A stretch of DNA of 64,000 nt from Ensifer adhaerens (GTDB taxonomy: Bacteria; Pseudomonadota; Alphaproteobacteria; Rhizobiales; Rhizobiaceae), in assembly GCF_000697965.2 (NCBI RefSeq), contig NZ_CP015881.1:248001-312000 (forward strand). The letters run 5' to 3'. This document shows positions 1 through 64,000 of this stretch, one piece after another (position 1 is the stretch's first letter; each line of letters starts with the position of its first letter). The notes below the pieces were generated by a model. The model saw nothing but the letters and a program-made list of their open reading frames with translations, searched no databases and was not told the DNA's origin. Position numbers and translations under genes: made by a program.

Positions 1-94
1 CTCGCAGTTGGGGGGCTGGCGCTTCAGCCCGCCGCGCCAACCTCTCCAAAAAAATAGGCACGTTGCGCACGACAGGCGAGATGTGCCCGTTTAC

Positions 95-117
95 AAAAGT
101 AATATTATATGATTTTT
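95..117. promoter_or_regulatory. AT-rich imperfect palindrome upstream of ytfQ-like gene, candidate operator
   Basis: Two 11-base arms around a single central T (position 106) match in 9 of 11 pairs, and the core TAATATTA (100-107) is a perfect palindrome. The site is AT-rich in a GC-rich background and lies about 43 bases before the start of the sugar-binding protein gene. FCD-type GntR regulators often bind AT-rich palindromes, and one is encoded at the end of this operon, so this is a reasonable candidate operator. That link is inferred. Confidence 0.35.
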
Positions 118-159
118 TCTCGATGGCTGCGTGGAGGCAGCTTTCTTTGGGAGGAAATC

Positions 160-1122
160 ATGAAAATCGCCAAGGCACTTGCGAGTGCAACGATCCTTGC
201 TGCCTGCACGTTTGGCAGCGCATCCGCGGCCGATCTGGTCGTCGGCTTTTCGCAGATCGGCTCGGAGTCCGGCTGGCGCGCCGCCGAGACGACACTGACC
301 AAGCAGCAGGCCGAACAGCGCGGCATCGACCTCAAATTTGCTGACGCACAGCAGAAGCAGGAAAACCAGATCAAGGCGATCCGCTCCTTCATTGCGCAAG
401 GGGTGAACGCCATTCTCGTGGCGCCAGTGGTTGCAACCGGCTGGGACGAAGTGCTGCAGGAAGCCAAGGACGCGGAAATTCCGGTCATCCTGCTCGACCG
501 CACGGTCGATTCGTCGAATGAGCTTTACCTGACGGCCGTCACGTCCGACCTCGTGCATGAGGGCAATGTTGCCGGCAAATGGTTGGTCGACACGACCGCG
601 GGCAAGCCCTGCAACGTCGTCGAGCTTCAGGGCACGACCGGCTCCTCGCCGGCGATCGACCGCAAGAAGGGATTTGAACAGGCGCTATCCGGCCACGACA
701 ACCTGAAGATCATCCGCAGCCAGACCGGTGACTTCACCCGCACCAAGGGCAAGGAAGTCATGGAGAGCTTCCTCAAAGCTGAGGACGGCGGCAAGAACAT
801 CTGCGCGCTCTACGCCCACAACGACGACATGGCCGTCGGCGCCATCCAGGCAATCAAGGAAGCCGGCCTGAAGCCGGGCAAGGACATCCTTGTCGTGTCG
901 ATCGATGCCGTTCCGGACATCTTCCAGGCGATGGCAGCCGGCGAAGCCAATGCCACGGTCGAGCTGACGCCGAACATGGCCGGTCCCGCATTCGATGCGC
1001 TTGCCGCCTTCCAGAAGGACGGCACCGCGCCGCCGAAGTGGATCCAGACGGAATCGAAGCTCTACACGCAAGCCGACGAGCCGCTGAAGGTCTACGAGGA
1101 AAAGAAGGGCCTCGGCTACTGA
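160..1122 (+). CDS. ytfQ: Sugar ABC transporter periplasmic binding protein, YtfQ-like
   Basis: Periplasmic receptor of a sugar ABC importer; the family prototype E. coli YtfQ binds galactofuranose. The ATG at 160 follows GGGAGGAAATC and gives a 320-residue protein, usual for the family. Residues 1-23 are a Sec signal peptide ending ASA before ADLVVGF. The mature part shows the type I periplasmic fold features of the LacI/ribose-binding class: VVGFSQIG, AILVAPVVATGW, VILLDRTVD, ALYAHNDDMAVGAIQA and VVSIDAVPDIF. It is followed by ATPase and two permease genes, with a hairpin in between that may keep its mRNA more abundant. The exact sugar cannot be proven from sequence. Confidence 0.9.
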   Translation: MKIAKALASATILAACTFGSASAADLVVGFSQIGSESGWRAAETTLTKQQAEQRGIDLKFADAQQKQENQIKAIRSFIAQGVNAILVAPVVATGWDEVLQEAKDAEIPVILLDRTVDSSNELYLTAVTSDLVHEGNVAGKWLVDTTAGKPCNVVELQGTTGSSPAIDRKKGFEQALSGHDNLKIIRSQTGDFTRTKGKEVMESFLKAEDGGKNICALYAHNDDMAVGAIQAIKEAGLKPGKDILVVSIDAVPDIFQAMAAGEANATVELTPNMAGPAFDALAAFQKDGTAPPKWIQTESKLYTQADEPLKVYEEKKGLGY

Positions 1123-1131
1123 CGTCGGCCG

Positions 1132-1159
1132 TGGCCCGCGCTGCTTCTCGCGCGGGCCA
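1132..1159 (+). terminator. Intercistronic hairpin after the binding-protein gene
   Basis: Perfect 9-bp stem TGGCCCGCG / CGCGGGCCA with a 10-base loop, starting 10 bases after the stop of the binding-protein gene. No strong U tract follows (AGCTCTTTCCC). Hairpins here in ABC operons commonly stabilise the binding-protein message or attenuate the downstream genes. Confidence 0.55.
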
Positions 1160-1255
1160 AGCTCTTTCCCAAGTTTCCGTCTGAAGAGCACAGCTTGCCG
1201 CAGCTAGGCGCTGTGCTTCTCGTCAGTAGATACCAGCATCGCGGAGACGGTATCG

Positions 1256-2770
1256 ATGCAGACCAATGACCACATTCTCCAGGCGATCCGGATCGAAAAG
1301 ACTTTTCCGGGGACCAGAGCCCTCGACAAGGTCGATTTTCACCTCAGGCGCGGAGAGGTTCATGCGCTGCTTGGCGAAAACGGTGCCGGCAAGTCGACCC
1401 TGATCAAATGCCTGACCGGCGCCTATCGTCGCGACGGCGGCGCCATCCTGCTCGACGATGCCGAGGTTGATCCGCGCGACACCTTCGAAGCCCAGGCGCT
1501 CGGCATCGGCACGGTCTATCAGGAGGTAAACCTGCTGCCGAACCTGACGGTTGCCGAGAACCTCTTCCTCGGGCGCCAGCCGCGCCGCTTCGGCATGGTT
1601 GACGCCCGTGCCATGAATCGGCGGGCTCGGGATCTGCTTGCCGATTATGAACTCGACATCGACGTCACCCGCGATCTCGCCAGCTATTCGGTGGCGATCC
1701 AGCAGGTGGTCGCCATTGCCCGCGCCGTCGATCTCTCCGGCAAGGTGCTGATCCTCGACGAGCCGACGGCGAGCCTCGATGCGCATGAGGTGGCGATGCT
1801 GTTCCGCATTATCCGGCGCCTCAAGGCACGCGGGCTCGGCATCGTCTTCGTCACCCACTTCCTCGAACAGGTCTATGAGATTTCCGACCGGATTACCGTG
1901 CTTAGGAACGGGCAGCTCGTCGGAACGCGTGAAACCGCCAATCTCGATCGCCGCGAGCTGATTGCGATGATGATTGGCCGTGAGCTGGCGGCGGAAATCC
2001 ACGCGCCGCGCGCTGAGGTCCGGCAAGGGCCGTTGCGCTACCGCTTCCGAAACTACGGCCGCAAGGGGCGCGTCCGACCCTTCGACCTCGATGTCCGGGC
2101 CGGCGAAGTGGTCGGCATGGCCGGCCTGCTCGGCTCCGGACGGACGGAGACCGCCGAGCTTCTCTTCGGCGCCCATCGCGCCGACAGCGGCGGGGCCGAG
2201 ATCGATGGTCGTGCGGTCGACCTTGCGTCGCCGCGCGCTGCCATTCGCCATCGCTTCGGCTTCTGCCCGGAGGATCGCAAGACTTCGGGCATTATCGGCG
2301 ATCTCTCGGTGCGCGAAAACATCGTGCTGGCGCTGCAGGCCCGCCGAGGCTGGACGCGGCCGATCTCGCGGGCGGAGCAGAACCGGCTGGCGGACCACTA
2401 TATCCGCGCGCTCGATATCCGCACGGCCGATCGGGAGAAGCCGATCAAGCTTCTGTCCGGCGGCAACCAGCAGAAAGCGATCCTCGCGCGCTGGCTCGCG
2501 ACCGAGCCCGAATTCCTGATCCTCGACGAGCCGACGCGCGGCATCGATGTCGGCGCCCATGCGGAAATCGTCAAGCTGATCGAGGCGCTGCGCGAGAAGG
2601 GCCTGTCGCTGATCGTCGTCTCCTCGGAGATCGAGGAACTGGTCGCTTACAGCACCCGGGTCATCGTGCTTCGCGATCGCGCCCATGTCGCCGAACTCGA
2701 CGGCAGCCGCATCACTGCCAGTGAGATCGTCGAAGCGATCGCCGCAACCAATGAAAGGAGGACGTCGTGA
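1256..2770 (+). CDS. ytfR: Sugar ABC transporter ATPase, two-domain, YtfR-like
   Basis: Duplicated ABC ATPase (504 residues) that energises sugar uptake; the length is standard for the RbsA/YtfR/MglA class. Domain 1 has Walker A GENGAGKST (40-48), a signature-type stretch with QQVVAIARA, and Walker B VLILDEPTASLD near 164. Domain 2 has the degenerate Walker A typical of the class (LLGSGRTE), CPEDRKTSG, signature LLSGGNQQKAILARW and Walker B FLILDEPTRGID. The stop overlaps the GTG start of the first permease by 4 bases, indicating translational coupling. Confidence 0.93.
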   Translation: MQTNDHILQAIRIEKTFPGTRALDKVDFHLRRGEVHALLGENGAGKSTLIKCLTGAYRRDGGAILLDDAEVDPRDTFEAQALGIGTVYQEVNLLPNLTVAENLFLGRQPRRFGMVDARAMNRRARDLLADYELDIDVTRDLASYSVAIQQVVAIARAVDLSGKVLILDEPTASLDAHEVAMLFRIIRRLKARGLGIVFVTHFLEQVYEISDRITVLRNGQLVGTRETANLDRRELIAMMIGRELAAEIHAPRAEVRQGPLRYRFRNYGRKGRVRPFDLDVRAGEVVGMAGLLGSGRTETAELLFGAHRADSGGAEIDGRAVDLASPRAAIRHRFGFCPEDRKTSGIIGDLSVRENIVLALQARRGWTRPISRAEQNRLADHYIRALDIRTADREKPIKLLSGGNQQKAILARWLATEPEFLILDEPTRGIDVGAHAEIVKLIEALREKGLSLIVVSSEIEELVAYSTRVIVLRDRAHVAELDGSRITASEIVEAIAATNERRTS

Positions 2771-3792
2771 CGTCGTTCCTCAGGCTCTATTTCAACCGGT
2801 TGCTGCCGCAGCTGATTGCGCTCGGCATAATCGTCGCGGCGGTATCACTGGTGTTTCCCGGCTTCCTCAACCTGCAGATCCAGAATGGCCGCCTCTATGG
2901 CAGCCTCATCGATATCCTCAATCGCGGCGCGCCGGTGGTGCTTTTGGCAATCGGCATGACGGTCGTCATCGCCACCAAGGGCATCGACCTCTCGGTTGGC
3001 GCGGTCATGGCGATCTGCGGCGCAACGGCCGCCGCGGCGATCACGTCGGGACACTCGCTCGCCGCGACGCTGCTGATCACGCTTGGTGTCGGTATCCTTT
3101 GCGGTCTCTGGAACGGGGTGCTGGTCGCGGTGCTCGACATCCAGCCGATCATCGCGACGCTGGTGTTGATGGTCGCCGGTCGCGGCGTCGCCCAGCTCAT
3201 CACCGAGGGGGCGATCCTGACCTTCAACGACCCCGACCTCGTCTTCATCGGCAGCGGTTCCTTTGCCGGCCTACCGATGCCGGTGGTGATCTGGTTGATA
3301 TTCGGCATATTGACTGCGCTGCTCGTAAGGCGGACGGCGCTCGGCATGCTGATCGAGGCGATCGGTGTCAATCGCCAGGCAAGCACGCTGTCCGGGGTGC
3401 TGACGCCTGTGCTGTTGATCGCCGCCTATGTGCTTTCCGGTCTCTGCGCTGCCATCGCCGGCATTATCGCCGCCGCTGACATCCGCGGTGCGGATGCCAA
3501 CAATGCCGGTCTGTGGCTGGAGCTCGATGCCATCCTTGCGGTCGTCGTCGGCGGCACGTCGCTGCTCGGCGGCCGCTTCAGCATCGCCGCATCGGTGCTC
3601 GGCGCGATCATCATCCAGGCGATCAACACCGGCATTCTTCTCTCCGGCTTCCCGCCAGAGTTCAACCTGATCATCAAGGCCGCGATCATCGTCTTCATCC
3701 TGGTGCTTCAGTCGCCGCGCTTCCGCACGGCCTTTGCCTTCCTCGTGCCGGCGCGCGGTGCGAGAAACCCGAGCGAGCGAGCCGCAAAATGA
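2767..3792 (+). CDS. ytfT: Sugar ABC transporter permease, YtfT-like
   Basis: Inner-membrane permease of the RbsC/AraH class (341 residues), hydrophobic throughout with about 8-10 membrane segments. Family signatures are visible: VLLAIGMTVVIATKGIDLSVGAVMAICG near the N-terminal third and LELDAILAVVVGGTSLLGG near the C-terminal third. It starts at GTG 2767 inside the overlap with the ATPase stop and ends overlapping the ATG of the next permease by 4 bases. The pair probably forms a heteromeric channel, as YtfT/YjfF do in E. coli. Confidence 0.92.
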   Translation: MTSFLRLYFNRLLPQLIALGIIVAAVSLVFPGFLNLQIQNGRLYGSLIDILNRGAPVVLLAIGMTVVIATKGIDLSVGAVMAICGATAAAAITSGHSLAATLLITLGVGILCGLWNGVLVAVLDIQPIIATLVLMVAGRGVAQLITEGAILTFNDPDLVFIGSGSFAGLPMPVVIWLIFGILTALLVRRTALGMLIEAIGVNRQASTLSGVLTPVLLIAAYVLSGLCAAIAGIIAAADIRGADANNAGLWLELDAILAVVVGGTSLLGGRFSIAASVLGAIIIQAINTGILLSGFPPEFNLIIKAAIIVFILVLQSPRFRTAFAFLVPARGARNPSERAAK

Positions 3793-4757
3793 AGCCGAAA
3801 TATCTTCCGCTCACGGCAACGCTCGTGATCTTCCTGCTCGGCTACGCGCTTTGCGTGGCGCAATATCCGAACATGCTGTCGACGCGTGTCATCGGCAACC
3901 TTCTGACGGACAACGCCTTCCTCGGCATTGCCGCTGTCGGCATGACCTTCGTCATCATCTCCGGCGGCATCGATCTTTCGATCGGCTCGGTGATCGCCTT
4001 TACCGGCGTGTTTCTCGCCGTCGTGCTGGAACACACGAGCATCCACCCGCTCATTGCCTTCGCGATGGTTCTGGCGATCGCGACGCTCTTCGGCGCCGCG
4101 ATGGGGGCGATCATCCACTATCTGGAAATGCCGCCCTTCATCGTCACGCTGGCGGGCATGTTCTTGGCGCGGGGCATGGCCTTCGTGTTGTCGATCGACA
4201 GCATTCCGATCAAGCATCCCTTCTACGCGACCTTGAAGGCGCTCTACTTCAAGCTGCCGGGCGGCGGGCGCATCACCCTGATTGGCGGCCTGATGTTGCT
4301 CGTCTTCGCGATCGGTATCCTGATCGCGCACCGCACACGCTTCGGCACCAATGTCTATGCGCTCGGCGGCGGCACGGCGACGGCGCGACTGATGGGCGTG
4401 CCGGTTGCGGCGACGACGATCCGCATCTATGCGCTCTCGGGCCTGCTTGCGGGATTGTCCGGCATCGTCTTTTCGCTCTACACCTCGGCCGGCTATTCCC
4501 TTGCCGCCGTCGGCGTCGAGCTCGACGCCATCACCGCGGTCGTCATCGGGGGCACGCTTTTGACCGGTGGTTCGGGCTTTGTTGCCGGCACGCTGGTGGG
4601 CATCCTCATTCAAGGGTTGATCCAGACCTACATCACCTTTGACGGATCGCTGTCGAGCTGGTGGACGAAGATCCTGATCGGCCTTCTGCTCTTTGCTTTT
4701 ATCCTGCTGCAGAAGGGTATCATCTTCGTTTCGCGCCAGCGCCAGCAGCGGGCGTGA
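3789..4757 (+). CDS. yjfF: Sugar ABC transporter permease, YjfF-like
   Basis: Second permease of the importer, 322 residues from the ATG at 3789. That ATG overlaps the previous stop as ATGA, which is why I prefer it over upstream in-frame starts. It shows the same class signatures as its neighbour: IAAVGMTFVIISGGIDLSIGSVIAF and VGVELDAITAVVIGGTLLTGG, with multiple membrane segments. Having two different permeases beside a YtfQ/YtfR pair is the arrangement of the E. coli ytfQRT-yjfF galactofuranose importer. Confidence 0.92.
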   Translation: MKPKYLPLTATLVIFLLGYALCVAQYPNMLSTRVIGNLLTDNAFLGIAAVGMTFVIISGGIDLSIGSVIAFTGVFLAVVLEHTSIHPLIAFAMVLAIATLFGAAMGAIIHYLEMPPFIVTLAGMFLARGMAFVLSIDSIPIKHPFYATLKALYFKLPGGGRITLIGGLMLLVFAIGILIAHRTRFGTNVYALGGGTATARLMGVPVAATTIRIYALSGLLAGLSGIVFSLYTSAGYSLAAVGVELDAITAVVIGGTLLTGGSGFVAGTLVGILIQGLIQTYITFDGSLSSWWTKILIGLLLFAFILLQKGIIFVSRQRQQRA

Positions 4758-4772
4758 GGCAAGGGTCGCGCG

Positions 4773-5501
4773 ATGTGGCCGTCCCCCCATCAGCCGCGCA
4801 AACGCACGAGCCACCGGCTCGTCGTCGAGGAACTCGGCCAGGCGGTGGTCGGAGGGGAATTCTCCGTCGGGGATATCCTGCCGGGTGATGTGGAGCTGGC
4901 GGCACGCTTCAACGTTTCGCGCACGGTCCTGCGCGAGGCGATGAAGACGCTTGCCGCCAAGGGGCTGATCGTCGCCCGCGCCCGCATCGGCACGCGCGTG
5001 ATGCCGCAGGCAAACTGGAACCTGTTCGATGGTGACGTGCTTTCCTGGCATTTCCGGGCCGGCGTTGATGAGGCGTTTCTCCGCCATGTCAGCGAGGTCC
5101 GCCTGGCGCTCGAGCCCTATGCGGCCGGACTGGCGGCACGCCGCGCCACGGACGCGGATATTTCCCAGATGATGCGGCTGGCCGTTGCCATGGGCGATGC
5201 CGGCCATAGCGCGCAGACGCTGGCGCGCGCCGATCTCGAATTCCATCTCCGTCTGCTTGAAGCGTCGCTCAATCCGTTCATGCAGACCGTTGGCAGCCTG
5301 ATCGAGGCGGCGCTGATGGGTGTCTTTCAATTGAGCAACACGGCCGCCGATTGCGCCGAGATCGACCGCGTCGCGGTCGCGCATATCCGCATCGTCGAGC
5401 AGATCCGCCTGCGCAACGAGGAAGGTGCACGGGTTGCGATGGAGCAGGTGATCCGCGTCGGCCAGCAGCAGTTGATCGCCAATTTGAGGGCACGCGGCTG
5501 A
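4773..5501 (+). CDS. GntR-family (FadR/FCD) transcriptional regulator
   Basis: DNA-binding regulator, 242 residues. The winged helix-turn-helix covers roughly residues 12-80 (LAARFNVSRTVLREAMKTLAAKGLI), followed by an all-helical FCD ligand domain containing the VRLALEPYAAGLAA and DLEFHLRLLEAS stretches. Asp and His residues in the second stretch are typical metal ligands of FCD domains. It begins 15 bases after the second permease gene, so it is probably the last gene of the sugar operon and its local regulator. The effector is likely a sugar or sugar acid (inference). Confidence 0.88.
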   Translation: MWPSPHQPRKRTSHRLVVEELGQAVVGGEFSVGDILPGDVELAARFNVSRTVLREAMKTLAAKGLIVARARIGTRVMPQANWNLFDGDVLSWHFRAGVDEAFLRHVSEVRLALEPYAAGLAARRATDADISQMMRLAVAMGDAGHSAQTLARADLEFHLRLLEASLNPFMQTVGSLIEAALMGVFQLSNTAADCAEIDRVAVAHIRIVEQIRLRNEEGARVAMEQVIRVGQQQLIANLRARG

Positions 5502-5651
5502 TCCGCAGCCGTGTCCGTCGGCAAGACACAAGGCGGAATTCGCCGCGCTGCTTGGCATTTGCCGGCACCTGCGCGTAGGCTGCCGTTGTGGGCGGAGAAA
5601 CCCAAATCCCGATGCGACCGGGCCGCCGACAGAGCGAGCGGGGAGAGCAGG

Positions 5652-7175
5652 GTGAAACAGGATGTGCTGATCGCCGGCGCGGGACCGACCGGCCTGGTGC
5701 TGGCTCTCTGGCTGACCGCCCAGGGTGTCAAGGTCCGCATCATCGACAAGAACGTTGGTCCCGGCCCGACATCGCGGGCGATGGTCGTGCATGCGCGAAC
5801 GCTTGAGCTTTACCGGCAGCTCGATCTGGCCGATGCCGTGCTCGAGGCGGGACACCGCAACCCTTCGGTCAACCTCTGGGCGAAGGGCAAGGTCAGGGCG
5901 CGGATCTCCTTCAGTCCGACCGGCGGGAAAATGACGCCCTATCCCTTCGTTCTTGTCTATCCGCAGGATCATCACGAGCGGTTGCTCGAGGCCCGACTGG
6001 CGGCATTGGGCGTCAAGGTCGATCGGCAGACCGAGCTTGTCGACTTCGAGCACGACGCCGCCGGGGTGAGCGCTCGCTTGCAGTTGCCCGATGGCGGCTC
6101 GGACGTTTGCACGGCGCAGTATCTTGCCGGGTGCGACGGCGCGCGCTCGCCGGTCCGGCACAGACTGGAGGTCGATTTTGCCGGCGGAACCTACGACCAG
6201 ACCTTTTACGTCGCTGACGTTGAAATGAGTGGGGCGACTGCGAATGGAGAAGCCCATATATCGCTCGAAACCGGTGATTTCGTCGCCTTGCTCGCCTATG
6301 CCGAGGGGCGGGGCCGCCTCATCGGTCTGGTGCGGGAGAAGCGGGAGGATGCAGACGCACTCACCTTCGCCGATGTGAGCCATCGCGCCATCGAAAGCCT
6401 TCGCCTCACCGTCGACAAGGTCAACTGGTTCTCCACCTACCGTGTGCATCATCGTGTCGCCGATCGCTTCGAGCGCGGGCGCGTGTTTCTGCTCGGCGAC
6501 GCTGCGCATGTGCATAGTCCGGTCGGCGGCCAGGGCATGAACACCGGCATCGGCGACGCCATCAATCTGGCCTGGAAGCTTGCAGCGGTGCTGAAGGGAC
6601 AGGCGCCGGACCGCCTGCTCGCCAGCTATGAAGGCGAACGGATCGCATTTGCCCGCCAGCTTGTCGAAACGACCGACCGGCTGTTCACCTTCGTGACGGC
6701 CGAAGGCAGCGTCGCGGATTTCCTGCGCATCCACGTCGCCCCAGCCTTGGCTGGTGTCGCCTACCGCGTCGGCGGTGTCAGAGAATTCCTGTTTCGCATC
6801 CTGTCGCAGACGCAGCTCAACTATCGCGGCGGCCCCTTGAGCCGGAGTGCGCGCGGCCGGGTGCAGGGTGGCGATCGGCTGCCCTGGCTAGGCATCAATG
6901 GCCTCGACAATTACGCTTCGCTGGCGGCCATCGCCTGGCAGGTGCATGTCTATGGCGAGGCGCAAAACGACATAAGAGCTTGGTGCGCGGCCAAGCACAT
7001 GCCGCTTCACGTCTTCCCATGGGGCGAGCAACAGGCTGCCGGCGGCCTGGTGCGGGATGCTGCCTATCTGTTGCGTCCGGACAGCTATGTGGCGGTGGTT
7101 GCGGACCGAGCGATGCCGGAAGCCCTCGAAGCCTACTTCGCCGACCAGGGGATCCGCCTGTCGGCGCCGGCTTGA
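5652..7175 (+). CDS. FAD-dependent aromatic-ring-type monooxygenase
   Basis: Flavoprotein monooxygenase of the PheA/TfdB/MhpA class (about 507 residues from GTG 5652, preceded by GGGGAGAGCAGG). The FAD-binding GAGPTG lies at residues 9-14, the DG motif GCDGARSPVRHRL near 159, and the GD motif LLGDAAHVHSPVGGQGMNTG near 279. The C-terminal part resembles the thioredoxin-like domain of this class and ends without extra domains. Its substrate cannot be read from sequence; typical ones are phenols or hydroxylated aromatics. It is 150 bases downstream of the GntR gene on the same strand, so co-transcription is possible but not certain. Confidence 0.85.
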   Translation: MKQDVLIAGAGPTGLVLALWLTAQGVKVRIIDKNVGPGPTSRAMVVHARTLELYRQLDLADAVLEAGHRNPSVNLWAKGKVRARISFSPTGGKMTPYPFVLVYPQDHHERLLEARLAALGVKVDRQTELVDFEHDAAGVSARLQLPDGGSDVCTAQYLAGCDGARSPVRHRLEVDFAGGTYDQTFYVADVEMSGATANGEAHISLETGDFVALLAYAEGRGRLIGLVREKREDADALTFADVSHRAIESLRLTVDKVNWFSTYRVHHRVADRFERGRVFLLGDAAHVHSPVGGQGMNTGIGDAINLAWKLAAVLKGQAPDRLLASYEGERIAFARQLVETTDRLFTFVTAEGSVADFLRIHVAPALAGVAYRVGGVREFLFRILSQTQLNYRGGPLSRSARGRVQGGDRLPWLGINGLDNYASLAAIAWQVHVYGEAQNDIRAWCAAKHMPLHVFPWGEQQAAGGLVRDAAYLLRPDSYVAVVADRAMPEALEAYFADQGIRLSAPA

Positions 7176-7280
7176 GATTTCTCGAGACGGCGGCGCGGTG
7201 CGCCGCCGATGCTTGGTCGCAAGGGGCGTCAAGCTGAGACGAGAGATACGATCCCTTGTCGGCTTGAACTCGACCGGCGG

Positions 7281-10200
7281 TCAGTGCCCGGCCGGCGTCT
7301 CGGCCTTGCGTTCCGCTGCTTCGCCTTCAACGGCCGGATGCCGGGAAATGCCCACGAGCTTGTGGCCGCGCTCACGCAGCCACTGGAAAGCGACGTAGAG
7401 CGCCGGAATGACGAAGATGCCGACGAGCGCTGCGGCAAGCATGCCGCCAGCGACACCGGTGCCGACCGCGCGCCGACTGAGTTCGCCGGCGCCCTTGGCG
7501 ACCACCAGCGGCACCAGGCCAACGATGAAGGCGAAGCTCGTCATCATCACGGCGCGGAAGCGGGCGCGGGCGCCTTCGATCGCCGCATCGACGATGCTTG
7601 CTCCAGCCTCGCGGTGCGCCTTGGCAAACTCGACGATCAGGATCGCGTTCTTCGAGGCGAGCGCGATCAGCACGACGAGGCCGATCTGGGCGTAGATGTC
7701 GAAGGACAGACCCGCGACGAGCACGGACAAGAGCGCGCCCGAGACGCCGAAGGCAACCGACAGGAGCACCGGCACGGGGATCGTCCAGCTTTCGTAGAGC
7801 GCGACGAGGAAGAGGTAGGCGAACAGCACGGCCATTGCCAGGATGGCGGTGGTCTTGCCCGCCGCCTCCAGCTCCTGCAACGCCGTTCCGGTCCATTCGT
7901 AGCTGTAGCCGGGCGGCAGGGTCGAGGCCGACAACGCTTCCATGGCGGCAAGCGCCTCGCCCGAGGAGTGGCCGGCGGCCGGCTGGCCGTTCAGCGTGAT
8001 CGAGCGATAATTGTTGTAGCGCACGATCGACTGGGGACCGACGATATAGTCGACCTTGGCGACCGAGGCGACCGGCACCATGTCGCCGCTCGTATTGCGC
8101 ACGTGTAGGCGCTGGATGTCGTCGACGGCGTTGCGGTCGGCTTGCGCCGCCTGCATCGTCACCTTCCAGGTGCGGCCGAAGAGGTTGAAGTCGTTGACGT
8201 AGTAGCTGCCGAGCGTGCCCTGCAGCGTGGTGAAGAGGTCGCTCACCGAAACGCCGAGGGCCTGCAGGCGGTCGCGGTCGATATCGAGATAGAGCTGCGG
8301 CGAGCTTGCCGAATAGGTGGTGAAGGTCGGCCCGAGCGCTGGGTTCTGGTTGGCGGCGATAATCAAGCCGCCCGCCGTTGCCGAAAGATCGGCGACGGAA
8401 CGGCCCTGCAGATCGAGCAACTGGTACTCAAAGCCCGAGCCGGTGCCGAGGCCCATGATCGGCGGCAGGTTGAAGGCGAAGATCTGCGCGCCGCGGATCG
8501 CCTGGCCCTTGACCATGGTCGTGCGGATCGCCGCCTCGACGCCGGCCGCATCGCTCAGGCGTTCCGCAAAGGGTTTCATCGTGACGATCGCGAAGGCCGA
8601 GTTGGACTTCGACAAACCGTCGAGGAAGGAGTAGCCGGTGACGGTGATGACGTTGGCAACGCCCTCGATGCCGCCGAGCATCGTCTCGACCTGTTTCACG
8701 ACTTCGTCGGTGCGGTTGTAGGAGGCGCCTTCCGGCAGACGGATTTCCGTGAAGAACGCGCCCTGGTCTTCCGCCGGCAGGAAGCCGGTCGGCACGACCT
8801 TGAAGAGGAAGCCCGTGGCGACGAAGGCGACCGCGAGCAGTGCCAGGCCGATGATGGCGCGCCGGGCGATGTGTCCGGCGACGAAGGCATAGCCGTCACG
8901 CCCCTTGTCGATGGTCCGCGAGATGTAACCGAGGATGCCGCGCTTCGGCCCATGATGGGGTTTCAAGAGCACCGCGCAGAGCGCCGGGCTGAGCGTCAGC
9001 GCGTTGATCGCCGAGATCACCATCGACACCGAAACGGCGACGGCAAACTGCTGGAACAGCTGGCCGCTGAGGCCAGGAATGAAGGCGACGGGCACGAAGA
9101 CGGAGAGCAGCACGAGCGTGATGGCGACGATGGCGCCGGTGATTTCGCCCATCGCACGCCTTGCCGCTTCCGCAGCCGACAGGCCTGGATTTTCCTCCAT
9201 CACCCGCTCGACGTTTTCGACGACCACGATCGCGTCGTCAACGACGATGCCGATCGCCAGCACCATGGCAAGCAGCGACACGGTATTGAGCGAGAAACCC
9301 ATGGCGAGCAGCACGGCGAAGGTGCCGATGAGTGCGACGGGAACGGCAACGAGTGGGATCAGGGTCGCCCGCCAGTTTCCGAGGAACAGGAAGACGATGA
9401 TGATGACGAGGATGAAGGCCTCAAACAGCGTCTCCTCGACGTTGTCGACGCTGGCTTCGACGAACTGGGCTGTGTCGTAGGAGACCGAATAGGTGAGGCC
9501 CGGCGGGAAGGATTTCGACAGCCGTTCCATCGCCTCCTGCACGCCCCTGGCGGCGGCAAGCGCGTTGGCGCCCGGCGCCTGGTAGGTGCCGATCATGGCG
9601 ACCGGCTTGCCGTTGATCCGGGCGTTGGAATCGGAGCTGGCGGCGCCGAGCTCGACGCGCGCGACGTCGCGGATGCGCACATAGGAGCCGTCGGGCCGTG
9701 CCCTCAGAACCACGTCCTCAAACTGTTTGGGATCGGTGAGGCGCCCTTGCGTCTGGAGATTGAGCTGGAACAGCGGGTCGTCGGTCATCGGCTGGGCGCC
9801 GATGCGGCCGATCGCGGCCTGGACGTTCTGGGCCTTCAGCGCATTGATCACATCGGTCGGCGTCAGGTCGAGGCTGGTCATGCGGTCGATGTCGAGCACG
9901 ACGCGCATCGAGTAGTCCTGGGCGCCGAAGAGCTGGGCATCGCCGACGCCGGGCACGCGCTTGACCGTGTCGAGCACGTTGATCGTGGCGTAGTTGGACA
10001 GGAACAGGCTGTCGAAGTTCTGCTTCTCGTCCGCTGCAAAGATCGTGACGACCTGCATCAGCGCGGAGGACTTCTTGCGCACGCTGACGCCGCTCTGCTT
10101 GACCTCGGAGGGCAGGCCGGCCTCGGCGAGCGACACGCGGTTCTGCACGTTGACGGTGGCGATGTCGGGGTCGGTGCCGACGGCGAAGGTGACGGTCAGT

Positions 10201-10469
10201 GTATAAGAGCCGTCGGCGCCGCTCGTCGACTTCATGTAGAGCATGTCGTCGACGCCGACGACTTTGCTTTCGATCGGCTGGGCGACGGTGGTTTCGACCA
10301 CGTCGGCGCCGGCGCCGGGATAACTGGCGGTGACGCTCACCTGCGGCGGCACGATATCGGGGAACTGGGCGATCGGCAGACGGGTGAGCGCAAGCAGACC
10401 CGCCAGCGTCAGCACGATGGAAATGACCGTGGCGAAGCGCGGGCGATCGATAAAGATCTCTGAAATCAT
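7281..10469 (-). CDS. RND multidrug efflux permease (AcrB/MexF type, HAE1)
   Basis: Inner-membrane proton-driven drug exporter, 1062 residues, normal for hydrophobe/amphiphile RND pumps. It begins [19 protein letters not shown], shows the periplasmic porter pattern ([18 protein letters not shown]), and carries the proton-relay Asp pair in TM4 ([18 protein letters not shown]). The second half repeats the fold ([13 protein letters not shown]). It lies 3 bases after the adaptor gene, so the two form one operon. No outer-membrane factor gene is adjacent, so the pump probably shares a TolC-like channel encoded elsewhere. The substrate range is unknown. Confidence 0.95.
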
Positions 10470-10472
10470 CGC

Positions 10473-11585
10473 TTAGCCACCTGCTGCCGTGGCTGCATCG
10501 ACGGTGATGCCGGGCCGCACCTTGCCGGCGCCCTCTGTGATGACGTTCTCGCCTTCCTTGAGGCCCTTGCTGATGACCGCCTGGCCGCGGGCGTTGCGTG
10601 ACACGTCGATGCGGCGAAGCTCGACCTTGGAGCTGGCGTCGACCACCAGAACGAAGGCGCCCTGCTGGTCACGCTGGACCGCCTGCTGCGGCACGGCAAG
10701 CACGTTCTGCTTGTCGGATTGTTCGAGCATCACCCGCACCAGCGCACCGTCGAGCAGGATGCTGTCCGGATTGGGGAACTCGGCGCGCACGGTCACGGTG
10801 TCCGTCCCTTGCGAGACGTTGCTGGCGATAAAGTTGATCGTGCCTTTTTGCTTGTACTCGGTGCCGTTCGGAAGGCCGAGCCCGACATTGGCGCCGCCGC
10901 TGATCTCGCCCTTCAGCACCCGTTCGCGATAGGTGAGGTAAAGTGCGGTCGCCACCGGAAACTGGACATAGATCGGGTCGAGCCGGGTCAGCGTGACGAG
11001 CGGGCCGCTGTCCGGGCCGACGAGGGCGCCGACATCGGCCGCCGTCAGGCCGACGATGCCGTCGAAAGGCGCCGTGATCTTCGTATAGGAGAGGTTGAGG
11101 TCGGCGTTGTCCTTGCTGCCCTTGAGCCGGATCAGGTCGCCTTCGGCTTTCCTGACTTGCGCGTGCGCTTCGTCGACCTTGGCTTGGCTGATCGTCTTGC
11201 TGGTGAGGAGCTGCTCGGCGCGGTCGCGCTCGAGGATCGCGAATTCCTTGGCGGCTTCGGCCGCCTCGATCTGCCCTTCGATCTCCTGCACGGCGGCGCG
11301 GTAGGCGCCGTCTTCCACCCGGTAGAGCTCCGTGCCCGCCGTCACCTTCTGCCCTTCGGTGAAGTTGACCGCCTCGAGGAAACCCGAAACGCGGGCGCGA
11401 ATATCGACTTTCTGGATCGCCGTAACCTTGCCCGTCAGATCCACGCTCTCGCGCAGGTCCATGATGGTGGCCGGCGCCACGACCACGGCTGGCGCCTGCT
11501 GCGCCAATGCCGTTTGCGCGGAAAACCCGATCGCGACAAGCAGTGCTGATGATAGTGAAAGGGCAGGAATTCTCGAACGACGCAT
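10473..11585 (-). CDS. RND efflux periplasmic adaptor subunit (AcrA/MexE type)
   Basis: Membrane-fusion protein linking the RND pump to an outer-membrane channel. I chose the ATG at 11585 because it follows AGGGGGAACGTTGC and opens directly into a signal sequence ending TALAQ, giving 370 residues; an in-frame start 31 codons upstream has no such support. Features include the lipoyl-like half-motifs (VRARVSGFLEAVNFTEGQ-type and LSYTKITAPFDGIVG), a coiled-coil hairpin rich in Ala/Glu/Lys between them, and a C-terminal beta-barrel region (VPQQAVQRDQQGAFVLV). Confidence 0.93.
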   Translation of the reverse strand: MRRSRIPALSLSSALLVAIGFSAQTALAQQAPAVVVAPATIMDLRESVDLTGKVTAIQKVDIRARVSGFLEAVNFTEGQKVTAGTELYRVEDGAYRAAVQEIEGQIEAAEAAKEFAILERDRAEQLLTSKTISQAKVDEAHAQVRKAEGDLIRLKGSKDNADLNLSYTKITAPFDGIVGLTAADVGALVGPDSGPLVTLTRLDPIYVQFPVATALYLTYRERVLKGEISGGANVGLGLPNGTEYKQKGTINFIASNVSQGTDTVTVRAEFPNPDSILLDGALVRVMLEQSDKQNVLAVPQQAVQRDQQGAFVLVVDASSKVELRRIDVSRNARGQAVISKGLKEGENVITEGAGKVRPGITVDAATAAGG

Positions 11586-11990
11586 GCAACGTTCCCCCTG
11601 AACGAAACAGCTGGAGATAAGATCAGTCCTTGGCAGTGCATTGAAATCAGAACATGTTCTCCGCGCCAAGTCACGCAATCATGGGTTGATTTAAGTGGAG
11701 GCTTGCAAAGATGATGCAAATACCCGCGAAAGGTGGGTTCAGAGAGAACTTGTCACAAAAGCAATGATTTGCCAGACCATCGTCCGTTCACGGTAGAGGG
11801 AGGCGACAGGCTGATTTTGTCGGATTTCGGTTGAGGGAGATGCGTGGAGGCGAACGTTTTACGTGTGCCACATCGTCACAATTGACGAGACCGGTCTGCA
11901 ACCTCCGGTGACAGTTTCGCGAAGCCGCTGGGCAGACAGGTCCCGGCGCGATGCCGGGACCATGCTTAGTACTGTTGCCGGATCCAGCCG
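11586..11990. other. Intergenic region between katG end and efflux operon promoter
   Basis: About 400 bases without a convincing gene. It must hold the promoter of the leftward efflux operon in its left part and the 3' end of katG in its right part, including the hairpin at 11939-11961. No TetR or LysR regulator gene, often found next to RND operons, is present here. Confidence 0.6.
11939..11961 (-). terminator. Hairpin downstream of katG
   Basis: Perfect 9-bp stem GGTCCCGGC / GCCGGGACC with a 5-base loop, about 30 bases beyond the katG stop. No U tract follows on the minus strand, so it may act as a 3' stabiliser or with Rho. Confidence 0.5.
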
Positions 11991-14637
<2,647 letters not shown>

Positions 14638-16926
14638 GTGGCTGAGACAGAAATTGGTGCCGGCAAGGGCCGTCGCAAAGCACTTTGGGCTGCTGTCGCG
14701 GTCATCGCGATCGCAGCCGCGGGTGTCGTCGGCGGCAAGTTCATGCTCGAAAAGGCGGTCGGGACCTTCATCGCCGAGCGCGGCGGGAAGGCCGGCTCGG
14801 TTGAGGCGGACTTCTTCGGCCGCATTCATCTGCGCGACGTCACGCTGCCTTTCGCCGATGGCGTCAGCGCGCGCATCGCGGCAATCGACGGACGTCCGAA
14901 GATCTTTTCGCTGAGCGGCAAGCTCGACGTGAAGGGCCTGGAGCTCGACCTGAAGGCCGCCAAGCTTTCCGTGCCTGCGGCAACGCTGGAAGATCCCGAC
15001 TTTTTCGCAGCCGGCCTGACGGCAAGCGGGGAAAAGGCTGACCTTTTGAAGCGCATCGAGCGTTTCGCGGCAAAGCAGGTCTCCGCGCCGGAAGTGGCCA
15101 TCGTCCAGAACGTTGCAAGCTCCGAGCAGAAGACGGTCTACAAGGATGTCCGGCTCGAGGATATCGCCAGCGGCCGCGTTGCGGGCTATTCGGCGAGCGG
15201 CGCCACGTTCGCCTTTGCCATGGATATTCCTGACGGCGAAGGGGCAACGAAGCGGGAAAAAATGGACGGCACCATGGGCGCCGTCACCGGAGAGAGCTTC
15301 GATGTGGCCTACATGGCCCGCATCTACACGCAAAAAGCCGGTCCTGAGGACAAGGAACCGAAGCTGCTCTACGGCCCGATCTCCGTAAAGAACCTTGCCT
15401 TCTCCGACAGCAAGTCGCGTTTCGGCTACGACGAAGTGCGCAGCAGCGGCCTCAGCGTCCGCATGCCGACCGAGCCGCTTCTCGAAACGCTCGAGCAACT
15501 CCAGGCGGTCAGCGATCCGCAAGCCCTGCCACCGGCGGAGCGCCAGGCATTCTTCAAACGCATTCTTTCGCTGGTCGACATGCTGGCAAAGGGCGACATG
15601 GAACTGCTCGGCCTGAAGATGGAAGTGCCGGAGCAGGAAAGCGCCGAGGGCAAGCTCGTGAAGCTCGCCGTCGACAAGATGGCGTTCCAGCTCAACGGTC
15701 GCAGTTTCGATGGCACGATGAACGGTGTCACGGCGGGCGAGGGGACCGACTACTTCAAGTTTGCCGAAGCCAGCATCAACGGTTTCTCCTGGGCTCCGAC
15801 CATGGAGGCACTGACGAAGCTTGCGGGCCTGAAGGAGGAGGAATTCGAGACCTTCCCCTACACCACGCTGATGCCGGAATTCGGCACGATCCGGATCGCC
15901 GGGCTCGACGTGGACATGCCCGGCGGCGACCCGGCAGCCGTGACGGACAGTGAAACCGTCGAGGACGAGAGCGCGACCGAAACCGAGGTCGATCCGTCGA
16001 TCAGTGCCGAACAGGCGCCGGAAGCCGAGCAGGTGCCGGACGAAACGACAAACGGCGAAGCCGCCAGCGACGCGGCGGTCCCCGGCGATGCAGCAGAAGA
16101 GCCGATGGCCGAGGCGCCTGCAGAGCAGTCGGCGGATGAAGCGACCGACGGCGAAGCCGCCAGCGGCGCGGAGATCGCCGGTGAAGTGCCGGAAGACCCG
16201 ATGGCCGAGGCGCCCGTAGAGCAGTCGGCCGTGCCGTCCGTTCCGGAACGCGTTCGTTTCACGCTCGATACCTATGAAATCGCGCTGACGAAGCCGCGCA
16301 ACGGCATTCCGACGGATGTCCGCGTCAGCTACCGCGACCTCAGCGTTCCGATCCCTGCGGACACGCAGGAAGAGGGCTTCAAGACGCTGCGCAAGATCGG
16401 CCTCGACAAGCTGGTCTTCTCGTCCAACGTCGAACTGTCGTGGGATGAGCCCAACGAGAACTTCGTCATCAAGCAGATTTCGCTGGATGGCAAGGACATG
16501 GGCAGCCTCTCCTTCTCCGGCGTCATGGGCGGCGCTTCGGAGGACTTCTTCTCTGGCGACCTCAATGCCGCGCAGATCGCGATGTTCGGTCTTACGGCGA
16601 GGGAAGTCACGCTCAAGCTCGAGGACAAGGGCATCATGGCCAAGGGCATCAAGCTCTATGCCGAAGATAACCACATGACCGAGGACAGCGTTCGCGGCCT
16701 GCTCGTGTTGATGACGAGCGCCGGTGTGCAGCATTTTGCCGCCACGCAGCCGAAACTGCAGGACGCGGCGACGGCGTTTACCCAGTTCATCAGCAAGCCC
16801 GGCACCTTCACGCTGAAGGTCAAGGCCAAGGATGAAGCCGGTGTCGGCGCGCTCGAACTGATGGGAGCTGCCGAAAACCCGGCGCTTCTGCTCGAGCAAG
16901 TCGATATCGAAGCCAAGGCGCAGTAA
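14638..16926 (+). CDS. Membrane-anchored protein of unknown function with duplicated acidic linker
   Basis: Not recognised as a named family. It is 762 residues from GTG 14638 (AAAGGA 8 bases upstream). A single hydrophobic segment at about residues 16-36 suggests an N-terminal anchor with the bulk in the periplasm. The body is rich in beta-type stretches with repeated 'VKGLELDLKAAKLSV'-like and 'VKNLAFSDSKSRFGYDEVRSSGLSVRM'-like phrases, loosely reminiscent of AsmA-like or DUF945-like envelope proteins. Around residues 440-540 an acidic Glu/Ala/Pro linker contains two tandem copies of a 32-residue unit. A hairpin terminator follows the stop. A role in envelope maintenance is only a guess. 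Confidence 0.75.
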   Translation: MAETEIGAGKGRRKALWAAVAVIAIAAAGVVGGKFMLEKAVGTFIAERGGKAGSVEADFFGRIHLRDVTLPFADGVSARIAAIDGRPKIFSLSGKLDVKGLELDLKAAKLSVPAATLEDPDFFAAGLTASGEKADLLKRIERFAAKQVSAPEVAIVQNVASSEQKTVYKDVRLEDIASGRVAGYSASGATFAFAMDIPDGEGATKREKMDGTMGAVTGESFDVAYMARIYTQKAGPEDKEPKLLYGPISVKNLAFSDSKSRFGYDEVRSSGLSVRMPTEPLLETLEQLQAVSDPQALPPAERQAFFKRILSLVDMLAKGDMELLGLKMEVPEQESAEGKLVKLAVDKMAFQLNGRSFDGTMNGVTAGEGTDYFKFAEASINGFSWAPTMEALTKLAGLKEEEFETFPYTTLMPEFGTIRIAGLDVDMPGGDPAAVTDSETVEDESATETEVDPSISAEQAPEAEQVPDETTNGEAASDAAVPGDAAEEPMAEAPAEQSADEATDGEAASGAEIAGEVPEDPMAEAPVEQSAVPSVPERVRFTLDTYEIALTKPRNGIPTDVRVSYRDLSVPIPADTQEEGFKTLRKIGLDKLVFSSNVELSWDEPNENFVIKQISLDGKDMGSLSFSGVMGGASEDFFSGDLNAAQIAMFGLTAREVTLKLEDKGIMAKGIKLYAEDNHMTEDSVRGLLVLMTSAGVQHFAATQPKLQDAATAFTQFISKPGTFTLKVKAKDEAGVGALELMGAAENPALLLEQVDIEAKAQ
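16051..16242 (+). repeat. In-frame tandem duplication (2 x 96 bp) in acidic linker
   Basis: Two adjacent 96-base units (16051-16146 and 16147-16242) encode related 32-residue segments that both contain GEAAS, a PMAEAP core and EQSA. The first begins NGEAAS, the second DGEAAS. Several stretches are identical at DNA level (GGCGAAGCCGCCAGCG, CCGATGGCCGAGGCGCC). The unit keeps the reading frame. Confidence 0.85.
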
Positions 16927-16934
16927 AATCTATC

Positions 16935-16962
16935 GCGGGCCGCGTCATCAGATGCGGCCCGC
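16935..16962 (+). terminator. Hairpin terminator after membrane-anchored protein gene
   Basis: Perfect 9-bp stem GCGGGCCGC / GCGGCCCGC with a 10-base loop, 8 bases after the stop, followed by ATTGCTTC. It lies between convergent genes and could serve both strands. Confidence 0.65.
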
Positions 16963-16968
16963 ATTGCT

Positions 16969-17394
16969 TCAGTCGATGGCCGCCTGAAGGAAATCCCGAA
17001 GCGCTATCAATTCATCCTGCCCGATCTCGTGTGCGCCCCGATTGTAGAGGGCCCGGACATCAGCTTTCTGCCCCGCAAGATAACCGACCAGTTGTTCGGC
17101 GAGCGCCAATGGACCGGTAGGATCGTCTTGGCCGCCGGTGGCCAGGATCGGTTTGCCCTGAAGTCCGGCGTTGCCGGGTGGCACCCACGACACAAGGGGA
17201 TGCAGCAGGACCGCTCGCTCGAACAGACCAGGATATTTGACCAGGAGTGCGGCGAGCAGCGTCGCGCCTGTGGCGTAGCCGATGCCATAGACGGCTTGGC
17301 CCGGGTACACACGCCGCCTGTCGCCGATGGTGTTCGCCAGGTCTTCCACGGAGGCCGCGAATGCCCGGATATCGCACAGCCCGTCAACGGCTGC
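16969..17394 (-). pseudogene. Remnant of alpha/beta-hydrolase (carboxylesterase/phospholipase) gene
   Basis: The open frame encodes the C-terminal two thirds of a small carboxylesterase: DIRAFAASVEDLANTIG, then the nucleophile-elbow region, FERAVLLHPLVSW, the Asp loop GGQDDP and the His region GAHEIGQDE. The family normally has about 200-220 residues, but here the frame is closed upstream by an in-frame TGA at 17395-17397 and the N-terminal oxyanion/HGTGG part is not found in any frame. The usual GYSNGAN elbow reads GYATGAT, so the catalytic Ser is Ala. Both facts point to a decayed gene. A GTG at 17349 could still start a 126-residue product, but it would not be a working esterase. Confidence 0.75.
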
Positions 17395-17668
17395 CGCTCA
17401 GGGTTGCCAAGTTCTCCGATTTCTTCGAGAGCTACGTCACCGAGACGCGGCCGCTTTGAAGCGGCGGGATCATGCGGCATGAAGTCAATACAGAGCCGTT
17501 TGCGGCTAAATGTGAGCAAAGGATACAAGAAATTACTGGCAGCACCCCCCATGTTTTCTCGGATATGAGCGGCAATAGCGAGATGCCCCCTTGCGTCGGA
17601 TCTTTCGCGCATCGAATCGGATTGCACGCGAGGAGTGAACTCCATCGCCAGGGGGCGGGGCTGGACGG

Positions 17669-18562
17669 ATGATGACAGAGCCAAGCGGTATTGGAGCGTA
17701 TTTTGGCGAGCCGAAGGCGCCGTTTCTCATGGTGCGGCCCGTGCGGGACGCCCGGTTTTCGGTGACGCGCCTGCGGTGCCGGCTGAACGGAGAACTGAGC
17801 CGCATCGTATCGCTGCCGGCCGACGACGCCTATTTCCTGATGTTCTACTTCAAGGATGTCATGCACTGCGACCTGGTGCCGGGCGAAAGCGAAAGTGAAA
17901 TTCGCCGCTACCGGCAGGGGTCGATCTGTCTCGTCGATCTCGCTGAGGGCGCCAGTATCCGGCTCGTCAGCGATCTCGATTCACTCGCTTTCCATCTGCC
18001 ACGGGCCTTGTTTCATGAAGTCTGCGAGTTTTCGCATGCTCCCGCCGCCACCAGTCTTAGATGCCGTCGCGGCGAGGTCGACGACGTCATGCACAATCTC
18101 GCCTTGGCGCTGTCGCCGCTTCTTGACGAGAGCGAGGGTGAACCGGGTGCGGTGCTGCAGCACATCGCCGTCGCCATCTGCGCGCATCTTCTGCATTCCT
18201 ACCCGGATCGCGCCGTCGCATCCGGCGGCCCCGATCTGTCTGTGTGGCAGGAGAAGGCGGCCAAGGACTTCATGATCGACCATTGGGCCAAGGACTTTTC
18301 GTTTGCGGCAGCAGCAGCGGCCGCAAATCTTTCGGAAGAGGGTTTTGCCGCGGCTTTTGCATCCGTGACCGGCCAGACGCCGCAAGAGTGGTTGATGCGG
18401 TACCGGATCGGTCGCGCCAAGCGCTATCTGATCGAAGAGGGATGGTCGCTGAGCAAAACCGCCGCCAGTTGCGGCTATGCCGACGAGGCCCGGTTCGTCG
18501 AGGCCTTTCGTGAGGTGACGGGCGTGACACCCGCCGTCTGGCGCGCGCGCTGGCTGCAGTGA
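17669..18562 (+). CDS. AraC-family transcriptional regulator (first of three)
   Basis: 297 residues: an N-terminal ligand/dimer domain without a recognisable cupin signature and a C-terminal AraC DNA-binding domain (about 195-297) with two helix-turn-helix units, the second ending SLSKTAASCGYADEARFVEAFREVTGVTPAVWR. First of three head-to-tail AraC genes that share length and domain order, including a middle hydrophobic helix segment (VLQHIAVAICAHLL here). Spacing to the next is 133 bases, enough for a separate promoter. The probable target is the metabolic cluster starting at 20887 or its own neighbours; this is inferred from position. Confidence 0.85.
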   Translation: MMTEPSGIGAYFGEPKAPFLMVRPVRDARFSVTRLRCRLNGELSRIVSLPADDAYFLMFYFKDVMHCDLVPGESESEIRRYRQGSICLVDLAEGASIRLVSDLDSLAFHLPRALFHEVCEFSHAPAATSLRCRRGEVDDVMHNLALALSPLLDESEGEPGAVLQHIAVAICAHLLHSYPDRAVASGGPDLSVWQEKAAKDFMIDHWAKDFSFAAAAAAANLSEEGFAAAFASVTGQTPQEWLMRYRIGRAKRYLIEEGWSLSKTAASCGYADEARFVEAFREVTGVTPAVWRARWLQ

Positions 18563-18695
18563 GGGTACCATGCTGACCTTTGACGCTCGGCGATGCATCG
18601 CTGGATTTGCCTCTATATTGCGACAGCCAACCGTTGTAGCATCCGCCCGGCCGCTGAAGCGGGCGGCTGAGCTGGAAATCGGGAGACCCTGACCG

Positions 18696-19604
18696 ATGGC
18701 CTTGCAAGAAGGACTGAGCGCAGACGAACGCACACCGCGCCCGATCGCCAAGCGGATCAGCGTCGGTGACATCACCGTCACGAGAACCTTCTCGGATCGC
18801 TTCGATCTGGAAGTCGGGCCGCTGATTCCGGTCGCCGATGCCTTCAACGTCATCGTCCAGATGCATGACTTCGAGGCGCATCGCCTGTGGCGGCGTGGCG
18901 AACTCGTGTATGAGGGAGGGCATCCCAAGGCCTCGCTCGCGATCACCGATCTTCGCGACCAATGGCAGTGCCACCATCTGTCGCCCTTCGACAATGTCCG
19001 CTTCCACATTCCCTTTGCCTCTATGCGGAGCTTTACCGAAAGGGCCGGGCGCGGCGAGTATGTGTCGCTGTCTCCCGTGCAGGGACGCGTGGATCCGGTC
19101 ATGTTCGGCCTTGCCCAGGCCCTGCTGCCCTCGCTCGATGAGCCGGACCGGGCCAATCTCCTGTTCGTCGAACAGATCAACCTTGCCGCATTGGCCCATC
19201 TCAGCCAGGCCTATGGCGGTCTGCATTTCCCCGTCGACAAGAAGGGGACGCTGGCGCCATGGCAGGAGAGGCTGGCGACGGAGTTTCTGGTCGCCCATTT
19301 CAACACGCCGTTCTCGATCGGCGATCTTGCGGCCCAGTGCGCGCTCTCGCGCAGCTATTTCAACAAGGCTTTCAAGGAAAGCTTCGGGCGCACACCGTCC
19401 AGGTGGCTGTCCGAATATCGGATCGCGCGGGTCAAGGAGTGTCTGCTTCAGGACACACCCCTTGCTGAAATTGCTATCCACTGCGGCTTTGCCGACCAGA
19501 GCCACATGACCCGGGTATTCACCAGCCTGACGGGGGAAACGCCGGCACGCTTCCGGAAAAAGAACCGGTCGGTCGTCGTCGCTGTGGATCGACCTCCGCA
19601 ATAG
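18696..19604 (+). CDS. AraC-family transcriptional regulator (second of three)
   Basis: 302 residues, same architecture as its two neighbours. The middle segment reads LLFVEQINLAALAHLSQAYGG. The C-terminal DNA-binding domain has IGDLAAQCALSRSYFNKAFKESFG for the first helix-turn-helix and LAEIAIHCGFADQSHMTRVFTSLTGETPARFR for the second, the second being close to the AraC consensus. The start ATG at 18696 follows a GGGAG stretch. The N-terminal domain probably senses a small ligand, which cannot be named from sequence. Confidence 0.87.
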   Translation: MALQEGLSADERTPRPIAKRISVGDITVTRTFSDRFDLEVGPLIPVADAFNVIVQMHDFEAHRLWRRGELVYEGGHPKASLAITDLRDQWQCHHLSPFDNVRFHIPFASMRSFTERAGRGEYVSLSPVQGRVDPVMFGLAQALLPSLDEPDRANLLFVEQINLAALAHLSQAYGGLHFPVDKKGTLAPWQERLATEFLVAHFNTPFSIGDLAAQCALSRSYFNKAFKESFGRTPSRWLSEYRIARVKECLLQDTPLAEIAIHCGFADQSHMTRVFTSLTGETPARFRKKNRSVVVAVDRPPQ

Positions 19605-19831
19605 GGTGGAAAGAGGGCGCGCCCTCGTGCAAAATTTTCAAAACAGGTGAAAAACGTGCAAGAATGATGCGGCGACCGGGGCAATCATAGGGCCGTTCCT
19701 GCAAATGATTTGGTGAAACCGAGAATGAGTTGCGCGCACGTTTACCCTGCGCACGGCGACTTACGTCTTTCGTTTTCGTCGTCACGGCAGGTGGGTTTGG
19801 CGGGCAGTCTCGACACATAGGAGCGAAGACG

Positions 19832-20740
19832 ATGACGAATGTTTCCGCTGCCTCGGCCGGAGCGCGACCGCGCGACAGTCTCGGATGCTCGCTCGACCAG
19901 CTGGATGACGACAGGACGATCGAAGGCCGCGACATGGTCTTCCACCGCAAGCGGTCGACAGCGGGACCGCCGGGCCAGGTCACGACACCTGGCAACGGGC
20001 GAGGCTATCTGATCGGCCTATCGCTTGTGGGCGGTCATCGCCGCCGGGTTTTCGGAGCGCACCACTCTGCGACCCAGGAATTCGGCCAAAACTCGATCTA
20101 CGTCAGGAACTTTGCCGACGATTATAAAGCCGATCTCAAAGGATCCTTCGATTTCACCTTGCTTGAAATCGGCCACGGTGCGCTCGAACGCATCGCAGAC
20201 GCGGCAAATGCTTCTGGCGTGAGCGAGCTGCGGCCCGTTTCCGGCTCGCCCGACCCTGTTCTCGGCGGCATGCTCGGCGCTTTGTTTGCGTCGGTGGACG
20301 GATACACGGATCGAAGCGCGCTGTTTGTCGACCAGCTCTCGGTGGCAATCGGCGTGCATATGGTCCGGCAGTACGGTAACGGCCGTGGCGAGAGCCTTGC
20401 CGGAGGACGCAGGCTTTCGCAGCGCTGCCAGGCAAAGATCCGCGATCTGGTGCAAGCCCGTCTGGATGGCGAGCTCACCGTCGAGGACATGGCTGCGACC
20501 TGCAATCTGTCGCAGGCGGCTTTTTTGCGTGCCTTTCGCGAGACCATGGGCAGCACGCCCTACCGCTGGCTGCTGCAGCAGAGGATCGAAAAGGCCAAGG
20601 ATCTGTTGCAGTTCTCGCCCACGTCCCTAAGTGGAATTGCCGTCGTCTGCGGCTTTTCGGATCAGAGCCATTTTACCCGGGCCTTTGCGCAGGCCGCAGG
20701 TGCCACGCCGCGCCAGTGGCGGCGCAGCCGACAGTCGTAA
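19832..20740 (+). CDS. AraC-family transcriptional regulator (third of three)
   Basis: 302 residues from the ATG at 19832, preceded by AGGAGCGAAGACG; an in-frame upstream start at 19730 lacks such a site. The middle segment is LFVDQLSVAIGVHMVRQYG, closely matching the second copy. The DNA-binding domain carries VEDMAATCNLSQAAFLRAFRETMG and LSGIAVVCGFSDQSHFTRAFAQAAGATPRQWRR. It ends 146 bases before the YcaC-type hydrolase gene on the same strand, making it the most likely activator of that cluster. Confidence 0.88.
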   Translation: MTNVSAASAGARPRDSLGCSLDQLDDDRTIEGRDMVFHRKRSTAGPPGQVTTPGNGRGYLIGLSLVGGHRRRVFGAHHSATQEFGQNSIYVRNFADDYKADLKGSFDFTLLEIGHGALERIADAANASGVSELRPVSGSPDPVLGGMLGALFASVDGYTDRSALFVDQLSVAIGVHMVRQYGNGRGESLAGGRRLSQRCQAKIRDLVQARLDGELTVEDMAATCNLSQAAFLRAFRETMGSTPYRWLLQQRIEKAKDLLQFSPTSLSGIAVVCGFSDQSHFTRAFAQAAGATPRQWRRSRQS

Positions 20741-20886
20741 CCCTCTGAAAGTACACGCGCCCTGCCGGCTGAAGGCGAGCGAAACTTTCAAAAATCCACC
20801 TTTGGCGACAAGAACGGGTCGCCGGTCGGCGGCATAGTTGGGCCTCTCCAATCGGAGTTCAGTTTCAACAGTAAGAGGTCACGACC

Positions 20887-21537
20887 ATGTCTGCGACAGC
20901 GACCCCCGGTAAACTCCTCGTCTCGCCCAAAGACCACACCCTGATCATGATCGACTTCCAGTCGCAGATGTCCTTTGCGACCAAGTCGATCGACGCGGTG
21001 CTCCTGCGCAACAACGCAGCACTTGTCGCCAATGCGGCGGCAGGTTTCGGCGTTTCGACCATCCTCACGACCGTTGCCGAAAAGACCTTCTCCGGCCCGA
21101 TGTTCTCCGAGATCACCGATGCCTTCCCCGGCCAGAAACTGCTGGACCGCACCTCGATGAACACCTGGGAAGACGTCGCGGTGATCGAAGAGGTCAACCG
21201 CATCGGCAAGAAGCGCCTTGTCATGTGCGGGCTGTGGACCTCGGTCTGCATCGTCGGCCCGACCCTCTCGGCGCTCGATCAGGGATTCGAGGTCTATGTC
21301 ATCGCCGACGCCTGCGGCGACGTTTCGGATGAGGCGCATGAGCGGGCGATGGACCGCATGGTGCAGGCCGGCGTCCGGCCGATGACCTCGCTGCAATACA
21401 TGCTCGAGCTGCAGCGCGACTGGGCGCGCCCCGAGACCTACGACATGACCACCGGTATCGCCAAGAAGTTCGGCGGTTCGTATGGCCTCGGCATCATCTA
21501 CGCCAAGTCGATGTTCGGCGCGTCCGAAGGCCACTGA
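20887..21537 (+). CDS. Isochorismatase-superfamily cysteine hydrolase, YcaC-like
   Basis: 216 residues. Alpha/beta cysteine hydrolase of the YcaC-like branch of the isochorismatase superfamily. The N-terminal catalytic Asp is in LIMIDFQSQMSF (Asp23) and the nucleophile Cys in MCGLWTSVCIVGPTL (Cys121), in the same context as E. coli YcaC. Length matches the family. It probably hydrolyses an amide or related C-N bond; the family's natural substrates are mostly unknown. First gene of a same-strand cluster with XapX, amidohydrolase, DoxX, MFS and alpha/beta hydrolase genes; a hairpin follows it. Confidence 0.88.
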   Translation: MSATATPGKLLVSPKDHTLIMIDFQSQMSFATKSIDAVLLRNNAALVANAAAGFGVSTILTTVAEKTFSGPMFSEITDAFPGQKLLDRTSMNTWEDVAVIEEVNRIGKKRLVMCGLWTSVCIVGPTLSALDQGFEVYVIADACGDVSDEAHERAMDRMVQAGVRPMTSLQYMLELQRDWARPETYDMTTGIAKKFGGSYGLGIIYAKSMFGASEGH

Positions 21538-21563
21538 CAGAACGCTTCCGCGCTCTAGATTAA

Positions 21564-21593
21564 CGCTCTGGCCGCCTCGCTGCGGCCGGAGCG
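21564..21593 (+). terminator. Intercistronic hairpin between YcaC-like and XapX genes
   Basis: A 12-bp stem with one T-G wobble (CGCTCTGGCCGC / GCGGCCGGAGCG) and a 6-base loop, followed by CCACCTTTATCCCC and then the AGGAG of the XapX gene. It may attenuate read-through or stabilise the first message. Confidence 0.5.
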
Positions 21594-21621
21594 CCACCTT
21601 TATCCCCTAAAGGAGTTGGCG

Positions 21622-21909
21622 ATGAAGATGTACCTTCTCTCGCTTGGAGCCGGGCTGGTCGTCGGCGTCATCTATGCGCTGCTCAACGTCCGCTCGCCGG
21701 CGCCGCCGGTCATCGCGCTGATCGGTCTGCTTGGCATTCTCATCGGGGAGCAATCCGTCCCCCTGGTCAAGCGCGCCCTGTCGGGTGAGCCGGTCAACCT
21801 CTCCTGGTTCAATCGGCAGTGCATGCCGCACGTGTTCGGCCATCTGCCCGGCGGGCAGATCGCAACCGGCACGGCGAAGGATGCTGCCGGCACCGACGAA
21901 AGGGCCTGA
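21622..21909 (+). CDS. XapX (DUF1427) domain small membrane protein
   Basis: 95 residues from ATG 21622, with AGGAG 6 bases upstream. The first 55 residues form two hydrophobic segments with the XapX signature (LGAGLVVGVIYALLNVRSPAPP and IALIGLLGILIGEQ). XapX proteins were named from the E. coli xanthosine operon neighbourhood and have no established biochemical role. The C-terminal 40 residues are soluble (NRQCMPHVFGHLPGGQ). It precedes the amidohydrolase gene by only 2 bases. Confidence 0.9.
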   Translation: MKMYLLSLGAGLVVGVIYALLNVRSPAPPVIALIGLLGILIGEQSVPLVKRALSGEPVNLSWFNRQCMPHVFGHLPGGQIATGTAKDAAGTDERA

Positions 21910-21911
21910 CG

Positions 21912-23894
21912 ATGCCGACTAGACGCTCGTTCCTCGGTGCCGCCTCGTCGCTGGCGCTGCCCGCTCTCTTCCCGTCGGCCCGCACCGCCGGCGCCCAACA
22001 GACCGGAGATACTTCGATGACGCCCGACCTGATCCTTCACAGCGGCCTCGTGACGACGCTCGACCGCGCCAATCCGACTGCCACTGCCGTTGCCGTCAAG
22101 GATGGCCTGATCCTCGCTGTCGGTGACGACAGGACGATCATGGCGCTGGCAGGCTCAGGCACAAAGACCATCGACCTCAAGGGCAAGCGCGTCCTGCCGG
22201 GCCTGAACGACAATCATACCCACGTCGTGCGTGGCGGCCTCAACTTCAACATGGAGCTGCGCTGGGACGGCGTGCGCTCGCTTGCCGATGCGATGGACAT
22301 GCTGAAGCGGCAGGTGGCGATCACGCCGGCGCCGCAATGGGTGCGGGTCGTCGGCGGCTTCACCGAGCACCAGTTCGCCGAAAAGCGGTTGCCGACGATC
22401 GATGAGATCAACGCGGTCGCGCCCGATACGCCGGTGTTCCTGCTGCATCTCTATGACCGGGCGCTGCTCAATGCCGCGGCGCTACGCGCCGTCGGCTACA
22501 CCAGGGACACGCCGAACCCGCCGGGCGGCGAGATCACTCGCGATGCCAGCGGCAACCCGACGGGGCTGCTCTTGGCCAAGCCCAATGCCGGCATCCTCTA
22601 TTCGACGCTCGCCAAGGGGCCGAAGCTGCCCTTCGATTACCAGGTCAACTCGACCCGTCATTTCATGCGCGAGCTCAACCGGCTCGGCGTCACCAGCGTC
22701 ATCGACGCCGGCGGCGGCTTCCAGAACTACCCGGATGACTATGCCGTCATCCAGAAGCTCTCGGACGAGGGCCAGATGACGGTCCGCCTTGCCTACAACC
22801 TCTTCACCCAGAAGCCGAAGCAGGAGAAGGACGACTTCCTCAAATGGACGTCGTCGGTCAAGTACAAGCAGGGTAACGACTATTTCCGCCACAACGGTGC
22901 CGGCGAGATGCTGGTGTTTTCCGCCGCCGACTTCGAGGACTTCCGCGAGCCGCGCCCGGACATGCCGCCGGAGATGGAGGGCGAACTCGAAGAGGTCGTG
23001 CGCATTCTTGCGGAGAACCGCTGGCCCTGGCGACTGCATGCCACCTATGACGAGACGATCACCCGTGCGCTCGACGTCTTCGAGAAGGTCAACCGGGATA
23101 TCCCGCTTGAGGGCATCAACTGGTTCTTCGACCATGCGGAGACGATCTCTGACCGCTCGATCGACCGGATCGCCGCCCTTGGCGGCGGCATCGCCGTGCA
23201 GCACCGCATGGCCTATCAGGGCGAGTACTTCGTCGAGCGCTACGGCCATGGTGTCGCTGAAGCGACGCCGCCGGTGGCCAAGATGCTGGCAAAGGGCGTC
23301 AACGTCTCCGCCGGCACCGATGCGACCCGCGTCGCATCCTACAACCCCTGGGTTTCGCTGTCGTGGATGGTGACCGGCAAGACTGTCGGCGGCCTGCAGC
23401 TCTACCCGCGCGCCAACTGCCTCGATCGCGAGACGGCGCTTCGGATGTGGACCGAGAAGGTGCAGTGGTTTTCAAACGAGGAAGGCAAGAAAGGCCGGAT
23501 TGAGAAAGGGCAGTTCGCCGACCTCATCGTGCCGAACAAGGATTTTTTCAACTGCGCCGAGGACGAGATTTCCTTCCTCACGTCAGAGCTCACGATGGTC
23601 GGCGGCAAGATCGTCTATGCGGCCGGCGAATTTGCCTCTCACGACGAGAACAAGGTGCCGCCGGCAATGCCCGACTGGTCGCCGGTCCGCACCTTCGGCG
23701 GTTATGCCGCCTGGGGTGAGCCCGAGGGCGCCGGAAAGCGCTCGCTCCGGCGCACCGCGATCACGTCGTGCGGCTGCGCCAGCGATTGCGGCGTCCATGG
23801 CCACGATCATGCCGGCGCCTGGACGTCGAAACTGCCGATCGCCGACCTTAAGGGTTTCTTCGGCGCGCTTGGATGCTCCTGTTGGGCGGTGTGA
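21912..23894 (+). CDS. Tat-exported amidohydrolase (YtcJ-like) with Cys/His-rich tail
   Basis: 660 residues from ATG 21912, which lies 2 bases after the XapX stop. The N-terminus MPTRRSFLG followed by a hydrophobic stretch and AGAQQ is a Tat signal, predicting periplasmic location. The body is an amidohydrolase of the YtcJ branch: LILHSGLVTTLDRANP, metal motif LNDNHTHVV, a long insert region, and C-terminal GVNVSAGTDATR with FADLIVPNKDFF. Unusually, the last 45 residues hold SCGCASDCGVHGHDH and a terminal CSCW, giving five Cys and several His that look metal-binding. Members of this branch hydrolyse N-acyl or formyl groups; the substrate is unknown. Confidence 0.85.
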   Translation: MPTRRSFLGAASSLALPALFPSARTAGAQQTGDTSMTPDLILHSGLVTTLDRANPTATAVAVKDGLILAVGDDRTIMALAGSGTKTIDLKGKRVLPGLNDNHTHVVRGGLNFNMELRWDGVRSLADAMDMLKRQVAITPAPQWVRVVGGFTEHQFAEKRLPTIDEINAVAPDTPVFLLHLYDRALLNAAALRAVGYTRDTPNPPGGEITRDASGNPTGLLLAKPNAGILYSTLAKGPKLPFDYQVNSTRHFMRELNRLGVTSVIDAGGGFQNYPDDYAVIQKLSDEGQMTVRLAYNLFTQKPKQEKDDFLKWTSSVKYKQGNDYFRHNGAGEMLVFSAADFEDFREPRPDMPPEMEGELEEVVRILAENRWPWRLHATYDETITRALDVFEKVNRDIPLEGINWFFDHAETISDRSIDRIAALGGGIAVQHRMAYQGEYFVERYGHGVAEATPPVAKMLAKGVNVSAGTDATRVASYNPWVSLSWMVTGKTVGGLQLYPRANCLDRETALRMWTEKVQWFSNEEGKKGRIEKGQFADLIVPNKDFFNCAEDEISFLTSELTMVGGKIVYAAGEFASHDENKVPPAMPDWSPVRTFGGYAAWGEPEGAGKRSLRRTAITSCGCASDCGVHGHDHAGAWTSKLPIADLKGFFGALGCSCWAV

Positions 23895-23917
23895 CGATAG
23901 CGGAAGGGAAACGCAGA

Positions 23918-24133
23918 ATGCGCACGAAAGCCGGCGCCGTCGCGATGGCCGCGGTCTCAATCTTGCTCAACGCATCGCTCGGATCGGAGCAGGCCTCGGC
24001 CTCGCCGACTGAGGGCGTCCGGCACCTCTCGGCGAAAGTCGTGGTGAACCATCCGCCGGCGAAGCATGGAGCCTACTACCAAGGCATATCCCAGAGCGCG
24101 GTCACCGCTTTGAAATGGCCGAAAAATCGATGA
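23918..24133 (+). CDS. Small secreted protein of unknown function
   Basis: 71 residues from ATG 23918, 23 bases after the amidohydrolase stop. Residues 1-28 look like a Sec signal peptide (AVAMAAVSILLNAS, cleavage after ASA). The predicted mature peptide of about 43 residues is basic and contains HPPAKHGAYYQG. Not recognised. Its place between the amidohydrolase and DoxX genes on the same strand supports a real coding gene rather than a chance frame, but the evidence is mostly positional. Confidence 0.55.
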   Translation: MRTKAGAVAMAAVSILLNASLGSEQASASPTEGVRHLSAKVVVNHPPAKHGAYYQGISQSAVTALKWPKNR

Positions 24134-24186
24134 CGGCGGCTTTGCCGCCCATCAAGCCGAAGACCGCCTGACAAGGAAACGAAAGA

Positions 24187-24642
24187 TTGAGCCTCTCTTC
24201 CCTCGAAAACCGTCTCGCCGCTCGCCTCCGGCCGGGCCTTACCGGCAACCGTGTCATATTCGTCGGCTTGCTGGCGCTCTGCTCGGCCTATATCCAGGGA
24301 CCCTTGACGAAAATTTTCGACTTCCCGGGCGCGCTTGCCGAGATGGAGCATTTCGGCCTCTATCCGGCACCGCTCTTTGCTGTCGGCGTCATCGTGTTTG
24401 AGCTTGCGATGTCGGCTCTCGTTCTCTCAGGCTTCTACCGCTGGGCGGCGGCAGGCGCGCTTGCGGCCTTCACCCTCGCCGCCACCTTGCTCGCATTCCG
24501 CTTCTGGGAACTGCCGCCCGGCATGGAGCGCGCGATGGCGACAAACGGTTTCTTCGAACATATCGGCCTTGCCGGCGCATTCGTGCTCGTTGCAGTTTAT
24601 GATCTGCGCGAACGTGCATCCACGGAGAGGGGCGGCCAATGA
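24187..24642 (+). CDS. DoxX-family membrane protein
   Basis: 151 residues with four hydrophobic segments, typical of DoxX/TQO-type proteins (LTKIFDFPGALAEMEHFGLYP-like region after the first helix, then VIVFELAMSALVLSGF and LAAFTLAATLLAFRFWEL). Start is TTG 24187 preceded by AAGGAAACGAAAGA. The gene overlaps the MFS gene by 4 bases (ATGA), so the two are co-translated. DoxX proteins sit in the inner membrane and are often linked to redox or thiol metabolism; no specific role is visible here. Confidence 0.82.
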   Translation: MSLSSLENRLAARLRPGLTGNRVIFVGLLALCSAYIQGPLTKIFDFPGALAEMEHFGLYPAPLFAVGVIVFELAMSALVLSGFYRWAAAGALAAFTLAATLLAFRFWELPPGMERAMATNGFFEHIGLAGAFVLVAVYDLRERASTERGGQ

Positions 24643-26240
24643 CGCAGGCAGCGACCAACAACGCCGGCACTTTCGCGCCCTTGCGCCAGAAGGTCTTCGC
24701 CGTGCTCTGGGTGGCGACGATCATCGGCAACACCGGCAGCTTCATCCGCGATGTCGCGAGCTCCTGGCTCGTCACCGACCTGTCGGCAACGCCCGCCGCC
24801 GTCTCGATGATCCAGGCGGCCGCGACGCTGCCGATCTTCCTGCTCGCCATTCCCGCCGGCGTGCTCTCCGATATTCTCGACCGACGCAAATTCCTGATCG
24901 TCGTGCAGTTCCTGCTCGCATCCGCGAGCCTCTGCCTGTTGTTCCTCTCTGCAAGCGGGCTGCAGTCGGTGACCTCGCTGATTGCGCTTACCTTTGTCGG
25001 TGGCATCGGCGCAGCGCTGGTTGCCCCCACCTGGCAGGCGATCGTGCCGGAGCTCGTGTCGCGACCGGACGTCAAGGGCGCGGTCGCGCTGAACTCGCTC
25101 GGCATCAACATCTCCCGCGCGATCGGCCCGGCGCTTGGCGGCCTGCTGCTTGCATGGTTTGGCGCGGCCGTCACCTATGGCGTCGATGTCATCAGCTATG
25201 TCTTCGTCGTTGCCGCATTGGTCTGGTGGCGGCGGCAGGTGCCGGAGGACGACGCGCTCGCCGAGCGCTTCCTCGGCGCCTTCCGGGCCGGCCTGCGCTA
25301 TGCGCGCGCCAGCCGCGAGCTGCATGTGGTGCTTTTGCGTGCAGCCGTGTTCTTCGCTTTTTCAAGTGCGATCTGGGCGCTGCTGCCGCTGGTCGCCCGC
25401 CAGCTTCTCGGCGGCGGCGCCAGCTTCTACGGCATCCTGCTCGGCGCCGTCGGCGCCGGCGCGATCGGCGGCGCGCTGGTGATGCCGCGCTTGCGGGCCC
25501 GGATGGATGCCGACGGATTGCTGCTTTTGTCCGCGGTCCTGACCGCCGCCGTCATGGGCGTGCTTTCCTTCGCGCCGGCGCAATGGGTGGCGGTGGCGGC
25601 GCTGCTCGTCTGTGGTGCGGCCTGGATCACGGCGTTGACGACGCTGAACAGCACCGCGCAAGCGATCCTGCCCAACTGGGTGCGCGGACGCACGCTCGCC
25701 GTCTATCTGACCGTCTTCAACGGCGCGATGACCGGCGGGAGCCTTGCCTGGGGCGCGACCGCCTCGGCGATCGGCGTGCCCTTCACGCTCGCCGTGGCGG
25801 CCATCGGCCTTCTCTCAGTCGGCTTCGCCTTCCACGCCATGAAGCTGCCGAAAGGTGAGGCGGATCTCATTCCTTCCAATCATTGGCCGGAGCCCCTGAC
25901 CAGCGAGCCGGTCGAACACGACCGCGGACCGGTTCTCGTCCTGATCGAATATACGATCGACAAGGCGGATCGGTCCGAGTTCCTGAAGGCGCTCGCCCGC
26001 CTGTCGCACGAGCGGCGGCGCGACGGCGCCTATGGCTGGGGCGTGACCGAGGACGCGGCCGATCCCGGACGGCTGGTCGAATGGTTTATGGTCGAATCCT
26101 GGGCAGAGCATCTGCGCCAGCACAAGCGCGTGTCGAAGGCCGATGCCGACATTCAGGACGATGTCCGCCGCTACCACAAGGGGCCGGCCGCGCCGGTCGT
26201 CAACCACTTTCTCGCGATCAACCACCCCCATCTCGGTTGA
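24639..26240 (+). CDS. MFS exporter (EntS-like, MFS_3) with C-terminal soluble domain
   Basis: 533 residues. Residues 1 to about 410 form a 12-segment major facilitator with [25 protein letters not shown] at the start and [16 protein letters not shown] as the loop 2-3 motif, characteristic of the enterobactin-exporter-like MFS_3 family. The last 105 residues are soluble and begin [19 protein letters not shown], resembling an antibiotic-biosynthesis-monooxygenase-type ferredoxin fold seen in some members. It overlaps the DoxX gene by 4 bases. It likely exports a product of the cluster (inference). Confidence 0.85.
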
Positions 26241-26325
26241 CGCGGACCGCACGTCCCGGCGCGGATCTCGCGCCGGGGCCACATCTCGAAGACATACACC
26301 CAACCCAAACAAAGGAACCGTTCCC

Positions 26326-27156
26326 ATGACCGAGAACTTCGTCAGGACTGAAGACGGCGTCGATATCTTCTACAAGGATTGGGGCTCGGGCCAGCCCATC
26401 GTCTTTCACCATGGCTGGCCCCTGTCGGCGGACGATTGGGATTCGCAGATGCTCTATTTCGTCAGCAAGGGCTACCGGGTCATCGCCCATGACCGCCGCG
26501 GCCATGGCCGTTCGACGCAGGTGAGCGAGGGACACGACATTGCACACTACGCGAAGGATGTTGCGGCGCTGACCACCAAGCTCGGCCTCAGCGATGCAAT
26601 CCACATCGGTCACTCCACCGGTGGCGGCGAAGCGGTGGCTTACGTGGCGCGCCACGGCGGCGGCCGGGTTTCCAAGCTGATCATCGTCGGCGCCGTGCCG
26701 CCGATCATGGTCAAGACCGAAAACAATCCGGGCGGCCTGCCGATCGAGGTGTTCGACGGTTTCCGGGCGGCGCTTGCTGCCAACCGCGCCCAGTTCTTCC
26801 TCGACGTTCCGGCCGGCCCGTTCTACGGCTACAACCGCCCGGGTGCCGAAGTATCGGAAGGCGTCGTCCGCAACTGGTGGCGTCAGGGCATGATGGGCAG
26901 CGCCAAGGCCCATTACGAAGGCATCAAGGCCTTCTCCGAAACCGACTTCACCGAAGACTTGAAGGCGATCGACGTGCCGACGCTGGTCATGCACGGCGAC
27001 GACGACCAGATCGTGCCGATCGACGACAGCGCGCGACTGGCGGTGAAGCTGCTGAAGAACGGCACGCTCAAGGTCTATGAGGGTTATCCACATGGCATGT
27101 TGACAACCCATGCCGATGTCATCAATCCCGACCTGCTCGCCTTCATTAAGGCCTAA
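26326..27156 (+). CDS. Alpha/beta hydrolase, cofactor-free chloroperoxidase/esterase type
   Basis: 276 residues from ATG 26326 (AAAGGAACCGTTCCC upstream). Classic non-heme 'chloroperoxidase'/arylesterase group: oxyanion region [13 protein letters not shown], nucleophile elbow GHSTGG (Ser97), acid HGDDDQIVP (Asp226/227) and YPHGMLTTH (His256). The catalytic triad is complete. In vitro such enzymes hydrolyse esters and form peracids; the physiological substrate is unknown. Last gene of the cluster that starts at 20887, closed by a hairpin at 27163-27200. Confidence 0.92.
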
Positions 27157-27162
27157 AGCTCG

Positions 27163-27200
27163 GGCACGGTCCGCGGTGTCCGGGTATTGCGGACCGTGCC
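27163..27200 (+). terminator. Hairpin terminator after chloroperoxidase-type gene
   Basis: Perfect 12-bp stem GGCACGGTCCGC / GCGGACCGTGCC with a 14-base loop, 7 bases after the stop codon. It marks the end of the 20887-27156 cluster. Confidence 0.65.
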
Positions 27201-27257
27201 GGGACAACGCTACTGCATGGTTCCCTATTCATCGCCGGTTGTGCGGACGGAACATGC

Positions 27258-27314
27258 AGCGCTTCGAAGCGCTACAGCGCCCTCTATGCGCCTCAAAGGC
27301 GCGCGGCGCTGTAG
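27258..27314. repeat. Compound palindromic element of rhizobial intergenic type
   Basis: Starts with a perfect 16-base palindrome AGCGCTTCGAAGCGCT (27258-27273). This overlaps a two-level hairpin: outer 10-bp stem CTACAGCGCC (27272-27281) / GGCGCTGTAG (27305-27314) and inner 6-bp stem GCGCCT/AGGCGC with loop CAA. The CATGCAGCGCTT...GGCGCTGTAG layout resembles a palindromic intergenic repeat I know from Rhizobiaceae genomes. Only one copy is seen in this window. It lies between convergent genes. Confidence 0.6.
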
Positions 27315-27379
27315 TGCCGGCGCCGCACCGACAGCGGCGCGCAGCCGCGCCGGTTGCCAGGAATTCATCGTCAGTGTCT

Positions 27380-28021
27380 TCAGCGCGCCCGCTTCGGCCG
27401 GCGAACGGCCCGGACGACGCCGCTCGGGCCGCCGCCACAGAAGAAGCGCTCGCCGCCATCGGACTCCAGGCCCGATACGCCCATTCCGGTCGGCATGGCG
27501 ACCGTTTCGAGCACCGCTCCCGTTTGCGGATCGATGCGCCTGATATCGCTTTCGTCACCCTCCCAGGTGCCGTGCCAGAGTTCGCCATCGACCCAGGTCA
27601 CCCCGGTCACGACGCGCTTGGATTCGATCGTGCGCAGGATTGCGCCGTTCTCGGGATCGATCTGATGAATTTTGCGGCCCCGATGCTGCCCAACCCAAAG
27701 CGTGCCCTCGGCCCAGGCAAGGCCGGAATCGCCGCCACCGCCTGGCGCCGGGATTGTCGCGAGAATTTTCCCGGTTTCCGGATCGATCTTCTGGATGCGA
27801 TCTTCGGCGATCTGGAAGAGGTGCTTGCCGTCAAACGCCGTACCGGCATGCGCGGCGACGTCGATCGAGCGGACGGGCGCACCGTTTTCCGGGTCGAAGG
27901 CGTTGATCGTGTCACCGGCGGCGAACCATACGTTCCGGCCGTCGAAGGTGACGCCATGGACCTGGTCTGCCCCGGGGAACGGGCCATATATCTGGATGAT
28001 TTCGGCTTCGGATCTTTTCAT
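27380..28021 (-). CDS. Beta-propeller (NHL/SMP-30/glutamine cyclotransferase-like) protein
   Basis: 213 residues from ATG 28021 (AGGATCAGACCC upstream). The sequence is a series of about five propeller blades, each with a D-P-x-T/N-G turn: NAFDPENGAPV, KIDPETGKIL, QIDPENGAIL, RIDPQTGAVL, alternating with LWVG/LWHGTW strands. There is no signal peptide, so it is probably cytoplasmic. It begins 10 bases after the stop of the TPR/HTH regulator gene and is co-transcribed with it. Glutamine-cyclotransferase-like or lactonase-like activity is possible; no catalytic residues can be assigned. Confidence 0.75.
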   Translation of the reverse strand: MKRSEAEIIQIYGPFPGADQVHGVTFDGRNVWFAAGDTINAFDPENGAPVRSIDVAAHAGTAFDGKHLFQIAEDRIQKIDPETGKILATIPAPGGGGDSGLAWAEGTLWVGQHRGRKIHQIDPENGAILRTIESKRVVTGVTWVDGELWHGTWEGDESDIRRIDPQTGAVLETVAMPTGMGVSGLESDGGERFFCGGGPSGVVRAVRRPKRAR

Positions 28022-28031
28022 GGGTCTGATC

Positions 28032-29252
28032 CTATTCGTTTGGCAAAGGGCCAGGGAGTAACAACACTGTCGGGAATGCGGCAATCGGCGGCACGACCCA
28101 GCGCCGTGCCCGCCCGCGCCCGATCGGCATAACCTTGCCTTGCGAGGCGAGCTCTTCGAGCGCCCGCTGCACGGTGCGCGCGCTGGCGTCGAGCGCGATT
28201 GCGAGCGCCGAACTTGACCAGGCCTCGCCGTCCGCCAGCAGCGCCCGCATCGTCGCATGTCGCTCGTCGACCGGCGGGGCAAGGACGACGACCGTGTGCT
28301 TGCCGTGCGGCACCAGCCGGAAGCCATCGCTCGTCGCCGTGATATCCGCAAGCGGGCGCAGTTCCTCGCGCAGCCGGCCGATTTCGACACGCAGCCTTGC
28401 CCGGTGGGATTCGTCGACATGTCGTGCGCCGAAGGCCCGGGCGAGCAAGGTTCGCCTTGAGACGTCTCCCGGCCAGGCTTCGCCCAGCGCGCGCGCCAGC
28501 GCAAAGAGCACCGGCCGAGTGGCAAGCGTGCACAAGGTCGCTTGTCTTCGGACGAGGTTCCGGCAGGCGTCGATGACGAGGGCGCCGGAAGCAAGCAGCT
28601 CTTCGACCTCGCCAAGCAGCAGCGAGCGCTCTTCCCCATCCGCCATGAGGCGGGCAGCCGGCGCTTTAAGCACGGCGGCCGCGTTTTCAACTTCCAAGAT
28701 CAGGGCCGGAATGCCGGTCGCCCGTGCCGCTTCGCCCGCCCGCCCGAAGGCGGCGGTGGCGGCCTCGGTTCGCAACCGGCGCACGGCGATGCCGGCGAGC
28801 GCCAGGTCGTGGGCGGCTTTCGACAGCGGTGTCAGCCGCGCCGTATCGATATCGGCAAGCAAGTTCTCGGCCTCGTCCAGACGGCCGATCAAGAGCAGGC
28901 GCCGTGCCCCGAGATTGCGGGCGTGGGCGGCGTTGAGGTGGTCGCCATGGGTTTCGAGCGTCGAGCGGGCGGCGTCGAGCGCCCGCATCGGCCAGGAAAG
29001 ATCACGGGAGACGATGGCGATCTCTGCCTCGGCGACGATGCACCGCGCCCGCGCCACCGCTTCCTTCGTGCCGAAGGCGCGCGCGGCGTTCTTCAGCAGG
29101 ACCTTTGCGCGGGTGAAGTCTCCAAGCTGGGCCATGGCGATGCCGCGCAGCGCCAGTGCCGGCGGATCGTCGCGTAGCGCCACCCGCTTCAGCGCGCCGA
29201 GCGGGTCGCCCGACGCCAGTGCTCGCGCCGCGGCGGTGATCAGCGAATCCAT
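28032..29252 (-). CDS. TPR-type transcriptional regulator with C-terminal helix-turn-helix
   Basis: 406 residues. The first 250 are Ala/Leu-rich helical repeats with TPR character (LRGIAMAQLGDFTRAKVLLKNAARAF, LGARRLLLIGRLDEAENLL). A DNA-binding-like stretch follows around RVEIGRLREELRPL, as in OmpR/BTAD-type effector domains. The C-terminal part has a winged-helix pattern (SSALAIALDASARTVQRALEELASQGKVMPIGRGRARRW). It heads the two-gene operon with the beta-propeller gene and may control it. No known family name recognised. Confidence 0.7.
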   Translation of the reverse strand: MDSLITAAARALASGDPLGALKRVALRDDPPALALRGIAMAQLGDFTRAKVLLKNAARAFGTKEAVARARCIVAEAEIAIVSRDLSWPMRALDAARSTLETHGDHLNAAHARNLGARRLLLIGRLDEAENLLADIDTARLTPLSKAAHDLALAGIAVRRLRTEAATAAFGRAGEAARATGIPALILEVENAAAVLKAPAARLMADGEERSLLLGEVEELLASGALVIDACRNLVRRQATLCTLATRPVLFALARALGEAWPGDVSRRTLLARAFGARHVDESHRARLRVEIGRLREELRPLADITATSDGFRLVPHGKHTVVVLAPPVDERHATMRALLADGEAWSSSALAIALDASARTVQRALEELASQGKVMPIGRGRARRWVVPPIAAFPTVLLLPGPLPNE

Positions 29253-29572
29253 CGAAATCCCGTCACACTTGTCACTCCCGCAAGCCGTGTTCCAGCCTTT
29301 ATCTATCTCTCAGGTGGCAACGGACAACAGAAAGAAGCTTCGTCGCACAATCAAGCGGAAACAGTCGGGCGCATGCCTTCAAGGCTGCATCGAATGTGAA
29401 TCTGCACCTATTATGAAATTCTTTCGAAGCTCCTGTCGGCTTGGCACCGGCGTGAGCGTCTTTCAATCGGGCGGGCGAGGGGATGTCCCAGGCACGGTCC
29501 GTCGCGCGATCAGGTTGCACAATTTTTCGGCGTGGCCGGACGTCCGGCCGGGCGGATTTAAGGAGATTTGCA
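29253..29572. other. Divergent intergenic region, TPR/HTH regulator and MFS gene
   Basis: A 320-base region with no convincing gene. It should hold back-to-back promoters for the regulator (left) and the MFS transporter (right). The AAGGAG site of the MFS gene is at its right end. No clear operator symmetry was found. Confidence 0.5.
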
Positions 29573-30787
29573 ATGACCAATTTGCATTACCGTTGGGTCA
29601 TCGTGGCGGCGGGCGGGCTGCTCGGCTGCCTGGCGATCGGCGCCATGTTTTCGCTTCCGGTGTTCCTGCTGCCGATTTCGCGCGACACCGGCTGGTCGGT
29701 GACAGGCGTTTCGAGCGCCATGACCATCGGCTTCCTGGCCATGGCATTTGCCAGCATCGCTTGGGGCAGCCTTTCCGACCGATGGGGCGCGCGTCCGATC
29801 GTGCTCATCGGCTCGGTGCTCTTGGCCGTCAGCCTCATGGCAGCGAGCTGGACGACCTCGCTGATCGCCTTCCAAATCCTTTTCGGTGTCGTGGTCGGCA
29901 CCGCGACGGCGGCGATCTTCGCGCCGATGATGGCTTGCGTTACCGGCTGGTTCGATACGCATCGCAGCCTCGCGGTCTCGCTCGTCTCGGCCGGTATGGG
30001 CATGGCGCCGATGACGATGTCGCCCTTTGCCGCCTGGCTGGTATCCGCCTACGACTGGAGAACCGCTCTGCAGATCATCGCGCTGGTCGTTGCCGTCATC
30101 ATGATCCCGGTCTCGTTTCTCGTTCGCCAGGCGCCGGCACTTGCCGACGGTGCTGCCGCGGCCTCGCCCGAGGAAGAGCCCCATTCGTCGATGACGACCA
30201 GCCAGGTGCTGAAATCGCCGCTCTTCATCATCCTGCTTCTGACCAACTTCTTCTGCTGCGCCACCCATTCCGGCCCGATCTTCCACACGGTGAGCTACGC
30301 GATCACCTGCGGCATTCCGGTCATGGCGGCCGTGTCGATCTACAGCGTCGAGGGTCTTGCCGGCATGGGCGGCCGCGTCGTCTTCGGTCTGCTCGGCGAC
30401 CGTTTCGGGGCCAAACGTGTGCTCGTTCTTGGACTTCTGGCCCAGGCCTTCGGCGCGCTTGCCTATGTCTTTGCCGCCGGGCTCGGCTCGTTCTATGCGG
30501 TCGCCGCCCTGTTCGGCTTCATCTATGCGGGCGTCATGCCGCTCTATGCGGTGCTTGCCCGCGAGAATTTCCCCTTGCGGATGATGGGGACGGTGATCGG
30601 CGGTACGGCCATGGCTGGCAGCCTTGGCATGGCGACGGGACCGATTGCCGGGGGCCTGATCTATGATGCGCTGGCAAGCTACACCTGGCTTTACATCGGT
30701 TCCTGGGGCATCGGCCTCGGCGCGTTCCTGATCGCGCTCACCTTCCGGCCGGCGCCGCGCTACCAGGCGGCGGTGGCCGCGGCCTGA
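29573..30787 (+). CDS. MFS transporter (monocarboxylate/OFA-like)
   Basis: 404 residues from ATG 29573, preceded by AAGGAGATTTGCA. Twelve predicted membrane segments; the loop 2-3 motif is WGSLSDRWGARPIVL and the symmetric one is VVFGLLGDRFGAKRVL. The pattern FSLPVFLLPISRDTGWS at helix 1 is typical of the monocarboxylate-porter/oxalate-formate antiporter group. The substrate is unknown. It faces away from the TPR/HTH regulator gene, which may regulate it. Confidence 0.85.
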   Translation: MTNLHYRWVIVAAGGLLGCLAIGAMFSLPVFLLPISRDTGWSVTGVSSAMTIGFLAMAFASIAWGSLSDRWGARPIVLIGSVLLAVSLMAASWTTSLIAFQILFGVVVGTATAAIFAPMMACVTGWFDTHRSLAVSLVSAGMGMAPMTMSPFAAWLVSAYDWRTALQIIALVVAVIMIPVSFLVRQAPALADGAAAASPEEEPHSSMTTSQVLKSPLFIILLLTNFFCCATHSGPIFHTVSYAITCGIPVMAAVSIYSVEGLAGMGGRVVFGLLGDRFGAKRVLVLGLLAQAFGALAYVFAAGLGSFYAVAALFGFIYAGVMPLYAVLARENFPLRMMGTVIGGTAMAGSLGMATGPIAGGLIYDALASYTWLYIGSWGIGLGAFLIALTFRPAPRYQAAVAAA

Positions 30788-30870
30788 TGCGAGCGTGCTG
30801 ACAGCGAGAGAAAGGGCTCCGCCTGGGAAGGGGACCTTTGGATCATTGCAGGCGCTGATCCGCGTCCGTC

Positions 30871-32175
30871 TTAGCGGTCGTCTATCCGGACGGTTCGTGC
30901 GCCGACATGCAGCGCCCGGCCGGCGCCCAGACCCATGATCGCCACGCCGATGCCGAGCGCGATGAAGAGAACGGCGCTGGCGGCGAAGCTGCCGGTCCAG
31001 CTGCGGATGAAGCCGACAAGCAGGGGGCCGATGGCGGCAAGCACGTAGCCGACGCCCTGGGCCATGCCGGAGAGATGGGCCGCCACGTGCGAATCGGGCG
31101 AGCGCAGCACAATGAGGGTCATCGCCGCAGCAATCAGGCCGCCCTGTCCGATCCCTTGCAGAACAGCCCAGACGAGCACCGTCGAGAGCGGCGCGAAAAG
31201 GATGCCGATCAGCGCGATGACGGCGGCGGCGACGAGCGCCACGCAGACGGCGCGCTGGTCGCGGCGCCTTACGGCGAAGGATGGCACGAGCAGGCAGGTG
31301 ACGACCTGCATCATGATCGAGGCGGAGACGACCACACCGGCAGTTGCGGCATCTAGGCCACGCTCACGCAGGATCGGCGCCATCCAGCCGAAGACGCAAT
31401 AGGCGAGTGCGGATTGCAGACCCATGAAGAGCGTCACCTGCCAGGCGAGCCGATCGCGCCAGAGGCCGACGACGCGGAAGCCGCTGTGGCGGGCTTGCGC
31501 CTTGCCGCGCAGCGCCTGCGGTGCCCAGATCATCAGCACGATGAGGGCGGGTACCGCCCAGGCCGCGAGCGCGCCTGACCAGGAGCCGACCACATGGTGT
31601 TCGATCGTCAGCGTCAGGCCGGCGGCGCTGGCAGCACCGGCGCACAGCGCCATGGTATAAAGGCCCGTCATCATCGCGGCGCGGTCGGGAAAGTCACGCT
31701 TGACGAGCCCGGGAAGCAGCACGTTGCCGATTGCGATCGCCGCACCTGCCGCAAATGTCGAAAGGAAAAGCAGCGGCACGGACTGAACGCCGCGCAGACC
31801 CGTGCCGAGCGTCAGCAGGACGAGCACCCCGAGAAGCGTGCGTTCGGCACCAAAGCGTTGGGCGAGCTTCGGCGCAAGCGGCGCGAAAAGGCCGAGGCAG
31901 AGCACCGGCAGGGTGGTGAGCACGCTGGCGCTGGCGGTGGAAAGGCCGGTCGCCTGCATCACCTCGGGCAGCAGCACCGAGAGACTTGAAAACAGCGGCC
32001 TGAGGTTAAAAGCGATGAGCACGAGGCTGGCGCCCAGCAGGATGCGGGCGCTGCGGCTCAGCACCGGTGGTTGCGGTGCCGGCAGGCTGTCGGCCTCGGC
32101 ATCGATAAGCTGGTCTTCGATGTCCAGCGGTTCGGCGGCTTCGGCTTTGTGGGGATCACGAAAAGTCTGGTTCAT
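30871..32175 (-). CDS. MFS transporter, CynX/NimT family
   Basis: 434 residues, 12 membrane segments after a roughly 45-residue polar N-terminus. The LVLIAFNLRPLFSSLSVLLPEVMQATGLS opening is diagnostic of the CynX/NimT (cyanate / 2-nitroimidazole transporter) family. It is translationally coupled to the GntR gene upstream (4-base overlap, ATGA), so that regulator controls it. The physiological substrate cannot be inferred; no cyanase gene is nearby. Confidence 0.88.
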   Translation of the reverse strand: MNQTFRDPHKAEAAEPLDIEDQLIDAEADSLPAPQPPVLSRSARILLGASLVLIAFNLRPLFSSLSVLLPEVMQATGLSTASASVLTTLPVLCLGLFAPLAPKLAQRFGAERTLLGVLVLLTLGTGLRGVQSVPLLFLSTFAAGAAIAIGNVLLPGLVKRDFPDRAAMMTGLYTMALCAGAASAAGLTLTIEHHVVGSWSGALAAWAVPALIVLMIWAPQALRGKAQARHSGFRVVGLWRDRLAWQVTLFMGLQSALAYCVFGWMAPILRERGLDAATAGVVVSASIMMQVVTCLLVPSFAVRRRDQRAVCVALVAAAVIALIGILFAPLSTVLVWAVLQGIGQGGLIAAAMTLIVLRSPDSHVAAHLSGMAQGVGYVLAAIGPLLVGFIRSWTGSFAASAVLFIALGIGVAIMGLGAGRALHVGARTVRIDDR

Positions 32176-32849
32176 TGGGAAAGTAGCCGATCAAGTTCAG
32201 CGAGGACGGGGGCCATGAACGCCCGAACGGCGGCCGCGGCCTTGTCCGGATCACTGGCCGCAATGGCCTCGACGATCGCCGCATGCGCCCGGTCGTCCGG
32301 CTCCGGCAGGTCGCCTGACAGCGTCGAGTGAATGGTTTCAAGAATGGCCGAAGTGAAAAAGTCATAGAGCTCGACGATGGCCCTGTTGCCGGAGGCCTCG
32401 ACGATCGACCGATGAAAGGCGATGTCGCGCCGTCCGAAGGCCTCACGCCCGCCATCGGAAACCGTGCCGCGGGCGAGAAGAAGGCGCTTCATATGTTCCA
32501 GATCCTTGGGCGAATGTCGCAGCGCCGCCAGGCGTGCGGCTTCCACGTCGAGGGCCGCGCGCGCCTCCCATTGGTCGCGCAGGCTCGCCCGCTTGACGCG
32601 GTCAAGCGCGCCCGAGCTATCGACCGTCGAGCGGACATAGGTGCCGGAGCCCTGGCGGGCGTCGAGCAGCCCCTTCGAGATCAGGACCCGAACGGCCTCG
32701 CGCACGGTTCCGCGGCTCACCGCCAGAAGCTCGGTCAGCGCCGTCTCGTTGGGAATGCGTTCGCCGATAGCCCAGCGGCCGCTGAGGATTTCCGCCCGCA
32801 GGCTTTCGGCAGCGCTCTCGGCAAGGTTGGTACGATTGATCGGTTGCAT
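32172..32849 (-). CDS. GntR-family (FadR/FCD) transcriptional regulator
   Basis: 225 residues. The winged helix-turn-helix is at about 8-72 (SAAESLRAEILSGRWAIGERIPNETAL, VSRGTVREAVRVLISKGLLDARQGSGTYV). An FCD domain follows, with RRDIAFHRSIVEASGN supplying the Asp/His pattern of metal-binding FCD proteins. First gene of a two-gene operon with the CynX/NimT-type exporter. A palindrome 8 bases upstream of the ATG suggests autoregulation. Confidence 0.9.
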   Translation of the reverse strand: MQPINRTNLAESAAESLRAEILSGRWAIGERIPNETALTELLAVSRGTVREAVRVLISKGLLDARQGSGTYVRSTVDSSGALDRVKRASLRDQWEARAALDVEAARLAALRHSPKDLEHMKRLLLARGTVSDGGREAFGRRDIAFHRSIVEASGNRAIVELYDFFTSAILETIHSTLSGDLPEPDDRAHAAIVEAIAASDPDKAAAAVRAFMAPVLAELDRLLSQ

Positions 32850-32856
32850 TGTCTGC

Positions 32857-32883
32857 TCATCAAGTCATCAGATGATTTGATCA
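32857..32883. promoter_or_regulatory. Palindromic operator candidate for the adjacent GntR regulator
   Basis: Twenty-seven bases, 13+1+13, with 11 of 13 paired positions matching; the inner TCATC-A-GATGA is perfect. It lies directly in front of the regulator's start codon, where binding would block the promoter or leader. The symmetry and position fit an FCD-type GntR operator; no experiment supports it. Confidence 0.6.
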
Positions 32884-33000
32884 ATAGGGTGAGGCGTTCG
32901 CAGAGTCAAGCGTGACGACGGGGAATGAAGAAGGCGTCGAAGCGTCGTGAGGCCGGTTTCGGCGACAGGATTTGTCGGTGGCTGGCGCGCGGAATCGCGG

Positions 33001-33022
33001 TCGCGCGCCGGTCGGCGCGCGA
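33001..33022 (-). terminator. Hairpin at the end of the partner-switching operon
   Basis: Perfect 9-bp stem TCGCGCGCC / GGCGCGCGA with loop GGTC, 46 bases beyond the stop of the STAS gene on the minus strand. No U tract. Confidence 0.5.
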
Positions 33023-33068
33023 TACTCAGGCTTTAGCTACGGGAATCCAGTCCCGGCACCGCGTGATC

Positions 33069-33410
33069 TCAGTTGAGCCTGAGATCGAGGCCGGGATGCA
33101 GCTTCTTGAGGTTCGGCAGCGATTTCGACTGCCACGGGATCTCAGAGGTTCCGCGCACCGTCAATTGCACGTTCGGGCGGTTGCGTGCCTCGATCGTCAG
33201 CTTGGCGAGCAGGTTGATCCCGGACGAGTTCAGGAACTGCAGTTCGGTGAGGTCGATCGTGATGTGCTCAGGCTCGGTCTCCAGAACGCCCATCACCGTC
33301 GAGAAGATCGGGGCATAGGCCTCCGTTCCCGGCAGCCGCATCGTGCCTTCAAAATGAATATCGTTGCCTTCGGACCAAACGCGATACTCTTCTTCGTCCT
33401 TGTTTTCCAT
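33069..33410 (-). CDS. STAS-domain protein, anti-anti-sigma-like partner-switch component
   Basis: 113 residues from ATG 33410; upstream in-frame codons run into the kinase gene and are not needed. Single STAS domain: [22 protein letters not shown] holds the characteristic beta-strand/helix and the NSSG loop (61-64), where the Ser phosphorylated in anti-anti-sigma proteins normally sits. Last gene of a five-gene operon with a HATPase-type kinase and a PP2C phosphatase, the standard partners that add and remove that phosphate. It resembles the small STAS proteins named after Synechocystis slr1659 and the Pseudomonas SiaC concept; the downstream target is unknown. Confidence 0.85.
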
Positions 33411-33423
33411 GTTCACCGGCTCA

Positions 33424-33984
33424 TCAGTTCGAGAGGTCTGGGACCGCAATGGAGGCATAAGTCTCCAATGAGGTTTCGCCGTCGTCACCCTGGGCGCCAA
33501 AAACCCAAGCGAAACGAACGCCATAATCGCTCATCAGCGTCAAAAGACCAAGCCCCGAGCCGCTCTTGCCGAGCCCGGTTGCGTTGGCTTCGATGCGCTC
33601 GATGAGCAGGTCGCCCGGGTCGCCGTCGGCGATCTCGGACAAAAGATCCTGGAAGCGCGCAGCCGCTTCGTTGTCGATCACGTTCGACACTTTCGTGCGG
33701 AAGCTGTGGCCCTCGAGGGCGGCCTCGACGACCACGGAACCGGAAGCGCGGAACTTCACGGCATTCTCGACCAGTTCGTTGGTGAGGTAGCCGATGTTGT
33801 GGCGCACTTCCCGATAGGTGTTGCGCGACGCGCGATAGCGCAGCGCCGCCAGTTCGGCGACGAAATCCGAAGCCATGGCGCAATGCTTCCAGCTGAGATC
33901 CAGCGGCCCGTCGTAAAGACGCAGCCGGGTCATCTTCTGGTGGGCGCCGATCGTCAGGTCCGCCAGTCCGTAGAGCGTGGTCAT
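33424..33984 (-). CDS. HATPase-type serine kinase of partner-switch system (slr1658/SiaB-like)
   Basis: 186 residues. An N-box-like motif [13 protein letters not shown] (67-78) and a glycine lid [17 protein letters not shown] (139-155) indicate a GHKL ATPase fold like anti-sigma serine kinases and SiaB. The middle part is divergent from classical RsbW. It sits 4 bases after the phosphatase gene and 13 before the STAS gene. The expected role is phosphorylation of the STAS protein (family knowledge); it might instead bind a c-di-GMP enzyme, as in the Pseudomonas Sia system. Confidence 0.8.
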
Positions 33985-33988
33985 CTGA

Positions 33989-36349
33989 TCACCTGTGTCT
34001 CATGACGACGAGCGTGATGTCGTCGTAGATCTTCTGCTTGCCGATATGCGCCATCAGGTCGTTGATGATACCCGATTTGACGTCCTCGGCGCTCTGTCCG
34101 TAAAACTTTCCGGCACTCTCGCACAGTCGCTCGATGCCAAACAGTTCGCCCTTGGCGTTCGCTGCCTCGGTCACGCCGTCCGTATGCAGCACGATCATGT
34201 CGCCGCGGCCGAACGAGATCTCGCGGGTGGCAACAAAGCGCGAAATGTCCGATTCCAGGCCAATCGGCAGGCCGAGGTCGAGCGTGTCGATCCGCTCGAT
34301 TTCCGCACCCTTGCGCACGACGATCAGTTCCTCGTGCTGCCCCGACAGCGTCAGGCGGCCGTGGTCGTAGTCGAGGAAGGCCAACGACAGATGCTTGTCA
34401 GTGTTGGTGCGCACGATGTTCTTGTAGATGGCGCGGTTGAGGCGGTTGAGAAACTGCTCCGGGTCCATGTCGCCGGCTTCCTGCAGGGCCCTTGCGACCG
34501 ACTGCACCATCAGCATCAGCACGCCGCTTTCAAGGCCATGACCGGTCACGTCGCCGATGCCGATCTTCAGCCGCTCACCGTCGCGCAGCACATCGTAGTA
34601 GTCGCCGCCCACCTCGTCGGCCGGGCGCATATAGGCGGCGATTTCGAGATCGGCGATTTCCGCGAGCTCGCCGGCCTTCGGCAGCACCATCATCTGGATC
34701 TGCTTGGCGACGGCGAGTTCGGCGCCAAGGCGCAGGTTCTCGCTGCGCAGTTGGGTATTCAGCGTCGAAATCTGATGGTTGGCGTCCTCGAGCTGCTTGG
34801 TGCGTTCGGTCACCAGGTTTTCGAGGTTCTCGGTATGGTAGCTGATCTCCTCAGCCATTCTATTGAACGCGATAGCGGCTTCACCGACTTCGTCGCGCGT
34901 CGTGATGGGCACACGGACGGAGTAGTCCTTCGCCTCGATGCTGGTTGCCGCTCCGGCGAGCGCGCTGATGCCGCGGGTGACCCGCTTGGAGATGCCGAAC
35001 ACGGCGAGCGTGACGAACAGCAGCGAAGCGAGCAGGGCCAGGATCTGATAGATGAGGATGCGGTTCGTCGCTTCAGAGATACTCGCCTGTGCCGCAAACA
35101 GCGAGGCATAGATTTCGCGCTCCGGCACGACGATGCCGATCGACATGGTCTCGCGGCGCACCGGGCCGGAAACCCAGAGGTTCTCCGGCTCGAGCTGCTT
35201 GAGGAGAATGAGATAGGGGACCTTCTCACCACCCTCATCGAGCAGCACCCGCTGAATGGCGCCATCGGTGCCAAGCGGCAGCTCTGCGATCGCGGGCTGG
35301 GCGCTGCGGCGCAGCGAGCGCTCCAACCCGGTGACGCCTTGTCCACCCGTGTCGCTGGACCGCCGCAGGCCGATCACCTTTTCGCCGACCGGATTGATGG
35401 CAAGCACGTTGCCGTCGGACATCACCAGAAATCCGAAGCCGCTGTCGCCGACCTTGACGCTTTCGACAACCTCGGCCAGCTGGTCGAGCGTGATATCGGT
35501 TCCGGTTGCTCCGGCGACACCTTTGCGGTCGGGCGTCCAGAGTGGCTGGAAGAAGCTGACGATCAGTTTGCCCGAGGCGGCATCGGTATAAGGTGCCGTT
35601 TGCGTGGTATCGGCTGCAACGGGCCTGAGGCTCGGTTGCTTCGCCCATTCCTCCCAGGACTCATAGAGGCCGGGGAAGAAGAAGTTCCAGAAGTTGGCTT
35701 CGTTATGGCCGGGGTAGAGACGGTCGAACGTCTGCGCCTGATCCGCATAGGGCGCCATCCGCAAGATCGGCCGCTCTTTTGGTCCGACGTAGTACATCTG
35801 CAGTTTGGAGCGGCCGTGCGCAAGCAGGGCGGGCGCAACCAGATCGAGAACGGCGCTGTTCTCAATATCGGCCTGCACCTCGGGTAGTGGCCGATGGTCG
35901 GGGCCAAGGAGATAGCTCCAGACGCTTACGCTCGAGAGCGGCCCCGGAAGGTTTTGCGCCCACCCACCTTTGGCATCGTAAGTGACGGTAACGGACTCCG
36001 GTGCGTGCCGCGCAAGTGCCTCACCGACGTCGGACCGGCGCACGGGGCGGTCGATCTGCGCCTGGATTACGCCCGCGAGCGTGGCGACGTCGGCGTGAAC
36101 CTGGCCGAGCAGAAGATTAACCCGCGCGGCCGTCGATTCCGCGTAGGTGAGCATGTAGTCTTCGTTGGCGTTTTGCAGGCCCTGTCCGACTTCCGTCGTC
36201 GCGTCGCGCGACAGTCTTTGAACGTTCCAGAGCGCCAGCCCGCCTGTCAGCAGGAGGTCGAAGAGCACGGCGCTGCCGACGACCAGCACGAACTTGGCGC
36301 GAAAGGATCTCAAACCGAACCGGGGGCGTTTGATATTGCTCGCGCTCAT
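33989..36349 (-). CDS. Membrane sensor PP2C (SpoIIE/RsbU-type) phosphatase with Cache and HAMP domains
   Basis: 786 residues. TM1 is at about 18-42; a large periplasmic dCache-like sensor (45-420) contains VWSYLLGPDHRPLPEVQADIENS-like and GVAGATGTDITLDQLAEVV motifs. TM2 at about 425-450 is followed by HAMP (451-500), a coiled coil (TERTKQLEDANHQI) and a PP2C domain. Metal-site residues are present: GGDYYD (near 580), GDVTGHG (near 598), TDGVTEA (near 720) and YDDITLV (near 773). The domain order equals Pseudomonas SiaA. It overlaps the methyltransferase gene by 4 bases. It should dephosphorylate the STAS partner in response to an external ligand. Confidence 0.92.
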   Translation of the reverse strand: MSASNIKRPRFGLRSFRAKFVLVVGSAVLFDLLLTGGLALWNVQRLSRDATTEVGQGLQNANEDYMLTYAESTAARVNLLLGQVHADVATLAGVIQAQIDRPVRRSDVGEALARHAPESVTVTYDAKGGWAQNLPGPLSSVSVWSYLLGPDHRPLPEVQADIENSAVLDLVAPALLAHGRSKLQMYYVGPKERPILRMAPYADQAQTFDRLYPGHNEANFWNFFFPGLYESWEEWAKQPSLRPVAADTTQTAPYTDAASGKLIVSFFQPLWTPDRKGVAGATGTDITLDQLAEVVESVKVGDSGFGFLVMSDGNVLAINPVGEKVIGLRRSSDTGGQGVTGLERSLRRSAQPAIAELPLGTDGAIQRVLLDEGGEKVPYLILLKQLEPENLWVSGPVRRETMSIGIVVPEREIYASLFAAQASISEATNRILIYQILALLASLLFVTLAVFGISKRVTRGISALAGAATSIEAKDYSVRVPITTRDEVGEAAIAFNRMAEEISYHTENLENLVTERTKQLEDANHQISTLNTQLRSENLRLGAELAVAKQIQMMVLPKAGELAEIADLEIAAYMRPADEVGGDYYDVLRDGERLKIGIGDVTGHGLESGVLMLMVQSVARALQEAGDMDPEQFLNRLNRAIYKNIVRTNTDKHLSLAFLDYDHGRLTLSGQHEELIVVRKGAEIERIDTLDLGLPIGLESDISRFVATREISFGRGDMIVLHTDGVTEAANAKGELFGIERLCESAGKFYGQSAEDVKSGIINDLMAHIGKQKIYDDITLVVMRHR

Positions 36350-37521
36350 AGTGGTTTGCGCCCGGACGCTGCCCAGATCGGCCAGCCCGCATAGCCCTTC
36401 GGATGCAGTGCAGCGAAGATGTGATCCCGGAAGCCCTGGCGGAACCGCTCGATGAATTCGGGTGTTTCGCCGTGCCTCACCGCCATGTCCGCAAACATCT
36501 TCTCCCAGCCGGCGATGATATCGGCGAAATCCTGTGGGTCACCGTCCAGATTGGTGACCATGAAGGATTCGACCAGGATGTCGTCGAAGCCCGTGTCGGC
36601 AAGATAGCGCCGGCTCTTCGGCCCGAACTCCACATCTATCTCGAAATTGCTCAAAAGCCGCGCGAGCTCATTGTAGGTCCATTGGATGCTTTGCGCCCGC
36701 GGCTCGCCGAGGCAGTGCGAGTTCTTCTCGTTGGTGATGTAGACGCGGCCGCCCGGCTTCACGATCCGATAGAGTTCCTTGAGAAGCAGCTCCGGCTGAT
36801 TGAAGACCTGCAGCGAGTGGCGGCAACTCACGAAGTCGAACTGGTTGTCCTCAAGCAGCATCTCCGACGCGTCGCCGTAGGTGTATTCGATACCCGTCAC
36901 GCCGAACTCGGCGGCCACCTTTCGGGCATAGGCGAGGCTCGGCTTCGAGTGGTCGAGCGCGACGATCCGCGACGGCTGGAACTCCTTCTGCGCGAGCACG
37001 GCGAAATCGCCGATGCCGCAGCAGATGTCGGCCACGGCGATGCCGGGCCGCATGCCGTGGCGCGGCAGGATGGTGCGCTCGTGGCGCCAGGTCAATTTCG
37101 TCTGCGCGCGCAGGATTGGGATGAAGCTCGTATCCTCGAAGTAGTCCTGGCCAGGATAGAACATCGAATCATAGACCTCGACGGAGATCTGCGGCTCGAT
37201 CGTGCTCAGGTGCCGGAACATGCGCGTCGTCCAGCTGACGACGCTTGACGTGATGACGATCAGGCGCAGGTCCGACCGCTCCCGGCAGGCGTCGAGGGCG
37301 ACCCGGATGAAGGCCTGGAAGGCCGTGTTGTTCATCTGGATGAGGCGCTTCACATCGATATAGAGAACGCCGCGCACCGTATCGATGGCTTCCCTCAGCG
37401 CATGGATACTCTCGGCGATTTCATCGATCGAACGCGGCCGAATCGTTCCGGCAAGCGAGAAGATCTGGCTGTTCGGATCGAAGTCGACCTTGAAACGCTG
37501 AGGAAGGCTCGCCGCCATCAA
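36346..37521 (-). CDS. STAS-like domain fused to SAM-dependent methyltransferase
   Basis: 391 residues. Residues about 8-125 have the length and strand/helix pattern of a STAS domain (FKVDFDPNSQIFSLAGTI, VRGVLYIDVKRLIQMNNTAFQAFIRV), with NNTAF (64-68) where active STAS proteins have SSG. Residues about 140-350 form a class I methyltransferase: motif I VADICCGIGDFAVLA (162-176), GIEYTYGDASEM, and FDFVSCRHSLQVFNQPELLLKEL with the KPGGRVYI post-motif. Overlaps of 4 bases on both sides couple it to the signalling genes. The methyl acceptor is unknown; protein or small-molecule methylation controlled by the switch is an inference. Confidence 0.8.
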   Translation of the reverse strand: MMAASLPQRFKVDFDPNSQIFSLAGTIRPRSIDEIAESIHALREAIDTVRGVLYIDVKRLIQMNNTAFQAFIRVALDACRERSDLRLIVITSSVVSWTTRMFRHLSTIEPQISVEVYDSMFYPGQDYFEDTSFIPILRAQTKLTWRHERTILPRHGMRPGIAVADICCGIGDFAVLAQKEFQPSRIVALDHSKPSLAYARKVAAEFGVTGIEYTYGDASEMLLEDNQFDFVSCRHSLQVFNQPELLLKELYRIVKPGGRVYITNEKNSHCLGEPRAQSIQWTYNELARLLSNFEIDVEFGPKSRRYLADTGFDDILVESFMVTNLDGDPQDFADIIAGWEKMFADMAVRHGETPEFIERFRQGFRDHIFAALHPKGYAGWPIWAASGRKPL

Positions 37522-38036
37522 CTCACCATTCCTTCAAGAGGAAGATCCACGATCAGGGTGATGGCCGGAGCCGCATCCTCGTCAAGCCGGAGGCGGGCGT
37601 CATAGTTGACCGCCAGGTCCAGAAGCACCGATTCCCGGCTGGGGGCAAGGTCGTTGGAAATGGCGTCGAGATAGCGGGCCTGGGCATCGCTCTCACGGGT
37701 TTTCGAGACAGCCTCGCGATAGAAGCGCGCCTGACCAGGTGGGCATGGAAAGCTCAGTTGAACCCGTTCCGTGGCGCCTTGGCGATAGATCGACAGGCCG
37801 ATCTTTCCGTCGGTGGTGCCGCCGCGAAACGAAACCTCCAGAAGCTCGTTGAGGGCGGAGGAAAAGAAGTTGGAATGCCGTACCGGATCGGTCCTGTTGT
37901 GGCTGATCATCCGGGCGAGGTAGCTCGAGACATGATCGCAATGGTGCCAGTCCGAAAGGAAATCTTCCATCTCCATATCGAACTGAAGCAGCGGCTCGAA
38001 AGCCGTTTCCGTGGTCTTATTGACACTAGCACCCAT
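37518..38036 (-). CDS. Degenerate GHKL-like protein, partner-switch component of unknown function
   Basis: 172 residues from ATG 38036, with GGAGG 10 bases upstream; a longer in-frame extension to 38156 contains an atypical Cys/Trp-rich stretch and is rejected. The motif NFFSSALNELLEVSFR (57-72) resembles the N-box helix of HATPase proteins, but no glycine-rich lid is evident, so ATP binding may be lost. First gene of the five-gene signalling operon, overlapping the STAS-methyltransferase gene by 4 bases. It may be the specific binding partner of that gene's STAS domain. Confidence 0.65.
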   Translation of the reverse strand: MGASVNKTTETAFEPLLQFDMEMEDFLSDWHHCDHVSSYLARMISHNRTDPVRHSNFFSSALNELLEVSFRGGTTDGKIGLSIYRQGATERVQLSFPCPPGQARFYREAVSKTRESDAQARYLDAISNDLAPSRESVLLDLAVNYDARLRLDEDAAPAITLIVDLPLEGMVS

Positions 38037-38184
38037 GCAGCAATGTCCTCCGCACCCCGAACTCTGCCACGGCCATACGCCACTTTCTATAATGATTTCT
38101 AACCACGCAACCCCGGGATCTTGCATGAAGACAACCCAGGTATTGCCTCGCGCCATATCGGGCGCAACGCACAGATGTGGGGGG

Positions 38185-39861
38185 CTACAGCGTCGCCATT
38201 GCCGATGAGCGGCGAAGATAGGCGCCGATCGCGTCCGCCGGCATGGGCATGCCCAGGAAATAACCCTGCAGACGGTCGCAACCCTCTTTTCGAAGCCAGA
38301 CGGCCTGCCCGATCGTCTCGACGCCCTCGGCGGTCACGCGCATGCCGAGACCGTGGGCAAGGGCGATGATCGACCGGACGATCGTCTGGCTCTTTTCGTC
38401 GCTCTCCAGATCCTTGATGAAATAGCGGTCGATCTTGATCGTATCGAAGGGGAAGTTCTTGAGGTAGCTGAGCGACGAATAGAAGGTGCCGAAATCGTCG
38501 AGCGAGATCTGGATGCCGAGCACGTTGAGGGTGTTCAGCGTGTCGAGATTGTTGGTCGTGCGTTCAAGCAGCACCGATTCGGTAACTTCCAGTTCCAGCC
38601 GGTCGGCCCTCAAGCCCGCCATGTCGATTGCCTGGGCGATCCGGTCCGTCAGGCCCTCGCGCAGGAACTCCGCCGGCGACAGGTTGACGGCGACGGTGAA
38701 ATGCGACGGCCAGGTGGCAGCCTGCCGGCAGGCCTCCTCCAGGACCCATTGGCCGATCTCGTTCATCAGGCCGTCGGCTTCCGCCATCGGGATGAAGACG
38801 TTGGGCGGGATCGTGCCGACCAGCGGATGATGCCAGCGCACCAGCGCCTCGAAGCCGACGATCGAAAATGGCGGCTCGACGAGTGGCTGGTATTCGATTG
38901 AAAACTGCTTGTCCTGCAGCGCGGTGCGCAGACTGCGGCGCAGCATCTCGCGCTGTTCCAGCACGATCAGCATGGAACGGCTGAAGGTCTTTGCCCTGCC
39001 TCGTCCATCCTTCTTGGCGGCATAGAGCGCAATGTCCGCCGCCTTCATCAGTTGCTCGATGTCGTTTCCGTCGTTCGGCGCAATGGCAATGCCGATGCTG
39101 GCGCCGACGAAGACGGAGATGCCATCGATGGTGAAAGGTTCGCTGAACGCCTCGATCAGTGCCTCGGCGAGATACTCGGCGTCCGCCGGCTGGTCGCTTT
39201 GACGCTGGATGACGGCGAATTCGTCGCCGGCCAGGCGATAGGCGACTTCGCCGTCGCGAAGGGCGCCGCGAATGCGCTCGGCCGCCATCTTGAGGACGGC
39301 GTCGCCGGCGCCGTGGCCGAGTGTGTCGTTGACCGGCTTGAAATCGTCGAGGTCGATCTGCATCAGCGCCAGCTTCTCGCCGGATGTCGGCAGGATACTC
39401 TGCAGGTCGTCGCTGAACTGCCGCCGGTTGGGCAGGCCCGTCAGCACGTCGTGGGTCGCCTGGTGCAACAGCAGCGCGCGTTCGCTTTCGCCATGGCTGC
39501 CGATCTCGCGGCGGGTCGCGCGGCCGCTCGTTTCGAGCACGCCGATGCCGCGCATGGCGCGAAAGACGAGCAGCGTGCGCCGCGACTTGGTGGCGGCGTC
39601 GACCACCTCGACGCTGCGCGGCACGCCGTAAGCGATGACGGATTCCACCGCCGCCTTGGAAACGGGCGCAAGCAGTTCGGGATAGAGATGCCACAGGGTG
39701 GCATCGACAAGCGTGCCGACTTCGTAGGTTTCCTGCAGCGCCGGCGAGGCGCTGGTCAGATGAAAGGCCTCGTCATAGAACGAGAGAACCTCGTCCATAT
39801 GAGCCGCAACGGGATCCTGCACTGAAGCTGAAGCAGACAAGGTTGCATCAGTGTCCGGCAT
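38185..39861 (-). CDS. GGDEF-EAL c-di-GMP turnover protein
   Basis: 558 residues. An N-terminal region of about 130 residues is unassigned, possibly PAS-like (DEVLSFYDEAFHLTSASPAL). The GGDEF domain carries RLAGDEFAVI near residue 210 (AGDEF in place of GGDEF, a variant seen in active cyclases). The EAL domain has GFEALVRW near 334, NLSPAEF, and LDDFGTFYSSLSYL near 450, where the usual DDFGTGYSSL Gly is Phe. Whether it makes or degrades c-di-GMP cannot be decided. It lies 148 bases upstream of the partner-switch operon on the same strand; no membrane segment or signal is seen. Confidence 0.9.
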   Translation of the reverse strand: MPDTDATLSASASVQDPVAAHMDEVLSFYDEAFHLTSASPALQETYEVGTLVDATLWHLYPELLAPVSKAAVESVIAYGVPRSVEVVDAATKSRRTLLVFRAMRGIGVLETSGRATRREIGSHGESERALLLHQATHDVLTGLPNRRQFSDDLQSILPTSGEKLALMQIDLDDFKPVNDTLGHGAGDAVLKMAAERIRGALRDGEVAYRLAGDEFAVIQRQSDQPADAEYLAEALIEAFSEPFTIDGISVFVGASIGIAIAPNDGNDIEQLMKAADIALYAAKKDGRGRAKTFSRSMLIVLEQREMLRRSLRTALQDKQFSIEYQPLVEPPFSIVGFEALVRWHHPLVGTIPPNVFIPMAEADGLMNEIGQWVLEEACRQAATWPSHFTVAVNLSPAEFLREGLTDRIAQAIDMAGLRADRLELEVTESVLLERTTNNLDTLNTLNVLGIQISLDDFGTFYSSLSYLKNFPFDTIKIDRYFIKDLESDEKSQTIVRSIIALAHGLGMRVTAEGVETIGQAVWLRKEGCDRLQGYFLGMPMPADAIGAYLRRSSAMATL

Positions 39862-40262
39862 GCTTGCCTTTCCCTCTCTGTTTCGAACGCGCCGGAAGAA
39901 TATAAAAGCCCGCTCCAGCGGCGCTCCGGTTCGGCTCGTCCTTCTGCAAAGCTACCGCGTCGCCCGCCCGGGTCAATGCCAATAGGCTGCCTGCGATCTT
40001 ACCTGTGGAAACCTCGCTTCGGAGCATGGCGAGCGCTGCTCGATATCCTTTGCCCCACACGGTTGTATATAAGCTTCCTCTTGTATCATTTGCCATCATT
40101 GCATGCAATTTGGGGCGGAACAGCTGTGGGCGTTTCAGCTCCGCCTATACGCATGTCCCATTGTGGGACGCCATATCAGCAAGGGTTTCGGGCGTCTACT
40201 GCGGCCGGTCGCGGTTAAGCAAACGGCAGATACGCCCGGGCAACGGGGCCGTTGGGCTCCGT

Positions 40263-40277
40263 TTAAGTTTCGGTTAA
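40263..40277. promoter_or_regulatory. TTAA-N7-TTAA site, candidate CtrA box
   Basis: TTAA, then seven bases GTTTCGG, then TTAA followed by CC. This matches the alphaproteobacterial CtrA full-site pattern. It is about 400 bases upstream of the GGDEF-EAL start and not close to any other start codon, so a regulatory role is uncertain. Confidence 0.35.
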
Positions 40278-40353
40278 CCATAAAGGAAGTTTTCAGGGGA
40301 TTATGTGGCTTGACCCATCCCGCGATCACCCGGAATTAAGAACCACGGGCGAG

Positions 40354-40379
40354 TTGGCCACCGGGTTGCCGGTGGCCAA
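40354..40379 (-). terminator. Hairpin after adenine deaminase gene
   Basis: Perfect 11-bp stem TTGGCCACCGG / CCGGTGGCCAA with a 4-base loop, 12 bases beyond the ade stop on the minus strand. No U tract follows. Confidence 0.6.
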
Positions 40380-40391
40380 TCGCTATTAAGC

Positions 40392-42188
40392 TCAGTGCGT
40401 GCTCAGAATCACGTCGGTCTTCTGGAAGGTCCGGACGTCGATCAGGCCCTTGTCGGAAATGCGCAGTTCCGGAATGACGACGAGCGCAAGCAGCGAGTGC
40501 TGCATATAGGCGTTGTTCAGCCGGCAGCCACAGGCGCGCATGGCCTCGACGATGGCGGCCGCTTTCTCGGCGACGATCTCCGCTCGCTGATCCGACATCA
40601 GGCCGGCGACGGGCAGCTCGACCAGGGCCAGTTCGCGGCCTTCCTTGATGACGACGATGCCGCCGCCGACCTCGTGCAGGCGGTTGGCGGCCTTGGCCAT
40701 GTCCGCCTTGTTCGTGCCGACCACGATCATATGGTGGCTGTCATGGGCGACCGTGCTCGCCATGGCGCAATCGCTGTCATAGCCGAAGCCGGAGACGAAG
40801 GCGTTGACCACGTCGCCGGTGCCGCGGTGGCGCTCGACGAGCGCGATCTGGCAGACGTCGTTGGCCCGGTCCATCTGCACGAGGCCGTTCTCGATCGCCA
40901 CCTCGGCCTGAAGCGCCCGCGTCGGCGCCTGGTTCTCGACGACGCCGATGACGTTGACCCGCGCGCGCGTCGCCCGTGCGTTGGATGGGATGTCGAAATC
41001 CGCGGCGGCCAGTAACCGGCCAAGGTGGACGGTGTTGCGGGCGCTTTCCGGGTAGACATAGGCCGGGATATCGCGCGCGAGTGTGCCGTTCTCTGCCATC
41101 AGCTCGCCGCGGGCAAACACCATTTCGATCGGCAGCGCGGCGAGGTCCGAGGTGACGATCAGGTCTGCCCGGCGACCCGGTGCGATCGAGCCGATTTCGC
41201 GCTCCAGGCCGAAATGCTGGGCGGTGTTGAGCGTCGCCATCTGGATCGCGGTCACGGGTTTCAGACCCTGAGCGATGGCATGGCGCACGACGCGGTTCAT
41301 GTGTCCGTCGTGAACCAGCGTGCCGGAGTGGCTGTCGTCGGTGCAGAGCAGGAAGTTGCGCGGGTCGAGGCCGGATTCGGTGACGGCCTTGATCTGCGCG
41401 GCAATGTCGTACCAGGCGGAGCCGAGGCGCAACATGGCGCGCATGCCCTGGCGCACACGGGCGATTGCGTCGTCGACCGTCGTGCCTTCATGGTCGTCGG
41501 CCGGTCCGCCGGCGGCATAGGCGTGGAACTCGCGGCCGAGATGCGGCGAGGCATAGTGCCCGCCGACGGTCAGCCGCGCATCCTGGGTGGCGGCGATCTC
41601 GGCCATCATCTTCGGATCGTTTCCGGCAACGCCGGGGAAATTCATCATCTCGCCGAGACCGATGACGTTCGGCCAGGCAAGCGCCTCGGCGACATCCTGT
41701 GCTGAAAGCTCGGCGCCGGCAGTTTCAAGACCCGGGGCGCTCGGCACGCAGCTCGGTACCTGGACCAACACGTTGATCGGCAGACTCTGGGCTTCTTCGT
41801 TCATCAGCCGGACGCCGTCGAGGCCGAGCACATTGGCGATCTCGTGCGGGTCGATGAACATGGTGGTGGTGCCGTGCGGAATGACCGCGCGGGCAAATTC
41901 GGTAACGGTGACGAGGCCGCTCTCCACATGCATGTGCGCGTCGCAGAGGCCGGGAACAAGATAGCGCCCGGCGGCGTCGACGACCTTGGTGCCTTCGCCG
42001 ATCGTGTGGCTGGCATCCGGACCGACATAGGCGAAGCGGCCGGCTTTGACGGCGATATCGGTGCCGGGGATGATTTCGCCGGAGTAGACGTTGACCCATT
42101 TGCCGTTGCGGATCACGAGATCGGCGGGCTTGCGGCCCATGGCGACGTCGACCAGTTCGGGTGCGGTCTTCGACCAGGATTGAAGCAT
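40392..42188 (-). CDS. ade: Adenine deaminase
   Basis: Amidohydrolase-superfamily adenine deaminase converting adenine to hypoxanthine, 598 residues and full length. Metal and active-site motifs: LCDAHMHVESG, FIDPHEIANVLG, IGLGEMMNFPGV, GHYASPHLG, LCTDDSHSGTL and SIAPGRRADLIV. The C-terminal domain has DSHHMIVVGTN and GGGIVV. It is encoded 67 bases after the NCS2 purine permease on the same strand, so uptake and deamination of adenine are probably coupled. Confidence is high because all family motifs are intact, unlike the second copy at 43716-45515. Confidence 0.95.
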   Translation of the reverse strand: MLQSWSKTAPELVDVAMGRKPADLVIRNGKWVNVYSGEIIPGTDIAVKAGRFAYVGPDASHTIGEGTKVVDAAGRYLVPGLCDAHMHVESGLVTVTEFARAVIPHGTTTMFIDPHEIANVLGLDGVRLMNEEAQSLPINVLVQVPSCVPSAPGLETAGAELSAQDVAEALAWPNVIGLGEMMNFPGVAGNDPKMMAEIAATQDARLTVGGHYASPHLGREFHAYAAGGPADDHEGTTVDDAIARVRQGMRAMLRLGSAWYDIAAQIKAVTESGLDPRNFLLCTDDSHSGTLVHDGHMNRVVRHAIAQGLKPVTAIQMATLNTAQHFGLEREIGSIAPGRRADLIVTSDLAALPIEMVFARGELMAENGTLARDIPAYVYPESARNTVHLGRLLAAADFDIPSNARATRARVNVIGVVENQAPTRALQAEVAIENGLVQMDRANDVCQIALVERHRGTGDVVNAFVSGFGYDSDCAMASTVAHDSHHMIVVGTNKADMAKAANRLHEVGGGIVVIKEGRELALVELPVAGLMSDQRAEIVAEKAAAIVEAMRACGCRLNNAYMQHSLLALVVIPELRISDKGLIDVRTFQKTDVILSTH

Positions 42189-42255
42189 GACTGTTTCCTT
42201 CGGATGGGCGATGTCGGCGCCCTTGCATTAAGGGCGCCGTCGGATTTTCTGGCGG

Positions 42256-43656
42256 TTACTGGGTCTGGGCGACGAGCGCTGCGGCGAGCAGTGCCACGAA
42301 CCACATGACCGGTCTTACATCGCCAGCCCGGCCGCAGACCAGCTTGATCAGCACATAGGCGATGATCGCGAGCGACAGGCCGAGCGTGATCGAGAAGGTG
42401 AGCGGGATCAATACGATCGCAAGGAAGGCCGGGATCGCCTCGTCGAGCGCGCTCCAGCGGATGTTGCTGATAGGCTCGGACATGAAGAGGCCGGTGAGGA
42501 TCAGCACCGGGGCGGTCGCAACCGCCGGCACCAGAGAAAGCAGCGGCGACAAAAACAGGAAGGGCACGAAGAGCAGACCCGCGACCAGCGCGACGAGACC
42601 GGTGCGTCCACCCTGCTGGATGCCGGCGCCGGATTCGAGATAGACGGTCGCCGGGCTGGTGCCGAGCGGTGCGGAAATCAGTGCCGCGATGGCGTCGACA
42701 TGCATCGATTCCCGGATGTTGCGCGGCATGCCGTTTTCATCCTTGAGGTCTGCCGCTTCCGCGAGGCCAAGGAAGGTCGAGAGCGCCTCGATGAAGTTGG
42801 TGAACAGGAAGACAAAGATGAAGGGCAGGTAGATCAGGTTCAGTGCGCCCAGGAGATCGATCTGGCCGACGAAGCTGAAATCCGGTGCAGCGGAGAGACC
42901 GCTCCAGTTGACCAGCGTGTGCACATCCGGCGTCTCCGGCCAAAACGCGCTGCCGTCGCCCCACCAGCGACCGATCGGGATCGAGAGAATAGTGGTGAGG
43001 ATCATGCCGGCCATCATCGCGCCCGGAACCCGCCGCACCACCAGCGCCACCGTGAGCACGAAGCCGGCGATGAAGGTGAGGGTGACCGGGTTGAACTGCG
43101 TGAGACCAACGATCGTGTCGGGGTTGGCGACGATGAACTTGGCGTTTTCCAGGCCGATCAGCGCGATGAAGAGGCCGATACCGCAGGCGATGCCATAGCG
43201 CAGATCGACAGGGATCGCCTCGATGATCGTCTGGCGCAGATTGAAGAACGCCATGACGGTAAAGAGCACGCCGGCCCAGAAGACGCAGCCAAGCGCGACC
43301 TCGAGCGGCACCTTGGCGCCGACCACCATGGTGTAGGCAAAGAGCGCGTTGATGCCCATGCCCGGCGCCACCAGAATGGGGCTACGCGCATAGAGCCCCA
43401 TGGCGCAGCTGCCGATGAAGCTGACGAGCACCGTCGCCGTCACGCCGGCCGAAAATGGAATGCCGGCATGCGCCAGGATCGAGGGATTGACGACGATGAC
43501 GTAGGAGGCGGCGAGGAAGGTGGTGAGTCCTGCGAGGATCTCGGTGCGGATGGTCGAGCCGAGCCGCGAAATCTGGAAGTAGCGGTCGAGCAGCGCTGCG
43601 AGCCAGGATGTCTCCGGGCTTGGTGCCGCCTCCACGGACTTGTTCTGATAGTTCAT
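42256..43656 (-). CDS. NCS2-family purine permease (AzgA-like)
   Basis: 466 residues from ATG 43656 (AGGGGAACAAG upstream). Multi-span transporter of the AzgA/GhxP branch for adenine, guanine or hypoxanthine: RTEILAGLTTFLAASYVIVVNP, GMGINALFAYTM, LFTNFIEALSTFLGLAEA and TSPATVYLESGAGIQQGGRTGL, where Glu and the TSP stretch form the substrate site. It sits between two adenine-deaminase paralogues on the same strand. A hairpin (43681-43707) separates it from the upstream paralogue gene. Confidence 0.92.
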   Translation of the reverse strand: MNYQNKSVEAAPSPETSWLAALLDRYFQISRLGSTIRTEILAGLTTFLAASYVIVVNPSILAHAGIPFSAGVTATVLVSFIGSCAMGLYARSPILVAPGMGINALFAYTMVVGAKVPLEVALGCVFWAGVLFTVMAFFNLRQTIIEAIPVDLRYGIACGIGLFIALIGLENAKFIVANPDTIVGLTQFNPVTLTFIAGFVLTVALVVRRVPGAMMAGMILTTILSIPIGRWWGDGSAFWPETPDVHTLVNWSGLSAAPDFSFVGQIDLLGALNLIYLPFIFVFLFTNFIEALSTFLGLAEAADLKDENGMPRNIRESMHVDAIAALISAPLGTSPATVYLESGAGIQQGGRTGLVALVAGLLFVPFLFLSPLLSLVPAVATAPVLILTGLFMSEPISNIRWSALDEAIPAFLAIVLIPLTFSITLGLSLAIIAYVLIKLVCGRAGDVRPVMWFVALLAAALVAQTQ

Positions 43657-43680
43657 CTTGTTCCCCTTTTTTGAACGAAG

Positions 43681-43707
43681 AAGGGGGCCGGCATGACCGG
43701 CCCCCTT
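43681..43707 (-). terminator. Intercistronic hairpin between deaminase paralogue and permease
   Basis: Perfect 11-bp stem AAGGGGGCCGG / CCGGCCCCCTT with a 5-base loop, followed on the minus strand by CTTCGTTC. It starts 9 bases after the stop of the upstream deaminase gene and ends before the permease ribosome site. Confidence 0.65.
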
Positions 43708-43715
43708 CCAAGGCA

Positions 43716-45515
43716 TCATTCCGCAGCGACGGCGCGCTCGTCCCCGCCGGCGGGCGAAAACGGCGAGATCACCTTCAGCCCGACGCAGTCGACGACACCG
43801 AGATCGGTGATCGCATATTCCGGGATCGCCGTGATCTGCAACACGAACATGTACATGAAGGGCCAGGGCAGCGGGCAGCCGAGGGCGCGGGCCGCGTCGT
43901 CGAGCTGGTCTTCCAGCGCTGCCATCTCGGCCGGCTCGATGTCGGAAACGATGCCGCCGATCGGCAGGTGCAGGAAGGCCTCGACCTTGCCGTTCCTGAC
44001 CACGACCTGGCCACCATGGTTGGCGATCAGGTGGTTGATGGCGATACGCATATCCTCGAGATCGGCGCCGATGCAGATGATGTTGTTGTCATCGGGCGCA
44101 GTGGAGCTGGCGATCGCGCCTTGCTTGAGGCCGAAGCCCGACGCAAAGGCGACCGGACGGTTGCTCGTCTTGCCGTAGCGTTCGACGACGGTGACGTATT
44201 GCACGTCCCGTGCGGGATCTGCGAGCACCTGGCCGTCCTTGACCGCAAGCGTCACGTCGCGGCGAGTGCGCACGAAGATCTTTTCCGGGGTGACGGCGAT
44301 CGCCATGGCGTCTGCCGTCTCGCCGGCGCCGTGATAGGCGACCTTGAGATCGCCGGGCTGAAGCGGCGCGACCTTCACCGAGTTCAGAAGTGCGACGCTG
44401 CGCTGCGGCGGGATCAGTTCGATCGCCATCTTGCCGTTGCGGGCGACGACTTCACCCTTGGCGACGACGGTTTCGATGGTGAAGTTGCGCAGGTCGTCGA
44501 CGAGCAGGATGTCGGCCGCGCGGCCGGGCGAGATCGAGCCGACCTTGTCGTCGATGCGGAGCGCATCGGCGCCGTTGATCGTCGCCATCTGGATCGCCGC
44601 CATCGGCGAAATGCCCATGGCGATCGCCATGCGCACCATGTGGTCGAGATGGCCGCGCTTGAGGATGTCGCTTGCTACCACGTCATCGGTGCAGAAGCTG
44701 ATGCGGCGCAGCGCCTTAACGCCCATTTCCGTGACGATGCGCAGGTTGTCGGCGAGGAAGTGCGAGATCGAGGATTCTCGTACAACGACATGCATGCCGG
44801 CGCGCAGCTTTTCGAGCATTTCTTCCGGCGTGTAGCTCTCGTGGTCGGCGCGAACGCCGGACTGCTGGTAGCCGTTGAGCCGCGCGCCACGGGTCATCGG
44901 GCAGCAGCCGAGAACCGGCAGGCGGCTCTTTTCGGCGAGTTCGAGCGCCGCGAGCACGTCGGCGTCCTCCTCCTGGATGAACTCGCGCACGGTTTCCCAT
45001 ATGCCGACGCATTCCGGCCAGTGGTGCGTCGCCTGGTGGTCGGCCGGGCTGAAATAGTGGCCGACGGTCGAGCGCGGCATGGTGTAGGGCGTCTTGCAAG
45101 GCGCGCCCCAGAAGACCTTGAGTGGCGTCTGTTTTGCCTCGTCGAGGAACTCGCGCGCCGCGGCCGGGCCGCCGACGACGATGATCTGGTCGAGGCCGGT
45201 GACGATCGAGGTGGTGCCGAGCGGCACGACGGCCTTGGCAAAGCTCGTCAGTGACATCTTCGAGCATTCGACATGCAGATGCCCGTCGATCATGCCGGGT
45301 GCCAGGTATTTGCCGGTGGCATCGACGATCCTGGTCTCTGGCCCGATATAGTCGGAGATGTCGCCGACGGCGATGATGCGTTCGCCATAGATCGCGACGT
45401 CGGCCTGGTAGATCTCTTCCGAAACGACGTTGACCAGGCGACCGCCGCGGATCGCCAACGTTGCCTTGCCGCCGGTGCCCGATGCGGCGCGAATGAATTC
45501 TCTGATATCGCTCAC
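43716..45515 (-). CDS. Adenine deaminase paralogue, divergent active site
   Basis: 599 residues from GTG 45515, preceded by GAGAAGAGGTTCCA; an in-frame TTG 13 codons upstream is less likely. Same family and length as Ade, with MIDGHLHVECS, GHYFSPADHQ, SFCTDDVVASD, GSISPGRAADILLV and a C-terminal PDDNNIICIGAD. The strongly conserved DPHEIANV segment is replaced by TGLDQIIVV, removing its His and Glu. This suggests a different substrate (another purine or pyrimidine) or altered metal binding. It heads the purine cluster and is transcribed away from a LysR gene that probably controls it. Confidence 0.88.
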   Translation of the reverse strand: MSDIREFIRAASGTGGKATLAIRGGRLVNVVSEEIYQADVAIYGERIIAVGDISDYIGPETRIVDATGKYLAPGMIDGHLHVECSKMSLTSFAKAVVPLGTTSIVTGLDQIIVVGGPAAAREFLDEAKQTPLKVFWGAPCKTPYTMPRSTVGHYFSPADHQATHHWPECVGIWETVREFIQEEDADVLAALELAEKSRLPVLGCCPMTRGARLNGYQQSGVRADHESYTPEEMLEKLRAGMHVVVRESSISHFLADNLRIVTEMGVKALRRISFCTDDVVASDILKRGHLDHMVRMAIAMGISPMAAIQMATINGADALRIDDKVGSISPGRAADILLVDDLRNFTIETVVAKGEVVARNGKMAIELIPPQRSVALLNSVKVAPLQPGDLKVAYHGAGETADAMAIAVTPEKIFVRTRRDVTLAVKDGQVLADPARDVQYVTVVERYGKTSNRPVAFASGFGLKQGAIASSTAPDDNNIICIGADLEDMRIAINHLIANHGGQVVVRNGKVEAFLHLPIGGIVSDIEPAEMAALEDQLDDAARALGCPLPWPFMYMFVLQITAIPEYAITDLGVVDCVGLKVISPFSPAGGDERAVAAE

Positions 45516-45626
45516 TGGAACCTCTTCTCCCTTAGCTCCAGTGAATATTCCCAATTCCCAGTCGTTTACACAATGGGCCGAAATAGGCTATTCTCTGGAC
45601 ATATCGTGCAAGATTTTGGACGAAAT

Positions 45627-46568
45627 ATGGATCTTTCGCTCATAGACTGTTTCGTGAAAGTTGCGGATTCCCGTTCGATTTCAGCGGCTTCCAGGCGCCA
45701 TCGCCTGCCGAAATCAACACTCAGCCACAAGATCCGGCAATTGGAGGATGAGTTCGGCATCGAGCTCTTCGTGCGCGAGGGTCATCAGTTGCATGTGACC
45801 GACGCGGGCGCGGAGTTCCTGCGCTACGCCCGGCTCATTCAGTCGAATTGCGACGATGCGGCAACCGCGATGGCGGAGATGCGCCAGGAGGTGGCGGGCA
45901 CCCTGCGCGTGGGCTCGACCGGCGAGTTCGGCACGACGATCACCTCGGAACTGCTCTATGCCTTTCGCCAGCAATATCCGCAGGTCAATCTCGACGTTGT
46001 GTTCCTGTCCTCGCGCCAGCCATTCTCCGACGTTACCGAACAGGCGCTCGACGGCATCTTCCATTGGGGCGAGCCGTCCGATGTCGACTACATCAGCCGC
46101 AGACTTTCGGTCTCGTCTTATGGCCTCTTCGCCAGCCCGCACTACATCGCCCGGCATGGCCAGCCGGATAATCCGGATGCGCTCGCCGGCCATCGCGGCC
46201 TCGTCTTCCGCCAGCCGACGCGGCTGCAGTCCTGGTATCTGACACAGTCAGGCGAAGACGAGGTGGACCTGCTGCCGACGGCGACCTGCACAACCAACGA
46301 CTACTGGACGATCAAGTATTTCGCCGTCGCCGGTGAGGGCATCGCCTATCTGCCCGACTTTTTCGTCGAGACCGAGCGGCAAGCCGGCCTGCTGGAGCCG
46401 GTGCTATCGGACTGGCGCTCGCCGCAGACGGCGATCAACCTCATCTATTCGCGCCGTCGGCACGTCTCGAAGCGGTTCAAGGCCTTCGTCGACTTCTGCA
46501 TCGACTTCTACCGCGACCGGGACCGGGTGAAGATCCCGCGCTACTACGTGGAGCGCGTGAGCCTCTAG
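45627..46568 (+). CDS. LysR-family transcriptional regulator
   Basis: 313 residues from ATG 45627. The N-terminal winged helix-turn-helix (LSLIDCFVKVADSRSISAASRRHRLPKSTLSHKIRQLEDEFGIELF) has the LysR spacing; some positions are unusual, such as ASRRHRLPKST in the recognition helix. A substrate-binding domain follows (GTLRVGSTGEFGTTI). The gene diverges from the deaminase paralogue with about 110 bases between starts, the usual LysR arrangement, so it likely controls the purine genes with a purine effector (inference). Confidence 0.9.
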   Translation: MDLSLIDCFVKVADSRSISAASRRHRLPKSTLSHKIRQLEDEFGIELFVREGHQLHVTDAGAEFLRYARLIQSNCDDAATAMAEMRQEVAGTLRVGSTGEFGTTITSELLYAFRQQYPQVNLDVVFLSSRQPFSDVTEQALDGIFHWGEPSDVDYISRRLSVSSYGLFASPHYIARHGQPDNPDALAGHRGLVFRQPTRLQSWYLTQSGEDEVDLLPTATCTTNDYWTIKYFAVAGEGIAYLPDFFVETERQAGLLEPVLSDWRSPQTAINLIYSRRRHVSKRFKAFVDFCIDFYRDRDRVKIPRYYVERVSL

Positions 46569-46569
46569 A

Positions 46570-46599
46570 GGCGAGGCGAGGCGAGGCGAGGCGAGGCGG
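46570..46599. repeat. Pentanucleotide repeat (GGCGA)5 plus GGCGG
   Basis: Five perfect copies of GGCGA (46570-46594) and a sixth with one change (46595-46599), directly after the TAG of the LysR gene and before the end of the convergent dehydratase gene. It lies outside both coding regions. Such tracts can change length by slippage. Confidence 0.9.
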
Positions 46600-46622
46600 G
46601 GCAGCGCCATGCAGCGGCGTCT

Positions 46623-47585
46623 CTAGCCCAGCAACGAAGGCAGCGCGCTGGCGCCGTCGACATTGCCGCCACAAAGCAGGATGACGTTGGTCTGGCCGGT
46701 GCACCTCGCCGCGATCTGCCGGAAGCCGGCAAGTGCGAGAGCTGCCGCCCCCTCTACCAGCATATGCTCGTCGAGCAGCAGGTCCCGCATTGCGGCCGCG
46801 ATCTCTGCTTCCGAGCAGGTCACGACCTCATCGACCACGGTCATCGACAATGGGAGGGTCACGCTGTCTTCGTCGAGACCGCCGGCAACGGCATCGGCGA
46901 GCGTTTCGAGGTGTTCGGTTTCGACCACCCGGCCGGCCCTTATCGAGGCCGCAAGCGCTGCCGAATTTGCAGCGGACACGCCGATGACGCGAGTATGCGG
47001 GCGGAAACTCTTCAGCACCGAGCCGATGCCGCTGATCAGTCCGCCGCCGCCCATGGCGATGAAGACATTGTCGATGCGTTCGGCTTGCTCCAGGAGTTCA
47101 AGTGCGATCGTGCCCTGGCCGGCGATGATTTCCGGGTCGTTGTAGGGCGAGACGTAGCCGAGCTTTTCGGTCGCGGCCAGCTGCTGCGCATGCTGTTCGG
47201 CAAGCCCGGTTTCGGAACCGTGAAGGACGACCTCGACGCCGTAGGCGCGGATGTGCTCCAGCTTCGCCGGCTTGACAATCTCGGGCAGCACCACCGTCAG
47301 TTTCTGGCCGATCGCACTTGCTGCGTGGGCAGCACCGATGCCGTGATTGCCGGAGGAGGCGGTGATCACCTGCTGGTCTCTTGGCAGCGAGGTCATCTTG
47401 CTCGCAGCCCCGCGGATCTTGAAGGAGCCGGTCAGCTGCAGGTTTTCCGCCTTGAACAGTACCGTCGAGGCTGTCTGCGGCCCGATCGCGCGCGACGGGA
47501 TCAGTGGCGTCTCGTAGATGAAGGGGCGGATGCGCTGGCGTGCGCGGACAGCGCGCGCGGCCGTTTCGAAGACGTCTCTGGTCAT
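46623..47585 (-). CDS. PLP-dependent threonine/serine dehydratase-like enzyme
   Basis: 320 residues, fold type II PLP enzyme of the threonine dehydratase / serine racemase group. The PLP Lys is in GSFKIRGAAS; the phosphate-binding glycine loop is ASSGNHG with a second loop GGGGLISG. There is no regulatory ACT domain, so it is a catabolic type. It resembles EutB of hydroxyectoine use and BhcB (beta-hydroxyaspartate dehydratase). It overlaps the cyclodeaminase-family gene by 4 bases. Likely reaction: dehydration of a beta-hydroxy amino acid to an imine. The precise substrate is unknown. Confidence 0.88.
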   Translation of the reverse strand: MTRDVFETAARAVRARQRIRPFIYETPLIPSRAIGPQTASTVLFKAENLQLTGSFKIRGAASKMTSLPRDQQVITASSGNHGIGAAHAASAIGQKLTVVLPEIVKPAKLEHIRAYGVEVVLHGSETGLAEQHAQQLAATEKLGYVSPYNDPEIIAGQGTIALELLEQAERIDNVFIAMGGGGLISGIGSVLKSFRPHTRVIGVSAANSAALAASIRAGRVVETEHLETLADAVAGGLDEDSVTLPLSMTVVDEVVTCSEAEIAAAMRDLLLDEHMLVEGAAALALAGFRQIAARCTGQTNVILLCGGNVDGASALPSLLG

Positions 47586-48559
47586 GCGGTTGTTCCTTGC
47601 GAGCGGCCGAGCAAGCCGAGTTCATAAAGCACCGTGCGGGCAATGGCGATGTCCTGCGTCGCGATCCCTGTCAGGTCGGCGATGGTGATGTCGTTGTCCG
47701 AACGTCGACCTTCGGCCGCACCGGAAAGGACCGCGCCGAGGGCGACACAGCGTTCCTCCTGGATCACCACGGCCCGAGACGCCGCAGAAAATTCACCGTG
47801 GTCCAGGCATTGCTCGGCGAGATCGACAAAGAGGCGGTCGGCGCGGGCAACGAGGGCAGTTTCGAGCTCCTGCTTGCCGGGTGCGTCCGCGCCCATGGCG
47901 GTGATATGGGTGCCAGGCCCGATCCATTCCGATCGGATCAGCGGCTCCTTCGATGGCGTCGTGGTTACGATCGCATCGGACTGGCGGCAGAGCGTTTCGA
48001 GATCGGTTGCCGCCTCCATAGAAAGGTCGAGGTCTGTCAGGTCGGTAAGCACCGCATTTGCCTTTTCCATGGACCGCCCCCAGACCGTGAACCGCAATGG
48101 ACGATCCGAGAGGGAGGCCAGCGCCCGGATCTGGATGCGCGCCTGCGTGCCGGCGCCGACGATCCCGATCGAGCAGGCGTCCTTGCGCCAGAGCGCCATG
48201 GTCGCGATCGCACCGCCGAGGCCGGTGCGAAGATCGGTGAGCAGGCCCTTGTCGTCGAGCACGGCCACCACGTCGCCGGTCTCAGAGGATACTGCGACCA
48301 TCATGCCGGTGCTCGACGGCAGTCCCTTGGCCGGATTGTCGTAGAAGCCGGAGGCGATCTTCACGACGAAGATCGGATCGCCTTCGATGTAGCCGTATTT
48401 GATGTGGCAATCCGCATTCCGACCGGGAAGCGGCAGATAGCCGACCGGCGGCAGATTGGCGCGACCGTCGGTGACGGCGATATAGGCGTCGCGGATGGCC
48501 GGTGCCGCGAGCGTCAGCAACCGCAGCTCGGCCAGTCTTTCTCGATCGATGACGATCAT
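47582..48559 (-). CDS. Ornithine cyclodeaminase / mu-crystallin family protein
   Basis: 325 residues. NAD(P)-binding Rossmann motif GIVGAGTQARIQIRAL and the family stretch VVKIASGFYDNPAKGLPSSTGMMV are present. Close relatives are EutC (ectoine clusters), BhcD (iminosuccinate reductase) and pyrroline-carboxylate reductases, so imine reduction is as likely as cyclodeamination. It is flanked by 4-base overlaps with the YheO-type regulator upstream and the dehydratase downstream; such tight coupling suggests that it reduces the imine made by the dehydratase. Confidence 0.88.
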   Translation of the reverse strand: MIVIDRERLAELRLLTLAAPAIRDAYIAVTDGRANLPPVGYLPLPGRNADCHIKYGYIEGDPIFVVKIASGFYDNPAKGLPSSTGMMVAVSSETGDVVAVLDDKGLLTDLRTGLGGAIATMALWRKDACSIGIVGAGTQARIQIRALASLSDRPLRFTVWGRSMEKANAVLTDLTDLDLSMEAATDLETLCRQSDAIVTTTPSKEPLIRSEWIGPGTHITAMGADAPGKQELETALVARADRLFVDLAEQCLDHGEFSAASRAVVIQEERCVALGAVLSGAAEGRRSDNDITIADLTGIATQDIAIARTVLYELGLLGRSQGTTA

Positions 48560-49167
48560 GGCGCGCTCCCCTGGCTCAGATATTTGTAGACGGTCGCCCG
48601 GCCCATGCCGAGGATGCGCGAGATGTAGGAGGCGGCATTCTTGCCGCCGAAGGCGCCATCAGCGGAAAGGGCGATCACCAGCGCCTGCTTGTCGTTGCGG
48701 CTCAGGCTCGAGACTGTCAGCCCGCGCGCCACGGTCCATTGCTGGACATATTCGTTGACGCGCTCGTGCCAGTCTTCCTTGAACAGGCTCTCGGGCTTGT
48801 CTGCGTCGATGGGAACGCGGACGAGCGCGTTGAGCGTCCTGAGTGCCGCATGAAAGTCGGAGACATCGGCATTGATGCAGAGCACGCCGATCGCCTTGCC
48901 GTCCGCGTTTCGCAGCACGGCGCTGATCGCCTTGATCGAGCGTCCGTCCCAATTGACCTTCTCGTAGGGGCCGATGATCGCTTCGCCTTGGCTGAACCCG
49001 ATTTCGCTCAGCAGCGAAGCTTCGCCGATCTCGCGCTTGGAGAAGTTGCCAGCGATCTGGACGACGGTTTCAGTCGCCAGATCGTGCAGCACGACCTCGG
49101 CATAGGGCTGGAACAGCAAGGCGATCGCGTCGCAGACCAGGCAATAGGGGCGGAGTTCTGGGGTCAC
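48556..49167 (-). CDS. YheO-type (PAS-like + HTH) transcriptional regulator
   Basis: 203 residues from GTG 49167, preceded by AGGAAGAGGAAC; the open frame extends 12 codons further to GTG 49203 without a site. The N-terminal YheO/PAS-like domain reads VCDAIALLFQPYAEVVLHDLATETVVQIAGNFSKREIG and IKAISAVLRNADGKAIGVLCINAD. The C-terminal helix-turn-helix is in GAFGGKNAASYISRILGMGRATVYKYL. Relatives such as DauR regulate D-amino-acid use. It is first in the operon with the cyclodeaminase-family and dehydratase genes. Confidence 0.87.
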   Translation of the reverse strand: MTPELRPYCLVCDAIALLFQPYAEVVLHDLATETVVQIAGNFSKREIGEASLLSEIGFSQGEAIIGPYEKVNWDGRSIKAISAVLRNADGKAIGVLCINADVSDFHAALRTLNALVRVPIDADKPESLFKEDWHERVNEYVQQWTVARGLTVSSLSRNDKQALVIALSADGAFGGKNAASYISRILGMGRATVYKYLSQGSAP

Positions 49168-49259
49168 GGCGTTCCTCTTCCTCGATAGCAATCCATAAAT
49201 CACGCGTAGACGAAAAAGTCTATATTGGATTTATAGTCTGCACACCGCTCAAAACGACA

Positions 49260-49292
49260 ACAGCGGCGCGCGATGGGCTCGCGCGCCGCTGT
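49260..49292 (-). terminator. Rho-independent-like terminator of tctA
   Basis: Perfect 13-bp GC-rich stem ACAGCGGCGCGCG / CGCGCGCCGCTGT with a 7-base loop, about 30 bases after the tctA stop, followed on the minus strand by TGTCGTTTTG. Confidence 0.75.
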
Positions 49293-49321
49293 CCAAGCAG
49301 CCGACCGGGGAGGGGGATCAG

Positions 49322-50827
49322 CTAGCTCGTGGCGGTCTTGACGACCTTCGTCCGCCTCCAGCCGGCGACGAGTGGCATCACGGCCATGGCGCCCGCCAGG
49401 ATCCAGAGAATGATCGAGATCTTGCTCTGGAACAGGATCGAGATATCGCCGCCGCTGATCGCCAGCGCATTGCGCAGGTTCACCTCCATCACATGGCCGA
49501 GCACGAAGCCGAGGATGATCGGCGCCATGTCGAAGCCGGCCTTTCGAAGCAGCCAGCCGATGATGCCGATGCCGAGCATCAGGAGGATCGAGAAAACCGA
49601 GGCGTGGGTGGAATAGACGCCGACAACCGACAGCACGAGGATGCCCGGAACCAGCAGCCAGTTCGGTACCGTCAAGACGCGGGCGAAGATGTTGACGAGC
49701 GGCAGGTTGAGGAGAAGCAAGAGCACGTTGCCGATGAAGAGCGATGCGACGAGACCGCCGACCACTTCCGGCCGCTCGGTGATCAGCATCGGGCCCGGCT
49801 GGATGTTGTAGAGCATCAATGCGCCGAGCATGACGGCGGTCGTGCCGGAGCCGGGCACGCCGAGCGTCAGCATCGGTACGAAGGCGCCGCAGGCGGTGGC
49901 GTTGTTGGCAGCCTCAGGGGCCGTGAGACCTCGTACGTCGCCCTTGCCGAAGGTGCCTTCGGTGTCGGAGATGCGCTTCTCCGTGGTGTAGGAAACGGCG
50001 CTCGAAACCGATGCGCCGGTGCCCGGCAACACGCCAACGATGAAGCCGATGACCGAACCACGCAGCGTCGCACCGATCGATTTGCGGATATCGTCGAGGC
50101 GGGCGGTCATGCGGCCGAGTTCGCGGATGACCGTGACGCCGCTTGCCTGGTGTTCGAGGATCAGCAGCGCCTCGGACACCGAGAAGAGACCGATGACCAG
50201 CACGACGAATTCGATGCCGTCGCCGAGTTCCGGCTCGTTGAAGGTGAAGCGATAGGCGCCGGAGGTGGCGTCGAGGCCGACGGTCGCAAGCATCAGGCCG
50301 AGCGTGCAGCCGATCAGCGTCTTTACCGGCTGGCTACCGACCATGGAACCGAGGGTCGCGAAGGCGAACACCATCAGCACGAAGTATTCGGCCGGGCCGA
50401 AGCCGATGGCGAGGCCCGCAAGCAGCGGCGCGAACAGCGCCAGCCCGACGGCGCCGAAGACCCCGCCGACGAAGGAGGAGAGGCCGGAGAGCATCAACGC
50501 TTCGCCGGCGCGGCCCTGGCGGGCCATCGGGTTGCCGTCGAGCGCCGTCATGACCGCGCCGGCATCGCCCGGCACGTTCAGAAGGATCGAGGAAATGCGG
50601 CCGCCATATTCGGCCCCGCAATAGACGGCGGCGAGCAGGATCATCGTGCTTTCGGCCGGCAGGCCCATCGTATAGGCGATCGGGATCAGCAGCGCGATGC
50701 CGTTGATCGGCCCGATCGCCGGCAGGGCGCCGACCAGGGTGCCGATGAAGCAGCCTGCAAGACCGATGAGCAGGTTCTGCAGGGTGAGGGCGACGGTAAA
50801 ACCGTTCCAGAGATAATCGAGATTCAT
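49322..50827 (-). CDS. tctA: Tripartite tricarboxylate transporter large permease TctA
   Basis: 501 residues from ATG 50827 (GGAG 8 bases upstream). Large membrane subunit of a TTT transporter with about 12 segments. The signature is GALPAIGPINGIALLIPIAYTMG at the start, GNPMARQGRAGEAL, and the mirrored GVLPGTGASVSSAVSYTTEKR loop in the middle. With TctB and TctC it imports carboxylates using an ion gradient. It is last in the tctCBA operon and ends at a strong hairpin. Citrate-like or dicarboxylate substrates are typical; the actual one is unknown. Confidence 0.95.
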   Translation of the reverse strand: MNLDYLWNGFTVALTLQNLLIGLAGCFIGTLVGALPAIGPINGIALLIPIAYTMGLPAESTMILLAAVYCGAEYGGRISSILLNVPGDAGAVMTALDGNPMARQGRAGEALMLSGLSSFVGGVFGAVGLALFAPLLAGLAIGFGPAEYFVLMVFAFATLGSMVGSQPVKTLIGCTLGLMLATVGLDATSGAYRFTFNEPELGDGIEFVVLVIGLFSVSEALLILEHQASGVTVIRELGRMTARLDDIRKSIGATLRGSVIGFIVGVLPGTGASVSSAVSYTTEKRISDTEGTFGKGDVRGLTAPEAANNATACGAFVPMLTLGVPGSGTTAVMLGALMLYNIQPGPMLITERPEVVGGLVASLFIGNVLLLLLNLPLVNIFARVLTVPNWLLVPGILVLSVVGVYSTHASVFSILLMLGIGIIGWLLRKAGFDMAPIILGFVLGHVMEVNLRNALAISGGDISILFQSKISIILWILAGAMAVMPLVAGWRRTKVVKTATS

Positions 50828-50851
50828 TGAGATCACTCCATAGCCGGCGGA

Positions 50852-51310
50852 TCAGCCAAACAGCCGGCCGGCGGGCAGATAGACGTCGAGCAGGTAGGAA
50901 AAGACGAACCACCAGAGGGCGGCTTGCCCGACGCCGCCAATCAGCGCGAGACGCAGCGGCGCGCCGAAGATCCAGCCGACGCCGAAGGTCAGCAGGAAGA
51001 TCGAGGCGGCGAAGCCGGCGGGCTCCAGAAGCAGTGCCGATGCAAGAAGCAGGAGCGGTACTGCAATGATCTTCACGAGAAGCCGCCCCTGCGGAAAGGC
51101 TTCGGTCGTTCCGGGGCTTTTCAGGTAGAAGAGGCAAAGCACCGCGAGGGTGATGGCGAGCAGCACCGGCACGACGCGTGGACCGAGCGGGTCCGAGGCG
51201 AAGGCATATTCGATCTGGCTGCCGCCGATGCCATAGGCAATCGCCAGCGCGAGCATCAAGAGCCCGCCGACCCTGCCGATGCGGGAGGATGAGGAAGTGG
51301 TGTCTGACAT
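50852..51310 (-). CDS. tctB: Tripartite tricarboxylate transporter small permease TctB
   Basis: 152 residues, four predicted membrane segments, typical of the small TTT subunit. A G-P-R-x-V-P motif (ASDPLGPRVVPVLLAITLAV) after the first helix is the family hallmark. It lies between tctC and tctA on the same strand, 24 bases before tctA. Confidence 0.9.
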   Translation of the reverse strand: MSDTTSSSSRIGRVGGLLMLALAIAYGIGGSQIEYAFASDPLGPRVVPVLLAITLAVLCLFYLKSPGTTEAFPQGRLLVKIIAVPLLLLASALLLEPAGFAASIFLLTFGVGWIFGAPLRLALIGGVGQAALWWFVFSYLLDVYLPAGRLFG

Positions 51311-51404
51311 GGTTCTGTTCCAGATGTTTACGCCAGGGAACGGGTCTTCAATCCGGCCGGATGAGACGATCGGCAGGGAGCCCGTAAAGTGGTGGCAAAC
51401 AAGC

Positions 51405-51427
51405 GGAGCGGGAGACTGTCCCGCTCC
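51405..51427 (-). terminator. Intercistronic hairpin between tctC and tctB
   Basis: Perfect 9-bp stem GGAGCGGGA / TCCCGCTCC with a 5-base loop, 10 bases after the tctC stop, followed on the minus strand by GCTTGTTTGCC. It likely lets the binding-protein message outnumber the permease messages. Confidence 0.6.
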
Positions 51428-51437
51428 ACCGTCCGGC

Positions 51438-52409
51438 TTACATGCCGGCTTCCTTGGCGATGATCTTGAAGCGTGCCACGTCCGCCTTGACCTGCTGGTC
51501 GAAGGCGTCGCCCACCTGAGTGTATTCGTAGAGGCCGCGCGCCTCCCGCTCCTTCACGAATTCCGGCGTTGCGGCGAGCTTGGTGAAAGCATCGGCCCAC
51601 CATTTGTAGTCGGCGTCGGAGACGTCCTTGCCGACGTAGTAGCCGCGCCAGACCGGCCATTCGATGTCGACGCCCTGTTCCCTGGCGGTCGGCACTTCGG
51701 CGAGTTCGCCCGGCAGGCGATCGGGCGCCATGACCGCGAGCACGCGGACCTTGCCGGCCGCATGGTGTTTGGACATCTCCGCCGCATCGCCGGCACCGAC
51801 CTTGACGTGGCCGCCTTCGAGCGCCGTCAGTACCGCGCCGCCGCCTTCAAGCGCGACGTAGCGCATCTGCTTCGGCTCCTGTCCCGCAGCCTTTGCCAAG
51901 AGCGAGCCCTTCATCCAGTCCTGCGAGCCGACAGCGCCGCCGCCGGCGACCGAGAAGTCGGTCGGGCTTGCCTTGTAGGCGGCGATCAGCTCGCCGAGGC
52001 TCTTGTAGGGGGAATCCGCGGCGACCACGAGCACGCCGTAGTCGGCGCCGAGCGCGCCGAGCCAGCGCACGGCGGTTTCGTCATATTGCCCGAACTTGCC
52101 CTGGGCGATCAGGAGCGCCGAGCCGGAGGAAGCAGCGGTGATCAGGTTGCTGTCGGCGCCGCGCTTGCCGATGACGTGGTTATAGGCAACCGCACCGACG
52201 CCGCCTTCCATGTAGGTAACGGCCATCGGCTTGCCGATGATCTTGGCTTCGAGCAGCGCATTGGCGGCAAGCCGGCAGGTCAGGTCGAAGCCGCCGCCGG
52301 GCTTGGCGCCGGCCAGGCACTCGGGCTTCGACGGCTCCGCACCGGCGGGCGATGCCACGGCGGCGAAAAAGCCGGCCGCCAGAAGGGTCTTCACAAAGGT
52401 TCGGGTCAT
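51438..52409 (-). CDS. tctC: Tripartite tricarboxylate transporter substrate-binding protein TctC
   Basis: 323 residues from ATG 52409 (GGGAGAGAGACC upstream), with a signal peptide ending PAGA before EPSKPECLAG. The Bug/TctC pattern KPGGGFDLTCRLAANALLE places the substrate loop, followed by VTYMEGGVGAVAYNHVI and SLGELIAAYKASPTDFSVAGGG. Early cysteines C-L-A-G and D-L-T-C are notable for this family. First gene of tctCBA; divergent from the TctDE-type regulators with about 280 bases between starts. Confidence 0.93.
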   Translation of the reverse strand: MTRTFVKTLLAAGFFAAVASPAGAEPSKPECLAGAKPGGGFDLTCRLAANALLEAKIIGKPMAVTYMEGGVGAVAYNHVIGKRGADSNLITAASSGSALLIAQGKFGQYDETAVRWLGALGADYGVLVVAADSPYKSLGELIAAYKASPTDFSVAGGGAVGSQDWMKGSLLAKAAGQEPKQMRYVALEGGGAVLTALEGGHVKVGAGDAAEMSKHHAAGKVRVLAVMAPDRLPGELAEVPTAREQGVDIEWPVWRGYYVGKDVSDADYKWWADAFTKLAATPEFVKEREARGLYEYTQVGDAFDQQVKADVARFKIIAKEAGM

Positions 52410-52688
52410 GGTCTCTCTCCCATCCATGAGGTCTTCTTTCAAAGGCGCTATCGCGCGCCTGCCTCCACCGTGACATCCAGGATCCGGACGGCATCGACCC
52501 GCATCGACGGACCGCGTGGCGGCCGCCTGAAAATGCCTCGGCGATGATTGTCCTCCAGACCCTGGCCGCATCTCCCGTTGTGGCGATCAGGCAGTCCTCT
52601 TTCCTCCGCGAACCTGTCACCACGCTGTCACGAAAGCGGTCAAATCCGCCGGGTTGATCGGTGAAATCTTCCGTGTCACTGCTTGCCC

Positions 52689-53363
52689 ATGCGCATCTTT
52701 CTGGTGGAGGACACGAGGGATGTCGGGGAGGCAATCAGCCGGCGACTGGAAAAGGTCGGGCACACCGTCGATTGGCAGACGGACGGTCAAGCCGCCGCCG
52801 ACATACTCGAATTTACCGACTATGATCTCGTGATCCTCGACGTCATGTTGCCGGGGCTCGACGGGTTTGAGATCCTGCGCCATCTGCGCGCCCGGAAAAA
52901 GACGACGCCGGTGCTGGTGCTGACGGCGCGTTCTGAAATCGAGGACCGGGTCGGCGCGCTGGACCTTGGCGCCGACGACTATCTCGTCAAGCCGTTCGAT
53001 TTCCGCGAGCTCGAAGCGCGCACGCGCGTGCTCCTGCGCCGCCGCCAGGGCGACCCGACCAACCTCATCGAGTGCGGCGATCTGGTGCTCGACCGCAACA
53101 GCCGCTCCGTGCGGGTCGGCAACCGCGAGGTCCAGCTCAAGCGGCGCGAGATCACGCTTCTCGAAGTGCTGGCCGCCCGGCCGGGCCGGGTTTTCAGCAA
53201 GGACGAACTGCTCGATCGGCTCTTCGGTTTCGACGAAAACGTCAACCCCAACGCCGTCGAACTCTATGTCGGAAGGCTGCGCAAGAAGATCGAGGGCTCG
53301 TCGGTACGCATCGTCACCATCCGCGGACTCGGCTATCAACTGGTGGCCGATGAAGCGGCGTGA
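52689..53363 (+). CDS. tctD: OmpR-family response regulator, TctD-like
   Basis: 224 residues from ATG 52689. The receiver domain has Asp8, phosphoacceptor Asp51 (LVILDVMLPGLDGF), and the Lys in DYLVKPFDF. The C-terminal winged helix contains LKRREITLLEVLAARPGRVFSKDELLD and NAVELYVGRLRKKI. Its stop overlaps the sensor kinase start by 14 bases. Divergent from tctC, so it probably activates tctCBA when the substrate is sensed, as TctD does in Salmonella. Confidence 0.9.
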   Translation: MRIFLVEDTRDVGEAISRRLEKVGHTVDWQTDGQAAADILEFTDYDLVILDVMLPGLDGFEILRHLRARKKTTPVLVLTARSEIEDRVGALDLGADDYLVKPFDFRELEARTRVLLRRRQGDPTNLIECGDLVLDRNSRSVRVGNREVQLKRREITLLEVLAARPGRVFSKDELLDRLFGFDENVNPNAVELYVGRLRKKIEGSSVRIVTIRGLGYQLVADEAA

Positions 53364-54735
53364 AACCTCGCTCTTCTGGCGGCTCGTGCTGCGCGTGGCG
53401 CTGGTGCTTTGTGGTGGTGCGACGCTGCTTTCCGCCGCCGCCTGGTACTATGCCCGCGCGGCCGCCGACGATGCCTATGACCGGCTGCTCCTCGGGGCGG
53501 CGATCCAGATCACTGCGAACATGACTGTGGATGCGGGCAATCTGGGTGTAACGCTTCCGTCGTCGGCCTTCGAGTTGCTCGGCCTTGCCGAGCGCGACCG
53601 CATTTTCTATCGCGTGGTTGGCCCCGACGGCCGAACCTTGACCGGCTACGACGATCTCGAAATCGGCATAAACGTCACCGCGGCGCGGGCCGGCCCGGTG
53701 TTCCTGACGACGGAATATCGCAACGTGCCGGTCCGCGTGGCCGTGGTCTCGCGGGCGCTTTCGGATCCGTCCTTCTCCGGCTGGGCCTATGTGGTCATGG
53801 CGCAGACGACCGAAGCGCGGCGCGGGCTTGCCGGGGAATTGACGACCCGCGCCATGATCCTCGTCGGCATCATGAGCCTGCTTGCGCTTGCCGGCACCGT
53901 GCTTGCCATCCGCTATTCACTGCTGCCCGTCGATGCCCTTGCCGCGACGCTGCGTGCCCGCGATCCGCAGGATCTGACCCCCGTCGAGGCCGACATGCCC
54001 AGGGAGCTCAAGCCTTTCGTCGGGTCGATCAATCACTTCATGGGCCGCCTCGACGAGCGCGTCACCTTGCTTCAGCGCTTCATCGCCGATGCGGCGCATC
54101 AGATACGCACGCCGCTGACAGCCCTTTCGGCACAGGTCGACATGCTCGAAGACGACGACCTCGACGTCAACCGCAAGCGGCATCTCGGGCGCGTGCGGGA
54201 CCGCGTCAGCCAGCTGGCGCGCCTCACCAACCAGTTGCTCAGCCATGCCATGGTCATCCACCGGTCCGATTCCGTGCGCTTCAAGCCCGTCGACCTTGGC
54301 GATATCGCCCGGAAGGCTTTCCGCTCGACGGTGCCGATTACAGTCGACCCGGACGTCGTCGTTTCCTTCGAGGACAGTGCCGAGCCGGTCTTCGTGCGCG
54401 GCGATGCGGTGAGCCTGCGTGAGGCGATAGCCAATATCATCGACAACGCGCTGCAGCATGGTGTCGAGCAACGGCTGGCCGTGCGCGTGAGGCGCGAGGA
54501 TGACCGGGCCCTGGTGGAGGTCGCCGACGACGGTCCCGGCATTCCGCCAGCAGAATGGGCGGCGGTCACGACGCGGTTCGTCAGTTCCAAGACGGGAGAG
54601 GGAAGCATGGGGCTCGGCTTTGCAATCGCGGCGGAGGTGGCGCTGGCGCATCGCGGCACAGTTCGGTTTCTGGAGAAAGGCGGGCGCGACTTCACGGTCA
54701 TTCTCGATGTTCCCCTTTATCGGGAGGGAACATGA
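53350..54735 (+). CDS. tctE: Sensor histidine kinase, TctE-like
   Basis: 461 residues. Two membrane segments (about 12-34 and 165-190) flank a periplasmic sensor of TctE_N type. The dimerisation helix carries the phosphoacceptor His250 in DAAHQIRTPLTALSAQ. The ATPase domain has ANIIDNALQHG (N box), VADDGPGIPP (G1) and GSMGLGFAIAAEVA (G2). It starts inside the response regulator gene and overlaps the downstream binding-protein gene by 4 bases, making a three-gene operon. Confidence 0.92.
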   Translation: MKRRETSLFWRLVLRVALVLCGGATLLSAAAWYYARAAADDAYDRLLLGAAIQITANMTVDAGNLGVTLPSSAFELLGLAERDRIFYRVVGPDGRTLTGYDDLEIGINVTAARAGPVFLTTEYRNVPVRVAVVSRALSDPSFSGWAYVVMAQTTEARRGLAGELTTRAMILVGIMSLLALAGTVLAIRYSLLPVDALAATLRARDPQDLTPVEADMPRELKPFVGSINHFMGRLDERVTLLQRFIADAAHQIRTPLTALSAQVDMLEDDDLDVNRKRHLGRVRDRVSQLARLTNQLLSHAMVIHRSDSVRFKPVDLGDIARKAFRSTVPITVDPDVVVSFEDSAEPVFVRGDAVSLREAIANIIDNALQHGVEQRLAVRVRREDDRALVEVADDGPGIPPAEWAAVTTRFVSSKTGEGSMGLGFAIAAEVALAHRGTVRFLEKGGRDFTVILDVPLYREGT

Positions 54736-55838
54736 GGATGTGGCGGCAACTTCGACCGATCGCACTTGTTGCGGTCCTTGGCTTTGCCAGCCCGGCCGGC
54801 GCGGTCGAGGGCACGCGGGCGTTCTTTCCGGCGCTCGAAGCCGAGCGCGGCCGGCTTGTCATCAACGGCGCGACCGACATCGAGGCGATGGAGCCGCTGA
54901 TCCGCGATTTTCAGGAGACGGCGCGCGATGTCGCCATCGATTATACGGACTACGTGACCAACGATCTCTATCGGGACGCCGACATCGCCTGCCGATTGAA
55001 GCAGCCTTTCGGTGATCTCCTGCTGTCTTCGTCCGTCGATCAGTTGGTGAAGCTTGCAAACGACGGCTGTGCGCTCGCGCATGTCTCGCCGGAAACCCGC
55101 GACGTGCCGGCCTGGGCGAACTGGCGTGACGAGGTCTTCGGCTTTACCTTCGAGCCCTCCGTCATGGTCTACCACAAGGATTTCGTGCCGCCGGAGGATG
55201 TGCCGCACACCCATGGAGAGCTCACCGACCTGCTGCGCTTCAAGCCGGACTATTATCGCGGCCGCATTGGCACCTACGACCTGCGCCAGTCCGGTATCGG
55301 CTATCTGCTCGCCTTCCTCGATGCCCAGCAGGCCTCGACGACCTACGGCCGCCTGCTTGAGAGCCTCAGCCGCGCCGAAGCCGTGCTGCGCTGCTGCAAC
55401 AATGCGGTGTTGTCTGAACTCGACAGCGGCAACGTCTATATCGGCTACAACATCCTCGGCTCCTACGCCTATGCCGCGGCGCGACGTAATGGCAAGCTCA
55501 GGATTGTGCTGCCGCGCGACTACACGCTGATCCTCAGCCGCGGCGCCCTGGTTCCGACGGGCGCCAAGCGCCCCGAGCTTGCCGGTCGCTTCCTCGATTA
55601 TCTGCTGTCCGAACGAGGACAGGACGTGGCACGGGAGAAAGCGTTTTTCTTCTCGCGGAGCGGCGCACTGCCGGCCGAGGTCGACGGACCCGAAAAACTG
55701 GTGGAGTCCGGGATCGGCCGGCCGATCCGGATCGGCCCGGCCTTGCTTGCCGCGCAGGACCGGCTGCAGCGCTCCCGGTTCATTGACGACTGGACCAAGT
55801 TGATCGTCGATACCCCGGTTCGGCTGCGCCCGAATTGA
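54732..55838 (+). CDS. Periplasmic extracellular solute-binding protein linked to TctDE
   Basis: 368 residues from ATG 54732 in the ATGA overlap. The signal peptide ends PAGAVEG. The body is a type II solute-binding protein (LVINGATDIEAMEPLIRDFQ, VFGFTFEPSVMVYHKDFVPPE, TYDLRQSGIGYLLAFLDAQQ), resembling the iron/thiamine-like SBP class rather than TctC. Two adjacent cysteines (LRCCNNAVL) are unusual. With no transporter genes beside it, it may present a ligand to the TctE-like sensor. The role is inferred from the coupling. Confidence 0.8.
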   Translation: MRMWRQLRPIALVAVLGFASPAGAVEGTRAFFPALEAERGRLVINGATDIEAMEPLIRDFQETARDVAIDYTDYVTNDLYRDADIACRLKQPFGDLLLSSSVDQLVKLANDGCALAHVSPETRDVPAWANWRDEVFGFTFEPSVMVYHKDFVPPEDVPHTHGELTDLLRFKPDYYRGRIGTYDLRQSGIGYLLAFLDAQQASTTYGRLLESLSRAEAVLRCCNNAVLSELDSGNVYIGYNILGSYAYAAARRNGKLRIVLPRDYTLILSRGALVPTGAKRPELAGRFLDYLLSERGQDVAREKAFFFSRSGALPAEVDGPEKLVESGIGRPIRIGPALLAAQDRLQRSRFIDDWTKLIVDTPVRLRPN

Positions 55839-55883
55839 AGGGCGCTGCCTGCGGTCAAAGCAGGCGCCGGGATCGCGCGCGGC

Positions 55884-56393
55884 CTATCGCTCGCCCTTGC
55901 GCCAGGCGCACAGTGCGTGGTCCAGTGACAGACTGCCGGGACCGGAGGTCATCAGCGCGAGCGCCATGGCAGCCCAGGTGATGTGGATGGGCCAGCCGTC
56001 CGGTACGGTCAGCTGCACAACAATCGTCAGGACCAGCAGCCCGAGGGCGGCAAAACGCGTTCCCAGGCCGAAGACAAGCAAGATGGGAAGAATGATTTCC
56101 GCCGAACCGGCGGCAAAGGCCGTCACGGCGGGAGCCGGATAGGGATAGGGGCCGCCGGGTAGATGCAGCCGGAATTCCGAGCTGAACAGCAGGACCGCCA
56201 CGTCGTTCAATTGCAGGAACCCGTCCCACTTGCTCATGCCTGACCGAAAGAAGGGAACGGCAAGGCCGAAACGCAGGACAAGCTGGGAGAGCCAGAGCGG
56301 CGCGAGCGCGCCGACGGCTCGGTTCGCCCGACGGGTCCATTGCGACAGATCGGCTGTGTGGCCGTTTTGCGAAAATCTGGATGCGGACATCAT
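55884..56393 (-). CDS. DoxX-family membrane protein of bufferin operon
   Basis: 169 residues from ATG 56393, with GGAGG 8 bases upstream. Four hydrophobic segments after a 40-residue polar N-terminus; DoxX signatures VLRFGLAVPFFRSGMSKWDGF and FAAGSAEIILPILLVFGLGTRFAALGL. It is last in the four-gene operon with bufC-, bufB- and bufA-type genes, the usual location of DoxX in bufferin operons. It likely acts in the inner membrane on redox state or metal handling; not proven. Confidence 0.88.
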   Translation of the reverse strand: MMSASRFSQNGHTADLSQWTRRANRAVGALAPLWLSQLVLRFGLAVPFFRSGMSKWDGFLQLNDVAVLLFSSEFRLHLPGGPYPYPAPAVTAFAAGSAEIILPILLVFGLGTRFAALGLLVLTIVVQLTVPDGWPIHITWAAMALALMTSGPGSLSLDHALCAWRKGER

Positions 56394-56397
56394 GGTT

Positions 56398-57201
56398 TCA
56401 TCCTCCGTGATGAGTTGCCGTAAAGGCACCGGCTTCGAGCGCGGTGGCGATTGCGGCTGCGAGATCAAGCGTGGGGCATTGCGTGGCAGCATCCGCAGCA
56501 GCCGCGGCGAGGGGGATGCCTGCCAGCAGCCGCGAAAGCAGAAGATCGGCGCCGGGCGCGAGACGGCGAACGATGACCTCCAGGTCGGGGCGGGTGATCA
56601 GCGCGCTCTCCGCATCAGCCGTTTCGATTCGTCCGACCGGCCCGCTCTCGCGGTTGACGGCAAAGATCGTGACGGCCGGATAATCGGAACGGACAAGCCT
56701 GGTCGCCGGATGCGGATCGAAGACGACGCCGCCGAGCTGCTCGGGCGCAATCAGGGAAAGTGCAGAAGGCGGAAGCGCCGGGGCGTCGGCGGCGTGATAG
56801 GCGTCGAGCCAGGCCCGTTCGATCCTTGCTACATCGGCAAGCCATGGCATGGATTGGGCATACTCGTAGCGGGCAATGGAACCCGGAAAGTCGCGGCCAT
56901 ATTCGAAGAGCAGCGGCGAGACTGGCGGTGTTTCGCGCACGTGAAAGCGGGCCATGGCGCGAAAGAAAGCTTCGCCGGTAATGCGTTCGGTCGCCGGGAA
57001 GGTCGCCGCCAGCGCTTCGATCAGGCTGACGGTGACGTTGTTGCGGTAGACATTGAAGCGCTTCACCGCCGCCTTGCCGTTCGGGCCGGCGACCAGAGCC
57101 GGCGTCGGCCGGTCAGGTGCGAGCAGCGGCGGCACGAAACCGGCGGCATAATTGCCGATGCGGTCAAGAGGCATGGGGAGCATGCCTTCAGGCGCGGACA
57201 C
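56398..57201 (-). CDS. bufC: DUF2063 protein, BufC/HvfC-type partner of MNIO enzyme
   Basis: 267 residues from GTG 57201, which overlaps the DUF692 stop by 14 bases and is preceded by GGGAGAATATCC; an internal ATG at 57183 is the alternative. The N-terminal domain (KRFNVYRNNVTVSLIEALAATFPATERITGEAFFRAMARFHV) is the conserved DUF2063 segment of BufC/HvfC/MbnC-like partners. These proteins bind the precursor and the DUF692 enzyme during peptide modification (family knowledge). Next gene is DoxX, 4 bases on. Confidence 0.87.
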   Translation of the reverse strand: MSAPEGMLPMPLDRIGNYAAGFVPPLLAPDRPTPALVAGPNGKAAVKRFNVYRNNVTVSLIEALAATFPATERITGEAFFRAMARFHVRETPPVSPLLFEYGRDFPGSIARYEYAQSMPWLADVARIERAWLDAYHAADAPALPPSALSLIAPEQLGGVVFDPHPATRLVRSDYPAVTIFAVNRESGPVGRIETADAESALITRPDLEVIVRRLAPGADLLLSRLLAGIPLAAAAADAATQCPTLDLAAAIATALEAGAFTATHHGG

Positions 57202-58129
57202 GGATATTCTCCCGCGGCATCCGCTGCCCGTAGGCATCGAGGATCGTCTGCGCCGCAGTGGCCTCGCGTTTCAAGACCGGCCAGTCCGGAATGGCACTGT
57301 CCCACTCGATCAGCGTCGGGATGGCGCCGACGCGGGCGATGACGATGTCGTAGAGTTTCCAGACGGCGTCGGCAACCGGCCCGTCATGGCTGTCGATCAG
57401 GAGCAGGTCGCCTTCGTCGTCTTGCTGCTCCGCATGCCCGGCAAGGTGGATTTCTCCGACATGTTCAAGTGGGAAGTCATCGAGATAGGCAAGCGCCGAA
57501 TAGCCCTGGTTGGTGGCGGAAACGAAGACATTGTTGATGTCGAGCAGCAGCCCGCAGCCGGTGCGCTTCACCAGTTCTCGGATGAATACCGTTTCGCTCA
57601 TCGTCGAATCCTGGAAGGTGACGTAGGTCGACGGGTTTTCGAGCAGCAGCCGGCGGCCGATCGCGTCCTGGACCTCGTCGATATGATCGGATACGCGGGC
57701 AACGGTGGCCTCGGTGTAGGGCAGCGGCAAGAGATCGTTGTAGAAGGTGGTCTCGTGGGTCGACCAGGCGAGATGCTCGGAGACGAGGGCCGGTTCATAG
57801 CGGTCGACCAGTGCCTTGAACCGCCCCAGGTGCGCCTTGTCGAGTGGCTGTGGGCCGCCGATCGACATGGAGACACCATGCAGAGACACCGGAAAATCCT
57901 GGCGAATGCGGGCGAGCGCCGCATGCGGCGGTCCGCCGGCACCCATGTAGTTCTCCGCATGAATTTCGAAGAAGCCGCCGCAGGCATCATCGGCAAGGAT
58001 CGCCTGGAGGTGCTGATGCTTGAAGCTCGTTCCGGCGAGCCCGGCGATTTCGTGTTTCGGCAGGTGAGGACCTACCGGGGCAAGTCTGCTGCCGTCGTCC
58101 GTTGATGTGCGCATTGCCAATCCCGTCAT
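57188..58129 (-). CDS. bufB: MNIO-family (DUF692) peptide-modifying oxidase, BufB-type
   Basis: 313 residues; multinuclear non-heme iron oxidase of the MbnB/BufB family that modifies Cys residues of RiPP precursors. Metal-ligand stretches are seen in order: FFEIHAENYM, HGVSMSIGG, LVSEHLAWSTHETTF, LLLDINNVFVSA, GEIHLAGHAEQ and IDSHDGPV. Length is normal. It is encoded between the precursor (bufA) and its partner (bufC). A Met codon 5 residues in (58114) is an alternative start. Expected reaction: oxidation of precursor cysteines to a thiooxazole-type heterocycle that binds copper, by analogy with Caulobacter bufferins. Confidence 0.93.
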   Translation of the reverse strand: MTGLAMRTSTDDGSRLAPVGPHLPKHEIAGLAGTSFKHQHLQAILADDACGGFFEIHAENYMGAGGPPHAALARIRQDFPVSLHGVSMSIGGPQPLDKAHLGRFKALVDRYEPALVSEHLAWSTHETTFYNDLLPLPYTEATVARVSDHIDEVQDAIGRRLLLENPSTYVTFQDSTMSETVFIRELVKRTGCGLLLDINNVFVSATNQGYSALAYLDDFPLEHVGEIHLAGHAEQQDDEGDLLLIDSHDGPVADAVWKLYDIVIARVGAIPTLIEWDSAIPDWPVLKREATAAQTILDAYGQRMPRENIRVRA

Positions 58130-58194
58130 AATCCTGAGACCCTGGATGGCGGGTGGGAACGTCCCTGGACCGCTACCCCTTGAAAACCGAGGCG

Positions 58195-58227
58195 GAACGG
58201 GACGCGATCGCCCCGCGTCCCGTTCCT
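58195..58227 (-). terminator. Attenuator-type hairpin between bufA and bufB
   Basis: Perfect 13-bp stem GGAACGGGACGCG / CGCGTCCCGTTCC with a 7-base loop, followed on the minus strand by GCCTCGGTTTTC. It starts 13 bases after the precursor stop and lies before bufB, a place where partial termination would make precursor mRNA more abundant than enzyme mRNA. Confidence 0.7.
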
Positions 58228-58240
58228 GAATTGCGATCGA

Positions 58241-58567
58241 TCAGGACGGCATGTCGCGCGAAAGCGCCTCGGGCGAACCCATGCGGCCGTCGGGCAGCTT
58301 CATCGTCGTGCAGGTGCCGCCGTCGACGAATTTCCAGGCATTGCCCTGATAGTCGACGGTGGATGTTGCCTGGCACGTCGTGCCCGGGCCGGCGGCGCAA
58401 TCGTTCTGGCCCTTGAGCGCGACGCCGAAGCATTTCTCCTTGCCGGCATCCATGGCGGACTTGACCTGCGCTTCAGTCAGTGGGCTCGCAACCGCGAGCG
58501 ACGACAGGGCGGCGGCGACCGCGCTTGCCAGCATTGCGCTGCTGATCGTGGACTTCATGGACATCAT
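58241..58567 (-). CDS. bufA: Bufferin-type RiPP metallophore precursor (DUF2282)
   Basis: 108 residues from ATG 58567 (GGAGATAAT upstream). Residues 1-28 form a long Sec signal peptide ending LAVASP, so the product is periplasmic. The core has four Cys in the DUF2282 pattern: EKCFGVA (Cys46), NDCAAG (Cys57), TTCQAT (Cys65) and GTCTTM (Cys86), with the conserved [11 protein letters not shown]. In Caulobacter, DUF2282 precursors are modified by the DUF692 enzyme into copper-binding bufferins that protect the periplasm. First gene of the operon, behind an ECF-type promoter. Confidence 0.93.
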
Positions 58568-58623
58568 ATTATCTCCGTGTTGAACTGTTCCCGTGCGTCC
58601 TGTCTGAGGCGCACATCGGGTCT

Positions 58624-58649
58624 TTCGCCGCGGCGACACCGGGCGTTAC
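58624..58649 (-). promoter_or_regulatory. SigF-type ECF promoter of the bufferin operon
   Basis: On the minus strand GTAACG, exactly 16 bases, then CGAA. The Caulobacter SigF consensus is GTAACC-N16-CGAA, so five of six -35 bases, the spacing and the -10 all match. The -10 lies 57 bases before the bufA start. The cognate sigma gene is divergent and adjacent. Confidence 0.75.
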
Positions 58650-58729
58650 ATAACGTTGGCAACACGCTTTCGTGATGGGCTCGCGAGGTCGGTCTGAGCA
58701 GACAGCGGCCGCGAATTTGAGATAGCCGT

Positions 58730-58754
58730 GTAACAAACGCCGGGAATCGGCGAA
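58730..58754 (+). promoter_or_regulatory. Candidate autoregulatory ECF promoter of the sigma gene
   Basis: GTAACA and CGAA separated by 15 bases, one fewer than at the bufA promoter. It ends 18 bases before the GTG start, leaving a short leader that still includes the GGGAAGGAAAGG ribosome site. Good motif but non-ideal spacing. Confidence 0.5.
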
Positions 58755-58772
58755 TGGGAAGGAAAGGCGCGG

Positions 58773-59309
58773 GTGAGCGGCGCGGACGACGAACATCTCG
58801 CAAGACTTCTCCGCGCGGCCGTGGCCGGCGACGAAAAAGCCTATGCCGACTTCCTGCGGGACGCAGCGCAGGCGATCCGTGGTTGGGCCCGACGTTGGAC
58901 CATCGGCGGAGGCGTCGATGCTGAGGACGTCGTGCAGGAGGCGCTGCTGGCAGTGCACGTCAAGCGCCACACCTGGCGGGAGGATGCGCCGGTCATACCG
59001 TGGCTGCATGCCATTGCCAGGCACAAATACGTCGATGCCGTGCGTCGTCAGGCTCGCCGCCCGACGGTCGGCATTGAGGGGCTTGAAGACACGCTGGCAA
59101 GCGTCGAGACGGAAAAGGCCAGGGATTGGGAAATCGGCCGGGCGCTGGAAGGGCTGGCACCTGGGCAGCGCTCAGTGGTCAACGCGATTTCGATCGAGGG
59201 TTTCACGGTGGCTGAGACGGCGCAGAAACTGGACATGAATGAAACGGCGGTTCGGGTGGCGCTTCACCGAGGCCTTGCTGCAATCGCCCGCCGATTTGGA
59301 CGAAACTGA
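58773..59309 (+). CDS. sigF: ECF-family RNA polymerase sigma factor, SigF-type
   Basis: 178 residues from GTG 58773 (AAGGAAAGG upstream). Sigma-2 region: WARRWTIGGGVDAEDVVQEALLAVHVKRHTWRED and PWLHAIARHKYVDAVRRQARR. Sigma-4 region: LEGLAPGQRSVVNAISIEGFTVAETAQKLDMNETAVRVALHRGLAAIAR. Followed 2 bases later by the anti-sigma gene and divergent from the bufferin operon. In Caulobacter this sigma/anti-sigma type responds to copper and other metals and turns on bufferin genes. Confidence 0.92.
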   Translation: MSGADDEHLARLLRAAVAGDEKAYADFLRDAAQAIRGWARRWTIGGGVDAEDVVQEALLAVHVKRHTWREDAPVIPWLHAIARHKYVDAVRRQARRPTVGIEGLEDTLASVETEKARDWEIGRALEGLAPGQRSVVNAISIEGFTVAETAQKLDMNETAVRVALHRGLAAIARRFGRN

Positions 59310-59311
59310 CC

Positions 59312-59950
59312 ATGGACACGAACGACCTCATCAAGGCTCTCGCAGCGGACAATCGGCGACCCGGCCTGCCGATGAACACCGTATGGTCCGGCGTCGCCAT
59401 CGGCGCACTCGTCCTTGCCGGTGTCGTGTTCTCGATCCTGCTCGGGCCGCGGCCGGATATCGCCGCTGCCGCCGAGACGGTGCGGTTCCTGTTCAAATTC
59501 GTGGTGACTATCGCGCTCGCCACGGCCGCTTTTGCGGCCATGCGCGTTGCCGCATGGCCCGACGCGGATCCGCGCAAGCTGGTGCCCTACCTTGCCGTCG
59601 CGCCGGCGCTCGTTGTCGGCGGTGTGTTGCTCGAGCTTCTTGCAGTGCCATCCGGTAGCTGGGTGACGAAACTCGTTGGAACCAACTATTTGGTCTGCAT
59701 GACCTTCATTCCGCTGATCGGCCTTGCGCCCTTGGCGCTGTTCCTTCTCGCACTGCGCCATGGCGCCCCGTCGCGTCCCGGGCTTGCAGGCGCCCTGGCA
59801 GGGCTCGCGGCCGGCGGCATCGCCGCGACCTTCTACGCGGCCCACTGCCCGGACGATTCACCGCTTTTCGTCGCGACCTGGTACACGATCGCGGTCCTCA
59901 TGCTGACGGTGCTTGGGGCGTTGGGCGGCCGTTGGGCGCTTCGCTGGTAG
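59312..59950 (+). CDS. nrsF: NrsF-type (DUF1109) membrane anti-sigma factor
   Basis: 212 residues, about six membrane segments after a short cytoplasmic N-terminus (TNDLIKALAADNRRPGLPMNTVWSGV). DUF1109 features include RVAAWPDADPRKLVPYLAVAPALVVGG and a GTNYLVCMTFIPLIGLAPLALFLLALRHGAP loop. Cys is present in NYLVCMTFIP and AAHCPDD, consistent with the metal/thiol-sensing idea for NrsF. It holds the SigF-type factor inactive at the membrane until stress (family knowledge). Confidence 0.9.
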   Translation: MDTNDLIKALAADNRRPGLPMNTVWSGVAIGALVLAGVVFSILLGPRPDIAAAAETVRFLFKFVVTIALATAAFAAMRVAAWPDADPRKLVPYLAVAPALVVGGVLLELLAVPSGSWVTKLVGTNYLVCMTFIPLIGLAPLALFLLALRHGAPSRPGLAGALAGLAAGGIAATFYAAHCPDDSPLFVATWYTIAVLMLTVLGALGGRWALRW

Positions 59951-59986
59951 GGCCGGCCATATGAGCCTTCGCCGGCGTTCAAAACA

Positions 59987-60012
59987 AAAAAGGCCGGCAA
60001 TGCCGACCTTTT
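59987..60012 (+). terminator. Terminator after nrsF
   Basis: A-rich left flank and the hairpin AAAGGCCGGC / GCCGACCTTT with loop AAT and one mismatch, running into CCTTTT. It can function on both strands between the convergent nrsF and DeoR genes. Confidence 0.65.
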
Positions 60013-60204
60013 CCCGCTCGCTGCGTCACACTGCCAGTACATCCGTGGTCAGCGTTTGCGCGCGAACTACGCCCGGAGCCTTCGGTTGATCATGTCCGTC
60101 AGGCTCCACGGGCAATTTCTTGATGCCTATGTGTGGTGCCGCACCAAAGGTTTCAAGCCCCTGGCAAGAGATCGCCGCGGGCTTCCATCGCTTCGGCCCT
60201 TACA

Positions 60205-60996
60205 CTAGCAATGAATGCTGACGCCGTGTTCGCGCAGTAGCGAGACGAGACGCTCCTCCGGCAATTCATTGGTTACCAGCGCATCGATATCGGCAAGCGA
60301 AGCCAGGCGCACCAGCGCACGCCGGCCAAACTTGCTGCTGTCGACGGCGAGGATCACCCGCTCGGCCTGGCGCATTGCGGCCGAGACGGCGGCGACTTCG
60401 GCATGGTCGTCGTCGCCGATATCGCCGTCCTGATCGATGCCGCTGACCGAGATGATGGCGACGTCGAATTTGAACTTGCGGATATAGTCGGCGGTCTCCT
60501 CGCGAAACACGCCGGCATCCACTTGCCGCACGAAGCCGCCGGGCACCGCGACGGCAAAGCTGCTGCTTTCGCTGAGCGTGGTTGCGACGCGCAGACTGTA
60601 GGTGACGACACGAAGATCGCGGCGCTTGAGCAGGCCGCGCGCCACCGCTTCGCAGGTCGTGCCGGTGTCGAGGAAGACGGCAGCGCCGTCGGCAACAAGC
60701 TCGGCGGTCAGTTGCCCGATGCGTTCCTTCACCTCCGCGTTGTCGATGCGCCGTTGGCGGTAGATGTTGGGATCAACCGGGGTCGCAATGGTCGCGCCGC
60801 CGTGCAGGCGCCGCACCTTGCCCTCCTGTTCGAGCGCCATGATATCGCGCCGTGCCGTCTGGGTGGTGACGCCGAACAGGCCGGTGATCTCCTCGATCGA
60901 GATATAGTGGTTCTTCTCGAGGTGGCTGAGAAGCTGCGCCTGCCGGCGCGTCTTCTTGTCCCCATCCGCAATATCCCGATCGTCCATCACCCTCAT
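60205..60996 (-). CDS. DeoR-family transcriptional regulator
   Basis: 263 residues. The N-terminal helix-turn-helix is LLSHLEKNHYISIEEITGLFGVTTQTARRDIMALEQEGKVRRLHGGA, a standard DeoR signature. The sugar-phosphate-binding C-terminal domain has IFLDTGTTCEAVARGLL-like, PGGFVRQVDAGVF and AVDSSKFGRRALVRL phrases. It is divergent from the autotransporter gene with 239 bases between starts. DeoR proteins usually respond to sugar phosphates; the regulated gene here is probably itself and/or the autotransporter. Confidence 0.9.
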   Translation of the reverse strand: MRVMDDRDIADGDKKTRRQAQLLSHLEKNHYISIEEITGLFGVTTQTARRDIMALEQEGKVRRLHGGATIATPVDPNIYRQRRIDNAEVKERIGQLTAELVADGAAVFLDTGTTCEAVARGLLKRRDLRVVTYSLRVATTLSESSSFAVAVPGGFVRQVDAGVFREETADYIRKFKFDVAIISVSGIDQDGDIGDDDHAEVAAVSAAMRQAERVILAVDSSKFGRRALVRLASLADIDALVTNELPEERLVSLLREHGVSIHC

Positions 60997-61098
60997 CCTG
61001 ATTGCCCCTCAGCACGCTTTGCTACCATAGGGCCGACGCCGATCTCCAAGGAAATCAGCGCAGCACCTATGGGCCGCGCGAAATTTTATGGCGCCCCA

Positions 61099-61154
61099 TG
61101 AAATGTTGTAAAACTGACATTTGACTCGCTTAATGTCCGCAATCGTACATTTCA
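61099..61154. promoter_or_regulatory. Inverted repeat in DeoR/autotransporter promoter region
   Basis: TGAAATGT (61099-61106) and its exact complement ACATTTCA (61147-61154) are 40 bases apart; a third ACATTT lies between them at 61117. The stretch is AT-rich and sits between the divergent start codons. It is a candidate DeoR operator set. Confidence 0.35.
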
Positions 61155-61235
61155 GTGAACTCTTCCGCTCATCAACATCATCGCCATGAAGGTATTGTGA
61201 CGGAGCGTGTTCGCATCGCGACATTGGAGCAAGAT

Positions 61236-64000
61236 ATGAGACAACGTGGACACCACCTCCGCGGGGTGCGGGCTTTTGCGCGCCTCACGCAACCGTTGCG
61301 CCTGGCGACGGCGATCCTTCTGTGCGGAACGAGCCTGACGCTCTCGGCGGCGGAGGCGCGCGCCGCCGACGACAGCATGAAGATCCTGACGCTCAACACC
61401 TGGCTGGACCGCTTCAAGGCCAACCCGAGCGTGATGTCGGACTTCTTCATAAAGGGAAACTACGACGTCCTGACCTTCCAGGAGTTTCGCGCCAACAGCA
61501 CCTACGCCCGTGACATCCCGGGCATCCTGAAGAATGCGGGCCTTGGCACCTACGCGACGCGTCAGGACAGCGATACCGGCGTGTTCTCGCGTCTCCCCGG
61601 CACCTTCGGCGCCAGCACGCTCGGCGACATCGTGACCTACACGGTGGTCGACCCTACCGTCAGCAAGCCGCAGGTGGTCGTCGGCACCACGCACCTCAAC
61701 TATTACGACCCGCCGACGACCCGCATCAACGAAGCCAAGGGCATCAATCAATGGGCCAAGTCCGAGACGCGGCCCATCATCCTCACCGGCGACTTCAACG
61801 CCGGCGACGTCTCCGAGCGCGGCCTGCATTCTGTCAGCCAGCAGGAATTGCTGCTGAAAACCTACGTCAAGAACCCGACCAACAGCTTCTACATGAGCCT
61901 GCTGCGCGACTATGCAAAAGACCAGCAGAAGCTGGACGCCTATATCGCCGAGTGGAAGGGCAAGGGTGCTTCGGCGATCAACGCCTCGACGGTTCCCTCT
62001 GGCCTCTTTGCCGACGAGATGTATCCGGTTGCCGGCAACCTGCCGCAGACGATGAACATCCTGAAGAAGCAGTTCCAGATCTTGCAGCTTCCAAACGAGC
62101 GCGAGCAGTTCTCGCCGCATGGCTTGAACGACGGCAGTGTCACCTGGCCGTCGCACGGCGAAGACGCCACCAACACCTGGGCAAGCTGGCACCGGGTCAA
62201 GATCGATCACTTCCTGGCGTCGCGTCCCTTCGGCAAGTGGTGGACGCTCGCCGACGATCCGAAGGATCCCTATTCGGGCGTCATCACCGACGTCAGCTAC
62301 GTGACCAATCCGAATGGATCGAAGACGCCGCTTTCGGACCACGAGCCGGTTGCGCACACAGTGCGCTGGGTCGGTCCGGTGCTGCAGAACTACACGGATC
62401 CGGCGACAGCGACGCCCAGGACCCGGATCGTCTGGGGCGATGAAGCATCGACCTTCGCCGAGAAGGGCAAGGTCTTCAACCTTAGCCGCAACAACATGCG
62501 CAACGACGTCTATCTCGGCCAGATCGCCGACGAGAACGGCCTGCCAATTCTGGCCGGTCTGACCGACCAGGAGAAGAAGACGCTGCTTGATTGCAAGAGC
62601 AGCGATCCGCGCTTCCAGCAGGCGATCCGCGACTATTGCATCGACGATCATTCGTTCATCGGCGAAACGCTGGTGACCGACGGAGGTACCGTTGTGGTCG
62701 AAGAGGACGCTGCGCTTGGCAGCGCTGCGGCCAAGCTGAGGCTCGATGGCGGGGCCCTCAGGATCGCCGGTCGCGACATGCATCAGATCAACCGCGATAT
62801 CGTTCTCGAAGGCGTCGGTGGCGCGCTCGATGTGGCGGACGCCGCCAACGTGGTTGCCGTCAACAAGTCGATCAGCGGCAGCGGCGGTCTCACCAAGCTC
62901 GGCGCCGGCGCGCTCGTGCTTAACGGCCAGAACACCTATACCGGCGCGACCGTGGTCAAGTCCGGCTTGCTTTCGGTGCAAGGGTCGATCGCCTCGTCAT
63001 CGGGCCTGACCATCGAAAAGGACGGCACCATCGGCGGCATCGGGACGTTCGGCAGCATCATGATTGCCGACGGCGGCGTGATTGCCCCCGGTAATTCGAT
63101 CGGCACGCTCAACGTTGCCGGCGATATCAATTTTGCAGCGGGCTCGACCTATGAGGTCGAGGCCAACGACAAGGGCGAGAGCGACAAGATCGTCGCGTCA
63201 GGCAAGGCGACGCTCAACGGCGGCTCTGTCCTGGCGCTCGCAGCCAATGGCAGCTATGCGCCGCAGACCAACTACACGATCCTGACGGCGGCCGGCGGCG
63301 TGACCGGTACCTTTGCCGACGTCGCATCGAGCCTCGTCTTCCTCGATCCGACGCTCGGCTACGACGCCAACAACGTGACGCTGACACTCAGCCGCAACGA
63401 CATCCGCTTCGCGGATGTCACGGAAACCGCCAACCAGCGGGCAACGGCGATCGCCGCAGAAAGCCTCGGCTTCTCCAATGCAGCCTATTCGGCGCTCACC
63501 AACCTCGACCGCGCGCAGGCGCGTTTTGCCTTCGACCAGCTCTCGGGTGAAATCCATGCCTCGACCAAGGGTATGCTGCTGCAGGACGGCCTGCTCCTGA
63601 ACGCTGCAGCCACCAACCGCATCCGCGCGGCTTTCGGCGATGACAGCACCAAGGCGACGCCAGTGCTTGCCTATGGCGAAGGCGGCATCGAAAGCGTTGC
63701 TGCCGATACGGACCGCTTCGCCTTCTGGAGCCAGGCCTTCGGCACCTGGGGCGATACGGATGGCAACGGCAATGCGGCGGGCTTCCAGCGTAACGTCGGC
63801 GGCTTTCTCATGGGCGCCGATGGCCTCGTCGGCGACAACTGGCGCGCCGGTCTCTTCGGCGGCTACAGCCGCTCGTCCTTCGATGTGGTCGACCGTCGTT
63901 CCTCCGGGGACAGCGACAACTACCACATCGGTGCCTATGCCGGGACCGGGCTTGGCGCGCTGTCGCTGACAGCGGGTGCGACCTATAGCTGGCATCGCAT
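61236..64000 (+). CDS. Autotransporter with endonuclease/exonuclease/phosphatase passenger (3' truncated by window)
   Basis: Open from ATG 61236 (GGAGCAAGAT upstream) to the window edge, at least 921 residues. Signal peptide about 1-43 (ATAILLCGTSLTLSAAEARA). An EEP-superfamily catalytic domain (about 45-375) has all key motifs: MKILTLNTW, FQEF, VGTTHLNYY, ILTGDFNAGD, and SDHEPVAH. A region with a passenger-associated beta repeat (GGLTKLGAGALVLNGQNTYTGATVV, about 549-575) follows, then the start of the C-terminal beta-barrel (FWSQAFGTWG, MGADGLVGDNWRAGLFGGYS). The predicted product is surface-exposed or secreted; substrates may be DNA, RNA, inositol phosphates or sphingomyelin. A divergent DeoR gene lies upstream. 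Confidence 0.85.
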   Translation, partial: MRQRGHHLRGVRAFARLTQPLRLATAILLCGTSLTLSAAEARAADDSMKILTLNTWLDRFKANPSVMSDFFIKGNYDVLTFQEFRANSTYARDIPGILKNAGLGTYATRQDSDTGVFSRLPGTFGASTLGDIVTYTVVDPTVSKPQVVVGTTHLNYYDPPTTRINEAKGINQWAKSETRPIILTGDFNAGDVSERGLHSVSQQELLLKTYVKNPTNSFYMSLLRDYAKDQQKLDAYIAEWKGKGASAINASTVPSGLFADEMYPVAGNLPQTMNILKKQFQILQLPNEREQFSPHGLNDGSVTWPSHGEDATNTWASWHRVKIDHFLASRPFGKWWTLADDPKDPYSGVITDVSYVTNPNGSKTPLSDHEPVAHTVRWVGPVLQNYTDPATATPRTRIVWGDEASTFAEKGKVFNLSRNNMRNDVYLGQIADENGLPILAGLTDQEKKTLLDCKSSDPRFQQAIRDYCIDDHSFIGETLVTDGGTVVVEEDAALGSAAAKLRLDGGALRIAGRDMHQINRDIVLEGVGGALDVADAANVVAVNKSISGSGGLTKLGAGALVLNGQNTYTGATVVKSGLLSVQGSIASSSGLTIEKDGTIGGIGTFGSIMIADGGVIAPGNSIGTLNVAGDINFAAGSTYEVEANDKGESDKIVASGKATLNGGSVLALAANGSYAPQTNYTILTAAGGVTGTFADVASSLVFLDPTLGYDANNVTLTLSRNDIRFADVTETANQRATAIAAESLGFSNAAYSALTNLDRAQARFAFDQLSGEIHASTKGMLLQDGLLLNAAATNRIRAAFGDDSTKATPVLAYGEGGIESVAADTDRFAFWSQAFGTWGDTDGNGNAAGFQRNVGGFLMGADGLVGDNWRAGLFGGYSRSSFDVVDRRSSGDSDNYHIGAYAGTGLGALSLTAGATYSWHR

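Follow-up and report, generated by a model that had tools for sequence, protein, structure and literature searches.

The six genes between positions 55884 and 59950 of the window, i.e. the 64,000-nucleotide stretch of Ensifer adhaerens DNA that was analysed, very probably constitute a Buf1-type bufferin operon with a switch of its own from group ECF16 (SigF/RpoE7 type). The genes bufA, bufB, bufC and doxX are divergent from an ECF sigma factor gene and nrsF, and SigF-type promoter sites face both ways from the gap in between. This kind of locus is already known from Caulobacter and Sinorhizobium; the part that is possibly new is a predicted RNA hairpin after bufA. The features are as follows:

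55884-56393, minus strand: doxX, the operon's last gene, coding for a DoxX-family membrane protein (PF07681, 60.7 bits)
56398-57237, minus strand: bufC, DUF2063 partner protein (PF09836, 78.5 bits)
57188-58129, minus strand: bufB, MNIO maturase (PF05114, 349.4 bits)
58194-58226, minus strand: strong RNA hairpin predicted between bufA and bufB, with a 14-bp stem and a 5-nt loop, 14 nt past the bufA stop
58241-58567, minus strand: bufA, Buf1-type (DUF2282) bufferin precursor (PF10048, 79.4 bits; cut-off 22.4)
58624-58649, minus strand: SigF-type promoter of the buf operon, GTAACG-N16-CGAA (sequence, genome scan, kept in relatives)
58730-58754, plus strand: SigF-type promoter of sigF-nrsF, GTAACA-N15-CGAA (sequence, genome scan, kept in relatives)
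58773-59309, plus strand: sigF-like ECF sigma factor gene, GTG start (Sigma70_r2 and r4_2)
59312-59950, plus strand: nrsF, membrane anti-sigma factor (PF06532, 179.7 bits)

The bufferin operon and its predicted products

The original prediction proposed a bufferin operon made up of a DUF2282 precursor with four cysteines, an MNIO enzyme, a DUF2063 partner and DoxX, and Pfam and NCBIfam scores confirm all of these. BufB exceeds the cut-off of the NCBIfam model MNIO_BufB (NF050167: 381.1 bits, cut-off 310) and matches the solved MNIO 3bww, as well as 8hci/8hi7, by sequence. The DUF2063 partner and DoxX, which are core neighbours in Buf1 clusters, score above their Pfam cut-offs. A phmmer search found no solved relative of BufC, whose true start is probably the ATG at 57183, just beyond the bufB stop. 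BufA has exactly four cysteines, whose alignment columns are kept in 78, 78, 79 and 79 of 79 related domains; its N-terminus, with a hydrophobic stretch and AVA|SP, was read by eye as a putative signal peptide.

Two model scores are points against this classification. BufA reaches 19.8 bits with the NCBIfam BufA2 model (NF050166), far below the cut-off of 60, and NrsF reaches 109.9 bits with the AntiSigF_NrsF equivalog (NF042994), below the cut-off of 300. Judged by its sequence, NrsF belongs to the wider Pfam NrsF family and falls outside that narrow equivalog.

Two further known systems can be set beside the locus. Captophorins/oxazolin (EGKCG type, HvfABC) share the MNIO enzyme and the DUF2063 partner and belong to the thiooxazole class, according to the accessible part of PMC13097082; their precursor is of the repeat-Cys type, whereas the precursor here is a DUF2282 protein. 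Neither the HvfB nor the HvfC model reaches its cut-off at the E. adhaerens locus, and DoxX stays below that of the HvfX-family model (NF050144: 62.6 bits, cut-off 80). Clusters of gold-induced genes (gig) in Cupriavidus metallidurans and Legionella are termed bufferin clusters in the available text of PMC12452194. The available portion of PMC8224329 reports no effect of the related gig cluster on copper resistance in C. metallidurans CH34, where other systems may mask it; this speaks against the reading favoured here.

The only MNIO, DUF2282 and NrsF genes of the whole genome, one of each, lie at this locus, which bears out the proposal of a self-contained system; a rhizobial host, likewise proposed, is supported. 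The setting is not unusual, because 132 of the 247 genomes sampled from the host's family contain DUF2282, and an orthologous locus of Sinorhizobium meliloti (RpoE7-EcfR7/SMb20527-SMb20530) was described in 2018, where sigma dependence only was shown (PMC6180224). Three of 16 genus members have no MNIO; the same three also have no NrsF.

A divergent sigma/anti-sigma switch

SigF scores 221.8 bits with NF009165, above the cut-off of 198. Its gene is followed by that of an NrsF/DUF1109 anti-sigma factor with two conserved cysteines (of 27 related NrsF proteins, all have Cys129 and 25 have Cys179), which is the arrangement of the SigF/RpoE7 (ECF16) switch; the divergent SigF/NrsF-type pair had thus been recognized correctly. 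A sulfite-responsive RpoE1/RpoE4-type system was dropped as a candidate, since the S. meliloti orthologue is RpoE7 of group ECF16. This sister-genus locus shares the gene set found here and has both promoters, in which GTAAC and CGAA are 17 and 16 bases apart; its BufB is 76% identical over 93% of the length. As far as the available sources describe it, the Caulobacter vibrioides locus sigF-nrsF/CC3254-CC3257 (bufferin 1) shares the same six genes, the promoter word and the two NrsF cysteines, and the gene order here is that of CC3252-3257.

The GTAACG-N16-CGAA word that had been predicted before the precursor is present about 56 nt upstream of the bufA start. The site before sigF would provide autoregulation. 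Neither this second site nor the hairpin was mentioned in the original prediction. The word alone proves nothing, because the 7.27 Mb genome contains 33 sites of GTAAC-N16/17-CGAA as opposed to 114 of the backward control; with no enrichment of the strict CGAA motif, a larger SigF regulon was rejected for this genome as well. For the 205-bp bufA-sigF gap, however, the two genome rates predict 0.001-0.003 sites on the two strands together, and two were found, each correctly oriented.

The two sites are conserved in relatives. After 17 loci had been left out as short or duplicate (L001-L005, L086-L097), 95 remained, which were reduced to 73 non-redundant loci at 90% BufB identity, 71 of them with bufA in the fetched stretch. 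All 24 non-redundant loci with a divergent sigF have a SigF-type site before bufA, and 21 of these also have one before sigF; where both sites exist, the -10 word (CGAA or CGTA) is the same at both promoters in 20 of 21 loci. L063, a redundant locus whose sigF is divergent, yielded no SigF-type site before bufA. Among loci that have no sigF in the fetched stretch, NrsF is encoded elsewhere in the genome in 8 of 8 tested with a site versus 2 of 20 tested without. In the sigma factors, 19 columns separate the CGTA loci (7) from the CGAA loci (30); as this comparison was made without a tree and the groups may be mere clades, we make no claim on sigma specificity.

The Caulobacter system also differs from this one. 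According to the accessible text, SigF controls a second MNIO cluster there (CC2907-2905) and has an msrPQ target, in contrast to the single MNIO gene of E. adhaerens. None of the 33 strict CGAA sites lies within about 25 kb of any of the four PF00174 oxidoreductase genes here, so that a link to msrP is unsupported for the CGAA word.

A predicted hairpin behind bufA

The hairpin, which has no canonical U-tract, has a minimum free energy of -32.4 versus a shuffled mean of -21.2 (z -4.15), and the whole bufA-bufB gap one of -51.8 versus -40.1. The structure recurs in relatives. In a first run at p<0.01, hairpins were predicted in 33 of 71 bufA-bufB gaps versus 1 of 71 stretches inside bufB and 2 of 71 inside bufA. 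By score, they are found in 33 of 71 of these gaps versus 12 of 97 other co-directional gaps of the same loci (Fisher about 1e-6), with the score threshold of 17 set after the first-run results and the control genes called crudely as longest open frames; at p<=0.01 by shuffling, the counts are 29 of 71 versus 13 of 97. By eye, the stems of the relatives are unrelated in sequence between lineages. Covariation in close Ensifer was rejected as proof of the hairpin, being weak with five sequences (one double change, matched by 101 of 500 shuffles).

We propose that the hairpin probably raises the mRNA of the precursor over that of the maturase. A canonical terminator after bufA was rejected, because the terminator scan did not list the hairpin. 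It is possible, if rather doubtful, that the structure acts as a partial or complete terminator or attenuator instead of a stabilising or processing element, leaving bufBC-doxX with read-through only: the strong GC-rich stem and a tail containing TTTT fit this, but the hairpin is missing from the terminator scan, and by eye most of the relatives' hairpins have no T-rich tail. To a similar, low degree we consider that the hairpin arose by chance, or is a structure common in high-GC intergenic gaps, and has no role. It is absent in S. meliloti, where 102 nt separate bufA from the BufB domain as against 196 nt here, and several close relatives have a weak hairpin or none; equal-score hairpins after other co-directional genes of the same loci and the weak covariation point the same way. 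The excess over the control gaps by both measures, the rarity inside bufA and bufB, and the unrelated stems argue against a roleless structure.

Returning to an effect on mRNA balance, we put forward as a tentative proposal, which we hold somewhat less than evenly, that bufferin operons carry an undescribed RNA element, i.e. a hairpin 3' of bufA that has repeatedly arisen with unrelated sequence and sets a large precursor excess. Together with a sigma -10 word (CGAA/CGTA) that changes in step at both promoters, it would form a compact, co-evolving regulatory cassette. The term 'undescribed' refers to a limited literature search, which found no paper joining bufferin, MNIO and a stem-loop, and to the main text of PMC12452194, from which 'hairpin', 'terminator' and 'promoter' are absent.

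Mechanism, signal and significance

In the resting state, NrsF would retain the sigma factor at the inner membrane. A metal that reacts with thiols, copper being the likeliest, may act on the two conserved NrsF cysteines and free the sigma factor, which would then read both divergent promoters and raise bufABC-doxX together with sigF-nrsF. BufB, with BufC, would oxidise the two central cysteines of BufA to thiooxazoles, and the modified BufA would be exported by Sec and chelate copper in the periplasm, while the hairpin probably shifts the mRNA balance towards the precursor. Sigma dependence, copper response, chemistry and export are proposed by analogy with studied relatives, and copper chelation by analogy with Caulobacter; any role of DoxX is, like that of the hairpin, our inference.

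For Caulobacter, the available parts of PMC3511200 and PMC8224329 describe transcription that depends on the sigma factor and is released by metal. That SigF controls the genes via GTAACC-N16-CGAA was demonstrated with a sigF mutant, 5'RACE and lacZ fusions (PMC3511200); copper induces these genes by log2 4.2 to 6.3 in M2G, and the sigF mutant is copper-sensitive (PMC8224329). When RpoE7 is overexpressed in S. meliloti, expression of SMb20530/29/28/27 goes up by log2 6.8/6.2/5.1/4.7, from promoters that match (PMC6180224). The rpoE7 and SMb20530 fusions were not induced by H2O2, CdCl2 or K2CrO4, copper not being among the compounds named (PMC6180224), so that the signal may differ from that of Caulobacter; chromate, suggested earlier as an inducer for testing, is hence a weak choice and copper the better bet. 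The interpretation in the original prediction, taken as a whole, is partly supported.

We consider it unlikely that the operon and switch, otherwise unchanged, answer to thiol stress, be it from reactive sulfur, oxidation or another source, and that DoxX and the bufferin serve sulfur or redox protection. The silence of the fusions towards cadmium and chromate would fit, as would the suggestion that DoxX and a YedY-type oxidoreductase connect the system with sulfur metabolism (available text of PMC3511200) and the stationary-phase oxidative stress defect of the Caulobacter sigF mutant (accessible part of PMC8224329); yet H2O2 was likewise ineffective in S. meliloti, copper induces the Caulobacter regulon and the sigF mutant is sensitive to it, and the four PF00174 genes have no strict site nearby.

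Copper remains the preferred signal. The locus sharpens the question of what NrsF senses: the Caulobacter SigF regulon answers copper, chromate and cadmium, while the closely related S. meliloti fusions are silent to chromate, cadmium and peroxide. How sigma factors of this group recognise the -10 element could be mapped with the naturally occurring CGAA/CGTA promoter pairs, and the hairpin could account, in a testable way, for the ratio of precursor to enzyme. With this locus, a tractable soil bacterium provides a clear rhizobial case of a RiPP system for copper buffering, with probable copper binding.

The bufferin locus and its setting

The genes originally predicted for 55884-59950 are all present as stated, and the locus is very likely a bufferin operon with its own sigma factor/anti-sigma switch.

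minus strand: bufA, DUF2282 precursor of 108 aa with four Cys
minus strand: bufB, MNIO maturase, scoring above the curated bufferin-maturase cut-off
minus strand: bufC, DUF2063 partner
minus strand: doxX, DoxX-family gene
plus strand: sigF, ECF sigma gene
plus strand: nrsF, NrsF/DUF1109 anti-sigma gene

Neighbours among bufB, bufC and doxX abut or overlap, and a gap of 111 nt separates bufA from bufB. The genome (7.27 Mb, 3 contigs) contains one gene each for MNIO, DUF2282 and NrsF, all within this locus. BufB has a 100% identical match in Ensifer adhaerens Casida A-T305, on a replicon of 1.74 Mb deposited as a plasmid. This fits E. adhaerens or a near relative as host, and the locus probably sits on its large secondary replicon. 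The cassette is flanked by genes for an extracellular solute-binding protein and a DeoR-type regulator (54555-55838 and 60205-60996), whose link to the bufferin genes is not evident.

The four Cys of BufA are conserved in 78, 78, 79 and 79 of 79 DUF2282 domains. In related NrsF proteins, Cys129 is conserved in 27/27 and Cys179 in 25/27; they correspond to two Cys reported to matter in Caulobacter NrsF (PMC3511200). Sequence matches of BufB include the MNIO of solved structure 3bww and the protein of 8hci/8hi7; of these, 8hi7 is given as the structure of TglI's partner (PMC12452194).

Promoter sites and the reach of the switch

The predicted GTAACG-N16-CGAA site lies at 58624-58649 (minus strand), about 56 nt upstream of bufA, and a second site, GTAACA-N15-CGAA, at 58730-58754 (plus strand), 18 nt upstream of the sigF start. 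Because the relaxed word occurs 33 times in the genome and its backward control 114 times, such a site is informative only by its place and conservation. Our comparison comprised 95 related loci (L-numbers); at 90% BufB identity, 73 are non-redundant, and bufA is present in 71 of those. Read backwards, the strict CGAA word was found in 0/93 stretches upstream of bufA. With any third base accepted in the -10 word, the site precedes bufA in all 24 non-redundant loci with divergent sigF, and sigF as well in 21 (absent in L039, L060 and L078). In the redundant L063, also with divergent sigF, no site was found upstream of bufA. The third -10 base is the same at both sites in 20/21 loci: 15 pair CGAA with CGAA, 5 pair CGTA with CGTA, and L038 is mixed (Fisher 0.0003; relatedness among the loci keeps this from being a strict probability).

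Several loci vary in architecture. L100, L101, L107, L052, L055, L063 and L064 have two bufA-like frames each, and CGTA replaces CGAA before sigF in 7/7 and before bufA in 6/7 (the exception being L063); L039 and L062 also have two such frames, but CGAA. In L019, L021-L024 and L034, sigF-nrsF is not divergent but lies on the same strand downstream of doxX; a strict CGAA site was not found directly upstream of sigF in these loci, and the bufA site is present in all except L019, where it was not found. In L010:3782-5149 (Ensifer sp. LCM 4579), sigF-nrsF and bufA are separated by a gene that by eye looks TadG-like, and both sites are retained. In L014:5096-5428 (Ensifer sp. LC163), sigF was not found beside bufA, and a short nrsF-like remnant adjoins the intact bufA site; this genome holds another sigF-nrsF pair elsewhere (L128).

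The site also occurs in 9 of the 43 non-redundant loci without sigF in the fetched stretch. An NrsF gene lies elsewhere in the genome for 8/8 tested loci of this kind (in L016 it shares the contig with bufA; the ninth locus, L054, carries a CGGA word), versus 2/20 tested loci without the site, namely L042 (weak, 67 bits) and L076 (240 bits). The hypergeometric value is ~1.4e-5; among the 20 are three redundant loci, as well as L051 with a further sigma gene close by. At 8 of the 9 distant NrsF places examined (out of 12), sigF adjoins; 7 of these 8 have a site before sigF, that of L014/L128 having none. The -10 word there equals that of bufA in 6/7 genomes, the exception being L026 (CGTA vs CGAA). 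Furthermore, the genus members without MNIO (3/16) lack NrsF too. Taken together, these sequence associations suggest a single sigma factor for the two sites, and retention of the bufA site mostly where the switch exists.

A predicted hairpin behind bufA

Directly 3' of bufA, an RNA hairpin with a 14-bp stem and a 5-nt loop is predicted at 58194-58226 (minus strand; MFE -32.4 kcal/mol vs a shuffled mean of -21.2; z -4.15). Three close relatives reach z -4.0 to -4.3; in S. meliloti (+0.4) and several close relatives it is absent or weak. Extreme hairpins (p<0.01 by dinucleotide shuffling) occur in the first 65 nt past bufA in 33/71 non-redundant operons, versus 1/71 inside bufB and 2/71 inside bufA. 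A second run with fewer shuffles and crudely called control genes (p<=0.01) gave 29/71 for bufA-bufB, 13/97 for other co-directional gaps and 7/43 for convergent gaps; at a score >=17, a threshold picked after the first run, the counts were 33/71, 12/97 and 7/43 (bufA-bufB vs co-directional, Fisher ~1e-6). By eye, the stems are unrelated across lineages, and covariation is weak in five close Ensifer, with one double change.

A role for the hairpin is proposed tentatively. Since most tails lack a T-run (by eye) and a terminator scan did not list the hairpin after bufA, we favour mRNA stabilisation or processing, which would yield more precursor than enzyme, over termination. Such stabilisation or processing gives unequal gene products in the puf operon of Rhodobacter.

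Known systems and the signal

In Caulobacter, 5'RACE located the SigF-dependent promoters of the same genes, and reporter fusions served to test them (PMC3511200); the regulon is reported as copper-induced and the sigF mutant as copper-sensitive (PMC8224329). The S. meliloti orthologue is RpoE7-EcfR7 with SMb20527-SMb20530, four genes raised by log2 4.7-6.8 on RpoE7 overexpression, and the promoter sequences listed there match the Ensifer sites, spacers included (PMC6180224). Buf1 clusters have been described, with sigma and NrsF genes in Buf1 but not Buf2 clusters (PMC12452194), and such products are grouped as captophorins (PMC13097082). In view of these accounts, the system is of a kind already known from Caulobacter and S. 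meliloti, and the locus adds another example. Its rhizobial home, to which the original prediction drew attention, is supported, but it is not unusual: DUF2282 is present in 132/247 sampled genomes of the host's family, assigned to Rhizobiaceae by the named relatives. NrsF is found in 88/247 (86 above cut-off).

According to the passages of PMC6180224 on rpoE7 and SMb20530 fusions, neither responded to H2O2, CdCl2 or K2CrO4; the compounds that they list do not include copper. Weighing the Caulobacter data against these partial negatives, we consider it likely, by analogy, that in this host copper would serve as the main signal and as the cargo.
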